A stretch of DNA of 64,000 nt, from positions 10,578,266-10,642,265 of the forward strand of contig OZ025872.1 of assembly GCA_964019415.1 (NCBI GenBank), written 5' to 3'. This DNA is from Ianthella basta (lineage: Eukaryota; Porifera; Demospongiae; Verongiida; Ianthellidae). The position numbers were made by a program, and so were the translations under genes. Positions 1 through 64,000 of this stretch are shown here, in pieces. Position 1 is the first letter of the stretch. Every line of letters starts with the position of its first letter. The notes beneath the pieces are model-generated. The model saw only the letters and a list, made by a program, of their open reading frames with translations. It was not told the origin of the DNA and searched no databases.

Positions 1-60
1 GGATTACAACCCGGATTTATCCAGGTTCGACCCGGATTCGACCCGGATTTGACCCCAAAT
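1..60. repeat. Short imperfect tandem repeat at window edge
   Basis: Three imperfect copies of a unit like TTCGACCCGGA occur in the first 60 bases. The GC-rich tract that follows, to about 110, looks like the end of an interspersed repeat cut by the window edge. No gene is visible before position 166. Confidence 0.5.
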
Positions 61-165
61 GTGAACGCGCTAACCCGGGTTAAGCGGTCCGTGTGAAAAG
101 GGTGTTAGGGTACGTGTCCTGAGAAGACCTCCCCAACAAAGTTCATCTCGCCCCAACTGGAGGAC

Positions 166-287
166 ATGGCGGAGCAGAACGGACTGGCCTACTCTCAACG
201 GACGTATGACAGCGCTAGGAAGGCGAGGATAACGTCAGAGAACTTCTATGACAACCTTCTTGTTCACTATCGCGACAGGAGTAACAG
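166..287 (+). CDS. Candidate first coding exon, weakly NDR-kinase-like
   Basis: An ATG at 166 opens 40 codons plus two bases and runs into a consensus donor (CAG|GTGAGT) at 288. The peptide contains ITSENFYDNLLVHYRDR. This resembles the short helical N-terminal regulatory segment of NDR/LATS-type kinases (T-x-E-N-F-Y-x-N-L), which binds MOB proteins in that family. The resemblance covers about 20 residues and no kinase-domain exon was found downstream, so the assignment is weak. It may instead be the first exon of the gene whose last exons lie at 1079-1824, but the phases require at least one unseen exon between them. Confidence 0.35.
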
Positions 288-581
288 GTGAGTTTCTTCT
301 TACTTCAGTACGGTCTTCAGTGCATTACGTCACACATTTGTGCTTTGTGGAGTGTGTAAGGGAAGGGTGGTCTCGGAGAAAACTGGCTCAGACGCAATTT
401 CTGCATGGTTAATGTGGCGTTTTATTGTGCCGTCAGTTAACGTTATTCCCTATTTCTCTCCCTCCCCGTCCCTCTGGTACTCACGTGTGTACACACACAC
501 ACACACTCTTCTGGTGTGGCCTTGAGTTGTGAAAGGAGCTGTGACTGACTTTGAGAAATAATGAAGTGATCTACTGCCACA

Positions 582-670
582 GTGTGTGTGTGTGTGTGCG
601 TGCGTGTGTGCGTGTGTGCGTGCGTGTGTGCGTGCGTGCGTGCGTGCGTGTGTGTGTGTGTGTGTGTGTG

Positions 671-731
<61 letters not shown>
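582..731. repeat. (TG)n/(CG)-interrupted microsatellite
   Basis: A nearly pure TG tract of about 150 bases, with TGCG interruptions in its first half, lies in the non-coding stretch 288-1078. Both strands give long Cys-Val or Thr-His open frames that are simple-repeat artefacts. The rest of 288-1078 shows no coding signal. Confidence 0.95.
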
Positions 732-734
<3 letters not shown>

Positions 735-1078
735 ATGACAATAAAATATAATTCAATATTGGGAGCATTTAGACCACTGTTTTCCGCCTAACATCACATG
801 TGGCCCTTTTTGCTCTTTTGTATGGGAAGACCCATCTACATGTAGAAGTATGTAATTTAGTTTTGACCATTTCTCCTCTTCTCTGCACATACAAGCTGTC
901 TTTGTTCCTCAGTGTCCATTATGTGTGTTGCCGTGTGTAAACACTGTGGATGCAGCATACAATCAGCCCACACCCCCTCCTCACCCTTCCCCACCCCTCC
1001 CCACATCACACATGACACATGCCTCCCGGGGCGAGTCCTCACAATACTGGTTGCAACTTGAGAAGGTTGCCCTCACAG

Positions 1079-1824
1079 ATGCCTTGGATCTTCCCTTTTC
1101 ACGAGTACATGCTGGGTGCTCACAGTTGAGTGACTACCTTAGTGAGGCCAGCTCTCCTGACAGCCTCTCCAGATCCATTTCTTCTTGAAATGTATCTGAA
1201 GTTGGATTTGAGGGGGATTTGACAGAGTTAGAAGATGCTGAGATGTTGATCAGTTTCCAATCAACTCGTGGTAAGTGTGTGTCTGTCTGTCTGTGTGTGC
1301 AGTGTGCTAGTAGTGGGCAGCAGGTTGTGTTGAGGTGTGACCAACTGTCACACTTGTTGTGTCTCCTTGCAGCTTTGTGTTCCCGTCGCCGTAGCGACTG
1401 GACCATCAAAGAGTTGGTGTCTCACAGAGTTGCGTCTTATTTATGTCAGAGGTGAGTGTGCCGTGCTGTATGGAGAGTATTGTGTGTGTGTGTGTGTTCA
1501 TGTGTGGTCGTGTGTATGTGTACATATGTGTTTAGCTGTATTTGTATGTGTGTAGCTATGTGTGACTGTGTTTGTGTGTGTCCACCCTATGCCTCTATCC
1601 GTGCAGTACATGTGTGGTGTACACATCTATATTTAGTACTCTGTCACACACTGTCCACCAAGCTACCCTGGTTGAGTGTTGTTTCCCTCTCCTCTCTATC
1701 TGCAATCTGCAGTGCCTATGCAACTGTCCATGCCAAGGACAAACAGTATGACTTGTGTTTGTTTGAGAGAGCAAATAACTTATGGAGATCTGTATTATAC
1801 CGTGCTACAGGCTCATCAAACTAA
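1079..1824 (+). CDS. 3' exons of an unrecognised gene, one in-frame stop
   Basis: Three exons with agreeing phases are visible: 1079-1270 (donor GTAAGT), 1373-1451 (donor GTGAGT) and 1713-1824, which ends in TAA. The last two read ALCSRRRSDWTIKELVSHR and SAYATVHAKDKQYDLCLFER, and I recognise no family. The first exon has an in-frame TGA at 1186-1188, so the gene is a pseudogene there, or that exon is shorter than drawn. The splice consensus and the phase match are seen directly. Whether the exons belong with the exon at 166 is inference. From 1825 to 2070 I see no feature. Confidence 0.35.
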
Positions 1825-2075
1825 TGTAACAGACGTTATTTATTGCAGCGTGTGTTACTGACACTTTTAGCTAGCTGTTGTCTCTTGTTGTCTGAAGAGT
1901 TGTAGTTGTTTGTATTTATGTTTTAACTATTTGTTGTTCATTGTTGGTCACTGTGATGACATTTGGGCAACGTGAAGTAGCTAATGAGTCAAGACACGAG
2001 TTAGTCTGGCTTGCGTGACTAGCTAGCTAGACCCGTACCGTCCCAACAAACGCCGGGGAGGCGTGGAAGGTATGG

Positions 2076-2089
2076 ACTCCTTGCCGCTA
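2076..2089 (+). repeat. Left terminal inverted repeat of the ISL2EU-like element
   Basis: ACTCCTTGCCGCTA matches the reverse complement of 6240-6253 over 14 of 14 bases. The match may continue outward imperfectly through TATGG and TAT. Confidence 0.75.
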
Positions 2090-2221
2090 GCTCCGTTGCC
2101 TAGGTAACCGTAACGCCCAGGTATTCATATTATCGAGTGGTAGGCAAGAGACCCGCTGAACCAATCTACAGGTGATGAAGGAATCAGTAGCCGCGCACGC
2201 CGTTCAGTGGACCGTTTTACC

Positions 2222-3895
2222 ATGCCAACGTCTTGTTGCGTTGTTGGCTGCACCAATCGTCACTGTAAGGATGCGCCATACCGCTTTTTATCGATTTCCG
2301 AAGGACAGTAGTTGAAGGCAAAGATGGATAGCTGTTCGAAGGGTATCCGCGTGGCAACCGTCTGCTGGAGATAGAGTTTGCTCTCTCCATTTCATCTCTG
2401 GAGAGAAGAACGACAACCCAACACACCCTGGGTATGTTCCTACGTTGAATATGACGGGAGAAGTAATCACAGAAGGGGCCAGTACAGCAACAGAGCAATC
2501 TGTCAGCCGAGTTGAACGCCTTTCAGCTCGAGAGGATCGCAAACGTCATCAGTTCGAAGAAAAAGCAGCAGAAGTCGCCAGCATCTCTGCCCTTAGAAGA
2601 ATCGTCTCCATTGAACATTCTTATCCTTGTGTTGACAGCGAGTCCATCTGGGAACCTCCAACCAAGCTAGCTAAACTGACTGGGGATAGTGTCAGCCTGC
2701 CATCTCTTCAGTTGAAAAGCACAGGTTAGATATTTGTGTGTTTTTGCTTGCTTCTTATTAATGTATGATTCATTGTGCATGTAAATGAAGCAAGCATAAT
2801 CCCGATTTATTCATACTCCCCCCTCCAGGTTGCCAAACAGATCCTTTAGCAAGTGGTAGCTATGAAGACTTGCAAGCCCACTGTGTACAGCTGGAAGCGA
2901 AGGTGGCCAAACTGGAAGAAGATAATGATCATATGCGGAAGCAAATTTTAACTGAAGATCTCTTGGTAGGCAAAGATAATCTGACCAGATTTTATACTGG
3001 TTTCCCCAGTTATCACTCGTTCAAATCATTTGTTAATTACATTGAACCTAAAGCTTTGCGCTTGAGGACTAAGCATAGCAAGCAGGCAGAGACGGAAGAA
3101 CAGGAAACAAGTCATTCTCGCAATCGCAATCCTCCCAGACCATGGCATGCTTTGTCGATTGCCACTCAGCTCCTTGCCGTTCTTGTACGCTTGAGACTCT
3201 CAGTCCCCGCTCTCGATATCAGCACAAGGCTAGGCATTAGTGAGGCTGCATATAGTCGCTTGTTTGCTACATGGATCCCATTTCTAGCCAGGGAACTGAA
3301 GCTTCTGTTTCCTTTCCCTTCAAGGGCTCTTATAGACTCTTGGATGCCTCGTGTATTCTGACTACGCTATCCAAACACCCGGATAATAATTGACTGCTAT
3401 GAGATCCAATGCCAGCGACCTTCAGGACTCATGAATCAGTCTCTTACTTATTCCGACTATAAAAGCAGAAATACATTCAAGGTGCTAATCGGATGTACAC
3501 CAACTGGACTTGTATCATTTGTTTCGGAGGTATTCGGTGGGCGGATTTCTGATCAAGACATAACCATGCGGTCTGGACTAGTGGATTTGCTGCAGCAGGG
3601 GGACATGATCATGGCTGACCGTGGTTTTGAAATACAGGAGCTTGTTGCCTCAAAGGGCATTTTGGTAAATGTGCAGCCACGTTTGGGCCAACGCAAGCAG
3701 ATGTCTGGACCTGATGTGGAACGCACTCGCAGAATAGCTGAATTACGTATTCACATTGAAAGATGCATTGGCAGGGTACAGCGATACGAGATCCTGAATA
3801 CAGTTTTCCCTTTAAGTATGTCTGATTTAGTTAATGACATAAACACTACATGTTGCTATTTAACGAACTTTGATGTTCCACTTGTAGAGCATTAA
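2222..3895 (+). pseudogene. THAP-domain DDE_Tnp_4 transposase, broken
   Basis: The frame starts MPTSCCVVGCTNR, the first two cysteines of a C2CH THAP finger. A frameshift near 2290-2310 moves the rest of the finger (CSLHF, then HPGYVPTLN at about 2387-2450) into another frame. An intron at about 2726-2828 (donor GTTAGA, acceptor CCAG) joins a coiled-coil stretch (LEAKVAKLEEDNDH) and a helix-turn-helix-like region. The catalytic part follows: the first Asp in IIIDCYEI (the family usually has DCTEI), the second in MADRGF and the Glu in HIERCIGR. A TGA at 3359-3361 interrupts the frame just before the first catalytic block. This enzyme would cut and join the ends of its own element. The frameshift plus the stop make this copy inactive, though its fold is still easy to recognise. 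Confidence 0.85.
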
Positions 3896-4002
3896 ATTAG
3901 TGTCAGCTGGTTCCTCTTCCATTCATAAACTTCCAACACAGTGACTGTTCATGGTTACAATAACTACAATTACAATCAATTAAATTGAAAAATGATTACT
4001 AA

Positions 4003-6078
4003 TTATTCAGTTTGTGTAGTTGCATGTTCACATTTGTAGCATTCCATGAAGTACTTGCCAGAAAGCATCTCATGAGCAATGTGTACATAGAAGGATTTCA
4101 ACTTAGGCAGAAGAATATCGAACCAATAGTCTAGGTCAAACCAAATACGCTCCACAAATACGACATCACCACTGTACCCCACAAAGTCACACCACTCCAA
4201 TTCCATTATTGCCATTTCACCTTGCACCTGTGCATAGTACATATGTGAGGTGCGCAAACGCAGTGTACCATCTTCACCTTTGCCCAAACAAAACTTGTTA
4301 CCAAAGCGTTCAGCTATCTCTTGAGGTGTAAGGTGCACAACTGACTCATTGTTAATGCTGAATGGACACTTGATCTCCAATGCACCGCAGCAACAAGTAT
4401 CAACACTATGGCATGTCACGTAACCATCAGCTGATGCTCCAATGTAAGACATTGTTGGGCACAAGGCAAGCCCTGTTTCCCTTACCGACATCTTCTCACC
4501 TACTGCCTCTCGTTCCTGCATGTACTTCCTGCGTGCCTTCTCCTCATTGTCTCTGCCCCACTTCATTGCTGGTGTTGAAACAAACTTCTTCTGGTAACCC
4601 ATAATTGACTTCACTAAAACAGCTGGGTTCGTGTCCTCTTTCCTTCGTAGAATTTCACCAAACCTTGAACTTGTCAGACGACCATTGTGCAATGCAAGCC
4701 AAAGAGTAGAATCTGTTTGCTTCCGGGTGTTCTCTTCAATAGCTAGTACCATCTCATGTGGTAATATCATTCCCTCTATGAGCTCTTGTACTTGAGATGG
4801 TGATGGGTCAAGAATGAAGCGCTTAGGATCAACCTGAACATGATAAAGTGACAAGGTTCAAAGTCTCGAATGCACCACTGCATGCATGTATATATGTACA
4901 TGTAGATTTCTCACCTTTGAAAACTGGGGGTCCCAAAATATTACAGTACTCCATAGTCTGTCTTCAATCGGGCTCTCTGTGGTTGACATGCTAGAATCAG
5001 GAACCGCAGCAGGATACGTAGATGTCGTCCAGAACTGCAGCAGACCACAAGATGGCTGACCTTCTTTCAGGTTGTCAAGCAATGTGGACTTGGCAACCTC
5101 GTCCAAAGTCCTATCGTCTGGATGCCTTGGATCAAATGGTATAGTGCCTGTATTCACTGCAGTGGGCAATGTGTGTGAACCATGACTGGGCTTGACAAAG
5201 GAGATGTCCCTTATTGCTGCAGGGTTGACTACCTTCCTTGGGGCCTGGTGCCAACGCATGGGCATCGATGTTCTGGAAAGATCTGTCGGTAAGCTGTTAA
5301 CTCCTGTACGACAATGGTGCTCAAGATAAAAGAGGAGAGCTGCCACATGATTGCAGGCTTGCCCCAACCTATGTATGGTCACAAAGCAAAGTTTAATGAT
5401 TGTGACTTCATGTTATTGACGTGTATTACACAGAGCAACTTACCCTGAAATACAGCTACACTGAGCTGAATACACATCTCCAGTGTCACCATTCAGTGCA
5501 ACAAATGTTTCCATTGGTACATCCATACTGAGGGAATGTTGAACGAAGCCGCGTACATACACTATCCTTGGATCGGATGTTTTGCAGTCATGCAGCCAGA
5601 CATTGCTGACGAACCCATCAGCAAAGAAACGATAGGCTTTGAGGGACTTGAATGCTTGCATGGACTGCATGTCAAAGGTTTTGTCTCTTCCACACACCAA
5701 ATACAACAATAAATTCATAAAGGTGAAATCTACCAGCACTCCACGCCTTTGTTTTGCCCAATCAGTCACTGTTGAGAATCCTGGAAGAGACTGGAGCTTG
5801 GTTCTGACGTGGTCAGTGAGGTAGGTGAAGCCAGACAAATCAGCACTCGTGGCTTCATCCGGACGATGAACACAGCCCAATTCTGCCATGCAGACGATCC
5901 TTTCAACGATGTCGGCTTTCCTAGAGACGTGGGACAGCTTAATCGATAGCCGCTTAGCTAGACAACGTAGCTCGGGAACTTTGCGAGTCGTCAGGCGAAG
6001 AGTTAAAGACTGCCGTTCCGCGTCACTGCAGTCTTCAGCCACCAACAAACTGTCTTCCAGATCATCTTTGCTTGCCAT
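4003..6078 (-). CDS. SWIM zinc finger / YqaJ-like nuclease of transposon
   Basis: Three exons on the minus strand join in phase: 6078-5444, 5368-4915 and 4833-4003, giving about 639 residues. The N-terminal half has a SAP-like helical stretch. A SWIM finger is split by the first intron: CSC at the end of exon 1, and CNH in exon 2. Exon 3 carries the YqaJ (PD-(D/E)XK exonuclease) pattern: GRLTSSRFGEIL, MKWGRDNE, GASADGYV, LEIKCPF and YYAQVQGEMA. YqaJ enzymes are lambda-exonuclease relatives that resect DNA ends, so the protein probably helps process transposition intermediates. Both introns have standard GT-AG ends and no stop interrupts the frame. It lies tail to tail with the transposase, about 110 bases apart. 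Confidence 0.85.
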
Positions 6079-6239
6079 ACAGAAAAGAAAGATGCGAATC
6101 CAGATGAAACTGCCTGTTTTGAACTCTTCTTGAGGACGAGCGAGCGAATCTTGTTCCCAGAACTATGCCAGCTACGAGCGAGTCACTGCTTTCTGCCTAC
6201 CACAGATGAGCTTGCGCAATATATTTATTTATTGCGTAA

Positions 6240-6253
6240 TAGCGGCAAGGAGT
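6240..6253 (-). repeat. Right terminal inverted repeat of the ISL2EU-like element
   Basis: TAGCGGCAAGGAGT is the exact reverse complement of 2076-2089 and is followed by ATAC. It ends the element 162 bases beyond the nuclease start codon. Confidence 0.75.
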
Positions 6254-6287
6254 ATACAACCGGATGATCACATGCACTTGTTCAAAA

Positions 6288-6729
6288 ATGGCTGCTAAGT
6301 ACATCGAAGGAGAAGCTCAGAGAGAAAGAGCCGATTTGAGCATAGATATTCTACACTACGTGTAGTGTAGAATATCTATGATTTGAGGCAACAGTTTGCA
6401 GCCATTTTTCCACTAGACGAACTCTTGCCTACATTACTCGTGGAGAATGTACTCACCAACTTTGAGTTTGCACAGCTCCTTCCAACACCGCGATCTATAC
6501 ATTGGTGGAGAGGAATGATTCATCACAGGTTCCTCGAGTATCTCGACAAGAACCCGTCAGCCGTCAGTCTTACGCTCTCCATCCTCGCACGTCCCGAGCA
6601 CCTGGACCACCGATATTTCGAGGAGATGCTGCAAGAGGTTTTGACGTAGAGGAAGAAGAAAATGGGACGGGCGGGATTCCCAGTGCTACGCTGCAACAGG
6701 AAGGGGCGCACGTCAGTGGCGCCAGAGAG
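6288..6729 (+). pseudogene. CARD/death-fold-like first exon of a decayed NLR
   Basis: An ATG at 6288 opens MAAKYIEGEAQRERADL and would continue as RQQFAAIFPLDELLPTLLV, then VLTNFEFAQLL, an amphipathic pattern like CARD or another death-fold bundle. Two lesions break it. A 47-base palindromic insertion at 6341-6387 brings in an early TAG. A second shift near 6620-6645 is needed to reach the frame that runs into a good donor (GAGAG|GTGAGC) at 6730. The exon lies upstream of a linker exon (7153-7281) that has a counterpart in intact copy B. It was therefore probably the N-terminus of a third NLR copy, or an older start of copy A. The CARD label rests on pattern only. Confidence 0.5.
6334..6387. 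mobile_element. 40-bp perfect foldback with 7-bp target duplication
   Basis: Positions 6341-6359 and 6362-6380 are exact 19-base inverted repeats separated by GT. The whole 40-base palindrome is flanked on both sides by ATTTGAG (6334-6340 and 6381-6387). Removing the palindrome and one flank restores the reading frame of the surrounding exon, so this is an insertion. Confidence 0.85.
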
Positions 6730-7152
6730 GTGAGCACACTATGGCCACCTAACACACGAGTGGTACAGTGCTAAGTGAACGGCTTGATGTTGAGTGAACT
6801 TTAGTAGTGGAGTGGATGGGGCGGTTTGCACTAGAAGACTATTTGCACTCCCATGTACGTAGTTGCCCACTTTGTATGCACTGTCACATGATGCACCACA
6901 TGTTGTCTGGCTCGGTGATCGGTTTGGTGTTAAATAAACTGGGATGGGAGGCTATTTAGCTAGCTAGCTAGCTAGCTATACAAGTCCCATGTAGTTGCTT
7001 ACTTTGTATGTAGCTACTGTCATATGCATGCAATACATAGGACTGCCCACGGGGGCTTCCATATATGGTATATGCACACGGTATTGTGGGTATTTAGGGG
7101 TTGTCATGGCTACATGATTCGTTACGTTGTTACGTTTGTCTTGTGGCACAGG

Positions 7153-7281
7153 GACAACAAGTGGTGTGAAGGACAACAAGCGAATAAGAAGGACAAGGGC
7201 AGCAAACATTGGAGGGACAACAAGCAACACGAAGTTCTATCTCTCCAGATCAAGCAGTGGATCAGCACACTGGAGCAGGAG
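7153..7281 (+). pseudogene. Decayed linker exon, counterpart of copy B exon 37764-37899
   Basis: This stretch ends in GGAG|GTATGTTTAGCAC, the same donor context as the first exon of copy B. It shares the GGACAACAA repeats and the block ending CAAGCAGTGGATCAG. The frame used in copy B meets a TGA here after QGQQVV, so the exon is no longer open. Upstream sequence from about 7024 (GGACTGCCCACGGGG) also matches copy B from about 37621. Confidence 0.55.
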
Positions 7282-7379
7282 GTATGTTTAGCACACACAT
7301 CATTGCACTACATGATGGTGGATCTTACACAGCGACCAATCACATTTGCCTTTCACTTCATGGTTGAATAATGTATTCT

Positions 7380-8283
7380 CAGTTATTTTGCTTTTCACAT
7401 TATCTGGTTTGCCCATATCTGAATGAGTTGGTCCCAGTGAGTGACAGCCCACTGTGTTCATGTGTGTGGACTACTTGATTTAAAATTTATATTTTTCCAC
7501 AACTATTGAAAATAAGGTGACAATCAGTAATTCCACTTCGAGACAATATATTTTCCTTAGCTACAAAGTGTACGGACTCGGCTAATGGCTTTGGTTGAGT
7601 AAGATATCATCATTAGGTTTCAATTGCTCTTGAGTGACAGCCATTTTGGAAGTTTGTGGTAGTGAACAGTTGCTCTATTCAAGCATTTGCCCATTAGTCT
7701 CGTTCCCAGCCCCCAAAAGGTGCTCTGACGCATTTGCTCGATATTTTAATACTGCCCTTGGGGCGCTTGCCAACATCTTGGCAAGTGCCTCCATGTCTGT
7801 GATACGCAATGTAATGGCTTTATTCGCTCACCTACATGAGTTGTAGTCGGGTATTCTATCAAATGCTCTTGAGTGACAGCCATTTTAGAAGTTTGTGATA
7901 GTGAACTGTTGCTCTATACAAGCATTAGCCCATGGGCCACTAAGTTCACACAGTGGGGTCAAACCATTGTGCAATGTACTGACATCATTAAGTGATCGGT
8001 AAATCTGATTGGTCACATCAAGGCCAGCTGCTATGGAAACAGCTCAAGTGACACAAACTCACTAAACACTACAACAAGATGAGTCTAGCATGCTAGACTA
8101 AACTGCGTGGTGGTCATGTGACAGTCATGTGACCCCATTACATCATGCCCACCCCACAGACTACTGATGTATCCTACCTGTCTTGTATTTGATTGCTGTA
8201 TGAGAGCCCTATGCAGTAAGTCCTGCAGTGTGGGTGTGTCACAACGTCCTTCTCATTGCTGTCCTCATTGCTGTCTGATAACT
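7380..8283. repeat. Non-coding stretch with a ~78-bp direct duplication
   Basis: A unit with GCTCTTGAGTGACAGCCATT begins near 7626 and recurs near 7864, with the same order of matching blocks over about 78 bases. Between them lies a short insert that begins AGTCTCGTTCCCAGCC, a foldback-type end also seen near 26604 and 26783. No gene was seen in this interval. Confidence 0.6.
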
Positions 8284-8470
8284 AGACAAATGGACCCTCT
8301 GAAAAGGGACCTACCCTGGAGGTGAGTTGTGTGATGTGCTCAAGGTGTTCACGCACCAGCAGATGGGAAGGGAGGTTGGGTTCATCCCTAAGTGAGCCCC
8401 AGCCTGGTGGGGTGGGGCAGTCCACTGCTGTGGAGCCTTCTTGGACAGCACTGCCAAAGGAGAAAGATGT
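8284..8470 (+). pseudogene. Possible decayed DEATH exon
   Basis: The reading GPTLEVSCVM then SRWEGRLGSSLSE lines up loosely with the start of the copy B DEATH exon (RPTLELVSRLV then SRWDHVGLQLGM). Its order after the linker exon also agrees with copy B. No clean splice sites or complete frame remain. This is an inference from position and about 30 weakly matching residues. Confidence 0.25.
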
Positions 8471-8499
8471 GTCCTTAGCTACAGGTGTTTATACTGTGT

Positions 8500-8513
8500 G
8501 TGTGTGTGTGTGT

Positions 8514-8572
<59 letters not shown>
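8500..8572. repeat. (TG)n microsatellite
   Basis: A TG tract of about 70 bases has one ACG interruption near 8514. It ends exactly where a GC-richer block begins. Confidence 0.95.
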
Positions 8573-8574
<2 letters not shown>

Positions 8575-9135
8575 ACGTCATCCGTCAAAATGGCGACCGC
8601 GAGGAACCGAGTTGGAGAAGGCAGTATGTTTCACTAGACGTTTGCACCCGAATGACGCCAAGCCTGTGCCTGAAGGACAGAACAGTCCCAAAAACAGTAA
8701 TGGACTCGGATTTCGGAGCTTCTGCAAAGGGAGAGTTGGGCAGCGTGAGGCCGACGGAGTGCGAACTTTGGCCATCGACCGCGAACCTAGGGAAGCAGAC
8801 AGATGCGTCCTCGACGACTACTGAAAGGGGAGACAACCACAACACACCGGTCTGTCAGGCGACTTAAAGCTTGACTCGGGGCGGGCAGGACTCCGACGGG
8901 CGGATGAGGGACGAATCTCCACAACGGCTGTCGGGCGGAGGAGGGAACAATCCCCAACGGCCTCCTGCTACTACATGGCAGCAGAAGTGGATCGAAAACA
9001 GAGCCAAGCAGCGCTGCCATCTAGCTTGGTATATAAGATGGAACCGATTCAGCAGTCCCTGCCACAACCGCACAGAGGATCAACCGGTGTCCACTCAAGA
9101 AGGAGCAGCAGTGCAAGACCAAGAGACTTCTGACT
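8573..9135. other. Unassigned GC-rich block with TATA-like site
   Basis: About 560 bases of clearly higher GC lie between two simple repeats and have no counterpart in copy B. Short open frames occur in all plus frames (for example MATARNRVGEG from 8590), but none shows a known domain. TATATAAG occurs at about 9030. It could be an inserted element fragment or a CpG-rich first exon. I cannot tell which. Confidence 0.3.
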
Positions 9136-9143
9136 AGCCTGAC

Positions 9144-9385
9144 AACAATGCACACACATTACTTCATATTCCTATGCACACACTACCCTATACACAACTC
9201 ACATACATGCATACACACACACCCCTATGTATACACACCCATATGCATACACACCCATACGCATACACACAACTTCTCTATGCATACACACAATTCGCAT
9301 ACTCTTGCATACACTCAACCACCATATGCATACACACCCATATGCATACACATCATACCATATGCACACACATCTATTCTAAACC
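9144..9385. repeat. Degenerate CATACACACCCATATG repeat
   Basis: A unit of roughly 16-20 bases (ATGCATACACACCCATA) recurs with variations for about 240 bases. The apparent His/Thr-rich frames through it are artefacts. Confidence 0.8.
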
Positions 9386-9513
9386 TACAGAGTCACCAAC
9401 AGTTATATGTTGTGCCATGCGTCCTGTAGCATGTATAGGCAATTACTGTTATACTCAGTGACTCCATTTTCCTTATTTTTGTACCTTGGTCTTAATAAGG
9501 AGAATGTTTGCCC

Positions 9514-9516
<3 letters not shown>

Positions 9517-9573
<57 letters not shown>

Positions 9574-9611
9574 GTGCATGCGTGTGCGCGTGCACGCACA
9601 TGTGTGTGTGT

Positions 9612-9689
<78 letters not shown>
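9517..9689. repeat. Two long (TG)n tracts around a CG-rich spacer
   Basis: Tracts at about 9517-9570 and 9615-9689 are separated by GCATGCGTGTGCGCGTGCACGC. This alternating purine-pyrimidine sequence is of the kind that can adopt Z-DNA. Confidence 0.9.
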
Positions 9690-9692
<3 letters not shown>

Positions 9693-9737
9693 ACCCTCAT
9701 CCCCCCTCCCCTCCCTCCCCCTCCAATCAGTATAATT

Positions 9738-10016
9738 ATGATTCTCATTGCAATAGCCAGTATCCTCCAGGTCTCAGCTGGTAGTCTGGCTGTTAACCAA
9801 GAGGCAAACGTGAGTGAGACTCACAAGTACACATGATTACACCAGGCATCCCCAACTGTCACCTGTTCTCTTCCCTCCCTCCTCCCCCTTTGTCTAACCC
9901 CCTCCTCCTCCCTCTTCCCTTGTGCACACAGCTGAGATCCATAGTAGACACTGAGCTGCGTAGCTCCATAATGAGCTACCAACCTCACAGCGACTTCAGA
10001 ACAGCTATGTCCAACG
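9738..10016 (+). CDS. Two candidate small exons, signal-peptide-like start
   Basis: An ATG at 9738 gives MILIAIASILQVSAGSLAV to a donor (AAC|GTGAGT) after 9809. A second open block after CACACAG near 9931 reads LRSIVDTELRSSIMSYQP and stops at a possible GC-type donor after 10016. The hydrophobic start is visible. That these are exons, or belong to one gene, is a guess. Confidence 0.2.
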
Positions 10017-10786
10017 CAAGTGTGCACACATGGTGCACAGCTACCCAAGTAGCTAACTAAATGCATAATTCTGCATTGCTTATGGTGACTGTAGCTACAT
10101 AGCTAGCTAGCTACGGTGGATGGTCGTAGGACTACTAGTGCCAATTCATTGACTTTGCACTTTTGCCCAATCGCGATCACATTAGTAAATTAAAAGTATT
10201 TGAAGGTTGATCATGATTTGATTGCATGTGCTTTGATCTACACTTGAAGTAGCTATGTGCGATCTATTGACCAAAAAGTGGGCATGCAGTAGTTAATTTT
10301 TATCAATGTTTAGACACTACATTTAATGATGCGCACTCACAACCAGCTGGACCTACGGCTGCAAGGAGTCACGTGCACTAGTACTGTTGACATGCAGTGC
10401 CCATGGCCATAGCTTGCTAGCTACTACATTAATGACTTATTTTTGCTAACCAGCAGTGAGATCCTTGCATGCATGTACAACTCTGGCAATTTAAGGTGAG
10501 GTGCATTTACATGTCAGTTAACATAATTATATAGAATGATCTGGTTTCCCCTTTCAGCGCATAGTCCACCTGCGCGTGCTGCAGCTGTAAATATAGACAC
10601 ACTCGTATATAATAGTCTAAAAAGCTGAATATATATCCCGATATGATGCAATGGCAGACGGGGAGGGGCTAGATTGGGGAATTTAAAGACGTGGCGTCAT
10701 CGGGTCAGTCCGGTGCGGCCGCACCGTGGGCCATTTCGCTCCTGATCAAACTGTCGATCTCTCGTAGCTTTGTATTGTGACTGCAA
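10017..10786. promoter_or_regulatory. Non-coding stretch and probable promoter of NLR copy A
   Basis: There is no open frame of note. Near the gene the sequence has a TATA-like run (AATATATATCCCG near 10627) and a CG-richer stretch from 10680 to the ATG at 10787. The promoter role is inferred from position. Confidence 0.3.
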
Positions 10787-11084
10787 ATGGGTCAGAAGTT
10801 TTCGTCTTGGCGCAGGCGGCGCCAGCGCCGTGGTGCGGCTGAACAACCCCCCACAGCCGAACCTGCCGAGACACCGCCACCAGCTGGAGAGGACGAGGAG
10901 CCCTTGTCCGCTGGGGTAGGCCAGACAGGAGGAGCGCGCTTTCCACCCATTCCCTCCATACCCATGCATGACGATCGCTCTCCCACTCCCAGCAAATCTT
11001 TTACAAGTGAAGAAGAGAGGAGCGAGTCCCTGCCAGTATCCTCTGGCGCTCTGGGTACAGCATCTAAACTGAGCAGTGCTTCAG
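10787..11084 (+). CDS. First exon of NLR copy A: N-myristoylation-type basic tail
   Basis: The exon encodes 99 residues beginning MGQKFSSWRRRRQRR. Gly2 with Ser6 fits the N-myristoyltransferase substrate pattern, and the adjacent arginine cluster is the usual second signal that holds acylated proteins on membranes. The rest is Pro-, Glu- and Ser-rich and looks disordered. The donor TCAG|GTACGC follows 11084 with one base left over, which fits the acceptor of the CARD exon. Membrane targeting is inferred. Copy B has no matching exon. Confidence 0.6.
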
Positions 11085-11757
11085 GTACGCGCGCATGTGT
11101 GCATGTGTGTGTACGTATGTGTATGTGTGTGCGCGCAGCTATACTTCATGTTGAAGCATATATATCGATAGCACAGATGGGCCTTGTGCACTGAGCTGTG
11201 AGCCCCTTCTTCACAGACACCCATTGACCAGGCCACACCTGGTATAGGGTGGTATCATGCATGCTATAGTTACATGAAATTATGTTGCTCACACATGCCC
11301 ATAGTCCTCTGCTAGCATAGCTGTGGTTAGACTCTTGCACCATGCTGAGCACTTTGGCAAGCACAACACTGTACACACTTACTTGGCCATGTACCTATAT
11401 AAGCAATATGAAACTTCAGCACGTCCCACAGCATTCTTCAAGCTTAGGGTGCCTGGGTACAGCAGGTGTGATGTGCAGACTGAGAAGTTCTATATATGAA
11501 GATGCTCTGTTGTCAGTAAATAGACCCTCTCCACTCCACAGTACATGTGGTAGCTAGAAATGTAGCATTGAAATTTAGTTCCCTGGTCCTGCATGGCTGA
11601 TCATGAGCCTGTTTATATACTAGCTGTAATCAAGCCTTCACTGCAAGTATGAGTGTGTGTTGAATTCACAGCTGTATATGTTTAGAGGACTTGTTGTGTT
11701 GAGGGAATTGACTGGTGGTACTCTATTTCACTCCCTGTGCCCTTGTCTTCTCAACAG

Positions 11758-12069
11758 ATCATCCCATGAGTTCATGAAACATTGATGCACTGGTCTCCCT
11801 GCAAGGGGACCTCAAGCTGAGGGTATTAATGAGCACAGGACTGAGTGATAAGTTACAGAAGGCGGCTGGTGGTTTCCTGAGTGCAATAGAAGAACAGCAA
11901 GTGAGAAAACAGCATGGCGACGATGAACAGATGGTCAAACTCATTGAAATACTGAAAGGAAAGCAAGACAAGGACTTCATCACTTTCTTGGAGATGTTGC
12001 GAAGTGCCAACTATGGAGGGTGGGCAGATGAGCTGAAGAAAAAGGCACAAGAGTTCAAAAAAGTGAAAA
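11758..12069 (+). CDS. CARD exon of NLR copy A
   Basis: The exon reads LKLRVLMSTGLSDKLQKAAG, then DDEQMVKLIEIL and FITFLEMLRSANYGGWADEL. The last block is the CARD helix 4-5 pattern (F-x-x-F-L-x-x-L-R-x-x-x-Y-x-x-x-A-x-x-L). CARDs pair with other CARDs to recruit caspases or adaptors. From the acceptor at 11757 the frame meets TGA at 11775. The internal acceptor CCCTGCAAG at 11805 has a pyrimidine tract, keeps the same phase and avoids the stop, so it may be the real one. The donor is AAAA|GTGAGT. Confidence 0.65.
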
Positions 12070-13243
12070 GTGAGTGTGTTCAGTCAATTTGTGTTGTGTG
12101 TTGGGAAAACGTTTGAGTCCATCAAATCCTTCCGTATGTCATTTTCGGACAACTTTAACCCTAACTTGGGGTACTAAGTGAGGCGGAGCCGAGTTAACTG
12201 CTAGCAAACACCTCAGCCCCGTGCACCCACACTGGTGTGCATGTGTACAAACATGATGGTCTCTGTCACTTGTCCTGCATGGATCTGTGACCTTTGTATG
12301 TCTCCACTCAATGGTGAACTAACTGTTGTCCACACATGCATGCATGTGTGGAGCTGAGGGGACACTCGTATTGTGGCTATACCTCGACTCTACCTAATCT
12401 CACTGTAGGATGGTCTCACGTAGCCAGACTGCATCCTCCCCTACAGTATTGTAATTTGACATGATGTGGGAGGGGAGAAGGGTCTGATCAACAGCCAATT
12501 CCAGTCTGTTTTGTACTTGGAGTGAACTTATTTAGTTCTGCCAATAAAGCATGTATGAACATATTAATTGTTCCACTAACAGTAAACGACTTTACACACG
12601 CTTTAGTAGGACTGAAATGGCATGGTTCTGGGCGTGTCCCCTTGTGTGTCCTTGATGCTGCCACAGCTAGATGTCTCCTGTGGTGCTGCGCACTTCAATG
12701 GTGTCATCGATGGAGATGATTATTTTGTACCAGGAGTCCACTCATCTGCCATGTGTCTTCTGTCTACCATAGTTTTTCCATGCACTAGTAAGACATTCAC
12801 TACTAACTTATCCTAAGAGCCAAGTACATGTCAATTGTCTGTTATGTGTCGGCCCAAGCACTCTTTGTATCTTTTCCAGTTGCTGCGCACTTCAAAGGTG
12901 TCATCAGTGGAAAAGATTATTTTGCCACGTGTCCTCTGTCTTCCATAGGTTATCCACTAGTAAGACAGTCACTACTAATTCACCCTAAGCTCTATGTACA
13001 TGCCGATTGTCTCCTGTTTGTTGGTACGAGTACTCTTTGTATCTGTCTGGACTACTACGCGTTAATCGCTATGAATGTACTGCTTATATGTATACAAGCT
13101 CTGTGGGCTTGAACAAAAAATATAGTATAGGCTGCTCACCAGACCCTATTCCTACCAAGCAGCGTCAGCATGTAAGAATGGGGGCAGGAATAGCAGTTGG
13201 CTATGTGAGTCCGACTAGACTCTCTCTCTCCTTCACTCTGTAG
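12070..13243. repeat. Intron with ~200-bp tandem duplication
   Basis: The block starting TGCTGCGCACTTCAATGGTGTCATC near 12683 recurs near 12881 as TTGCTGCGCACTTCAAAGG. Matching sub-blocks follow in the same order (GATTATTTTG, CACTAGTAAGACA, CTCTTTGTATC) to about 13045. The remainder of the intron shows no coding signal. Confidence 0.7.
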
Positions 13244-13663
13244 CTGACAGAGGAGGATGTGATGAAGGGCCAGCCTCACCAACCAGTGGTGATAAGCAAG
13301 AGGTGAGCCTACTGAAGTATGGGTGTGGTGTGTATACCTCTTCATTGTTGAGAAACTGACGGGAAAAGTGTCTGTAAATGTGCATTCTGTCCTCAGCCAT
13401 GCACTGCTCAGCCTGCCCACATGTCAGTCTTGGATGTGTGCTGTACAGAGGTGTACCAGAGGATGATGCAGTGCTTATACTGTCATTGTGGCTTTTCAAT
13501 TTCCTGGGTGTACTTCCCTGCATGGTGTGTTGTGTTTCTGGGGAGATGTCCAGAGTATTCCCTTAGTTTTACATGATGGTGTATTTACATGTATGTGCAC
13601 ATGTTTGTGTGTTGTGATATTATCAGGTTGTATCTGGTTGACTTTGTCTGCTTTGTGTTGCAG

Positions 13664-15332
13664 TCCTTCCATACCAAGCTCGGCTGTTACTACTCAAAGG
13701 AGTGCATCCAAGACAACCCTCTGCTGGCCTATTCCACCATGCAGTATGTCAACCTTAATTTGGTGCAGCCAACACAGCGATGCCCGGTAGCAGGGAGAGT
13801 TGACGAGGCAGTTTCAGTGCACCTGGCCAAGGGAGGTATTAAACAGGTGCCTCACGAGAAGGTGCCACTCGACTACAAACACATTCTCTCCTTCTCCCCT
13901 CCTGCTAGTATCTCCAGAAAGCGGGTGCTCATCGAGGGTGTACAAGGTAGTGGCAAGAGCACTCTCGTCCAGCGAATGTGCCTCGATTGGTCGGTTGGCC
14001 GTTTTGCACAGGACTACAAAGTAGTCATCCAAGTCACCCTGAGGAGTCTCCCCAAGGACCAGAAGCTGAGCCTAAAAGACCTCATCTTCACATCAGTCAG
14101 AGATGCAGCTATCGTTCAAGAGGTCACTGACTTCGTTACTACACACCAAGGACAGGGGGTCCTGTTCATATTTGACGGCTTTGACGAGCTGTCAGAAGGA
14201 ATGCGTGAGAAGTCTCCTGTTTGTGACATCATCACTGGCCATCTTGCCCCTCACTCATCATTCATGGTCACTACTCGCCCCATCTCTGCAGAGAGCCTCT
14301 ACCACCGTGTGGACAGGAGGGTTGAGATCACTGGATTCGGAGAGGAAGAAGTGGAGGAATTCATCATGGAGTACTTTGCCTCCAACCCATCAGCAGGAAA
14401 GAAGCTCCTGTCGACCCTCTCCTGTTGCCCTCACATCATGAACTTCTGCTTCACCCCACTCCTGTGTCTGATGGTGTGCTATGTAACATCCCTCGGTGAC
14501 AACTCTCCAGAACTCCTTCTGTCACTGCACCAGTTGTTTGAGTGTGTCATCATCCACACCATCAACCACAACCTGAAGCGAATGGGCAAGAAGGAACACG
14601 CTGACAGTTTCCAAGATGTAATGCGACTCTTTCCCAGCTTCAATACACTGATCCAATTGGCACAGGAGGGGATTGAAAAGGACACCATCATTTTCTCCGA
14701 CCTCGACTTTGAAGTGGACAGTGCCTTCCATGGCTTGTTCAACTGTGTTAAAGCACAGAATCGGTTTGGGATCATCTCTTGCACGTGGCACTTCTTGCAC
14801 CTGACCCTGCAGGAGTTCATGGCGGCCCTCGCTGTGACCAAGAAGACACCAGAGGAGCAGGTCACCTTCTGGAGACGACACCTCACCTTGAGGTACAACA
14901 AGGAGGGGGACTTTGTTCTGGCAGATGACAGGAACAGGACTATGTTCCTGTTCTTCAGTGGGCTTAGTGGTCTCAGCACCCCGGGCATGCAGAGGATGCT
15001 ACTGGAGACTGTCAACACAGTAGTGAAGCCCAGCATTAGAGAGAGTGCCCCACTTCCTGAACTGTGTGAAGTCGTAGCTGAGAGTGGCAATGAACAGCTG
15101 GCTCAGTCCATCCTGTCCCCATGTGGACCAACAGTGGACATTGATGTGAACTGCCTCATTGGTGTTGGCATAGCGTGGTGTGTCGCTCAGCACTGCAAGC
15201 AGGTGGAAGGGGCTGGAATCAGGGTTGGAGGGATGCCTGTCCGCTCATCAGCTATCACAAGCTTTATCTCTCAGCTGGGAGATGTCTCCACACTAACAAG
15301 AGTGGAGCTGCTAGTTATGGTGGTTTATGATG
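13664..15332 (+). CDS. NACHT ATPase exon of NLR copy A
   Basis: One large open exon runs from acceptor GTTGCAG to donor GATG|GTAAGA and encodes 556 codons plus one base. Walker A is GVQGSGKST (13937-13963), Walker B is FIFDGFDEL (14165-14191) and a sensor-1-like FMVTTRP follows near 14262. A winged-helix and helical region extends to a conserved WHFLHLTLQEFMAAL block, typical of the NACHT-associated C-terminal part. The double-acidic Walker B (DGFDEL) places it in the NACHT family rather than plant-type NB-ARC. The domain would bind and hydrolyse ATP to drive oligomerisation. It is a close paralogue of the exon at 46418-48083, with the same phase and a length differing by one codon. Confidence 0.92.
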
Positions 15333-16475
15333 GTAAGATATCCCAAGGGCAGTTGAACCCATTTACAGCTGAGGACTGCTTGATTGTCAAGTGTTAAGAC
15401 TGAGAAGGACACTTAATAGTTGTAATAATCTTAATCTTACCTCGCAATGATGCTCTTTTGGTAGTGCTCTGATTACTATACTCAACCACTGAGGTCCAGT
15501 ACAAGTCTGTTGTTTGTAGCTGTTTAAGAAGAAGGTTGACACAACAGATGGTTACACTGTACACACTGAATGGCTGTCAGATTTACTGAGGAGCCTCCAG
15601 CTTGCAATGCCACTTTGTATTTGGATTTGAATTGGGAATGGGAAGTATAGACACGCACTGTGTGTGATTATGAGTAACAGACGTGTGTCCATGGTCCCCA
15701 CATGGATGTTGTGCATTCTGTATACGTACCTTACCTTCCAAAATTGTGTGGAAATCTTTTCATGACTTTTTATACAGTACTTGTAGATACTCCAGATCTG
15801 TCAACTGTCAGGGAGTTTCTACTGACACAGGGTAGTTATAACATGAAACCGCTAATATAGCCGCTAACTTTGCACCTTTTTGAAACGTTATATTTTCGCT
15901 CTCTGAATGACTCTAAGGATAAAGATTGGTAGGATAATAAAGTATGATCTTAGCTTTATCGGAAAAGTCGATCACCGCACCGGCAAAAGCTTGGATGACG
16001 ATGTTTGATAGTGTTGATAATGGTATACTCACCGACATTCAGAGCAAAACCGGCATATCTAGACGACGCCTGAAATACGCGTAGCTGCACTGGTTAGGTG
16101 TAGGGGAATGTAAAGCTTCAGAATCGACTGAGAACTGGGGATATACGCGTCTGTTTGCAGAGAATATAAAGAAAAACACCTTTTCGGTAGAAACTTTGCC
16201 ACAATTCACACGTTCGAATGCAATTTTCTCTGAAGCAGACTACGGTACACTTCTGTTCTCAGTCGAATATGAAGGTATATTTACTACTAAACACGATGAT
16301 GCGCAGCACACTCACCGAGAAGGAGCTCTAGGTATGCCGTTTTTTATACAAAATTCCCTGAGCAACAAACCGGCCATTGTGATGACGTCAACAAACGTCA
16401 CTATAAGTTATCGACTAGCAATGTGTTAAAGGGATGTTAAGATGCGGCTCGTCAACTGAAGTGCAGCAGATCGAG

Positions 16476-19400
16476 CAGGGGCGTAGGAAGTAGTTTCAGT
16501 AAGGGGGGGGCTGTAGTGGTATGATAAAGGTTCGCGAGCGGAGTGAGCGAAAAAATTTTTTTCACCTTTCAATATTCTGTCATTTCAATGTCTACGTGGT
16601 CACAGCTTCAAGTATTAAACTCACAGCATACAGAACGCACACAAAGCTACTAAAAAAGGTACAGTTTTAAACTGAATTTGCTAATCAAACTGAAAGCATA
16701 CAACACTTACACAAAAAGCTACTGAAAAGGTTCAGTATTAAAACTTTCCAAAATAGTTCATGCGGTGGCTGTTTGCTGCCACAAAGTCCTTGGCAACGGA
16801 AATAAGATTTAAAGATTCAGTTCGTTCTGAATGCACATAAAGTAGGAACAAGTTGTTAAGTCGCTGCTGAGTCATGGAACTCCTCAAAAAGGTCTTTATT
16901 CGTCGAAGGGAAGAGAAAGACCTCTCAGCAGTAGCACTTGTGACAGGGAATGTGAGGTACGCCCGGATCAGTTTGTCTACTTCACTGAGCATGCCCCTGA
17001 CAATGGTACTTTGGCTGAGTGTGTCAGCAAGTGTCCTCACATTCGTCACTTTCTTTACACTGACAGCAGTACCCGCAAAAACAGTGCTGATAGCCTCTGG
17101 CAACATCAGCAGCTGGACTTTCAAACGAGCAAGATCGATCTTTCCTTGAAAGTATTCGACAACAGATTCTGGGATTTCTGAGACATCCTCACCATTTGCA
17201 GCATCGAGCAGCAGTGATTCCACCACACAGACAAAGGCAAGATCAGATTGATCGAATCGCTTCTCTACTTCCCCGCCAGCATTGTCGAAAGCTTCGAAGT
17301 AGGCTTGACGATACTTCTCTTCGGGAGATGTGTAGCGGTGTGGCTGGGCTCCTTCATCAAATCTCCTGGGTACTCTCCGGGGACGGGGTAGGACAGGTTC
17401 ATCAGTCAAACCGCTTGATGACTTCAGAACATCCTGGTAAAAAGTAGTGAAGGCTGCCTCACTTCGCAATGAAGTATAATGCGATGTCAGGAGCCGGGCA
17501 CCTCTGGTTCCTTCAGCAACAGTTATGTCCTTTGCCTGAAGGTTTGTTGAAAACTGCTCAGCTGCAGAGAAGACCAAGTGTGCAAGCTTCAAGCTGAAGA
17601 AGGTGTCAAAGGATTCCATTTGAGTCAACAAGCCTTTGCCTTTGGCAGCATATTCATCATGGCCTTGCTGAACAATGTCAAGTGTTGACATGAGGGCTTG
17701 GTAATTCTGCAGGATGCTGTTTATGGCAGAATGGCGAACAGTCCATCGCGTAGGGTAGAGGGTTCTCAGCGATGGAGACAAATCCGAGGTGCCATCTGTC
17801 AAGGTGATCTCCTTGCACATGCTTTCAAAGAGATGCAACCTCTTGGGGGAAAACTTGATCAATTGCACAAGCTGGAAAATGAATTCCATGCAGTTCCGCA
17901 GCAGTTCGCACTTCCTTGTCACCTCTTGGACGCACAAATTCAAGCTGTGAGCAAAGCAGTGGACATATAGACAATGGTCAGCTTCTTTCTTCATAAGAGC
18001 CTGCACACCATTCCGCACACCACTCATGTTGGCTGCACCATCATAAGCTTGACCAATGCACCTCTCAATTGGCAGAGAACACCTCACCAACACGTCCTTA
18101 ATGACATTGAACAATGTCAGTGCCCTGGTGTCTGGAAGTTGGACTAGGCCAAGTGGTGCTTCATGGATGTCATAGCTGGAGTCCACCCAACGAATCGCAA
18201 TGCACATCTGCTCATTGTGCGAGATGTCGGTAGCTTCATCAGCAATCAGTGCGAAGAAGTCTGCCGTGCAGATATCTTGCAGCATCTGTCGCAAAATCGT
18301 CTGGCCACATATGGTAACGATCTCGTTGATGATTTCAGGAGAGATGTAGTCCCGCTTTTTCAGCCATGAACCCAGTGGTGCGCAATCTTTAGCTTGCAGC
18401 AGAAGCAGCTGGTATAGGTTACCCTCAAAGGCAGCACTGTCTTCATGGTGACCACGGAACGGCAAGCCCTGTCTGGCCAAAAAACGAACACACTCCAGTA
18501 CCTTCAACATCATGGCACGATGGTTCTTCTGGTCTGCATCATGCTGCCTACTCAGTTGCACTGCAACATCTGTGGTGCTGGACTTGGCAGCAATCTTCAT
18601 CATTGCCTCACGGTGCATTTCACTCTTTTCATGCTCAGCAAATCGCTGTAGAGCTTTCTTCCAATTGGAGAACCCCCCTTCTACAAATGGCGAATTGTAG
18701 CGCTTAGAGAAGGTCACCAAGTCCTGGCTCCTTGCACAGCAGCACACTTGACAAAAGACTTTGTATGAGGATGTGCACACGCTGATCCACGGGTGTTTTG
18801 TATACCAGCTGAGTTGAATAGACCTAGAGTACGATGTCTGCTGCCCATGGGGAGTTTTGGATCCCTCCAATTCCTTAGGTTGATGAACTACAGCGAAATT
18901 CGCACAGCACAAACAATCACATGCACTTGGGCCGTCAACTCGTGGCAAACTGTCTGGTGCCTTATCGTTGAATTTGCTTAGCGAGTCACCGTCATCATTC
19001 ATGGCTTCAGAGTCGACAATTTGTTCAGTGCTCGGTTGGTTAGCAACAGTTTCGGTGCTCAGTGGGTCAGCAACGGGCTCAGTGCTTGATGAGGCGCTTA
19101 TGGGCTCATTGCTCGCCGTTAGTGAGGCTTCCTGCGGCAAGGTATTGTCTTGGTCGATTTCTGCAAGACAAATAGGGTACGTACAAATAAAAGCAAACTG
19201 TTTATTCCACGTGCGACACACGCAATGGTGACAGTCACGGCAGCGGTGCAGTTTAACTGCTGTATACATATCGTCACGGTGGCATGAAGCATAGACGCTG
19301 TGTCGCAGGTGCATGCTGTGTAACCTTTACTAACCTCGTACAGTTACCGCTCGCTGTGAAGCCCGAGTCGGGGAGAAGAAAGAACGTATGCTTTGCTGTG

Positions 19401-19750
19401 CCATATCTATCACGTGTAGTCCTCGTGGCCAGACTTTCTCTATTGCGCAACACCTGCCCCTTGCGCAATACAAAATGGAGCAGGATTGTGGTGCGGGACG
19501 TGCACTAGGGGCTGCAGGCTAGATAAGCGAGACTATAGTACTGCCGGGCGTTCTACAACTTCAGACTTCAGTCCAGTACAACAGAATAGTGACTAAATGG
19601 GGCAAGTTATGAAATGTGCACCTTCAGCAGGTTATGATCAACTTCACAACTTGGCAAGACCTTGCCATATTTTTAGGGGGGCACAGCCCCCCATCTCTGG
19701 CGTTCAAGGGGGCGTCAGCCCCCCGCGCCCCCCCGCTTCCTACGCCAGTG
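16476..19750. mobile_element. hAT transposon nested in the CACTA-like element
   Basis: The left end CAGGGGCGTAGGAAG (16476) pairs with CTTCCTACGCCAGTG ending at 19750; 13 of 15 bases match in inverted form. TCGAG flanks both sides as a 5-bp duplication, shorter than the usual 8 bp of hAT but equal to that of the hAT remnant at 39019. G-rich runs lie just inside both ends. The element is 3.3 kb with one transposase gene. Confidence 0.75.
16738..19314 (-). CDS. hAT-family transposase (TTF finger, DUF4371, dimerisation domain)
   Basis: One open frame of 858 codons. A TTF-type zinc finger lies at about residues 168-240 (SWYTKHPWISVC through FAEHEKSEMHREAM). The catalytic core follows, with the first Asp in FALIADEATDIS (about 359), the second in AYDGAANMSG (about 425) and TRWTVRH further on. 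The C-terminus has the hAT dimerisation block with the catalytic Glu in SATAERSFSSLRR. The first 50 residues are probably not coding: a good acceptor (TTGTCTTGCAG) precedes EIDQDNTLPQ, which suggests an upstream intron and a start in or before this region. The frame has no stop and the ends of its element are nearly perfect, so this copy could still be active. Confidence 0.88.
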   Translation of the reverse strand: MHLRHSVYASCHRDDMYTAVKLHRCRDCHHCVCRTWNKQFAFICTYPICLAEIDQDNTLPQEASLTASNEPISASSSTEPVADPLSTETVANQPSTEQIVDSEAMNDDGDSLSKFNDKAPDSLPRVDGPSACDCLCCANFAVVHQPKELEGSKTPHGQQTSYSRSIQLSWYTKHPWISVCTSSYKVFCQVCCCARSQDLVTFSKRYNSPFVEGGFSNWKKALQRFAEHEKSEMHREAMMKIAAKSSTTDVAVQLSRQHDADQKNHRAMMLKVLECVRFLARQGLPFRGHHEDSAAFEGNLYQLLLLQAKDCAPLGSWLKKRDYISPEIINEIVTICGQTILRQMLQDICTADFFALIADEATDISHNEQMCIAIRWVDSSYDIHEAPLGLVQLPDTRALTLFNVIKDVLVRCSLPIERCIGQAYDGAANMSGVRNGVQALMKKEADHCLYVHCFAHSLNLCVQEVTRKCELLRNCMEFIFQLVQLIKFSPKRLHLFESMCKEITLTDGTSDLSPSLRTLYPTRWTVRHSAINSILQNYQALMSTLDIVQQGHDEYAAKGKGLLTQMESFDTFFSLKLAHLVFSAAEQFSTNLQAKDITVAEGTRGARLLTSHYTSLRSEAAFTTFYQDVLKSSSGLTDEPVLPRPRRVPRRFDEGAQPHRYTSPEEKYRQAYFEAFDNAGGEVEKRFDQSDLAFVCVVESLLLDAANGEDVSEIPESVVEYFQGKIDLARLKVQLLMLPEAISTVFAGTAVSVKKVTNVRTLADTLSQSTIVRGMLSEVDKLIRAYLTFPVTSATAERSFSSLRRIKTFLRSSMTQQRLNNLFLLYVHSERTESLNLISVAKDFVAANSHRMNYFGKF

Positions 19751-19848
19751 TCGAGGACAGTATCTGTTATTGTTGTCAGGCCCACAGAACTGGAAGAGTA
19801 TGATTTAGTGAAGGTACGTTGGGGTGCATCCATGTGTGCCGCACTACA

Positions 19849-20130
19849 CGCTCCCTAACTCATCGCACAGCCTCAATCCACGCTCTGTCTCACTCCACGC
19901 GCTGCCTAACTCCACACGCAGCCTCAGTCTGCGCATGGCCTCTCTCCACGCGCTGTCTCACTCCACGCGCTGCCTAACGGATACGCCTGACTAGGCGCGG
20001 CCTCTCTCCACGCGCTGTCTCACTCTACACGCTTCGTATGTAACTCAGCACGCAGTCTCATTCGACGCGCTTCTTCACTCTACAAACATTTTCTCATTCC
20101 ACACGCTGTCTCGCTCCACGCGTACTCAGT
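19849..20130. repeat. ~15-bp subterminal tandem repeat of the CACTA-like element
   Basis: Units like CTCCACGCGCTGTCTCA and CTCCACGCGCTGCCTAA repeat about 15 times with variation. Subterminal arrays of this kind bind the transposase in CACTA elements; that role here is inferred. Confidence 0.7.
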
Positions 20131-20187
20131 ACCAACTCCATAATTACTGTAGATAAATACTGGAATACAGAGAATAACTTCATTAGG

Positions 20188-20293
20188 CAAAGACTGTTGT
20201 GTGAGCACTGTAGCCAAGTGCTTGTCTGTTGTGTAAGCACTCTAGTGGAGTGCTGGTCTGTGTATAAGCACTCTAACTGAGTGCTAGTCATCT
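20188..20293. repeat. Three tandem ~34-bp hairpin units
   Basis: Three copies of GTCTGTTGTGTAAGCACTC-type sequence each contain a short hairpin (AGCACTC...GAGTGCT). The array lies in the right subterminal region of the CACTA-like element. Confidence 0.6.
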
Positions 20294-22638
20294 TCTCAAC
20301 CTTCTTCCTTTCCTGTAATACTGCTACTGCGAAATGTGAATGTGGGTAGCCCTGCTGCTTCTGTGATTGTGTGAGGTTTGTGTATGCACATGATGACATC
20401 ATATGACATCACTGTAGATGTCACTGATGACATCACATACTTCTTCCTCAAAATGTGCTAACGATCAAAATTTAGTGGTTATCTACACCTTTCACCCAAA
20501 GTGGAGGTTTCATGTTATAACTACCCTGTGGAAGCAAACACAACTCAAGTGCTTGACATTTGGAAGACTCAATGAAGACACCAAGGATACGTTTGACACA
20601 GTGAAGGTATTGAAATGCTACAGTGGAATATTAACTTTATTTGCCCATGCATGTCTCAAAGTGACCCCTGTCAACTGCCCCTAACCTGTGCAGTGTGGAT
20701 GGAGTCTGTACTTGATGAGGTGTACCAGTAGTAGAAGTGTGTCAGCTGTGTGTTTAGACTACAACGTGTGCACATTCCACCATTTGAGCAATGTGTGCAT
20801 GTGAGTGCCCCTTTACTTTGTTGTTTGTGTAGGATGTGCTAACACACCACAAGTACTCGCTGGAGGAAGTGACACTACATGGGGATATCACCAGAGGTGT
20901 GTTGTGAGTAGCATGTGTCACACCATGCACAGTAGGTATCCATGGACACTGTTCCACTTGAAGAGAAAATGAAGTGTGTTGTGAAGAGGGTGTTTGCAGT
21001 ACAAAGGTATTCTGTGTAACATCTCATATTACCATGGTAACCATGTTTTTCTGTATATACTTGAACTAGCAGATGGTTGCCATGGAAATGGAAGTATTCC
21101 ACTCTCAAGAGGATGTATCATTATTGGTGATATACAGAACTATAATGAATGACTACTGTCCACTGGTCTTCACTCCTACTTGTGCATGTCTGACGTGTGT
21201 TGGAATTCTCTCAGTTTGTTCTCATACCACCTTCCAGCTCCCCTTGACCCTTTGGTGGAGTCCCTTGTGACCTGTCAGAGATTGACCTCTTCGGAGCTGA
21301 GATATATCACCCTCTTCCTTCAGAGTTGGATCACATTAGCGAAGGGGTTGCACAATCTGAGGGCACTCGGACTGGATTGGGTGTCTTTGTCAGATGAAGG
21401 AGTGAGTGACTGAGTTTGAGCTGCATGAATTGTAGACAATCAGTTGCAGTGTTTGAAGTATTCAACATGTCATGCAATTCTATTGTCTTCACTTACAGTC
21501 ACTCACTACCTCAGATGTCCACCTCATTGCATCATCAGTGGAAGCCCACCCCAGTCTGAGGGCGCTGACTGTTGTAAGAGGGCGCAGTAAGTCCCTTTTC
21601 AAGGGAGCTGTGGAGGGAATGGCAAGGAGACATGGTGTGGATAAATTGGTTGTTGCTCCATACAATGAGGACAGTGTGTATCTTTAATACATTGTCATTC
21701 CATTGTATCCATGACACACAGACAGCCTGTTCTAAATGATGCCCACCAAGCATGTTTCATTGTTATGTGTACCTCGTCTGTCCCTTGCTGACCTCTCTAG
21801 TCAGAAGGAAGAAATGACAGCTGAGTCAGTTTTAGAGGTTCAGTCATATTCCATGTGTCTTTTCCAAATGGTGCCCCCCTAAGTGGTTAGCCAATAGTTG
21901 CCCAGTGTCATAAGATCTTATCATTCCTTTGGTACCCCCTTGCGTGCATAGCAACACATGACCAAGCTAAGTGTGATTGTGGGACATCAAACTTCACCAC
22001 CAACAATAGCTAACCTGTCACCTGTAGCACTACACTGGGGGATCAACGCCCTTCAGGAGGGGCTGAATGTATGAACCCCTATTTAGCCTATTTCTTGGAA
22101 ATACTCAGAGGTGCACTCTCCTACTTCAGTAACCCATTTCCGGCCTTCTCCAATAATTACTGAGTTGCCATCAATATGTGTTGTCTCATGCATTCTCTGC
22201 AGTTGATCCTGCTCTGGTCCCACCCATCTGTGCTGCAATGAGGACGGGATCACTAAAGACCTTGTGTGTTGTTAGACTCCATTCTCAACTAGCAGAGCAG
22301 GTGTTGAAGGAACTGCCTCACTAGTGCTGCACTCAACTCAGGCAGTTGGAGTTGGAGTTGGACTTGTCCAGGTCAGACTAGGTGAGACATGTCACTTTGT
22401 ATCCAATACATCAACAGCTGTATAAACTCCTACTGTATATCTGCACATGTAGTAAGGTTGGGAGGCTCTGCATGTACCCCAACAAGGGCAGTTGTGTAAG
22501 GGACTGCCTCACTACACTCAACTCAGGGAGTTGGAGTTGGAGTTGGAGTAGTTGTCACAGTTAGATATATATGCAGGTTGTGTTTAGACATGTCACTTCT
22601 TGTATATGCAGTGTCTCTGGAGGAGTGTTTGTGTTGAT

Positions 22639-22706
22639 CTAGCTGCTAGCCACTACTTTGTCATCTCAAGAAATGCACGAAATGACAAAGTAGGGGCTAG
22701 CAGCTA
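22639..22706. repeat. Intronic hairpin conserved between copies A and B
   Basis: AGCTGCTAGCCACTACTTTG and its near reverse complement form a hairpin of about 24-bp arms before the LRR exon at 22834. The same hairpin, slightly diverged, lies at 57925-57990 in copy B. Confidence 0.6.
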
Positions 22707-24807
22707 TAGACTATGTTTGTGTGGGAAATGCACACACCACACTCACTCACCTACGCTATAATGGCTATTTATTTTACACTCTGATCTGTAGTTTGTGTCA
22801 CATGACATGCATGTGACCCCATCTTCTTTACAGGTTGGTACCCTTCCATCAGCTATTGAAGCTGCTCTCTCAAAGTGCACCACACTGGAGAAACTGACAG
22901 TGAAGGGAACGTATTCGAGTGTCCTTCCCTCTTCTGTCACTGCTGCTCTGCTTAGGGCAGTGAGTACTGTCAGGTCCTTGAAGGAAGTATCAATGGACTG
23001 GTGTGACTATGGTATGCAGTGTGTGTGTGTGTGTGTGTGTGTGTCTGTGTGTGTGTCTGTGTGTGTGTGTGTGTGTGCATATGTGGGTTGTGTCCATGCA
23101 TGCATGGTGTGTTGTGTACAGTATGTAACGGTAACAGTGTTGTGTGTTGCTATGGATGTGTGTGAATGTGACAACATTTGACAGAGCAGTGTGTTTTGTG
23201 TTAGGTCCACAGCTTGCAATGTGTAGTTCAGATCTGCACCTTGTGTCTCCCTCCATGACCACTTGTCTCCCTCCCCTGCAGATGGTGCCGATAAGAAGGT
23301 AGAGACATTTGCCAGTTACCTTAAGACAAGCAACTTGAGGAAACTTGAGTTGACTAAGTGCTGCAACCTATCCCCTGTGCACATTGCAACCATCCTCAAT
23401 GGTTTCAATGGGAAGAACAGCCTTGAAGAGCTGGCGATCATGCCATCAACGTTTACATACACTAAGGTCACACATAACAGGGTGAGTCATGTCTGTTAAT
23501 GTGATTCCTGTGTGTGTACTAGAAGGGATGGTAGTGACACCAAGCCCACAGGTCAGTTTTGAGTGTGTTGTCTGTTTGTCTCATAACACCATGTGAACTG
23601 GTTTCTTCCATCAGTAAACTACGCACACTTTGAAACCATCTCTATTCACTTGACCACCCATAACAGGTGATGGCCCCTTCCTCTCACTCGAGAGAGCCCC
23701 CATGATGTTGTACATCTGTTTTGTTCACACAGTTCCTCTTTGCAGTTTGCAGTTCTCACTTGTCTACAGTTTTGTATTCTTTGTAGTTTGTAGAGAGAAC
23801 TGAACATTACACTAGTATTCCATGTATTGTCCAGAGTACTTGTTTCTACTACTGTGAATAGCGTTCTCACTATGGGCTCAACTGATGAAGCCATGCAAGA
23901 CCTGTAGTTTAACTCTTCTGTCCCCCAGCCTATTAGCTTGCCTTGCTTATGTCAATGTGCGTCCATTGTCCTTACCTGTACACCTCCCCTATACCTCATG
24001 TCCTCCATAGCTCCATTTCATGTGTGTCTTTGTGTCAAGTATGAGACTGCTGCAGTGTTAGTTGTCACACAGCACGGTCTCCTTAATCTCATGCAGTGGG
24101 AGATGGGGGTGGATGTGTCAGACCCTGACTTGCTGAAGGCAGTTCAAACAGCAGTCAGGATGAACAGGTCGGTAAAGAGGATCAGGATTGACGGCAGCGA
24201 GTTGAGGTGGACCAATGTGATCACTGCTATCATTGAAGGAGCAGCACATAACACAACATTGAGTGAGGTGGAGCTGGTGATACCAGATGAGGACCCACAC
24301 CCTCTCCTGGAGGTGATTGACGAAACAAGACAAGCAAACCAAAAACTACGACTAGTTGTGAGACTAGGGGGTGAGTAAACATCACATGACATCACATGAC
24401 CTCACATGACACTAGTACACTCCTCTCACATGTTGTTCGTCTCGTGTCCCAAGTTGTGTCTGAGTGGTGTGTGGTGGTTTGTTGGCACAAGTGTGCATGT
24501 CACAGTGAGGGCTTGTGAGCAAGTGCTGCACTGGAGGAGGGACCCGACCCCCCTCACTTTGATAGAGGGACTTCCCCTCGTGTCGGTGTGTGGTATTGTG
24601 GATTGGCCTCATACCCTTTTGTGTTGGTACGTGCATACTGCTTGCACTGTGTGGCATTCACAATCCCACAGAAAACAGTGGAGCCTCTGCACATGTGCAC
24701 ACAGTAGGTACCAGGCTGTTCTTCCCGCCCCCACACAATTACCAGTATCACATGTGTGTACTGTGAGTGACTGTCACTTTTCTCTTCTTACAGTGTGGTA
24801 CTTGTAA

Positions 24808-25430
24808 CCCCTGATCACAAGACACACTCCCTGACCTGGTGAGTTGAGCAGTGTCCCAACCTCCTCTTGTCCCTGTGCTGGTCACATGACCCAGACAGAG
24901 GTAGTGGGTGCACACGTTGATCTATTTGTCATGTGTCCTCCCGGCCATTTCATGTCCTTACCCACAACATGTCTCTCCACTCCACAAGACGCCAGTCTCC
25001 TCTCATGTCTGCGCAACAAACTGAAAGCTATTTACACATAGTGTTATGTTCATAGTATAATTCGATTATTAATTGACAACATGATATTAATTTTTACGTA
25101 AGGTGATATTAATTTTATAATTTTATCAAGTTTGTACATGTACTGTAACAGCACGATACACACACATCCTCTTCAGTTGTGTACATTGACATTAATTGCA
25201 ATTGTTATAATACAGTTGGAATTAATTAATTAAAGGTTTGGTTGGCTTAATTCTGGATGAGGCAAATTAAAATGAAATGCAGTTCTGCAGTGAGTCCTTG
25301 AGCAGTCTGGTCAGCTTGCTGTACATGTCTCAGTAGGGGACAAACACATACTTTCCCTACACAACGAAGGGGTACCTCAGTACACTCAACTACAGTGAGG
25401 CAAGGTGCTGTGTTAGTACACAACCCATTA
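24808..25430. other. 3' flank of copy A, then AT-rich non-coding DNA
   Basis: To about 25062 the sequence matches the 3' flank of copy B (63625-63890), including a short open block near 24990 (SLLSCLRNKLKAIY) that may be an alternative last exon. From 25063 on it is AT-rich and I see no gene. Confidence 0.5.
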
Positions 25431-25457
25431 CATTGCTACAGTATAATCTCTTCCCAC

Positions 25458-26023
25458 CTTGTTGCTGGCCAGTGCATTGATGCAATTCCCCAGTGTCAGC
25501 AGAGAGCAGTTGATGTTGGCACCCTCCCTCAGTCGCTTCCCACGGTTGGCAGTCACAGTGGCTCGCTCTGACCCTGCCAAGTCAATCAGGGACAGCTTAG
25601 CCTTGCTCACCTACACACAACACACAGTCTCACCTTGCGCAGTGACAGTCCATGCACCACCAACTTCCCTCAGTTATCTCTCATGCTGAGGGGTTCTGAG
25701 GGGATGAGGAGGTCCTTGATCTGCTCGTTGTAGATCTGCAGGGGAGGGGCAGGAGGAGGGGCAGGGGAAGTAGCTGGGCAGCACAAGGTGGGACCAGGAT
25801 TCACATCATCCAGTAGTGTCTGTCTGTCTGTGGCACACCTCTAAGTAGGACACAGCTACGTCGCAGGAGATCTCCTCCTTCCGTTGGCAGAGCTCCATCA
25901 TGGTGAGGAAGATAACACCAAGGTGCTCCTGCCCACCGAGCATGGGGTGAGTCTTGCTAGCACCAGTGGCTCTATAAGCAAACACAGAACAGTTCACACC
26001 TTCAAGGACACTGTTCATAATGC
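25458..26023 (-). pseudogene. Kinesin-8 (KIF18/19-like) motor fragment, broken
   Basis: Three blocks on the minus strand are recognisable. 26023-25839 has MNSVLEGVNCSVFAYRATGA and a degraded P-loop, GASKTHPM instead of GAGKTHTM. 25735-25634 has IYNEQIKDLLIPSEPLSMRD and then an in-frame TGA before GKLVVHGLSLRK. 25610-25458 has [13 protein letters not shown] and [20 protein letters not shown]. The order and wording match kinesin-8 motors, which walk on and shorten microtubules. The segment with switch I (SSRSH) is missing: blocks two and three are only 23 bases apart, too short for an intron. With no N-terminal part, no tail, a stop and a mutated P-loop, this is a dead fragment that kept its introns, so it came from DNA duplication rather than retroposition. 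Confidence 0.85.
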
Positions 26024-26782
26024 CTGAGGGAGGGGAGGAAGAGAGGACAGTCCAGTGTGGGGGGGAAGAGGGAGGAGTAGTGATGTGTTGTGTGGTGGTG
26101 GAGGGAGTGCAGTGTGTGTGACACTCCTGGGGTCTGTGGGGGCAGTGCTGCAGCTGAGAACAACCTGCTCCCTATAGCTACATGACTAAGTTAAACACTA
26201 CACACTGTGGAGCTAATAGCTAAGGACACTTTTAACATGTAGCTAGCTACACACTGTGTCTCTCAGGTAGCAGATGCAGACGAATTTAATATTTTAGACT
26301 ATTGGTCTGGGCAGCTAGCTAGCTACTTTGAAAATGCATAGCTAACTAGCTAGCTAGATTTGTTGAAGGAAATGAGCAGTACAGCTGGAGGGACCTTAAT
26401 CACTAACTACTAGCACTCACATGTTAGCTGGCTATAGCATGCTATGGTCATAAGATAAAATGCACTAGATGAAACGACCCATCTCTGTCCATCGATGCGA
26501 CCATAGATCCTCCAGACATGATCCGACGGAGGTGGAATGATGCAACGCAATCCCGAGAGGTTGGTCATGAGCCTGAGGTGTCCATATACATTGCTAGCTG
26601 GAGTCTCGTACCCAGCCCCCGGGGGACCTGAATACGAGACTAAACCACTTGACACTGCACCTGCAGTTCGGAAGGAATGCCATTTTCATGAAGCAAGGCG
26701 CCATTTTGTCATCTCCCTATTGCAACCAGATCATGAGCTGCCACTGTCACTGCGACCATAAACCCTACAACAAATGGACTAG
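26024..26782. other. Non-coding stretch with low-complexity and CTAG runs
   Basis: G-rich runs near 26050-26110 and several CTAGCTAG runs (26250-26360) occur. A foldback-like end (AGTCTCGTACCCAGCC) lies near 26604. No coding feature is supported. Confidence 0.5.
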
Positions 26783-26852
26783 TCTCGTCCCCAGCCCCAC
26801 TTCCGCAAAAATGGCGGCAGTCATTTTTGCGGAAGTGGGGCTGGGGACGAGA
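26783..26852. repeat. Perfect 31-bp foldback
   Basis: Positions 26783-26813 and 26822-26852 are exact inverted repeats beginning TCTCGTCCCCAGCCCC, with an 8-base loop GCGGCAGT. It is likely a tiny MITE; similar ends occur near 7699 and 26604. Confidence 0.9.
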
Positions 26853-27024
26853 CACGGCTGTTTTTCGCGTAACCTTTACAGTCGATTTTAGAATGGTTGT
26901 CCAAAATAGCAAATCACAAATGGCGTGACACATTAGCAAATGGCGTGACGTCATTGCAAATGGGGCTCTAAAACGACGCCTTTGCGTATAAGCAGTATCC
27001 TATATGGTGTAAGCCTAGTGAAAC

Positions 27025-27987
27025 ATGCCTGTTCCTTTTTCAGAAGACCTTCGGTGGCGGATTGTTTGGCAGAGCGTCTATAAGGATGAGGCTAATCTGG
27101 ACGAAATTGCGGAATCACTGTATGTCTCTGCAAGAACCGTTAGAAGGATCCTCGGTCTCTTCTTAGCAACCAGATACGTTGCAAGTAGGGTAAGCGTTGG
27201 TAGACCGAGAACGTTAATAAGTCTAGAAGAAACGCTAGTCCTCAACGTCATTTTTGAGAATCCAGGAATTTACTTGGACGAAGTTCAGCGGTATCTTGAA
27301 GAGAAAGCGGGCGTGGTGGTATCTATCCCGACGATTTGTAGGACCACACAGCGTTTGGGACTCACAAGGAGAAAGATACGACACTTAGTTTTGACGCGAT
27401 CAGAAGCAGAGAGAGCAGCATTTTCTGTTGGAATAGAAGACATCGACGCATCATACTTTGTATGGTTGGATGAATCTGGTGTCGATCGCAGGGACAGTTT
27501 GCGAAGGATGGGATACAGCCTAAAAGGAATTGCACCAGTGAGTCAGAAGCTGATGTTACGCGGGAAACAATTTTCTGCCTTAGTTTCGATGTCAACATGA
27601 GGAATTGAAGATGTTGAATTGCTAGAAGGTGGTGTTGATGGCATCAACTTTTGTGATTATATTGAAAGGTCAGTTCTTCCCGTTATGATGCCTTTTGATG
27701 GAGTCAACCCGAGATCAATACTGATCATGGACAATGCATCCATCCACCATGTTCAGCAGGTTCAAGATTTGGTAGATAACGCTGGTTGTTTGTTGTGGTT
27801 CTTACCAGCATACAGTCCAGATATGAACCCCATTGAAGAAATTTTCAGCCAAGTGAAACGAGAACTGCAGAAGAATGCAGCTGTCTATCAATCCTGTCAA
27901 AATCCAAGATTAGTCATATATTCAGCTTTTATGGAAGTCAAGGCAGCTGATTGTGTAGGATATAAGCATGCTGGATATAAAGTTTAG
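27025..27987 (+). pseudogene. IS630/Tc1-mariner transposase with one stop
   Basis: The N-terminus (MPVPFSEDLRWRIV, then EIAESLYVSARTVRRIL) is a helix-turn-helix DNA-binding region. The catalytic core has the first Asp in VWLDESGVD, the second in ILIMDNASIHH and the Glu in SPDMNPIEEIF. The last two are 34 residues apart, the D34E spacing of Tc1-like enzymes. A TGA at 27598-27600 follows SALVSMST and interrupts the frame once; the reading resumes in the same frame as GIEDVELLEGG. It would cut and paste its element. This copy is one stop codon away from intact, so it is probably young. Confidence 0.88.
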
Positions 27988-28308
27988 ACTGGTTCACTGT
28001 TTTATTATACAGTATACTATGCAACACTTAATCACAACAACCTCATATGATTTGTGTATACATGTATGCATAATTACATATTATGCTCACTATACATGAT
28101 ATTGTTTCCAGATTACACATCATTACTCCATCCAGTTGTAGTCTAATTAAATTCTGAATCATAATTCATGTAATCAAAAAGCATGCACAATGGTGCAAAA
28201 GAAAACATATTGTAACTATATGCATGTGGTCAAGCAAAATTTAACTGTACAAACTCAAAAGCAACTGCAAAAGTTACCAGCTGAGGTCCTGCTTAGCTAA
28301 CTGCCAAG

Positions 28309-29175
28309 TCAGCATAATCCCATTTGTTCGAGTATGATACCTTTCTGCTTGTCATAATCATCTTGACTCAGGGCTCCGACTTCATAAAGGTTGAAGAGGT
28401 CCTTGATCTGCTGAATATACTTAGATTTCACGTCAGCAACTTTCAGCGGTCTTGAAACATTAGGAGAACCAGTATCATTGTGCTTTAGTAGGATGCTAGA
28501 CAATGGTGGTGTATTATGACCTCCTCGTACCACATCGGTAAGAGTCTTTGCCAATTCGGTAAATGCTTCTTTCCGCTCACTGGGTTTCTTGCAAGTTTTG
28601 GGGCCTTCAAACATTCGGCCACGAGGGGGATCATCAGTGCTTGTGTGCAAACCCACTTCCAAGGCTTCTGCCCAAAATCTATACTGCGGAGATGTGTATT
28701 TAGTGCCATGCCTCTTCTTCAAGTCTTCAAACTTCGCCTGTACCCGTTCCTGCCTCTCTTCTGCATCGGACCTCCGCTTCTTTGGTTTTGGTGCAATTTC
28801 AATATCATCTTCATAGCCTTCTTCCACGACCCAAATGCTTCCTCTGCCTTTGACATCAATGTCTACTAAGACACTAACCAAGTCACCACAAGACTTAATC
28901 CAAACTTTCTTTCCTCCTCTGAGGTAATATCCAATATCAGCAATTCCTTCCACGCCCAGCTGTTCTGAAAGATATGTTTTGAAAGACGCCATACCAGTTG
29001 TGGAGGTTCTTGGAATGTTCTTCACAACGTAAGTCTTTGCCTCCTTTTCTCTGGCATCTATGGAGGGCAAGACTTTCACTGCCAGCTCTTTCCCAATCTG
29101 TGCCCCAGGAGTAGTCGCCTCTGAGACGTTTGCTGTTCCTGTCTCTGTCCCTGACGAGATGCTCGCCGTTTCCAC
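28309..29175 (-). CDS. Accessory protein of the mariner-type element, unknown function
   Basis: A 288-codon open frame starts METASISSGTETG. It has a globular middle (TYVVKNIPRTSTTGMASFKT through GSIWVVEEGYED), a lysine-rich KPKKRR stretch that could be a nuclear signal, a charged helical part, and a C-terminal block (IQQIKDLFNLYEVGALSQDD). That last block resembles short oligomerisation domains of the SHOCT type, which read L-x-x-L-x-x-x-G-x-I-x-x-x-E/D-Y. I do not recognise the family. An overlapping open frame (29076-29513) upstream in another frame may hold a further N-terminal exon. Its place inside the terminal repeats makes it element-encoded; a role in DNA binding or regulation is only a guess. 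Confidence 0.65.
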   Translation of the reverse strand: METASISSGTETGTANVSEATTPGAQIGKELAVKVLPSIDAREKEAKTYVVKNIPRTSTTGMASFKTYLSEQLGVEGIADIGYYLRGGKKVWIKSCGDLVSVLVDIDVKGRGSIWVVEEGYEDDIEIAPKPKKRRSDAEERQERVQAKFEDLKKRHGTKYTSPQYRFWAEALEVGLHTSTDDPPRGRMFEGPKTCKKPSERKEAFTELAKTLTDVVRGGHNTPPLSSILLKHNDTGSPNVSRPLKVADVKSKYIQQIKDLFNLYEVGALSQDDYDKQKGIILEQMGLC

Positions 29176-30393
29176 TTAGCTTGCAATTGCAGGCAGCTGT
29201 CATCCACCACTGTGGAGATGCTGGCCATTCCCTCTAGTAGACAACCGTCATCTGTAGCTGCTGAGATGAGAGAGGCAGATGGATTGCGTAAAACGTAGTG
29301 GCCTTGCGTTCCGACGACAGGAAAGAGTTGGTTTAATGTGAGCAGGGAAGGCAACTCTTCATCTTCTGAATACGGTACCGGTGTAGAACCGAGCAACAAA
29401 TCCCAATACAGGGCCGGGGGAAGGTTGGCACATTTGCTCAGGCCATTTGGAATGCCAAGACATAGTTTAAGCAATACTACGTAGCTACTCATCTTGATGG
29501 TGTAGCTACACAACAGACAGGATTATAGCAAGATAGACAAAACATGAGGGGGAACGGGTACATAGTTCAAGTTCGTGTCCCTAGGAAAATTTGGGGGGTT
29601 ATGTCCTCCAAGATTGGTTCTGGTGCACTCTGTGCGGTCCAAAAGCACTTTTCTTTCATACATTAACTGCACATTAATGTCATATTTTTACTGCAATTTG
29701 AAAATATTGGGGGAAGGGGGGGGAGAGCCTGAATGTTTGCGGGGAAGCTTCCCTCTCCCATTCTCATGCCCTTTAGGACTACAAATTGTAAAGAATTTCA
29801 GCTTAGAAAAGCCTAAGTGCTAGTTAAACATCCAAGACATTTAAATATTATGGAGCACGACCCAGAAAGTGTCTTCCTAGGATATAGAGCACCTTCCTTT
29901 AAGTCTTTTGGAGTTATCCTTTGTTTTAAGTTTCTTCTGTCGCGGCGGCAGCCATTGTGTTCTCTAACACGTCATAATTCGCCATCAAAATGGCGGCGGC
30001 GACCTCGCAACATAGTTGCGCCCGCAGCTCGCTTGAATATTAACTAATTCCCAAAGTGGTTACTCACTGCAATTGGATTACTCCATTTGAAGGCAGTTAG
30101 AGCCTTCAATTCATGATCTCTTTGGCAACTAATAGTAAGTTCCTAACGGCTAACGTTAATTTTAGCTCAAGCTGACAATTTCCTAGCTGGCTCACAGAAC
30201 TTTGGTCCGGCCATGGCCGGAGTGGCCGGAGCGGTTTCCCCGGCCCTGCAATAGTGACCATCCATCGAGAGTTACAGCTAGCTTCAGACTGCGCGTGCCA
30301 AATCTGATTACTGTGTAACGTGATGAATGCTATGCATGACGTCATGCCATTTGCAATTTGCCATTTTGGACAACCATTCTGAAATCGACTGTA

Positions 30394-30778
30394 GTTTGAA
30401 ATGGAAGTTGGAGTTTTGGGCATTACGTCATTGATCCTTCACCACACACGTAGTGACTCTGTATGTTTCATCCCCTTTTCAAGTGCAGGCAGTGAAGAAA
30501 CAGAAGTTTTGCAGCGAAAACGGGAGCGACGGAAGAACAGAACAATGTCTTAACTTTGTTTTCTTGCTGTATCTGGGACTGTACGATTTTTCTGTATGCA
30601 GCAGAATGTTTCTAAGATGACGGTCTTAGCTATGTAACTACCTATAGTAACATATTACGATTTGCGCGGCATTTTGGCGTGACATGACTGCCCAGTGAGC
30701 TAGCACGGCAGATCTGTATAATCCTTTCGATTTTGTTCTTGCGTGCATTCCTATAGCTATTCAGCTGGAAGAATCGAT
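30394..30778. other. Non-coding stretch right of the mariner-type element
   Basis: An acceptor-like CAAGTGCAG near 30488 is followed by a short open block rich in Lys/Arg ending in TAA near 30552. This could be a terminal exon of a gene whose intron took the mariner insertion, but nothing else supports it. Confidence 0.2.
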
Positions 30779-30844
30779 ATGGAAGAGAAAGCAGATCACG
30801 CACAGGTCGCCAGGCTCATGCACGCGTTCGAACAAAGGTTTAAG
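30779..30844 (+). CDS. Candidate short first exon
   Basis: An ATG at 30779 gives MEEKADHAQVARLMHAFEQR and the exon ends TTTAAG|GTACAC. No matching second exon was found and the family is unknown. Confidence 0.2.
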
Positions 30845-30938
30845 GTACACACAGCTAGCTAGTATAACATAACCACTCGATCATTACAATGAAACGCTAA
30901 TTGTGCTAAGTTGGCACGAAGGCAGTCGAATGAAAGAT

Positions 30939-31558
30939 GTCAGTCTTCCTCGAGGCGAGGCTTGCAACGGTTTTCGGCAATGGATATGATTGAAACGTAC
31001 ATACAGTACGTAGCTATTACAATATTCTTTGCCCTTGTCCTGAAATAAGAAACAGAATCATACCACTGCTCTGCAATGGCTTGCAAGCTGCTGTTTCAGT
31101 GTGATGTGGAAAGCCGCTCCATGTTCGAATCCCCCAATGCTAGCTGGCTAGCGGCTAACTAGCTAGCTAACTTTGCGTGTTTAAATAACGGCATTTGATA
31201 CATCGAAATAAAATCGTACAAGAAAGCGGACAATTGCAACACGTACCACATTACCTTGTAGTGATATACGCTGAAGGAGACGTCTGGGAAAACTTCCATT
31301 GAGGAGATATAGCTAGCTGTACGGAAGGCCTGTCACGCACAAAGTAGGCACATTAGGCAAGTATCCTAAGAGATAGATCCCAATTCACCGGTTTACAGAG
31401 TTCTGGTGGCGATGCGGACTGCAGCTACACACATTTCCACTGCCGAAAACCAGATCCCAATTCACCGGTTTACAGAGTTCTGGTGGCGATGCGGACTGCA
31501 GCTACACACATTTCCACTGCCGAAAACCATTGCGCGCTTCGCCTCGAGGAAGACTGAC
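30939..31558. mobile_element. Non-autonomous element with ~45-bp inverted ends
   Basis: GTCAGTCTTCCTCGAGGCGA at 30939 is mirrored by a segment ending GAGGAAGACTGAC at 31558; the match extends inward for about 45 bases with a few changes (GGTTTTCGGCA is shared). There is no coding content. I found no clear target duplication. Confidence 0.65.
31375..31528. repeat. Exact 77-bp tandem duplication
   Basis: Two identical 77-base copies starting AGATCCCAATTCACCGG lie at 31375-31451 and 31452-31528, just inside the right end of the element above. Confidence 0.92.
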
Positions 31559-31772
31559 AGCTCCTGTTCGACCGCTAAATATCTTTGTGACCTCTTAGCA
31601 CATTCCCATTCCAAACTTAAAGTTCCAAATCAAATGATTGGAACACCCGTGGAGACTACAAATGGACGGGAACACAAAGCATTGCATATAATTAATGTAC
31701 ATACTATAACGTAATATACTGTATAAATTACGAAACCGCAACACCGGATGTCTTCCTCACCACGGTACTTTA

Positions 31773-31906
31773 GTCTCGCGTAGCCTAGTCTGGCGCGCTA
31801 GCCCCAACCCTGCCCCCGATTATGCGTGGGCGAGAAAGTTGGAATCAACACGCGCAATCGGGGGCAGGAAGTTGGGGCTAGCGCGCGAGACTACGCGTAG
31901 CCAGAC
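31773..31906. mobile_element. Foldback MITE
   Basis: A left arm with TCTGGCGCGCTAGCCCCAAC pairs with a right arm GTTGGGGCTAGCGCGCGAGA. The arms are about 50 bases with small differences and share the AGTCTCGCGTAG-type ends. Confidence 0.7.
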
Positions 31907-32382
31907 CGCCACCTTTGCTCAGACCCCGCCTTCGCAAAAGACTAGGATTACTCCATGTACGAAGGCATTGAAGAATTGTATTTTGGTAAACGCCGAAACG
32001 ACGTCAGCATTTTACAAAGTTCCTAGCCTTTCGTACGGGCGACGCCCCTAAATTTTATATCAATCGTAGGATGAGAAGCTGTCCCTATTTTGGACTCTAC
32101 CCACGGGTTGAGCTGCAATTTGGCATTCGAATGAAGAAAAATGGAGGCTCGCTGAATGGTTTAGTATGCAATACCAATGAATATAGTTACACAGAGAATG
32201 AATATATTTATAGCTCCGGAAGTAAGTAACGCGGTTCAACAACTTAACGCCCCCTAGTTTTTTCCAGTCCATTTGTTGAAAGGACTATGCTGCGACCGAC
32301 TCTGTTCAGTGACTGCTGCTCACAAGTAGGACCTCATGCGTGGAATCCAAGTACCCTCTACACTGTCAAGTGAGGCGCTGCG

Positions 32383-32589
32383 ATGGACCTTGTCATGATC
32401 ATCCTGACCGTCTTCTTGGGTGGCATTGTCCTCGTCTTGGCCACCCTCTGGGCGTGGTTTGGGCCGAGCGTGAACTCCGTCCAGTCCTTCTTCCGCAAAG
32501 CAGCGCCTACGTGTCCGTTGGAGGAGGAACAGACGACCCCTCGTGGCACACAGCGGACTACGGACAGTGATCCTTCTGGACGGGAACAG
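32383..32589 (+). CDS. Candidate first exon with one membrane helix
   Basis: An ATG at 32383 opens MDLVMIILTVFLGGIVLVLA, a single strongly hydrophobic segment, followed by WFGPSVNSVQSFFRK and a polar tail. It ends GAACAG|GTGGGG with 207 bases, a whole number of codons. It looks like a real N-terminal signal-anchor exon, but no downstream exon could be matched. It lies 5 kb before copy B on the same strand, and the LINE between them prevents a clear link. Confidence 0.3.
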
Positions 32590-32897
32590 GTGGGGGCAGG
32601 AGTGTTGACGTGGTGCGTAGGTATACTATAACCATATAAGTGCACTATCTAGCTAGGGGGGGGGACCACATCATTATTAAAACAGGGGTATACAATCAGT
32701 GATAATGGTGTGATAGAAAAGGGGTAGAACCTCGGACACAGGGTTACAGGTTGCTAAGCAGTAGAGACTGCATTGCTAGGGAATGCCCTGGCAAGGTAAG
32801 GGTGAGAAAAAGCTAGAGGGAACAAAGTGGGGAAAACATAACTTTGGGGAACAAAAGGACTGTATGGGGGTACAATTTGGGGGATATATAGGCAAGT

Positions 32898-33080
32898 AAT
32901 ACATGGATATGTAAGGGGACGGTGGTGCTACATGTTAACAATAATACATGGATATGTAAAGGGACGGTGGTGCTAAATGTGGACAATAATACATGGATAT
33001 GTAAAGGGGTGGTGGTGCTACATGTGAACAATAATACATGGATATGTAAAGGGGTGGTGGTGCTACATGTGAACAATACA
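32898..33080. repeat. Four 45-bp tandem repeats in the LINE 3' region
   Basis: Copies beginning ACATGGATATGTAAAGGGAC occur at 32901, 32946, 32991 and 33036, an exact period of 45. They lie just past the stop of the minus-strand LINE protein, so they are probably in its 3' untranslated region. Confidence 0.92.
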
Positions 33081-33146
33081 CTAAACATAACATTAAAAAA
33101 AAGCAAAAAACAGTGATTAATGGGCATATTGGCGGTCAATTGGGGC

Positions 33147-36100
33147 TCAGTCTCCATTTGGGCAACCGGCACCCAGGTTCCAGGGTGATTTGTGGGCTGA
33201 AAAGATAATGTAGCTCCCAGAGATGGCTGCTTTAGCCGCGTCGGTCAGGGCTTTACGTCTGTCAGAGGGTTTGCTCTGGGGGGCAGCAAGCCTTAGAGCC
33301 GTATAAGCCTCGTGTGTGTAGTGGCCTAGGCAGCCAATCTCAATTGTCAGCAGTTGAACTTGGTAACCCTGGGCAGATAGGTCCGAAGCCAAAAGCTGGT
33401 AGTTGGTCTTCCCCTGCTTCCGGGCTCTAGCATTCTTGATGCTGGTGAGGTTGTTCCAGGGCACAGTGAGTTCCAACATGGTAGCACGCTTACCATCCAC
33501 AATAAAGAGATCCGGCCGAGCGGTGGTCCCAATGATGGTGGGGGGAATGGTTGCTGGAGGAGATTCACATGCTCTGTGATCCGGCAGGTCTGCATAGACG
33601 GAGGCTTCTGGATTGAACCTCTGCAAGAATGGGAGTAGGGCGGTGAGCACCATGTCATGGCGCCATGTGTACCTGCCATCAGTCAGGGCTGTTGGGCAGC
33701 AATTCAACACGTGTTGCACGTTGCAGAGGGGGCCATTGCACAGAGGGCACTTCCGGTTAAGTGAGTAGCCCCATCGGACCAGGGAGCTTGGGCATAGTAG
33801 ACAGTCACAGCTTGCCCTCAGTATAAAGGACAGCTGACCCGCTGGCATTCCTGTGAGGAAGCGCTGCCAGAGGTGGTCTTCTGCACCAAGAGGGAGGATG
33901 CCTAAAAGACCATTCTGGACAGTGAGCTGGCTGAGATGGTTCTCCCAATCCTGCACCTGCTTCTCTCTCGCCAGCTTCTTACACTTGGCAAGCACCTGCG
34001 GCTTCTTAGGGGCATGTGGCTCAGCTCTGCACTGGGCAACGGCTGTTTGGAACCGCTCCACAGCCTTTGGGTCAAGGTAGGAGGCCTTCAGGTAAGACGG
34101 GTCCTGCAGAGAGGGGAGACACTCAAGAACATGTGGATCAGTAGAGTGAGCCACTGTTGTCAGCAGTGACATCTTGGCCTCTTCCAGGAATAGCGGGAGG
34201 AACTTCAGGTCAAGGCTGTTCGGATGAAAAATAGCAGATGGAGTGGTGCAGCGAGGGAGGTGCAGCCACTTCTTCACCATTCTTGTGAGCAGCCTCTGAA
34301 GGGAATAGACATGGCTCTTGGGGATGTCATTGACCATGAGGTGGAAGTATAGGGATGGTAGCAGTGAGTGGTTCAACATCCATGTCTTGTATTCACCTCT
34401 GACTGGTGTTTCGTCCAGAGCTGTGAGTTGGGGCAGAATGAGTGCCTTCAACCGCTGTGAAGCGCTCTGGCCGGTAGACTTGGGGCAGTCGGCTAGGGTC
34501 TTCCCAAGGAACTTGGTCGGGTGGTCATGGATGTTGGTGGTGCTGCCAGAAGAGAGGGGAAAGGTGGTGTTGGGGACAATCCTCTTACCATTGAATGCCA
34601 GGGAGATACACTTTGATGGCTTCAGGTGGAGATCCAGGCATTTACAGCGGGCGTCGATGAGGTGGAGGGCAGACTTGTGTTCTTCACGATTGGTCGATAT
34701 CAGGGACAGGTCATCACAGTATGCCTTGGCTCTGTGGGGACGGGTTGAGAAGAACTTGATGTCTTGGAGCTTTGCCCTCACTTTTGGGACCTTTGCAGTG
34801 GGTGGCGTGCTGTCCTTGGACAAGAAATGTCTGGAGTTGCCAGTGGCAAGGTGCCACTGCACTGTGCGAAGGTCAACCGTTTCGGTGCTGCCGTTGGCGT
34901 AGAGGACTGTGGACAGGCCTGCGGGCGAGTACTCGGTGACAGAGCAGCGGTACCAACCAGGGGGTTCATCTGATGAGGACTCGTTCCACTCCACATAGAT
35001 ATGAGCGTTCACAGGGGGCAAGCCAGCTGAAGATGGGACGGGGTATCTGAGGGAGAAGCCTGATGCCTTGTCCATGTTAGCTAGTTCCACAATGGGGTTG
35101 AAGGCAATGAGGAAGATCATTGGAGACAGAGTGTCACCTTGAAAAACCCCACGTTCTATCGGGAACACATCGGTTGTCCAGTTAGGTAAGGAGGCGAAGC
35201 CCTTCAATTGAGAGTAGGCGTTGCTGATGTAGCTGATGACTGGGGTGGGGATGCATATGTGTTTTAGCATATCTGTGATCAGCTGGTGAGAGATGGAGCC
35301 AAAGGCATTGCTGAGGTCCAGGAAGGTCATATACAGCGGGAGACCATTCGTCTTGGCGTTGCTCAGGATGGCTGAGGTGGTGAAGATATGCTCAATCACA
35401 CCTGGGATTCCAGATAGGAAGCCTTTCTGTGTAGAAGGGTCGATGATATCGTTTGCAAGGACGAAGTGTTCTAGGCGACTGGCAATGATGCGGTTGAATA
35501 GCTTTCCCACTGTGGAGGTCAGGGCAATGGGACGGAAGGAGCTAGGCTCAGATGGGGGACCTGACTTGTGTACAAGGGGGATCTTTCCAACACACCAGGA
35601 TGGGGGGCAGCTGTGTTCATCAAGTAGGATGCGGGAGAATAAGATAGCAAGGAAATGGTGGGTGGTCGGTAGGTGTTTCAGGTGATGATAGGAAATGCCG
35701 TTGCAGCCGGGGGATGACTTGGAGGAGCATTTCCTCAGGGCACGTTTGACTTGGCTAGGGGTAATGGGAGACATGTCAAAAGGTTTCCTAATTAGGGGGG
35801 TGGGCATCACGGAGTGGATCCAATCAGGGAGGCCAGCATAGGTGCACAATTCCTTGCTGAATGATGTTCGTAGGAACTGGTGCGCACTTTGTGCGCTGAA
35901 CTCTGGAGGTTGGTTCTTCTTTGACAGAAGAATAGATCTAGCAAACTCGAAAGGATTCTGGCGGTACTTCCTCTCCTGTTGTAGGGTGGAGCGGTGGTTA
36001 GCGGCGTCAGCCGCCACTTTGGCCACTTTGTTATGTGCCCTAACTGCATCTAAGAAGGGCCTAGGGTTGGTGGAGATGGACCCACGAAGGCTGTTCTTGG

Positions 36101-36386
36101 CCATAGCCAAGTTCCGTGCTGTCTTCTGGATTGAAGAGAGGCGGTGAGGCCCACGCGGGTTGATTCCCGGACGCTTTTCCTTCAGGAGGTTGCTCCGCGA
36201 TAAGGTGCTAACGGTGATGGTGACAAACGACTCCTCGGCAGCGGAGATACTAATAGAACGAGATGATAACTGGTGATGTAGGACATCTAGGTCAGCCTGT
36301 AAGTCAGCGTTGACAACTCGCCAGTCGATCGGAAGGTTTGCGACAAGGGCGGCTCCTGATTCGGGTAAGGGGTCTCCACCCGCCAT
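33147..36386 (-). CDS. Reverse transcriptase with RLE and Tudor-like insert
   Basis: An uninterrupted 1,079-codon frame. RT motif A is FLDLSNAFGSI (about 355-365), motif B is GVFQGDTLSP (413-422) and motif C is AYCDDLSLIS (555-564). Between B and C, 130 residues are inserted instead of the usual few dozen. The insert contains YVEWNES, PPGWYRCSVTEYSPAG and VLYANGSTETVDLRTVQW (about 464-511), the strand pattern of a Tudor-like barrel. Near the C-terminus a CCHC finger (CPLCNGPLCNVQHVLNC, 880-896) precedes a restriction-like endonuclease (RPDLFI, MLELTVPW, then Lys-rich), as in R2/NeSL/HERO-type LINEs. The protein would nick target DNA and prime cDNA synthesis there. No N-terminal zinc fingers are seen. 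The open frame suggests a recent copy. Confidence 0.9.
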   Translation of the reverse strand: MAGGDPLPESGAALVANLPIDWRVVNADLQADLDVLHHQLSSRSISISAAEESFVTITVSTLSRSNLLKEKRPGINPRGPHRLSSIQKTARNLAMAKNSLRGSISTNPRPFLDAVRAHNKVAKVAADAANHRSTLQQERKYRQNPFEFARSILLSKKNQPPEFSAQSAHQFLRTSFSKELCTYAGLPDWIHSVMPTPLIRKPFDMSPITPSQVKRALRKCSSKSSPGCNGISYHHLKHLPTTHHFLAILFSRILLDEHSCPPSWCVGKIPLVHKSGPPSEPSSFRPIALTSTVGKLFNRIIASRLEHFVLANDIIDPSTQKGFLSGIPGVIEHIFTTSAILSNAKTNGLPLYMTFLDLSNAFGSISHQLITDMLKHICIPTPVISYISNAYSQLKGFASLPNWTTDVFPIERGVFQGDTLSPMIFLIAFNPIVELANMDKASGFSLRYPVPSSAGLPPVNAHIYVEWNESSSDEPPGWYRCSVTEYSPAGLSTVLYANGSTETVDLRTVQWHLATGNSRHFLSKDSTPPTAKVPKVRAKLQDIKFFSTRPHRAKAYCDDLSLISTNREEHKSALHLIDARCKCLDLHLKPSKCISLAFNGKRIVPNTTFPLSSGSTTNIHDHPTKFLGKTLADCPKSTGQSASQRLKALILPQLTALDETPVRGEYKTWMLNHSLLPSLYFHLMVNDIPKSHVYSLQRLLTRMVKKWLHLPRCTTPSAIFHPNSLDLKFLPLFLEEAKMSLLTTVAHSTDPHVLECLPSLQDPSYLKASYLDPKAVERFQTAVAQCRAEPHAPKKPQVLAKCKKLAREKQVQDWENHLSQLTVQNGLLGILPLGAEDHLWQRFLTGMPAGQLSFILRASCDCLLCPSSLVRWGYSLNRKCPLCNGPLCNVQHVLNCCPTALTDGRYTWRHDMVLTALLPFLQRFNPEASVYADLPDHRACESPPATIPPTIIGTTARPDLFIVDGKRATMLELTVPWNNLTSIKNARARKQGKTNYQLLASDLSAQGYQVQLLTIEIGCLGHYTHEAYTALRLAAPQSKPSDRRKALTDAAKAAISGSYIIFSAHKSPWNLGAGCPNGD

Positions 36387-36564
36387 CTTGTCACACCTTC
36401 AAAAAGAAACAAAAAAAAACAAAAAAAAACGGATAACGTATAACGGACTGGCTAGCGGACACAGTGCATGAACGGAGGACCGTCCCCAGTCCTGGTCGCG
36501 TGGTGCATGGTGAGGGTCTACAGGGACGGGTCTAGCCTTGATCGCACATCCAGGCCTATTTTAG

Positions 36565-36963
36565 GATCAACTGACTTTAACGGACACGGGTATATTATGG
36601 CATAATGACGTCACCGGAAGCATTTTGTGACAACCCCGACATCTTTGGGCTAGCTTCGGTTGCTTCAACAACCTAGCTTTGGGCACACTCTATAACACAC
36701 AAAACATAACCCTAACGCTAACTTTACAGATGGCCCAAAGCTAAGTTGTTATAGCGGGCGCCCAAGCCTAAGTTGTTATAGCGTGCTCCCAAGGCTAAGT
36801 TGTTATAGCGGGCGCCCAAAGCTAAGTTGTTATAGAGTGTGCCTAAAGCTAAGTTCTTGAAGAGGCAACCGAAGCTAGCCCAAAGATGTTGGGGTTGTCA
36901 CAGAATGCTTCCTGTGACGTCATTATACCATAAAATCGTCGTGTCCGTTAAAGTCAGTTGATC
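36565..36963. mobile_element. ~400-bp foldback element, MULE-like
   Basis: Inverted arms of about 130 bases begin GATCAACTGACTTTAACGGA at 36565 and end in the mirror at 36963. CCTATTTTAG flanks both sides: a 10-bp duplication, or 8 bp if the repeat is read from GGATC. Long arms and 8-10 bp duplications fit Mutator-like elements. The centre holds about four units of GCTAAGTTGTTATAGCGGGC spaced about 31 bases. Confidence 0.8.
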
Positions 36964-37243
36964 CCTATTTTAGTTATATAGCTATACTAGACGAATGCAA
37001 GGCATTGAGGGGGCAAGCACATGCCATTTGTCGTCATCATCGCGCCGACTGCTCACATGCACAAGGGACGAGTTGACTGTTGTGTCATCACTGACTGCAC
37101 ACGTACACTGGGTGGACGTGACGTACCACGACTTCCAGTTTCCCACCACCCAGAAGAGAGGGGCTTCGCTTTGCTTGCCCCAACAAGGTGACAAGGCCTG
37201 GCACATTGCTTGAGTTGTGTAGGTTGCAGCCCACAGTGCAAGC

Positions 37244-37352
37244 CAAGTCTCGTGTAGCAAGGCCTCTGTTCCTGCCTCCATTATTATATGCTGACATCAT
37301 TGGTCGGCAGCATATATAATGGAGGGAGGAATAGCGGCCTTGCTAAGTGAGA
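37244..37352. mobile_element. Foldback MITE of ~110 bp
   Basis: GTCTCGTGTAGCAAGGCCTC pairs with a right arm ending GGCCTTGCTAAGTGAGAC. The arms are about 50 bases and also share CTCCATTATATATGCTG-type sequence. The remaining stretch 36964-37740 has no coding feature; from about 37621 it matches 7024 onward in the decayed copy. Confidence 0.7.
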
Positions 37353-37748
37353 CTAGTGCTAGCCAATCAGATTACAGCTATGCTATGACGTCACAACAGC
37401 TCATGCCAACCAATGAGGTAGCAGATTGCCCAGTAAGCAGGTGAACTTTCTGCATGTGGACACTATTGTTGTGCCGTCTCACTGGTTGAGGTGAACTGGC
37501 TTGTGACATCATAGCATGTTTGCAATCTGATTGGGAAGCCTGCCACCTACACAGCCCTATGTATGGTAATGTGCCAGGAGTATATCGTACCCCATAAGTA
37601 GGCCTGGATGTGTGAGGGTATAGGACTACCCACGGGGACTTCCATATATGGTATATGCACACAGTAGCTATTGTGGGTATTTATGGGTTGTCATGGTTAC
37701 ATGTATTGTCACTTTGTTCCGTTGTCTTCGCTTTGATAGCAAACATCA

Positions 37749-37899
37749 ATGTTGAGCTTGCAGTGCTCAGAACACCTGCAGAATGACCAGACTGTGGTAC
37801 AAGGACAACAACCTGTGCAGCTAATAGTAGAGGGACAACAACCGGTGCAATGTTCTAACTCTCCCGATCAAGCAGTGGATCAGTATGCTGGAGAAGGAG
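37749..37899 (+). CDS. First visible exon of NLR copy B (Gln-rich linker)
   Basis: It reads MLSLQCSEHLQNDQTVVQGQ, then a second QQPVQ unit, and ends GGAG|GTATGT with one base over, matching the next exon. The ATG at 37749 is a possible start. If the exon is instead internal, it begins at 37764 after CTTGCAG. Confidence 0.55.
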
Positions 37900-40800
37900 G
37901 TATGTTTAGCACGCATGTGCACATCATCATGTGCAATTGCGGCAGTGGAGGGAAGTTCTGGGCTACATGAGACTATGTGCGTGCATGGTGTGTGTATTTG
38001 TGTTTCATATTATAATTTGTGAATCGGAGAATTTGACATGGTTTGTTGTGTACAGTATACTCCTGTACACTGTGCGTGGTAGCTAGTGCATGATCAATGG
38101 TATTCAGCGTGCGTCCTTTTCTCTCCTATCCAGATGCTTCCTTTCTCCAATATCGACCTACCTTGGAACTGGTCTCCAGACTAGTGGTTCATAGGGTGTC
38201 TTCACGGTGGGACCATGTAGGGCTACAGCTGGGGATGACCCCTGAGCGTCTGAAGGTGATCGAACGAGAGCAATTCATGAAGATGGAAGACTGCTGCATT
38301 GCCATGTTCAGGGAGTGGTTGCAGGGAGCTCCTGGCACTGGCATCAAGAAGCGCTCATGGGAGGTAGTCCTGTGTGCAGTGGAATCTGGACACGGCACAA
38401 CTGCAGAGGAAGAGATAAGGAAGGGACTGAAGGAAGTTGTGACACAGCTTGACTACAGAGCTGCTGACTTTGGTGACAAGGTGAAGACTGTGCACTTGGA
38501 TGTAAGTATATATATATACAGTTGTACTTACGTTACTCTTCTACATGTGCGTGTATATGGAAGTGGGATAACATCATTGGATAAACCTTCTAATTGAGTG
38601 TTGATGGTATATTTGGATGAAGGTTGTCCACTTTACCTATTAATCCTTGCTGTCAAGTTTTGATCACGCATGTTTCTTGATGGCCTGCCTGGCCTGATTT
38701 GCGTGTTTTCTCATGCAGCTATAAAGGGATGCAACTAATTGCGATGTGTTCTCATTGCGTGTTTGTCTGCTTATATGTGGTGAAAGCTGTCATTTGACGA
38801 CCACGTTTCATACCATAGACTATCACACATTGTCAACCTCCAAATGTTGCAAAAGCTTGATTCTTGTGGTGTTTGATAGCTCAATGATCATGAGCTATCA
38901 CTGTGTTCAGCCATTTTAAGCCATAGTTTTACCTAATAGAAATTGCTCATTGTTTTCATGGACCTTGGCGATAGACCAGTTAACGACCAGATGTGCTAAT
39001 TATTGACCACACATACTACAGTGCTGAAAATAACGGTCGGTCATCGGTCAATTTCCGCGCAAAAATCCATTGGTGCGGACATTTCAGGCAATGGTCGGCC
39101 ATTTTGACCGAACACAAAATGGCAGACTGTTAATCTGTAACGGAGGAACAAAGTGTAAAACGTTTCGCAGACGTTTTACCTATTGTTCCTTTGTTTGCGC
39201 CTGAATCGAGTATTAGCGGTAAGATGAAGAGGGGCCCTGGCAAAGCGATCGAGAGCGAACCTGCACAGAAGCGAGCTGTCACTTACGAAACCTTCAAGAA
39301 GTGGCGCACGGAATTAGATCGCGAGTATCAAACCGTGTCATGGCTCGACTGCGACACAGTCTCAGAAGGCGGGAAGAAAGCTGTCAAGCGACTGAGGTGC
39401 TCCGTCTGCAGCAAGTTTAAGGCGAGCATCAGGGGCGGACGCAATTTCAGCGAACGATGGATCGTCGGTGCCGATTCAGTTCACGCAAGCAACGTCAAAG
39501 ACCATGCCCAGTCGGACCAGCACGCGCACGCACTGCTGCTGCTAAAAAAGGAGCAAGGAAGAGCTGCAGACTAGGGGGTCGCTTCATATGCCCCCATTAA
39601 TTATTGAAATATATTGCTGATTGTATTGCTGTATCTTGTCACTTGCTCATGTTTACTTGACAGACTTATATGCAGATTACTATTAAAGAGTGCTCACATT
39701 CATAAATTATTGAAATATAACGTCCGACCATAATATCTGAGTGTCCGACCATAACTGAGTTTGCTTGGACATATGTCCTAGCATAACCGAATAGTTATTT
39801 TCAGCACTGTACTAGTAACTGATTCTCACAAATCACTTGCAGGTATCTCTGCTTCGCAGCGGCCTGGGTCTGTTCTCGATTTGCGCTGTAACAGAGCCTG
39901 CTATGTGTCAATGTGCAAAGTCACACACTTTGTAGAAGGGTCTGTGAAGTACATGAATTCTCATATGATACTAGACGATAATGAGTACTGGTCAATAATG
40001 GGCAGCTAATGCTGTGTATGTTCACTCTATAGTTCATCATGGCTGTGCATTGATTACGGCCAGTTTTGATAGTGTGAAGGACAACTGGGAGTTATTGCAA
40101 GTGACTGACCCAGATCTGCTTTACATAACGTTTTCTCACTGTGTGGTGTGTGCAGTCTCAATCATTTTGATTGTCTCTCATTGAAACACTGATGGTTGAG
40201 TCATTTGGCCATTTTCAAGGCCACTATTTACGCACAATATTTAAGCTACATGGTCCAGATCTTGAATTTAATCCTTTGCGAATGTATGTTGTGCCCAAAA
40301 CTCGCAATATTCCAAGGACACAATTAACCATTGGTGTTTTAGTGCTTAGTGTATGGCTTGCTATCCCCCACTTTCAACTAGTCACGTGTGGCCACACCCT
40401 TTCCCCGCTTCTGCTGTGCAACGCTCCTGGAGGGGTTATGCAATAGCGGAAGCAGAGGAAAGGGTCTGGTCACACGAGACTAACTTCCTACTGGCCAGAC
40501 TATAATCAAACTATCAAAGGGTAGTAATATGTATACCTTTACCTTCTGGAGCTCTGTTTCTATGAACGTTCTTCATTGTACACAAAAAGGCTGCTTGTAT
40601 TTTACTGTACAAAACAGACCACCATGCACGTCAGGTGCTGCTACCATATACTACTACGACCACCACACAGTGCAAGTTACAATATTACGGCCAACACATG
40701 CATTTCTAGATGAAACGACCGCCACCACCACCACACTGTGCAAGTTTCAATGCATGCATTCAGTATATGCACCATTGCTCTAGAACAAAACAACACCGCC

Positions 40801-43800
40801 ACCACCACCACACAGTGCAAGTTACAATATCACAGCCACCACCACCTGTGCCAGTAGAGTATCTGCGACAGTTGGTCATAGAAAAAGACCACCAGTGCAA
40901 GTTACAGTGGCTCCGGGCCAGCACATGCAAGTTACAGCCGGTCAGAACCTGCACCGCTGCCAATGGAATGCACGCTGCAGCAAGCAATTGTAAGCTTGCC
41001 TAAGGGCATGCCATTGAATTGAGAGTGCATAAGAAATTCAATGGCATGCCCTTAGGCAAGTTACGATTGCTTGCTGCAGGGTGCATTCCATTGGCAGCGG
41101 TGCAGGTTCTGACCGGCTGTAACTTGCATGTGCTGGCCCGGAGCCACTGTAACTTGCAGTGATGGTCTTTTTCAATTACCAACTAGCGCAGATACTCTAC
41201 TGGCACAGGTGGTGGTGGCTACTGTAACTTGCACTGGTGGTCTTTTTCTATGACCAACTGTCGCAGATACTCTACTGGCACAGGTGGTGGTGGCTGCGAT
41301 ATTGTAACTTGCACTGTGTGGTGGTGGTGGCGGTGTTGTTTTGTTCTAGAGCAATGGTGCATATACTGAATGCATGCATTGAAACTTGCACAGTGTGGTG
41401 GTGGTGGTGGTCGTTTCATCTAGAAATGCATGTGTTGGCCGTAAAATTGTAACTTGCACTGTGTGGTGGTGGTAGTAGTATATGGTAGCAGCACCTGATG
41501 TGCATGGTGGTCTGTTTTTTTTCAGCTGTAGCACATAATATACTACTCATTGCAACTTCCACTGTGGTGGTGATGGTGGTTGTATTTATCTATTGGTGGT
41601 ATAGTAGCTGAATATTGTGGCTGGATAGTTGTGAGCAAGTGTACATGTGGGTGCTGCTCTGCTCCAGCATAGCAGCAAATGCATACAAATTGGTGTCAAA
41701 ATGTGATTGTTCAAAACATCGCCTCCATTTTGTGACTAATTAAGCAATCCTGCTAATGACATGAGCAAATGGGCCATCTAACTATGTCCACTTAGTATCA
41801 AAACTTACCGGGGCCGGGTAGGTGGGATATGCATTGAACCTCGCTTTTCTCGGCCGTTTTGTGACTAATTAAGAAATCCTGCTAATGACATAAACAGTTG
41901 GATTATCTGGTTAGGTTCACCAAGTGTCAAGACTGAGCGGGCCTGGCTGGTTAAGTAAATCGTACACCTCACATATGTCGGCCATTTTGAGACTAATTAA
42001 GAAATCCCGCTAATAACATAGGAAGGTGGACCACTTGGTTGTGTCCACCAAGTTTCATGTGTCAACGAGCCCAGTTGCATTAATATACAAGATATCACTA
42101 TGCATCAATATAAATGCACCATACATTAAGTGTTCTCCTATGTGCATTTATATTAGTATTTTGCAGGCTGCTTGTAGAAGAATGAAGACTTTATTACAAA
42201 TTCCGTCTCATTTAAAAGTCTTAAAATATCCCATACTTCAAAGCCATACCTGACATATGCTCATGAAGGCCGCCAACCCCCCTGGGAATTATTTATTTAT
42301 TTATTTATGTTATATTATATTATACCACCGCCACCACCACCACACAGTGCAAGTTACAATATCACAGCCACCACCACCTGTGCCAGTAGAGTATCTGCGA
42401 CAGTTGGTCATAGAAAAAGACCACCAGTGCAAGTTACAGTAGCCACCACCACCTGTGCCAGTAGAGTATCTGTGCTAGTTGGTCATAGAAAAAGACCACC
42501 AGTGCAAGTTACAGTAGCCACCACCACATGTGCCAGTAGAGTATCTGCGCTAGTTGGTCATAGAAAAAGACCACCAGTGCAAGTTACAGTGGCTCCAGGC
42601 CAGCACATGCATTTTGCGGGCTGCTTGTAGAAGAACGAAGATCTAATTAAAAATTCCGTCTCATTTAAAAGTGTTAAAATCTCCCATACTTGAAAGCCAT
42701 ACCTAGCACATGTTCATGAGGGCTGCCAAACCACCTGGGTATTATATTATATTATATTATATTACTGTATTCGCTCTAAAAATTTGTCATTCTAATTTTC
42801 GTCAGGGGAAAAAAATATGCTCAAGTATACTCTAATCGTGACGAATTTCCTGTCTCTCTAATTTCCGCCTTTGGCCTCTAATTTTTGTCATGGACAGGAA
42901 GCATTCTAAATATTCGTCGGAAATGCCTGCAATACAGCTGCGACGGCCAAGGAACAAAGCCTAGGAGCAAAGCCAACAGCACTCGCTGTTGTCTTTGTCC
43001 TTTTGGCATTGTTCTGTTCGTCTATAAGCCTTCTCGGCGCTGTGTACGTCGTTCATTTTCCTTCTGGTGCAACAATGGAGTTCAGTGATCGCGAATTGTC
43101 TCCACATCCTTCTCGTTCGGACGGTAGCCTCGCACTGCTGTTCGCCCAGTCAACGTGAAAGCGGCCATTTCAGCAAGAAATGCCCATACGGAATAGCTCT
43201 TTAATGTTTCATCTTCGCTCTAATGTTTCGTCCGAAAATTCTAAATATTCGTCACCTTCGACGGCCTTCTCCATTCCAGCTCTAATTGCCTCAAAAGACG
43301 AAATTATCGCTGCACTAGGGGTGACGAATTATTAGAGAGGATACGGTATATTATATTATATTAGCTACTATACCACCACATAGATAAATACAACCGCCAT
43401 CACCACCACCACAGTGGAAGTTGCAATGAGCACACCAGTATAATATTATGTGCTAGAGCTGAAGTGAGGGCTTCTCAGCTGGCTCAGGCATCAGAAAGGG
43501 GGTGGTTCTCTAATACCAGCTTCACAACAGGGTTGAAAACCTTGCCGACGTTTCGACCAGATGTTCTGGTCTTCTTCAGGGCGAAGATATGATAGCGCGA
43601 GCACTGATCATATTTATAGCCTAGCATCTCATCATGCGCTGTCACCGGAAGCCACATCAAGGGGTGTCACCGGAAGTTGCGGGATTGCCTTCCTCGAGGC
43701 GGCCATCCAACATCCAGGCAGCTCCAGCCCACCATCCCTGTTGAGGGAGGGGCGGTTCAGCCTGATGTGGATTGCCTCCTTGAGCATCAGTTCTTTGGGG

Positions 43801-46800
43801 GTCCTGGCTTGGTCGATCACTGTTGTCTCCTCCCATCTGATTGGATGGTGGTTCTCCCACGCATGTTCTGCAAGGGCTGACTTCTCCAGTGTCCCCTTCT
43901 GACAGGCATCCCGGTGCTCTTTCATTCTCGTCTCGAGCCTTCTCAGTGTCTCCCCAATGTAGGTCTTGCCACAGCTGCATGGGAATTGGTACACCACCTT
44001 GGACTTCTTCTCCAGCACCAGTGTGTCTTTCACCTTGGTTAGCATGGAACGCAGAGACAGTCCAGACCTGAAGACGACCTTCATGCCGAACTTCCTACAG
44101 ACCCGTCTGATGTCCTCACCGACTCCTTCTGTGTAGGGAAGCATCACCAGTGGGGGTCTGCGTCCCTCCTCTGGCAGTGGCGCCTCATTGGTCTCCACAT
44201 CTCGCCTGGAAGGAATGGAAGAGGAGCGGATGAAGTTACTGGGGTAACCGTTCTGTCTCAGCACCTCGGTGAGATGACACTCTTCCTTCTGTAAGTTCTC
44301 CTGCCCGGTGGTGATGCTCCTTGCTCTGTTGTACAGACATCTGATCAGCCCTCTTTTGACGTGAGATGGATGGTGGGACCGGAAGTCCAGGTACTGGTCC
44401 GTGTGTGTGGGCTTCCTGTAGACAGTGACATCCAAGTTGCCATCATCTTTCCTCTGGAGCAGGGCGTCGAGAAAGGGGAGGCTCCCTTCCTTCTCCACTT
44501 CCACAGTGAACCACATCTAGGAATGCATGTGGTGGCCGTAATATTGTAACTTGCACTGTGTGGTGGTGGTGGTAGTAGTATGTGGTAGCAGCGCCTGATG
44601 TGGTGGTCTGTTTTCTTGCAGCTCTAGCACATAATATTATACTGGTGTGCTCATTGCAACTTTCACTGTGGTGGTGGTGATGGCAGTTGTATTTATGTAT
44701 GTGGTGGTGTAGTAGCTGGATATTGTGGCTGGATAGTTGTGAGCAAGTGTACATGTTGGTGCTGCTCTGCTCCAGCATAGCGGCAAATGCATACAAATTG
44801 GTGTCAAAATGTGATTGTTCAAAACATTGCCACCATTTTGTGACTAATTAAGCAATACTGCTAATGACATGAGGAAATTGGTCATCTAACTACATCCACT
44901 TAGTATCATGACTTAGCAGGGCTGGGTCAGTAAGATATGCAATGAACCTCATTTTTCTCGGCCATTTTGCAACTAATTAAGAAATCCTGCTAATGACATG
45001 AACAGTTGGATTATCTGGCTAGGTCCATCAAGTGTCATGACTGAGCGGGCCTGTCTGGTTAAATAAATCGTACACCTCACATATGTCGTCCATTTTGAGA
45101 CTAATTAAGAAATCCCGCTAATAACATAGGAAGGTGGACCACTTGGATGTGTCCACCAAGCTTCACGTCTCAACGAGCCCAGTTGCATTAATATACAAGA
45201 TACCACTATGCATCAATATAAATGCACCATACATTAAGTGTTATGCTATGCACATTTATATTAGGATTTTGCGGGCTGCTTGTAGAACAACGAAGGCCTA
45301 ATTAAAATTCTGCCTCATTTAAAAGTCTTAAAATCTCCCATACTTCAAAGGCACACCGATCACATGTTCGTGAGGGGTCCCTAACCCCCCGGGAATTATA
45401 TTATATTATATTATATTATATTATATTATATTATATTAATTCTGCTAATGACATGAGCAAATGGGCCATGTAACTATGTCCACTTAGTATCACTACTTAG
45501 CGGGGCCAGTTTGGTGGGATATGCATTGAACCTCGCTTTTCTCGGCCATTTTGCGACTAATTAAGAAATCCTGTTATTGACATGAACAGTCGGATTATCT
45601 GGCTAGGTCCACTAAGTGTCATGACCGAGCGGGCCTGGCTGATTGAATAAATCATACACCTAACATATGTCGGCCATTTTGAGGCTAATTAAGAAATCCT
45701 GCTATTAACATAAGAAGGTGGACCACTTGGACGTGCCCACCAAGTTTCACGTCTCAACAAGCTCAGTTGCATTAATATACAAAATACCACTATGCATCAA
45801 TATAAATGCGCCATACATTAAGTGTTCTCCTATGTGCATTTATATTAGCATTTTGCAGGCTGCTTGTAGAAGAATGAAGACTTAATTAAAAATTCTGTCT
45901 CACTTAAAAGTGTTAAAATCTCCCATATTTCAAAGCCATACCTAGCACATGTTCATGAGGGTTGCCAATCCCCCTGGGAATTATTTATTTATATTATATT
46001 ATATTATATTATATTATTTACTTTAGATTACTGGTGTATATTGTAACTTGCACTGTATATACGTACTTCACTGCATGCATGAAAAATGTACTTCACACAT
46101 AGACATCTGAATGGAGAGTGTGACTGCATAATATATAATATATATTATAATAATGCAGCCTCCACTGCCTCCCTGAATTATCTACTTATTCATTAGATTA
46201 TTGCAATATCATACACATGCAGGTACTGGTACAGTACTGTATACCTGTATGATATAGTCTTCACATACATCTGCACATCTTATACATTCCTCATGAGGAA
46301 TATGTTTCTGCCACACAATTTAAACCTATAATTCTATAAGATTGTACAGCAAGTGCAAAGATCTTGTAATTTATATATAGTATCATTTCCTTGTCTTATG
46401 TTTTCTTTGTGTTGCAGTCCCTCCGTGCCAAGCTGGGCTGCTACTACTCTAAGGAGTGCATCCAAGACAACCCTTTGCTGGCCTCTTCCACCATGCAGTA
46501 TGTGAAACTCAACCTGATACAGTCAAAACAGCGTCGGCCGATAGCAGGGAAGATTGAAAAAGCAGTATCAGTACACCTGGCCAGGGGAGGTGTTAAACAG
46601 GTGCCTCGTGAGAAGGTGCCGCTCGACTACGAACACATCCTCTCCTTCTCCCCTCCTGCTGGTATCTCCAGAAAGCGGGTGCTCATCGAGGGTGTACCGG
46701 GTAGTGGCAAGAGCACTCTCGTCCAGCGAATGTGCCACGATTGGTCGGTTGGCCATTTTGCACAGGACTACAAAGTAGTCATCCAAGTCACCCTGAGGAG

Positions 46801-49800
46801 TCTTCCCAAGGACCAGAAGCTGAGCCTGGAAGACCTCATCTTCACATCAATCGGGGATGCAGCTATCGTTCAAGAGGTCACTGACTTCGTTACTACCCAC
46901 CTAGGACAAGGGGTCCTGTTCATCTTCGATGGATTTGATGAGCTGTTAGAGGAAATGCGCAAGAAGTCGCTAGTTCATGAAATTATTACTGGCCATCTTG
47001 CCCCTCAGTCATCCTTCATGGTGACAACTCGCCCCATCTCTGCGGAGAGCCTCTACCACATTGTAGACAGGAGGGTGGAGATCAGTGGATTTGGAGAGGA
47101 AGAAGTGAAGAAATTCATCACAGAGTACTTTGCCTCCAACCCATCAGTAGGAAAGAAGCTCCTGTTGACCCTCTCCCGTCACCCTCATATCAAAAATCTC
47201 TGCTTCACCCCACTCCTGTTGCTGATGGTATGTTATGTAACATCCCTCGGTGACGACTCTCCAGAACTCCTTCTGTCACTGCACCAGTTGTTTGAGTGTG
47301 TCATCATCCACACCATCAACCACAACCTGGAGCGAGCAGGTCGGAAGGAACACATTGGCAGTCTCCAAGATGTACTTCGGCTCTTTCCCAGCTTCAGCAG
47401 ACTGATTCAATTGGCACAGGAGGGGATTGAAAAGGACACCATCATTTTCTCCAACCTCGACTTTGAAGTTGACAGTGCCTTCTATGGCTTGTTCAACTGC
47501 GTTAAAGCACAGAATCGGTTCGGGATCATCTCTTGCACGTGGCACTTTCTGCATCTGACCCTGCAGGAGTTCATGGCAGCCCTCGCTATGGCTAAGAAGA
47601 CACCAGAGGAGCAGGTCACCTTCTGGAGACATCACCTCACATTAAGGTGCAACAAGAGGGGGCGCTTTGTTCTGGCAGATGACAGGAACAGGACTATGTT
47701 CCTGTTCTTCAGTGGACTGAGTGGCCTCAGCACCCCGGGCATGCAGAGGATGCTACTGGAGACCCTTAACACAGTAGTGAAGCCCAGCATTAGGTGGGGT
47801 ACCCCACTTCATGCACTGTGTGAAGTCGTAGCTGAGAGTGGCAATGAACAGTTGGCTCTGTCCATCCTGTCCCCATGTGGACCAACAGTGGATATTGATA
47901 GGGACTGCCTCAAGGGTGTTGGCATAGCGTGGTGTGTCGCTCAGCACTGCAAGCAGGTGGAAGGGGCTGGAATTAGGGTTGGAGGGGATGTCTGCTCATC
48001 GGATGTCACTAGCTTTATCTCTCAGCTAGGAGATGTCTCCACACTAACAAGAGTGAAACTGCCAAGCATGGAGGTTGATTATGGTAAGTTATCCCAAGGG
48101 AATTGAACCCATTTACAACTGAAGACTACTTCACTGTCGTGTTATTTGACAAGGACAATAGTTCATCATCATCATCAATTTTAATTTGCGATCAGGATGG
48201 TTCCTTCAGCTCAAATTGGCTGATGTCCTGCAAGTATACATACAATACAATACTTGGAATAATCTTATTCTTACTTCCCAATGATGCTCTTTTGGTAGTG
48301 CTCTGATTACTACACTCAACCACTGAGATTCAGTACACAGAGCTGTCAAGTTACCTTAATGAGGATGCTACAAGTTGGATCCAATGACGTAAATTAATAC
48401 AATTGTATGCATAATTTACATATTATTAGTATACTACTAATCCTAAATAGATCCCATTGCCATGGTAACGTGCGTCTAAACGCTGTTTCTAAACGTCGTA
48501 GACACCCGGGTGTTGTTTCGCGCCGTGGTCTATTTCGTCTAGCCGTGTTCTAATTCGACGCGCGGCGTTCGCGCCTATGCTCTAAATGCCGATTTAGAGC
48601 ATGGGCGTGGCACGCGCGTCGTTCGCGCTATGCTCTAATTGCCGATTTAGAGCATGGGCGTGGCACGCGCAGCGTTCGCGCCTATGCTCTAAATAGCGAT
48701 TTAGAGCATGGGCGTGGCTTGGGCCGTGGTCTATAGCAGAGAAACTGCAGCTGCGATAACAATAGTAGCTAACTCTGCAACATACAATGCACAGTTCGCT
48801 CGGCTTACTTGTTTCGTCGACAACAGGGTAACGCAACAGTCCGGCATGCAGCGGCCTACGAACCAGAGCCGAAAAAGAAACTGGTTACGAGCTGGTAACA
48901 GGCTTAGGACACCGATCTGGGAAACGCTGTGGCTGACGGGGCTGACAGTGAGTAAGCTTACGTTTAGCTTACGCGCCGCATCCACTGCCGAACTTTAGGA
49001 ACGTCTGCTGCGAGATAACAAACCCCATGACCAAACGGCGTTTACTCGGCCATTGTCAGAAATTGCTAACTACTTCCGGAAGACGCGTGATGACGCAATT
49101 ACGAGTAGTTAAACTGATTCGCTGCTGCTCCTTGCCCAATCGTTGGGATCTATAACACTTAAATGCTGACCAATCGGTGTCTCTGAAGATTTAGACCACT
49201 CGGCACTCGGGCGCTTCGCGCCCTCGTGTCTTGTGCTCTAAATCTCAGAGACACCTCTTGGTCAGCATTTAACTATTACTTAATTAAGGCATTTCATGTA
49301 GCTAAATCATAAATCCATGTCTATGACATCACTATGTCAATGACAAAATGGCGGCAGGGTATCAGGTATCAGGTATTCTTATTTTACCTGGGGAACTGTT
49401 AGCCAATGGCTACTGTAAATGGCACCCAGAAAAGAAAGGCAAAAATACATGAACACAAAACAAACACTAGTACAAACAAGCAAATTTTATTAAATAGTGG
49501 CAATATAAACATAATATTTTGGCTAAGTTATGTTAATGGGTCAATTTTGTGCAACTGATAAATACCTAAAAAGTTGGAGTAAATTGAAATAATGATCTTG
49601 ATAGCTAGTAAGGACAGTGTTCACAATAAGTATGCCTCACAGAGTTTTGAAAAAGCTCCAAAGTCTGCACATGTTCTGATGTTCTTCGGAAGAGACCGCC
49701 ACAAGGAAGCACCAGCAAAACTAAAAGCCTTTTGCCCGAAGCAAGTTCTTGAAGAAGGAAGATTGAGTTGGCAAGTAGAAGAAGAACGAGTGTTGTAGTG

Positions 49801-52800
49801 AGAGTTTGGTGAAGAGAAAAGTTGAGAAAGATAAGGAGGAGACTGAGAAGACAAACGTTTAAACATGGTTTGGGCCAGGTGGAGCTTTCTTCTTGCAGAA
49901 AGGGTGGAGAGACCAAGTTCACCACGAGCGGAAGAAGCAGAATAATCTCTACGCCTACGAAGAACAGTACGGCAAGCAAAGTTCAGCAGGGTTTCCAAGC
50001 GAAGAGCTTCATCCCTAGTGCACCCAGACCAAACAACATCACAGTAGTCAAAAGTGGGAAGAATGTAGGACTTGAGATAGAGAAGGAGAGGCTGAGGGAG
50101 AAACCAAGAAAGACGACGTAGGAGATTGAGGCCACGGGTGACCTTGTTGCAGACTGTCGATGTGGTCAGACCAGGTGAGAGTGTCGTTCACCAAGACTCC
50201 AAGAAACTTGAAAAACCGAACCTGTTCTACATCAATACCATCAATCATCAGCTCCAGTCCACTGTTGACCTTCTTTCGTGCTGAGTGTATCAGCATGCAC
50301 TTGGTTTTCAAGGTGTTGAGCTGCAGACCATTTCTTTCTAGCCACAAGTTTGCCAAGTCAAGAGTGAGTTGAAGAGCAGAGTTGAGAGAAGGAAGATCAT
50401 CACTAATGATGAAGATAGTGGTGTCATCAGGAGGAAGGACAGAAGGAAGATCATTGATGAAGACAGAGAAGAGGGTAGGACCAAGGACTGAGCCTTGTGG
50501 TATACCTGAGCATGGAAAGGCAAGTGAAGAGTAGGAATTAGCAACCCTAGTAACATGAGAACGATTAGAGAGGTATGACTTGAACCAAGAAACAGTGGAT
50601 GGAGAAAGACCAAGATGGAACAGCTTTGATAGGAGAAGATCATGATTCACAGTGTCGAAGGCCTTGGAAATGTCTAGAAATACTACTACAAGCTTCTTGC
50701 TGTCTAGTGCTTTGTACCACTTATCAAGACAATGAAGGAGAAGAGTTTGGGTAGAGTGAGAAGGACGGAAGCCAGACTGGTAAGGAAAGAGAAGGTTGTT
50801 GGAATTGAGATGAACAGAAAGCTGCTTTTGGACATGTTTTTCTAGAAGTTTGCTGGTAACAGGAAGAAGGGAGATAGGACGATAGTTTGAGGGAATAGCA
50901 CAGTCACCACCTTTGTGAAGTGGCTTAATGGAAGCACACTTCCAGGGTCCAGGGAAGACAGATGAAGCAATGGATGAGTTCAGGATAGAGCACAGAGGGT
51001 AGCAAATGACAGAGCGAGCAGCAATGAGGGCAGGGGAAGGAATAAGATCAAGACCAGCAGCACGCCTTGGTTTCAGAGAAGCAAGAACATCCTCACACCA
51101 CTCAGGGGTGGTAGGGGAAAGGGAAAGGGTAGGTGGATGGCGAGACTGAATAGGAGGTGAAGGAGAGGATGGAGAAAGACTGGAGGAGGTGACAGAGGCA
51201 AAGTGGCCATTGAGAGTGTTAGCGATGGAGGCAGAATCAGAGTTGAAGGAAGACCAGTTGCTGGAAGATGAGGTGGAAGAAGTAGCCAGCTTCAGTGTGT
51301 TCCAGATAGCTGAGGGATGTGACTTTCTACTAATCAGCTGGTGGAAGTACTCATACTTGGCTTTGCGCTGTAACCAGACAACACGGTTTCACTGAACCTT
51401 GTATATGTCTCTAGAAGCAACAGAAGGGTTCCGACGGTAGAAGCGGAAAAGCCGGTCACGTCTGTCCATCTCACATTGAATTGTCTTATCAATCCAAGGT
51501 GTGGGATTCTTTTTTACTCTAACTGTCTTCAATGGGGCATGTATATCTAGAACTTCCATGAATAGGTTGTTAAATGTATCTACTTTGTCATTGGGATCAT
51601 CAAATACATTAATGATGGACCAAGGCACTAAAGAGAGATCAGCTTCAAAGATGGATTTTGAGTAGTTTTTGAAGGAACAATGGGTGATTAAGGTGGGAGG
51701 AGGTTTGGGAACAGCACAGTTAAGTTGAAGAAGGATGGACAGGTGGTCAGAAAATGAGGAATCAAGAATAAGGGATTTGGAGATAGGAACATCTTGTGAA
51801 ACAAGAAACAGGTCCAAGATAGAGTTAGAAGCACCAGAGTAGCGAGTAGGATGGGAGATAGGTTGTGTGTGAGAGAATGGGAAGTTATGAAGTGTTGGAA
51901 TGCCTTGGAGTAAGGTTTGTCCAGGTTAGACATGTCAATGTTGAAATCTCCGCAGGCAAGCACATGTTTCCTAGAGACCATCACAGACTCGATATTGTCA
52001 CAAACATCATGGACGGACTGGGCAGAAGAACTAGTTGGACGGTAGAAGCAACCAAGGGCAAGGGAAGGGTGGAAGCAGGCTGACCAGAAGTAGAGACACC
52101 AGAGGAAAGTACACAGCAGGGCAGATGATCAGCACAGTATATAGCAACACCACCGCCGCAACGGTTGCGATCACTATCCAGGTATATGTATCTCACTGTC
52201 ACCAACCGAAGTGTCCAACCATGTTTCTGAAATGGCCAGGACTTCAGGGCGATGAGTAAACACGAGGGCAGCAACATCATCACAGTGGCGTAGCAGACTT
52301 CGGGCGTTCAGGTGCACCACGGTTAGACTGGTCTTCCTGATCGTCTTCTTTCCATTAGCGGTAGTGTTTGTGTCGCACCTCCTGTGAAGGCGCTGTTGCC
52401 CACAAACAGGTCCGGGGTTTGCCTCGACATCGCCGCACAGCACCAGCAAGAGAAACCAAGGACTAGACAGTACTTTCGGTGGAGTAGAGCACCTCTTACG
52501 TTCCGAAGAGCACCGAACATCTACCCGCCGAGGCAAGCGGGGAGAACCGGAACGTAGCGCGAGGGCTGCTGACAAAGAAACTTCGAGTTCAGGAGCAAGC
52601 AACACACAGTTAGATTGTTCAGGATGGATTTGGCTTGTTCTGAAGTCCAGGGCACAGGAGGCGAGGCGGGCAGCGAGAACGAGCAGGGCGCCAGCAATAA
52701 CAACTTTCTGACCTTCCGCCATTTTTTTCACACCTTTCCATTCTCAAGGGTAAACAGTCAGCGACTTGCGGTAAACTTCAACTTGGGAGAAGCGCATGAT

Positions 52801-55800
52801 TGGCATAAAGACTAGAATGGCTGATCCAGATGACTTTTAACCATCATCTCACTAGCTAGCTGCCCCGTCCTGTGAACACTGTCCGCTTAAGCAGCTGTGC
52901 TAGAGATTGAGTTTGGCGTGCATGTGAGATGGAGGTACATATAGTAAAAATGTGTGTGACACATGCCTAATCAAATGCGTGTGTCTTGGCAGGTCTGTGT
53001 ACAAGTCTTTTGTTTGTAGCTGTTTAAGTTTACTGTACACGCTGAATGGCTGTCAGTTTTACTGAAGAACCTCCAGCTTCCAATGCCACTTTGTATTTGG
53101 ATTTGAATTGGGAATGGGAAGTATAGACAGGTACTGTGTGTGTGATTGAGTAATAGACATGTGTCCCTGGTCCCCACATTGATGTTGTGCAATTTGTATA
53201 CATATGCACCTTACCTTGCAAAATTGTGTGGGCTTCTTTTAATTTCATGTTTTTTTTCTCGTACCTTCTCCAGATCTGTCAACTGTGAAGGAATTTCTAC
53301 TGGAGCAAACACAACTCAAGTGCTTGAAATTTGGAAGACTTGCAGAACACACCAAGGATATGTTTGACACAATGAAGGTATTGAAATGCTACTGTGGAAT
53401 ATCAACTTGATTTGCCCATATCTCAAAGTGTCCTTGTCAACTGCGCCTAACCTGTGCGGTGTGGGTGGAGTCTGTACTTGATGAGGTGTACTAGTAGTAG
53501 AAGTGTGTCAATTGTGTGTTTAGACAACAAAGTGTGCACATTCCACCATTTGAGCAATGTGTGCATGTGAGTGCCCCTTTACTTTGTTGTTTGTGTAGGA
53601 TGTGCTAACACACCACAAGGACTCACTGGAGGAAGTGACACTACATGGGAGCTCGTATACAATAGGTGTGTTGTGAGTAGCATGTGTCACATCATGCACA
53701 GCGGGTATCCATGGACACTGTTCCATTCGAAGAGAAAATGAAGTGTGTTGTGAAGAGGGTGTTTGTAGTACAATGGTATTCCATGTAACATCTTCTGTTA
53801 CCATGGTTACCACGGGTTTCTCTACTTTAAGTAGCAGATGGTTGCCATGGTAAGGGAAGTATTCCACCCTCAAGAGGATGTATAATTATTGGTGATATAC
53901 AGAACTATAATGAATGACTACTGTCCACTGGTCTTCACTCCAGCTTGTGCATGTCTGATGTGTGTTGAAATTCTCTCAGTTTGTTCTCATACCACCTTCC
54001 AGCTCCTCCTTTTGACCCTTTGGTGGAGTCCCTTGTGACCTGTCAGAGATTGACCTCTTTGGAGCTGAGCTTGATCACCCTGTCTTTTCAGAATTGCATC
54101 ACATTAGTGAAGGGGTTTTACAATCTGAGGACACTCGGACTGGAGTGGGTGTCTTTGTCGTATGAAGGAGTGAGTATAACTAGTTTGAGCTGCATTAATT
54201 GTAGACAGTCAGTTGCACTGTTTGAAGCATTCATATAACATGTCATGCAATTCTATTGTCTTCCCTAACAGTCGCTCACTGCCTCAGATGTCCACCTCAT
54301 TGCATCATCAGTGGAACACCACCCCAGTCTGAGGGAGCTGACTGTTGGAGGCAGTGAGTCCCTTGTCAAGGGAGCGGTGGAAGGGATGGCAAGGAGACGT
54401 GGTGTGGATAAATTGGTTGTTGATGCATACAATGTGAACGGTGAGTATCTTTTTAATACATTGTCATTCCATTGTATCCATTGCACATGGACAGTCTCTT
54501 CTAAATCATGCGCCCAAGCAAGTTTCATTGTTATATGTACCTCATCTGTCCCTTGCTGACCTCTCTAATCAGAAGGAAGAAATGACAGCTGAGTCAGTTT
54601 TGGAGGTTTAGTCATATTCCATGTGCCTTTTCCAAATGGTGCCCCCCTAAGTGGTTAGCCAATAGTTGTCCAGTGTCATAAGATCTTGTCATTCCTTTGG
54701 TACCCCCTTGCATGCATAGCAACACATGACCAAACTGAGTGTGATTGTGGGACATCAAACTTCACCACCAACAATAGCTAACCTGTCACCTGTAGCACTA
54801 CACTGGGGGATCATGCCTTTCATGGGGGCCTGAATGTATGAACCCCTATTTAGCTAGTTTCTTGGAAATACCCAGAGGTGTACTCTCCTGCTTTAGTAAC
54901 CCATTTCCATCCAGCTTAGCTAACTCTAATAACTACTGAGTCACCATCAATGTATTGCCTCATGCATGCATCTTCTACAGATGACCCTGCTCTGGTCCCA
55001 CCCATCTGTGCTGTAATGAGGACAGGATCACTAAAGACCTTGTGCGTCATTGGACTCCATTCTCAACTAGCAGAGCAGGTGTTGAAGGAACTACCTCACT
55101 GCACTCAACTCAGGGAGTTGGAGTTGGAGTTGAACTTCAACATGTTCAGGTTAGACAAGGTGAGACATGTCACTTTGTATCCAATACATCAACAGTCTGA
55201 GCAAGCGTGGCCTTTGGCCGCGCTCGCTCCGCGTTGCGTTGCCCAGTGGACAACGCAGGCCATCCATCACCATTTGGGTGATTGCAGCTGGGTGACACTG
55301 CCTGTGTATAGTGCTGATCTTATTTGCACTGACATTGGCCACTGTCATTCACTTGCTTGCATATAGCATATAGCTAGCTACACCTACACCATGTTAAAAG
55401 AATTGCTTGGTCATGTATTTCCTTAGCCAATAAGGCAGTGCCGAAGCCAAGCAAGCTTTCTACCATAGAGGAAGGGCTTTCAGCAGCCCGGAGCGCTGAC
55501 AGCTAAAGTACCCTAATAACGAAACAAAGATACCCACATACCGATAGCCAGAGCAGTTACCTCGCACCAGACAATAACAGTAAACGTCTACGCAAGTGCA
55601 TGTCGCGGCTGGGAGACCCAAACTGAGGAGCGCGGAGTGTCTTAGCCTCTAAAAATGGCTGGCTGCGAGGCACATGTATAATGCCAGAATGGCCATGTTT
55701 GCGGTTACATCATTGCGTCGTCCAATCAAATGCCTGTTTTTGATGCCACACACAAGCGAACGAACGCACAGACTGGAAATGATTAAATATAGGGTGTGTA

Positions 55801-58286
55801 AAAAATGTTTCCTCCAAAAACAAGGGTAGATGTAGGGATGGTGCAGTGTGCCTCAAGGGCATAGCAAACCACCTAGCGGAAACTCCGTAGGAACTAAGAG
55901 TCCTTGCAAAGTGGGGAGCCAGCTGGTACATGCAAAACAAAGTCATTAACATTCACTAACTTTGAATACATTTGCACCATCCCTGCATTGTGGGATGTGG
56001 CTGGGTGGGCAACCTAGGGTAGGCTGTGGTGGGTGGATTCAAGATGTGTCACTTCTGTTTTGATAGGCTATCATGTTGCAAAGTTCGCTGTGATATAGGG
56101 TAGGTGGCAGAACAAGGGAGCTAGGGGGCTGTAGCTCCTCCCCCCCCCCCCCCCCCCCAAAAAAAAAGTACTTGGTCCAAGAAATTGTGGCTGTAGGCAA
56201 GATTGGCTTGGTCATGGAGCAACTCCCTCTATCCCAATCATATTTCGCTGCCACTCTGACTCCCTGTTAAGAGGGCTCTACATATACACCCACACCATAG
56301 CTAGGCAATCTAGATGTACGGCCCCTACCTGCATGCAAAAGAGTTGCAGCATACCTACACCGTTGAATGCAGGGTGATTGTGGAGTGGAACCAGAAGTCA
56401 CAGCTAGCTCTGCACCACCAAACGAATGCGGAAATGACGGCCGGAATCAACCACACAGTAATTGAAATTGGCTGCTAAGTGGCATGACTGCGGATTACCT
56501 TTGAAACAGCGCGCGGGCGACTTTTGGTCGAAGCATGTCCCGTCTGCAGCATGGAACAGTCAGCTGACCGCTGCATTGACGGACTATTGAATAGCAACTG
56601 TAAGAGGATTACGCATGTGGGTTATGGCACCTATGTAAGCAATGTGGCTTCGCGCTGCCGATTTTTGACCTTCGTATTCTCTCTTTTTTCTTTTAGAGTT
56701 AAGACCAGAACAAGCTAAGCTATACATGAAACTGTAGCTGCATTATAGTACTTCACGATTGTATAACCTTTATTTCAGTGACAGTTTCCTAGACGGAGAA
56801 TCGCAGCCGAGGACAGTTTATCTAAAAACGCACTCAATCGCTGTGTCAATGTCGATGGAGAGACTGAGAGCGGATTAGAGAGCATAGAACAATACGCAGT
56901 CACACGATCTAACTTTTCCATGTGTCCGCAGTTGAAAAACCAATCTATTGGAGAGTTATGTTGGGAAAACTACATTCCTTCTTCGTGGTCGAAGCTTTCG
57001 CACACATTAACTTGCGATAGAAAACTTGTATCAAAAGCGGACACATGCAAAAGCTAGAAAACATCTTTACCTTAACATCTCTACTTTCGTTGTGAAACAT
57101 TAGGCTGTTTTGAGGTGCCACACGACGATTTACTGAAGAAACCCATTTTGCCTCCTCCAACAGCTAGAGTCACATGACACTCTCGTGACTTCCTGTCTCA
57201 GTGGGTAGGCATAACCATACATCACAGAAATGGTGACCATGGGATACTCAACTTACCGTGATGTCTTGCGCCGTGCGTTGCCTACTTCGTCTTCCATATA
57301 TACGAGAAATGGACTCCTGCTTACCTGCTCCGGTAACTAACTTGTCATTTCGCCTCTACGTCTTGTACCAGATGTGACATTCCTAGACGATGGTGTGACG
57401 TAATAAATTGAGGCAGCCCTGGCACGCGCACATCACGCAGTGTCACATGCGTAACTAGGGTAACATAGAAGAATGCGCTGAAACCGCACAGTGCAAGCTT
57501 GTGTAAGCAAAGCTGCCATAGCCCACATGCGTAGGCCGAAAACCGTGTCTAAAATGTGTAATTACGTCAGCATGGGCGGTTTCTTGTGCCAGTTCGTTCT
57601 ACTGTTCAGGAGTAGCGCTACTTTCCGTTTGTATTACAGTATACAAACAACCACCACCATCCCTACATAGACAGCACTACCGTGCTGTCTGATTAAGGAT
57701 AAGCTATCCCATACTGTACATCAGCACAAGTAGTAAGGTTGGGAGGCTCTGCATGTACCCCAACAAGGGCAGTTGTGTAAGGGACTGCCTCACTGCACTC
57801 AACTCAGGGAGTTGGAGTTGGAGTTGGAGTAGCTAGTTGACACAGTTAGGCATGCAGGTTGCGTTTTAGACATGTCACTTCTCGTATATGCATGCAGTGT
57901 CTCTGGAGGAGTGTTTGTGTTGATCTAGCTGCTGGCCCCTACTTTGTCATCTCACGCACCACACGAAATGACAAGTAGGGGCTATCAGCTAAACTGTGTT
58001 TGTGTGGGAAATACACGCACCGCACACACTCACCTACGCTACAATGGCTATTTATTTCACACTCTGATCTGTACTTCGTCTCACATGACATGCTTGTGAT
58101 CGCATCTTCTTTACAGGGCAGTACCCTCCCATCAGCTATTGAAACTGATCTCTCAAAGTGCATCACACTGGAGAAACTGACAGTGAAGGGACTTCCTTCT
58201 TCTATCACTGCTGCCCTGCTTAGGGCAGTGAGTACTGTCAGGTCCTTGAAGAAAGTGTCAATGGGCTGGTGTGACTATGGTAGCTA

Positions 58287-58324
<38 letters not shown>

Positions 58325-61300
58325 AGTATGTAACAGTACCAGTGTTGTGTGTTGCTATGCATGTGTGTGAATATAACAACATTTGACAGTGCAGTATGTT
58401 TTGTGTTAGGTCCACAGCTTGCAATGTATAGTTCAGCTCTGCACATTGTGTCTCCCTCCATGACCACTTGTCTCCCTCCCCTGCAGATCGTGCCGATAAG
58501 GAGGTGGAAACGTTTGCCAGTTATTTAAAGAAAAGTACTAAGTTCAGAAAACTGGAGTTGACTAATTGTGACAAGCTATCCCCTGTGCACATTGCAACCA
58601 TCGTCAGGGTTCTCAATGAGAACAACAGCCTTGAAGAGCTGGTGGTCACAAGTCCACGTACGGTGAGTTGTGTCTGGTAATGTGATTCCTGTGAGTCGTA
58701 GGGATGGTAGTGACACCAAGCTCATAGGTCAGTTCTGAGTGTGTTGTCTGTTTGTCACATTACACCATGTGAACTGGTGATGATATATATTAATGAATGT
58801 TCGAGATTGCGGGATACATCCCTCCGGCACGCATTGTGCGATTGATGCTGGGCAGTCAATGTCACTGTGAGAGCAGAGTGATCTGCATCTTCTCAGGCAC
58901 ATGATTTGTGCTCTGACTAGAGCAAAGCCGAGTCGGCAACGGAGCCAGCGTATGACATTGCTGTAGGACTCCTCCCTCTTCAATGAGAGTAGGTGAGCAA
59001 GCCTCTCGTAGACAATTGATGTTGACTTGCCCATTCCTCCCGCTGTTGAGAAGATGAGTCGGGAGATCGATCGAAGGAAGCATGTTTGACATCCCTTACA
59101 CGTTGGTTGTTTCGACATCTCTTCTCTTGCTCGTGTTGTCTGAAACAGGCTTCGCGGGTTTAGTTGCGGTATATAATTCGGCATTGGGATTGAAAATGCG
59201 CACATTCATGAAGACTTTTTAAAAATGTGAACCCCAAAAACTGCAGACGCTAATAGAGAGTTTTAGTTTTCGAATTTTTGACGTTTACGCCTAACGTCAA
59301 ATGTGAAAACGTCACGAAACATCATTAAAATATCAAATGATCCCACGTTCACGTTAGCTCTCATGTATGTGTGCCACGTTTTTTAAGGCTATACCCCTTG
59401 CTAGCCATAAAGATTTTGGTCGCTGTGCTTTTTGCTCTTCTTTGCTTGTTTGCCATCTGGTGAGTTGAATTGTGTAGTATAACATCTTGTACAGCTATTC
59501 AGATGCCATTTACGTGGGAGCCTAAGTCTTTCGCAGAGTAAAACTGCGCTATATGAGAGATGGTAAGTCTTGCACTAACTATATTGTTCCTAGCCTTTTT
59601 CTGTGCAGGACTTCGCACCAAATGCCTTCACTCAGGTGGCCAATGCCTTGGCAAGACGTTGCTAATTGACCAGCAAACAGTTTGACTCAAGAGTCGAGGC
59701 TGCTATTTTCGTATGCCGTCTCTCCCAAAACTTCCTTGAAATGGAAAGACGAATGTGTCCCTTCTACCAGTGCAGTCTACGACTGAACAAACCTGAGCTT
59801 TACCTCCATTCCAACTTTTGGACCTTGTAATCTTGTCGTACATACATACTTCTTTACACGCCAATCTAAAGTTACTTTTTCTTCCACGCCTACGTGTACG
59901 TGAATGTGTAACGTGGTGACATCACACGGACGTTTGAGGTTAGACGTAAATGGCAAACTAAAACTGTCTAATATCAGATCTGGCCTCTGCATCTGTGTTG
60001 GCTGTTCTGTGCCGCATGGTCTCTCCAGTTAATGGTTGGAGGTGGGGCTCAACCCGCACATCATGGCATACCTCACTCAGTAGAAATGCAGTGAGATCCC
60101 GGACCTCATTGTGACTTAGAGTGGGGAATCCCCCTTTGAGACAGTTCAAGGAATGATCTACACAAAATGGTTTTCAACATTCACACCTGGTTGGCATATC
60201 CCTGGGGCACCATCCATATCTCAACGCAATTGCCTCAAGGAAGGCTCACTTGTGAAGGACAAAATCATATGTCTGCAGCGAGAAGGATTAGAGCCATGAG
60301 GAAGCACCTTCCTGGGTGATGATAGTGACCTGTTGCTGGAGCTTTTGCTGAGAGACATTCCACTGTGTTCTTCATCGTCAAAGTTTTCTCCTCCAACTGC
60401 AAGTGTACAGCCTCGTGCTTGTTGCTAGCATGCTTTTTGTGCAAGGTCAGGGTCCAACACCTGCTGCTGGTTCAACACTGCTTCTACTAGAGGGGCACAA
60501 TTCTTTTGAGACAGTAAACACTGCTGTGAAGACGTCTGATGTGGGAAGGGTATGCCCAAGCCCCCATCTCTGACTGGAAGTGAAAAGAGGTCCCTTTCTT
60601 TCTTCATCAGTAATGGTGTGCATACCAGTGACTGCAGGAATGAAGTGATGGCAAATCACATCTTCCAAAGGCTTCAATTAGTTGCAAGATAAAGGAACCA
60701 TTCTCATGAAGTACATCCACCCACCTACGACACCATGTGCAAAGGTGGAGAAAGCAGCATGAGGTTGGGATTCTGCAAACTTCGCCAGGTTTTCCACTTG
60801 CTTGCCCCAGTTCTGGACCTTATCACAGATGCATTGATTGCAGTAGTCAGTAGTACCCAATAGGGATTCCCAAATGCATTCTTCCTTCATGGGTAACAAT
60901 GAGATCAGTGGCATCAAACTTCTCAAGAGCCTCCTCTTCAAAACCTGGTTTGACAATGATGGATGATTTGCTTGCTTTAGGAAAATATCCAAACTGGGGA
61001 CTATATTCAACAAGCTTTTCCCACCAAGAGAAACCCCACTAACAGTCCCTCCGGCAGAAGCATTATCCGCGTACCACACCTGTGTGGAGTCATTGGCACA
61101 TTCCTTAACTAGGGGTGCAATGGCCAGGGCATACATGGCCATGCTTGTGAGTTGTTAGATTGTGCCCTCTTCTGAGATCAGAGTTCGGTCTTGAACGAAG
61201 AGCTTCAGTTGACTATGATAGGTGTTGATCAGAGCTGGTGCAATGGATGGACAGCTACGAAGAATGTTTACTAGGGCCACCATTTTGTTGGCAGAGTTGA

Positions 61301-63624
61301 ATGCGTTCTCAGCTTCAATGAGCAAAACAGCCTCCGTGCTGTCCTGTTTGAACACTGCTTGCATAGCCAAGCTTGCCACTTCTACGCCATTCTCATATCC
61401 TGCACACAGCGGATCCTTTCATTCGAGATGCAGTGTCCCTGATCAATGCCCCATCTAGGCTGTCAAAGATAATAGGGTGGAAAGAACCTGCATCATCTAT
61501 TTCAGGGACAAGTGCAGATGGATTCATCTCCCTTCCTTTAGGATGCTTCCGGCACAGCTCATCAAAGACGGTCTTGTTGTCATCTAGGACCATTTCTGGA
61601 GAAAGGGAGCCACCTGACGGTTTGTTTGATAAAAGTCTGAGAAAAACTGCACCTCTGCGGCAGCAAAGTGGGCATGATCATTGCCACTCGCGGCATGATT
61701 TGTTCCATACCAGCAGCTTCATTGTAGGACACAAACAAGGATGTGAATTCATGAACGGAACTCTTCCCAATTGCGCCTGATGGGACCCTGAGTAGGTTCT
61801 TTTCCATCCTACAATTTCTTCATACGCACGGTTGATTGTTCTAACAATTGATTCAGGCTCAGCATCCCCCCACTTGAAGTTTGGAGGGAGCATCCCCCCT
61901 CTTGAATTTGGAGGGAAGTTTGAACGGGAACACACAATGAACTGAGGAAAACTCACAGTCCCTAGCCGCTCCTTCTTCTGCTGATTCTTCCGTGTCGTCT
62001 GGGGTTGCGGCCATAGAGCAGCCTGTAGACTGTTGTGAAGATCCTTGTCCCATTCTGACATCTACCGATCTGGCTCGGGTGGCAATCAACGCAAGACTTT
62101 CTTGCTTTGGCACAGCTGCAACGTACACACTTTCCAGTATTTGTACACAAACAACTAAGACATGATTCGATTGTACTCGGTCTTGTAGAACTTGTAGCTT
62201 CTGAGTAGTTCAAATCAAACTAAGAGGTCTTGATCTGCCATCTTAACATCATCTCATGTCATCTTTTCGTGAGCTGGTTTCTTCCATCAGAAACTATGCA
62301 CACTTTGAAACCATCTCCATTCACCTGACTACCATAACAGGTGATCGATAGCCCCTTCCTCTCACTCGGGAGAGCCCCCATGATGTTGTACATCTGTCTT
62401 GTTCATACAGTTCCTCTTGGCAGTTTGCAGTTCTCACATGTCTACAGTTTTGTGTTCTTTGCAGTTTGTAGAGAGAACTGAACATTACACTAGTAGTTCA
62501 TGTATTGTCCAGAGTACTTGTTTCTACTATATACTGTGAAGGGTGTTCTCACTATGGGCTCAACTGATGAAGCCATGCATGACCTGTAGTTTAACTCTTT
62601 TGTCCCTTGGCCTATTAGCTTGCCTTGCTTATGTCAATGTGTGTCCATTGTCCTTACCTGTACACCTCCCCTATACCTCATGTCCTCCATAGCTCCATTT
62701 TGTGTCAAGTCTGAGAATGCTGCAGTGTTAGTTGTCACACATCACGGTCTCCTTAACCACATGCAGTATGGCAAGGTGAAGGGGGAGGATGTGTCAGACC
62801 CTGACATGCTGAAGGCAGTTCAAACAGCAGTCAGGGTGAACAGGTCAGTAAAGAGGATCAGGATTGAGGACATAGTGTTGAGGTGGACCAATGTGGCCAC
62901 TGCTATCATTGAAGGAGCAGCACATAACACAACATTGATGGAGGTGGAGCTGGACACACCAGATGACTCACACCCTCTCCAGGTGGTGATTGACAAAACA
63001 AGACAAGCAAACCAAAAACTACGACTGGTTGTTAGGGCTGGTGAGTAAACATCACATGACATCACATGACATCACATGACATCACATCACACTAGTACAC
63101 TCCCCCCACATGTTGTGTGTCTCATGTCCCAAGTTGTGTCTGAGTGGTGTGTGGTGGTCTGTTGGTACAAGTGTGTCACAGTGAGGGCTTGTGAGCAAGT
63201 GCTGCACTGGAGGAGGGACCCGCCCCCCTCACTAAAGAGGGGGTTCCCCTCACAACATCCACCCAGTAGTGTCAGTGTGTGGTAGTGTGGATTGGACTCA
63301 TACCCTTTTGTGTACATGTGAAGGAAGGTCTGGTACGTGCATACTGCTTGCACTGTGTGGCATTCATAATCCCACAGAAAACAGTGGAGCCTCTGCACGT
63401 GCACACAGTAGGTACCAGGCTGTCCTTCCCGCCCCCACACAATTAACAGTGCACAGGAATGAGGCTAGTGATGAATGTGTAGTAGTGGGCATGCAAGTGA
63501 TCTGGAGGGACTGATTTACAGCAAGACTGAAGTGATACTAGTGTGTCAGGTGACAAGTCACATGTGTGTACTGTAAGTGACAGTCATTTGTCACTATTTG
63601 CATGTAGGCATCGGCTACTTGTAA
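37749..63624 (+). CDS. NLR copy B: DEATH-NACHT-LRR, intact frame
   Basis: Twelve exons join without a stop: 37764-37899 (or from ATG 37749), 38134-38501, 46418-48083, 53274-53377, 53599-53665, 54003-54169, 54272-54440, 54981-55159, 58117-58279, 58487-58662, 62710-63040 and 63608-63624. They total 3,543 bases, exactly 1,181 codons with the stop. All donors are GT and all acceptors AG. The order is a Gln-rich linker, DEATH, NACHT and LRR. Known role of the family: the LRR arc restrains or senses, NACHT oligomerises with ATP, and DEATH recruits adaptors or caspases. The true start may lie upstream, since the decayed copy has an extra exon there (6288). About 15.5 kb of repeats and mobile elements fill its introns, yet no exon is hit. 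Confidence 0.85.
38134..38501 (+). CDS. DEATH-domain exon of NLR copy B
   Basis: The exon starts DASFLQYRPTLELVSRLVV and has the DEATH pattern: SSRWDHVGLQLGM, the Trp/Leu-Gly block of helix 1-2, then LKVIEREQ, CCIAMFREWLQG and RSWEVVLCAVE, the late helices with their conserved tryptophans. DEATH domains bind other DEATH domains in signalling platforms. The donor HLD|GTAAGT leaves phase zero, which fits the NACHT exon directly. Copy A has a CARD instead at this place. Confidence 0.85.
38502..39018. other. Intron sequence without features
   Basis: Ordinary AT-leaning intron DNA with no repeat or coding pattern that I can support. Confidence 0.5.
39019..39809. mobile_element. Internally deleted hAT element
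   Basis: CAGTGCTGAAAATAAC at 39019 is repeated inverted, ending at 39809, and TACTA flanks both sides as a 5-bp duplication. The 791-bp element keeps only an N-terminal zinc-finger exon. Confidence 0.8.
39191..39574 (+). CDS. N-terminal zinc-finger remnant of a hAT transposase
   Basis: A 127-codon frame has TYETFKKWRTELDREYQTVS, LRCSVCSKFKASIRGGRNFS and VKDHAQSDQHAHAL. This is the C-x-x-C ... H-x-x-x-H finger found before the catalytic core in ZNF862-like hAT proteins. The catalytic domain is absent, so it could at most bind element ends. Confidence 0.65.
   Translation: MFAPESSISGKMKRGPGKAIESEPAQKRAVTYETFKKWRTELDREYQTVSWLDCDTVSEGGKKAVKRLRCSVCSKFKASIRGGRNFSERWIVGADSVHASNVKDHAQSDQHAHALLLLKKEQGRAAD
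39810..40611. repeat. Intron stretch with a foldback at 40378-40483
   Basis: A left arm AGTCACGTGTGGCCACACCC pairs with a right arm ending GGTCTGGTCACACGAGACT; the arms are about 45 bases with mismatches. The rest has no coding feature. Confidence 0.55.
40612..41517. mobile_element. ~900-bp giant inverted repeat with motif array
   Basis: The segment from 40612 (AACAGACCACCATGCACGTC) to about 41020 is mirrored by 41035 to 41517 around a 15-base centre. The right arm is longer by one extra ~85-bp unit. Along both arms the 12-mer GTGCAAGTTACA recurs every 40-80 bases next to CCACCACCAC runs. The open frames through it come from the repeats. It would form a very large hairpin. No transposase is present. 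Confidence 0.8.
41518..42300. repeat. Repeat unit 1 of a ~0.9-kb dispersed family
   Basis: Three degenerate ~125-bp sub-repeats contain CCATTTTGTGACTAATTAAG and CCTGCTAATGACAT. The unit ends in an ATTTA/TATAT run. Units 2 and 3 follow near 44640-45415 and 45435-46015. Confidence 0.75.
42330..42615. repeat. Three ~83-bp tandem units carrying the GTGCAAGTTACA motif
   Basis: CCACCACCACCTGTGCCAGT is followed by AGAGTATCTGCG, GTTGGTCATAGAAAAAGACC and the motif, repeated three times. The same unit occurs in the giant inverted repeat (40840-40920 and mirrored). Confidence 0.85.
42765..43346. mobile_element. 582-bp MITE with TA target, pogo/Tigger-like ends
   Basis: CTGTATTCGCTCTAAAAATT at the left pairs with the inverted end CCGTATCCTCTCTAATAATT. 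TA flanks both ends (42763-42764 and 43347-43348). Internal motifs like TCTAATTTTCGTC and TCTAAATATTCGTC recur in both halves. There is no intact coding frame. Confidence 0.7.
43547..43579 (-). ncRNA. Hammerhead-ribozyme-like core in Penelope element
   Basis: Read on the minus strand: CTGAAGA, a stem GACCAG with its mirror CTGGTC around AACAT, then GAAAC and GTC. This follows the hammerhead order CUGANGA, stem II, GAAA, NUH. Penelope-like elements are known to carry such ribozymes. Stems I and III are not resolved by eye. Confidence 0.4.
43632..44516 (-). pseudogene. Penelope-like RT C-terminus plus GIY-YIG endonuclease
   Basis: The 294-codon frame begins inside the RT thumb (LPFLDALLQRKDDGNLDVTV, YRKPTHTDQYLDFRSHHP, a very characteristic Penelope block). 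It continues with RRVCRKFGMKVVFRSG and ends in the GIY-YIG nuclease: VVYQFPCSCGKTYIGETLRR, RLETRMKEHRDAC, then RLNRPSLNRDGGLELP. The nuclease nicks target DNA and the RT copies the RNA there. The catalytic RT part (palm with YxDD) is missing because of the 5' truncation, so this copy cannot move by itself. Confidence 0.85.
44640..46015. repeat. Repeat units 2 and 3 of the ~0.9-kb family
   Basis: From 44700 the sequence repeats unit 1 (41600-42300) in the same order, ending in a TTATA array at 45397-45438. A third, shorter unit follows to a second TATAT array at about 46015. The divergence between units suggests old duplications. Confidence 0.75.
46418..48083 (+). CDS. NACHT ATPase exon of NLR copy B
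   Basis: The exon has 555 codons plus one base, from acceptor GTTGCAG to donor TATG|GTAAGT. Walker A is GVPGSGKST (46691-46717) and Walker B is FIFDGFDEL (46919-46945); sensor 1 is in FMVTTRP. The later helical block WHFLHLTLQEFMAALAMAKK is conserved with copy A. All catalytic motifs are complete. The copy A exon is one codon longer; most differences are single residues, so the duplication is fairly recent or the pair is kept alike by conversion. Confidence 0.93.
48540..48725. repeat. Three ~53-bp GC-rich tandem units
   Basis: Units with GATTTAGAGCATGGGCGTGG start at 48591, 48643 and 48698. Each holds a hairpin (TGCTCTAAAT...ATTTAGAGCA). Confidence 0.75.
49161..49270. mobile_element. Foldback MITE
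   Basis: AAATGCTGACCAATCGGTGT pairs with a right arm ending CTTGGTCAGCATTT, around a central GGGCGCTTCGCGCCC palindrome. The other intron DNA from 48726 to 49340 has no coding feature. Confidence 0.7.
49605..52731 (-). pseudogene. Degenerate CR1-like endonuclease/RT polyprotein
   Basis: Recognisable parts on the minus strand: a signal-like start VVIAGALLVLAARLASCALD, the 2A peptide, and the endonuclease (VVHLNARSL, EVLAISETWLD, then LACGDFNIDMS and SDHLSILLQLN further down in shifted frames). RT follows (GIPQGSVLGPTLFSVFINDL with a damaged YADD region, PPDDTTIFI). The C-terminus reads YNTRSSSTCQLNLPSSRTCF and SFAGASLWRSLPKNIRTCAD, as in CR1/Rex LINEs. At least three frame changes separate these blocks, so the copy is dead. 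The family uses target-primed reverse transcription. Confidence 0.8.
52408..52434 (-). other. 2A ribosome-skipping peptide (GDVEANPGP)
   Basis: Residues 100-108 of the minus-strand frame read GDVEANPGP, the full 2A consensus D-V/I-E-x-N-P-G-P, preceded by the hydrophobic PWFLLLVLC. In such peptides the ribosome fails to form the last Gly-Pro bond, so two proteins are released from one frame. 2A peptides are documented in non-LTR elements of invertebrates. Confidence 0.88.
53274..63624 (+). CDS. LRR exons of NLR copy B
   Basis: Nine exons (listed in the gene entry) carry irregular LRRs: TSLELSLITLSFQNCITLVK, LRTLGLEWVSLSYEG, SLRELTVGG, TLEKLTVKG, FRKLELTNCDKLSPVHIATI and WTNVATAIIEGAAHNTTLME. 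The C-terminus reads RAGIGYL and then TAA at 63622-63624. Exon lengths equal or nearly equal those of copy A (104/104, 179/179, 331/331), and no stop or bad donor was found. The acceptor of 62710 (TTTTGTGTCAAG) is the weakest. The LRR arc is the usual sensing surface in NLRs. Confidence 0.85.
55197..57690. other. 2.5-kb insertion of unknown type in copy B intron
   Basis: Copy A intron sequence is continuous here, while copy B has about 2.5 kb extra. It begins with a small GC-rich palindrome (AGCGTGGCCTTTGGCCGCGCT). It contains a 19-base C run followed by A9 (56140-56167) and a minus-strand candidate start (MEDEVGNARRKTS, 57297-57257, donor GTAAGT), and near its right end a hairpin ACAGCACTACCGTGCTGT. 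I found no terminal repeat, target duplication or known domain. Confidence 0.45.
57925..57990. repeat. Copy B version of the conserved intronic hairpin
   Basis: AGCTGCTGGCCCCTACTTTG pairs with CAAGTAGGGGCTATCAGCT in the same place before the LRR exon as in copy A (22639-22706). Confidence 0.6.
58285..58322. repeat. (TG)n microsatellite just after a donor site
   Basis: A TG run follows the donor of exon 58117-58279 almost at once. Copy A has a longer TG run in the same place (23020-23077). Confidence 0.9.
58779..62270 (-). mobile_element. 3.5-kb retroelement with unusual RT, 8-bp target duplication
   Basis: Absent from copy A. GAACTGGT (58771-58778) and GAGCTGGT (62271-62278) flank it as an 8-bp duplication with one change. 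There are no terminal inverted repeats. The 3' end (minus strand) finishes in ATATATCATC-like sequence. The clade is not clear to me. Confidence 0.75.
58860..62213 (-). pseudogene. Degenerate reverse transcriptase with cysteine-rich N-terminus
   Basis: Blocks in order on the minus strand: a Cys-rich finger (CLSCLCTNTGKCVRCSCAKA then CVDCHPSQIGRC), an N-terminal block (NLLRVPSGAIGKSSVHEFTS), RT palm part (STEAVLLIEAENAFNSANKM), AMYALAIAPLVKE, then VWYADNASAGG in place of YADD. Further on come QPHAAFSTFAHGVVGGWMYF and a C-terminal GGMGKSTSIVYERLAHLLSL / IRWLRCRLGFALVRAQIMCL block. These blocks resemble a group of RT-like proteins seen in cnidarian and sponge genomes, as I remember them. Several stops and frame changes, plus Asp to Asn in the catalytic YADD, make this copy dead. 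Confidence 0.65.
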
Positions 63625-64000
63625 CCTCCCAAGACACACCCCCTGACCTGGTGAGTTGAGCAGTGTTCCAACCTCCTCTTGTCCCTGTGCTGGTCACATG
63701 ACCCAGACAGAGGTAGTGGGTGCACACATTGATCCATTTGTCATGTGTCCTCCCATTTCGAACATGTCCTTACCCACAGCATGTCTCTCCACTCCACAGG
63801 ACTCCACGCTCCTCTCATGTCTGCACAACAAACTGAAAGATATTACAACTGGTGTTATGTTCATAGTATAATTAGCTTATTAATTGACAACTTATTATTA
63901 TATATATAATCTTACTATAATAAATGTAACGCACATTTTCGTTGTTCAGGATAATCTCCTTCAATTCTGGACGAAACGTCACGAAACTTGGTAGGATTAC
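63625..64000. other. 3' flank of copy B
   Basis: The flank matches copy A to about 63890, with a possible alternative last exon after TCCACAG near 63800 (DSTLLSCLHNKLKD). The end of the window is AT-rich. I see no further gene. Confidence 0.5.

Follow-up and report, generated by a model that had tools for sequence, protein, structure and literature searches.

A predicted Tudor-type domain inside the reverse transcriptase of an R2-like LINE lineage in the sponge Ianthella basta

Results

The LINE, its borders and its neighbourhood

The window, meaning the whole analysed stretch of 64,000 nt, belongs to Ianthella basta OZ025872.1 (C5:10578266-10642265 in the 209-Mb assembly of 96 contigs). Its minus strand carries a LINE element of ~3.74 kb (32657..36397), with GGTGTGACAAGATGG at the start and a C-rich tail at the end. 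The borders were placed at the limits of the DNA match to other copies (give or take a few bases), and the 5′ border is common to nine places, the window counted. The ATG sits 11-12 bases inside the 5′ end, a run of C closes the 3′ end, and the 3′ UTR contains four tandem 45-bp repeats (32897..33078, minus strand) whose number differs from copy to copy. The intact 1,079-codon frame claimed in the preliminary description is indeed present as one open minus-strand frame (33147..36386, 1079 codons plus stop), encoding a reverse transcriptase (RT), a thumb/linker, a CCHC knuckle and a restriction-like endonuclease.

Comparison of the flanks by eye (ten 5′ and 17 3′) found one match only, that of L028 with L029 on the 3′ side. 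As the flanks are otherwise unrelated by eye, the element appears to be dispersed, with no single DNA site; insertion into the 28S rDNA site, which marks the R2 clade proper, was not seen when judged by eye from the flanks of the copies alone. At the L018/L022 copy (C1:10686633-10689867) a GAGGCCGGG...CGAATAGTGGCCGG stretch is common to the 5′ and 3′ flanks, so that the copy either has a long target-site duplication or lies within a repeat.

Several other features were recorded in the window. Two NACHT ORFs, at 13589-15397 (+) and 46391-48106 (+), are 84% identical over ~571 aa and show an NLRC4 HD2 match below threshold, so that duplicated NLR-type genes flank the LINE on both sides. At 16738-19314 (-) an intact frame of 858 aa encodes a hAT-type transposase that has DUF4371 and hAT dimerisation regions, a YqaJ/viral alkaline exonuclease-like ORF (Pfam YqaJ 5.9e-18) occupies 4003-4854 (-), and a perfect 77 bp tandem duplication lies at 31375-31529. 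An inverted repeat at 36564-36964, ~170 bp upstream of the LINE 5′ end, has 108-nt arms that are 90% complementary and 27-bp tandem repeats (36733-36855) between the arms, and is perhaps a separate small transposon.

Assignment of the protein to the R2-like superclade

The ORF matched RVT_1 in Pfam (1.6e-23) with zf-RVT below threshold, and the same scan (E up to 1), the sole search made for them, reported no N-terminal zinc fingers or Myb domain; a PHROGs search with the whole protein gave no match. Among solved structures the R2 proteins were closest by phmmer (9nl3, 3.8e-25; 9dou, 6.6e-25), with LINE-1 ORF2p matching more weakly (1.9e-11 to 6.7e-11). The RT fingers and palm through helix B span aa 195-433 (35088..35804, minus strand), including motif B, GVFQGDTLSP (aa 413-422, 35121..35150, minus strand), and motif C, AYCDDL, follows at aa 555-560 (34707..34724, minus strand). 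A CCHC zinc knuckle of the form CX2CX8HX4C was located from the sequence and the R2 alignment at aa 880-897 (33696..33749, minus strand), and its first two Cys, His and last Cys align with those of the sister protein L044. According to the accessible text of PMC5678591, a CX2-3CX7-8HX4C knuckle before the endonuclease is the pattern of LINEs with a restriction-like endonuclease (RLE).

The endonuclease core, RPD...ELTVP (aa 957-1062, 33201..33518, minus strand), was placed by a profile match to R2 9nl3, in which RPD aligned to the KPD of R2 with a whole-chain E of 5.8e-7, the single stretches being weaker (0.0073 and 1.5). RPD and ELTVP are invariant in all four rows of the endonuclease alignment. 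With R2 as the closest solved RT, the CCHC knuckle and the endonuclease core, the protein classifies by sequence as an R2-like superclade member with a restriction-like endonuclease.

An extra segment between RT motifs B and C

Motifs B and C are separated by 132 residues, in agreement with the ~130 residues announced between them in the preliminary description. The phmmer alignment to R2 ends at aa 433 and restarts at aa 553, leaving 119 residues here versus 18 in R2 (9nl3 634-651), and the distance from QGD to DD is 135 residues in the window protein versus 38 in each of three sister families (direct count), so that the insert adds ~97 residues beyond the sister-family length. The segment without counterpart in R2 and the sister families covers approximately aa 443-552 (34731..35060, minus strand) and contains YVEWNES at aa 464, PPGWYRC at aa 475 and VLYANGSTETVDL at aa 494. 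Nor is it present in the other, fragmentary RT on the minus strand of the window (50048-50953).

The sister families L044-L046 share the domain order of the window protein (34% identity over aa 107-437 and 30% over aa 555-1063), L044 also has the ELTVP endonuclease motif, and neither these families nor L078 and L079 possess the insert. A search of the genome with the L044 protein, of which the best candidates were scored, gave 51 places among the matches listed; the insert was absent from all 47 that span the site (L044's own included), these differing from L044 in length by -2 to +4 codons. The sister lineage is diverse, at 41-100% identity to L044 among the matches listed. Absence of the insert from the sister families marks the segment as a gain. 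Two of the insert-less sister RTs (G000:C3:12549596-12552247 and G000:C23:1738830-1741448) lie in frames of 2955 and 2790 codons, versus the usual ~1100, which are possible fusions with other domains.

Conservation of the insert

The insert was found in five families, namely the window family, L033, L034, L038/L041/L042 and L039/L040. The insert alignment comprised 10 rows, with L024 and L041 included though ending early; left out were L015 (internal stop), L035 (short), L021/L026/L030 and L019/L023 (one copy each, frame break), the near-copies L014, L017/L032 and L018/L022, and the later finds L051, L063/L067, L068 and fragments from the insert searches. A second alignment also omits L038 and L024. 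Rows outside the window family showed 36-65% identity, and 14 columns were invariant (L456, P458, Y464, W467, E469, S472, E474, P475, G477, W478, Y479, Y486, G490 and Y496); recurrence in five families at this divergence indicates more than chance.

Between the window and L033, dN was 0.28 in the insert, 0.21 in the RT upstream and 0.27 in the RT downstream, and the silent distance was saturated in the insert and upstream. Because the dN of the insert is close to that of the flanking RT, the segment seems, on these sequence distances, to be under constraint similar to that of the polymerase. In six of the ten comparisons the silent distance by NG86 reached saturation, and dN/dS is given only for others: 0.086 for window-L033 downstream (dS 3.1), 0.27 for the window-L042 core (dS 2.6) and 0.42 for the L039-L040 core (dS 0.09), with dN 0 and dS 0.126 for the L042-L038 core.

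In the RT tree L044/L045 stood beside L039 on a long branch (1.24, support 0.64) and served as outgroup, the tree alignment having spread the L044 rows into the insert columns (55 residues). This rooting, together with the lack of the insert in R2, suggests a single gain.

The frame breaks of L019/L023, L033, L038 and L041 cluster near aa 444-459, at the insert start. Programmed frameshifting at this position was rejected as the frame runs on uninterrupted in the window copy and in several more, and the breaks were for the same reason treated as decay; the cluster reflects either chance decay or a slippery spot.

The insert is predicted to fold as a Tudor-type barrel

AlphaFold modelled the Tudor core (aa 454-523, 34818..35027, minus strand; also delimited by Foldseek/VIA and by hhalign to host Tudor domains) as five strands (aa 462-467, 477-486, 492-496, 501-504 and 511-513) with a core pLDDT of 86-90, and thus as a Tudor-type barrel and not an ordinary RT loop. 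The RDM15 Tudor (7de9) ranked first both by Foldseek and by structural alignment, with moderate scores and an rmsd of 1.4 Å over 55 of 58 residues; the close ranks include some non-Tudor barrels. The preliminary description had proposed a Tudor/SGF29-like barrel, of which the Tudor-type fold stands in the predicted model, but the nearest solved fold is that of RDM15, and SGF29 appears lower in the match lists.

Searches with single insert sequences were uninformative or weak, and the signal came from alignments only. The insert profile matched three host Tudor domains by hhalign with an E of 2e-8, 300 column shuffles of it all scored far lower, and 7de9 was also its best single-stretch match. 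The insert did not reach the Pfam gathering score for Tudor, and a Pfam TUDOR match at 0.27 was discounted as evidence since shuffles gave 0.13-0.24 in three of ten cases.

The segment could in principle be a lineage-specific RT loop of the 4a type whose likeness to Tudor is accidental. Each single-sequence match is weak and the structural scores are moderate, and insertion 4a, likened to the insert here by description, is by number also located between RT4 and RT5; the accessible text of PMC5678591 reports it from Prp8 and from the RTs of group II introns, the insertions listed there for LINEs being 0, 2a, 3a and 6a instead. Such a loop is nevertheless strongly disfavoured by the profile-profile E of 2e-8 against shuffles and by the convergence of the predicted five-strand barrel and the sequence profile on the same Tudor chain. 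The insert is very probably a Tudor-type domain.

A candidate aromatic cage

7DE9 represents the RDM15 Tudor domain with H3K4me1; the accessible text of PMC8184781 gives W616, Y623 and Y641 as its cage, and D643 and D645 as the residues responsible for monomethyl choice. W467 (34986..34988, minus strand) takes the place of Trp616 by strand order, lying at the end of strand 1 and preceding the profile alignment, and Y479 (34950..34952, minus strand) and Y496 (34899..34901, minus strand) take those of Tyr623 and Tyr641 by the 7de9 profile alignment and the cage spacing in that text. All three are invariant in 10/10 aligned rows, which represent five families and reach down to 36% identity; the aromatic cage envisaged in the preliminary description is thus matched by four further families that retain the insert with every one of these residues. 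The positions of D643/D645 hold N498/S500 in the window, D/S in L033, D/V in L034, C/S in L042 and G/E in L039, so the acidic pair is not conserved. Retention of the aromatics with variation of the acidic residues points to a candidate methyl-lysine-type cage at the three RDM15 positions, whose ligand, if any, would be unlike that of RDM15.

A genuine Tudor barrel might also work without reading marks, by bracing the palm, by contacting another protein or by contacting template RNA or target DNA. SH3-like barrels often serve in brace and contact roles, the ssDNA-bound PWWP structures (6kcp, 6kco) and F-plasmid relaxosome TraI chains occur among the fold matches, and a site inside the polymerase would suit a nucleic-acid role. 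We consider this unlikely, because the invariant W467, Y479 and Y496 coincide with a known cage and the sister families retain open frames without the domain.

Alternatively, the domain could bind methylated arginines of host proteins (e.g. Piwi, Sm), by which the element would dock on or evade the piRNA machinery. The matched host profile comes from a TDRD-type multi-Tudor gene, and the TDRD1 extended Tudor is among the fold matches. However, the DYGN motif of the three host Tudor domains, a stretch that contributes the fourth aromatic of the cage and the Asn for dimethylarginine, is absent from the insert, where hhalign places a gap and Ser, and the closest folds are methyl-lysine readers, making arginine binding improbable.

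Origin and relatives of the insert

No donor gene was identified in the host among the 25 and 33 places listed by the insert searches (E up to 10), regardless of RT frame. Outside the genome, pattern and tblastn searches of viral and bacterial contigs, phages and plasmids, which are uninformative for other animals, found no relatives; among the loci matched by pattern, four viral and seven bacterial, the best tblastn E was no lower than 0.58. Similar motif-B-to-C segments are presumably present in unannotated coral proteins.

Discussion

One retrotransposon lineage of Ianthella basta gained a Tudor-type domain and retained it. Our leading interpretation, to which we assign a probability of about 0.55, is that an R2-like LINE lineage captured a Tudor domain whose barrel binds methyl-lysine and steers insertion. 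A Tudor domain of the royal family, nearest to the RDM15/PHF20/PHF1/SGF29 type, would have been captured into the loop that joins RT4 (motif B) to RT5 (motif C), and the barrel would bind a methylated lysine of a histone tail or of another chromatin protein. This binding may keep the protein-RNA complex at selected chromatin during DNA nicking by the endonuclease and the onset of target-primed reverse transcription by the RT, so that mark reading would either supplant or bias the targeting by DNA sequence of R2-type relatives. For this full course of events, in which the complex docks on methylated chromatin as target-primed reverse transcription proceeds, we put the chances between rather below and just above even. 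The strictest form, an RT with a built-in methyl-lysine reader for which chromatin state and not DNA sequence selects the place of insertion, is advanced tentatively, at somewhat worse than even odds; if true, it would describe a relative of R2-like elements that is targeted by chromatin and is not site-specific.

Site choice by LINEs that have no fixed DNA target is an open question, which a domain that can be deleted or mutated in its cage, in a lineage with insert-less sisters, makes directly testable. In an R2-like RT the loop between motifs B and C evidently tolerates a folded domain, as predicted here, and this bears on R2-type enzymes for gene insertion. The literature searched, covered partially and at the level of titles and abstract starts, contained no description of a LINE RT with a Tudor domain; many of the papers concern host transposon control.

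Compared with the R2 clade and other RLE LINEs (R2Tg 9dou, Platysternon R2 9nl2 and R2Bm 8gh6), the RT core, thumb, CCHC knuckle and endonuclease align and a single ORF is shared. R2 inserts into 28S rRNA genes according to the accessible text of PMC13188248, whereas the copies of the Ianthella LINE have flanks that are unrelated by eye. The RDM15 Tudor, an Arabidopsis H3K4me1 reader, resembles the insert in its fold and three cage aromatics; the insert differs in lacking D643/D645, in the greater length of the loop that joins strands 1 and 2, which has an invariant S-x-EP, and in being embedded in a polymerase. The Tudor domains of SGF29, PHF1, PHF20 and Spindlin, which act singly or in tandem as readers within chromatin complexes, have the same barrel fold and a structural match that is lower than or tied with that of RDM15. 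In chromoviruses a chromatin-reader-type chromodomain sits at the integrase end of an LTR retroelement, whereas here the Tudor-type domain lies inside the RT of a LINE. The chromodomain is named as an accessory domain in the accessible text of PMC6338049, and on that text the closest known parallel to the arrangement described here is the chromodomain of LTR elements.
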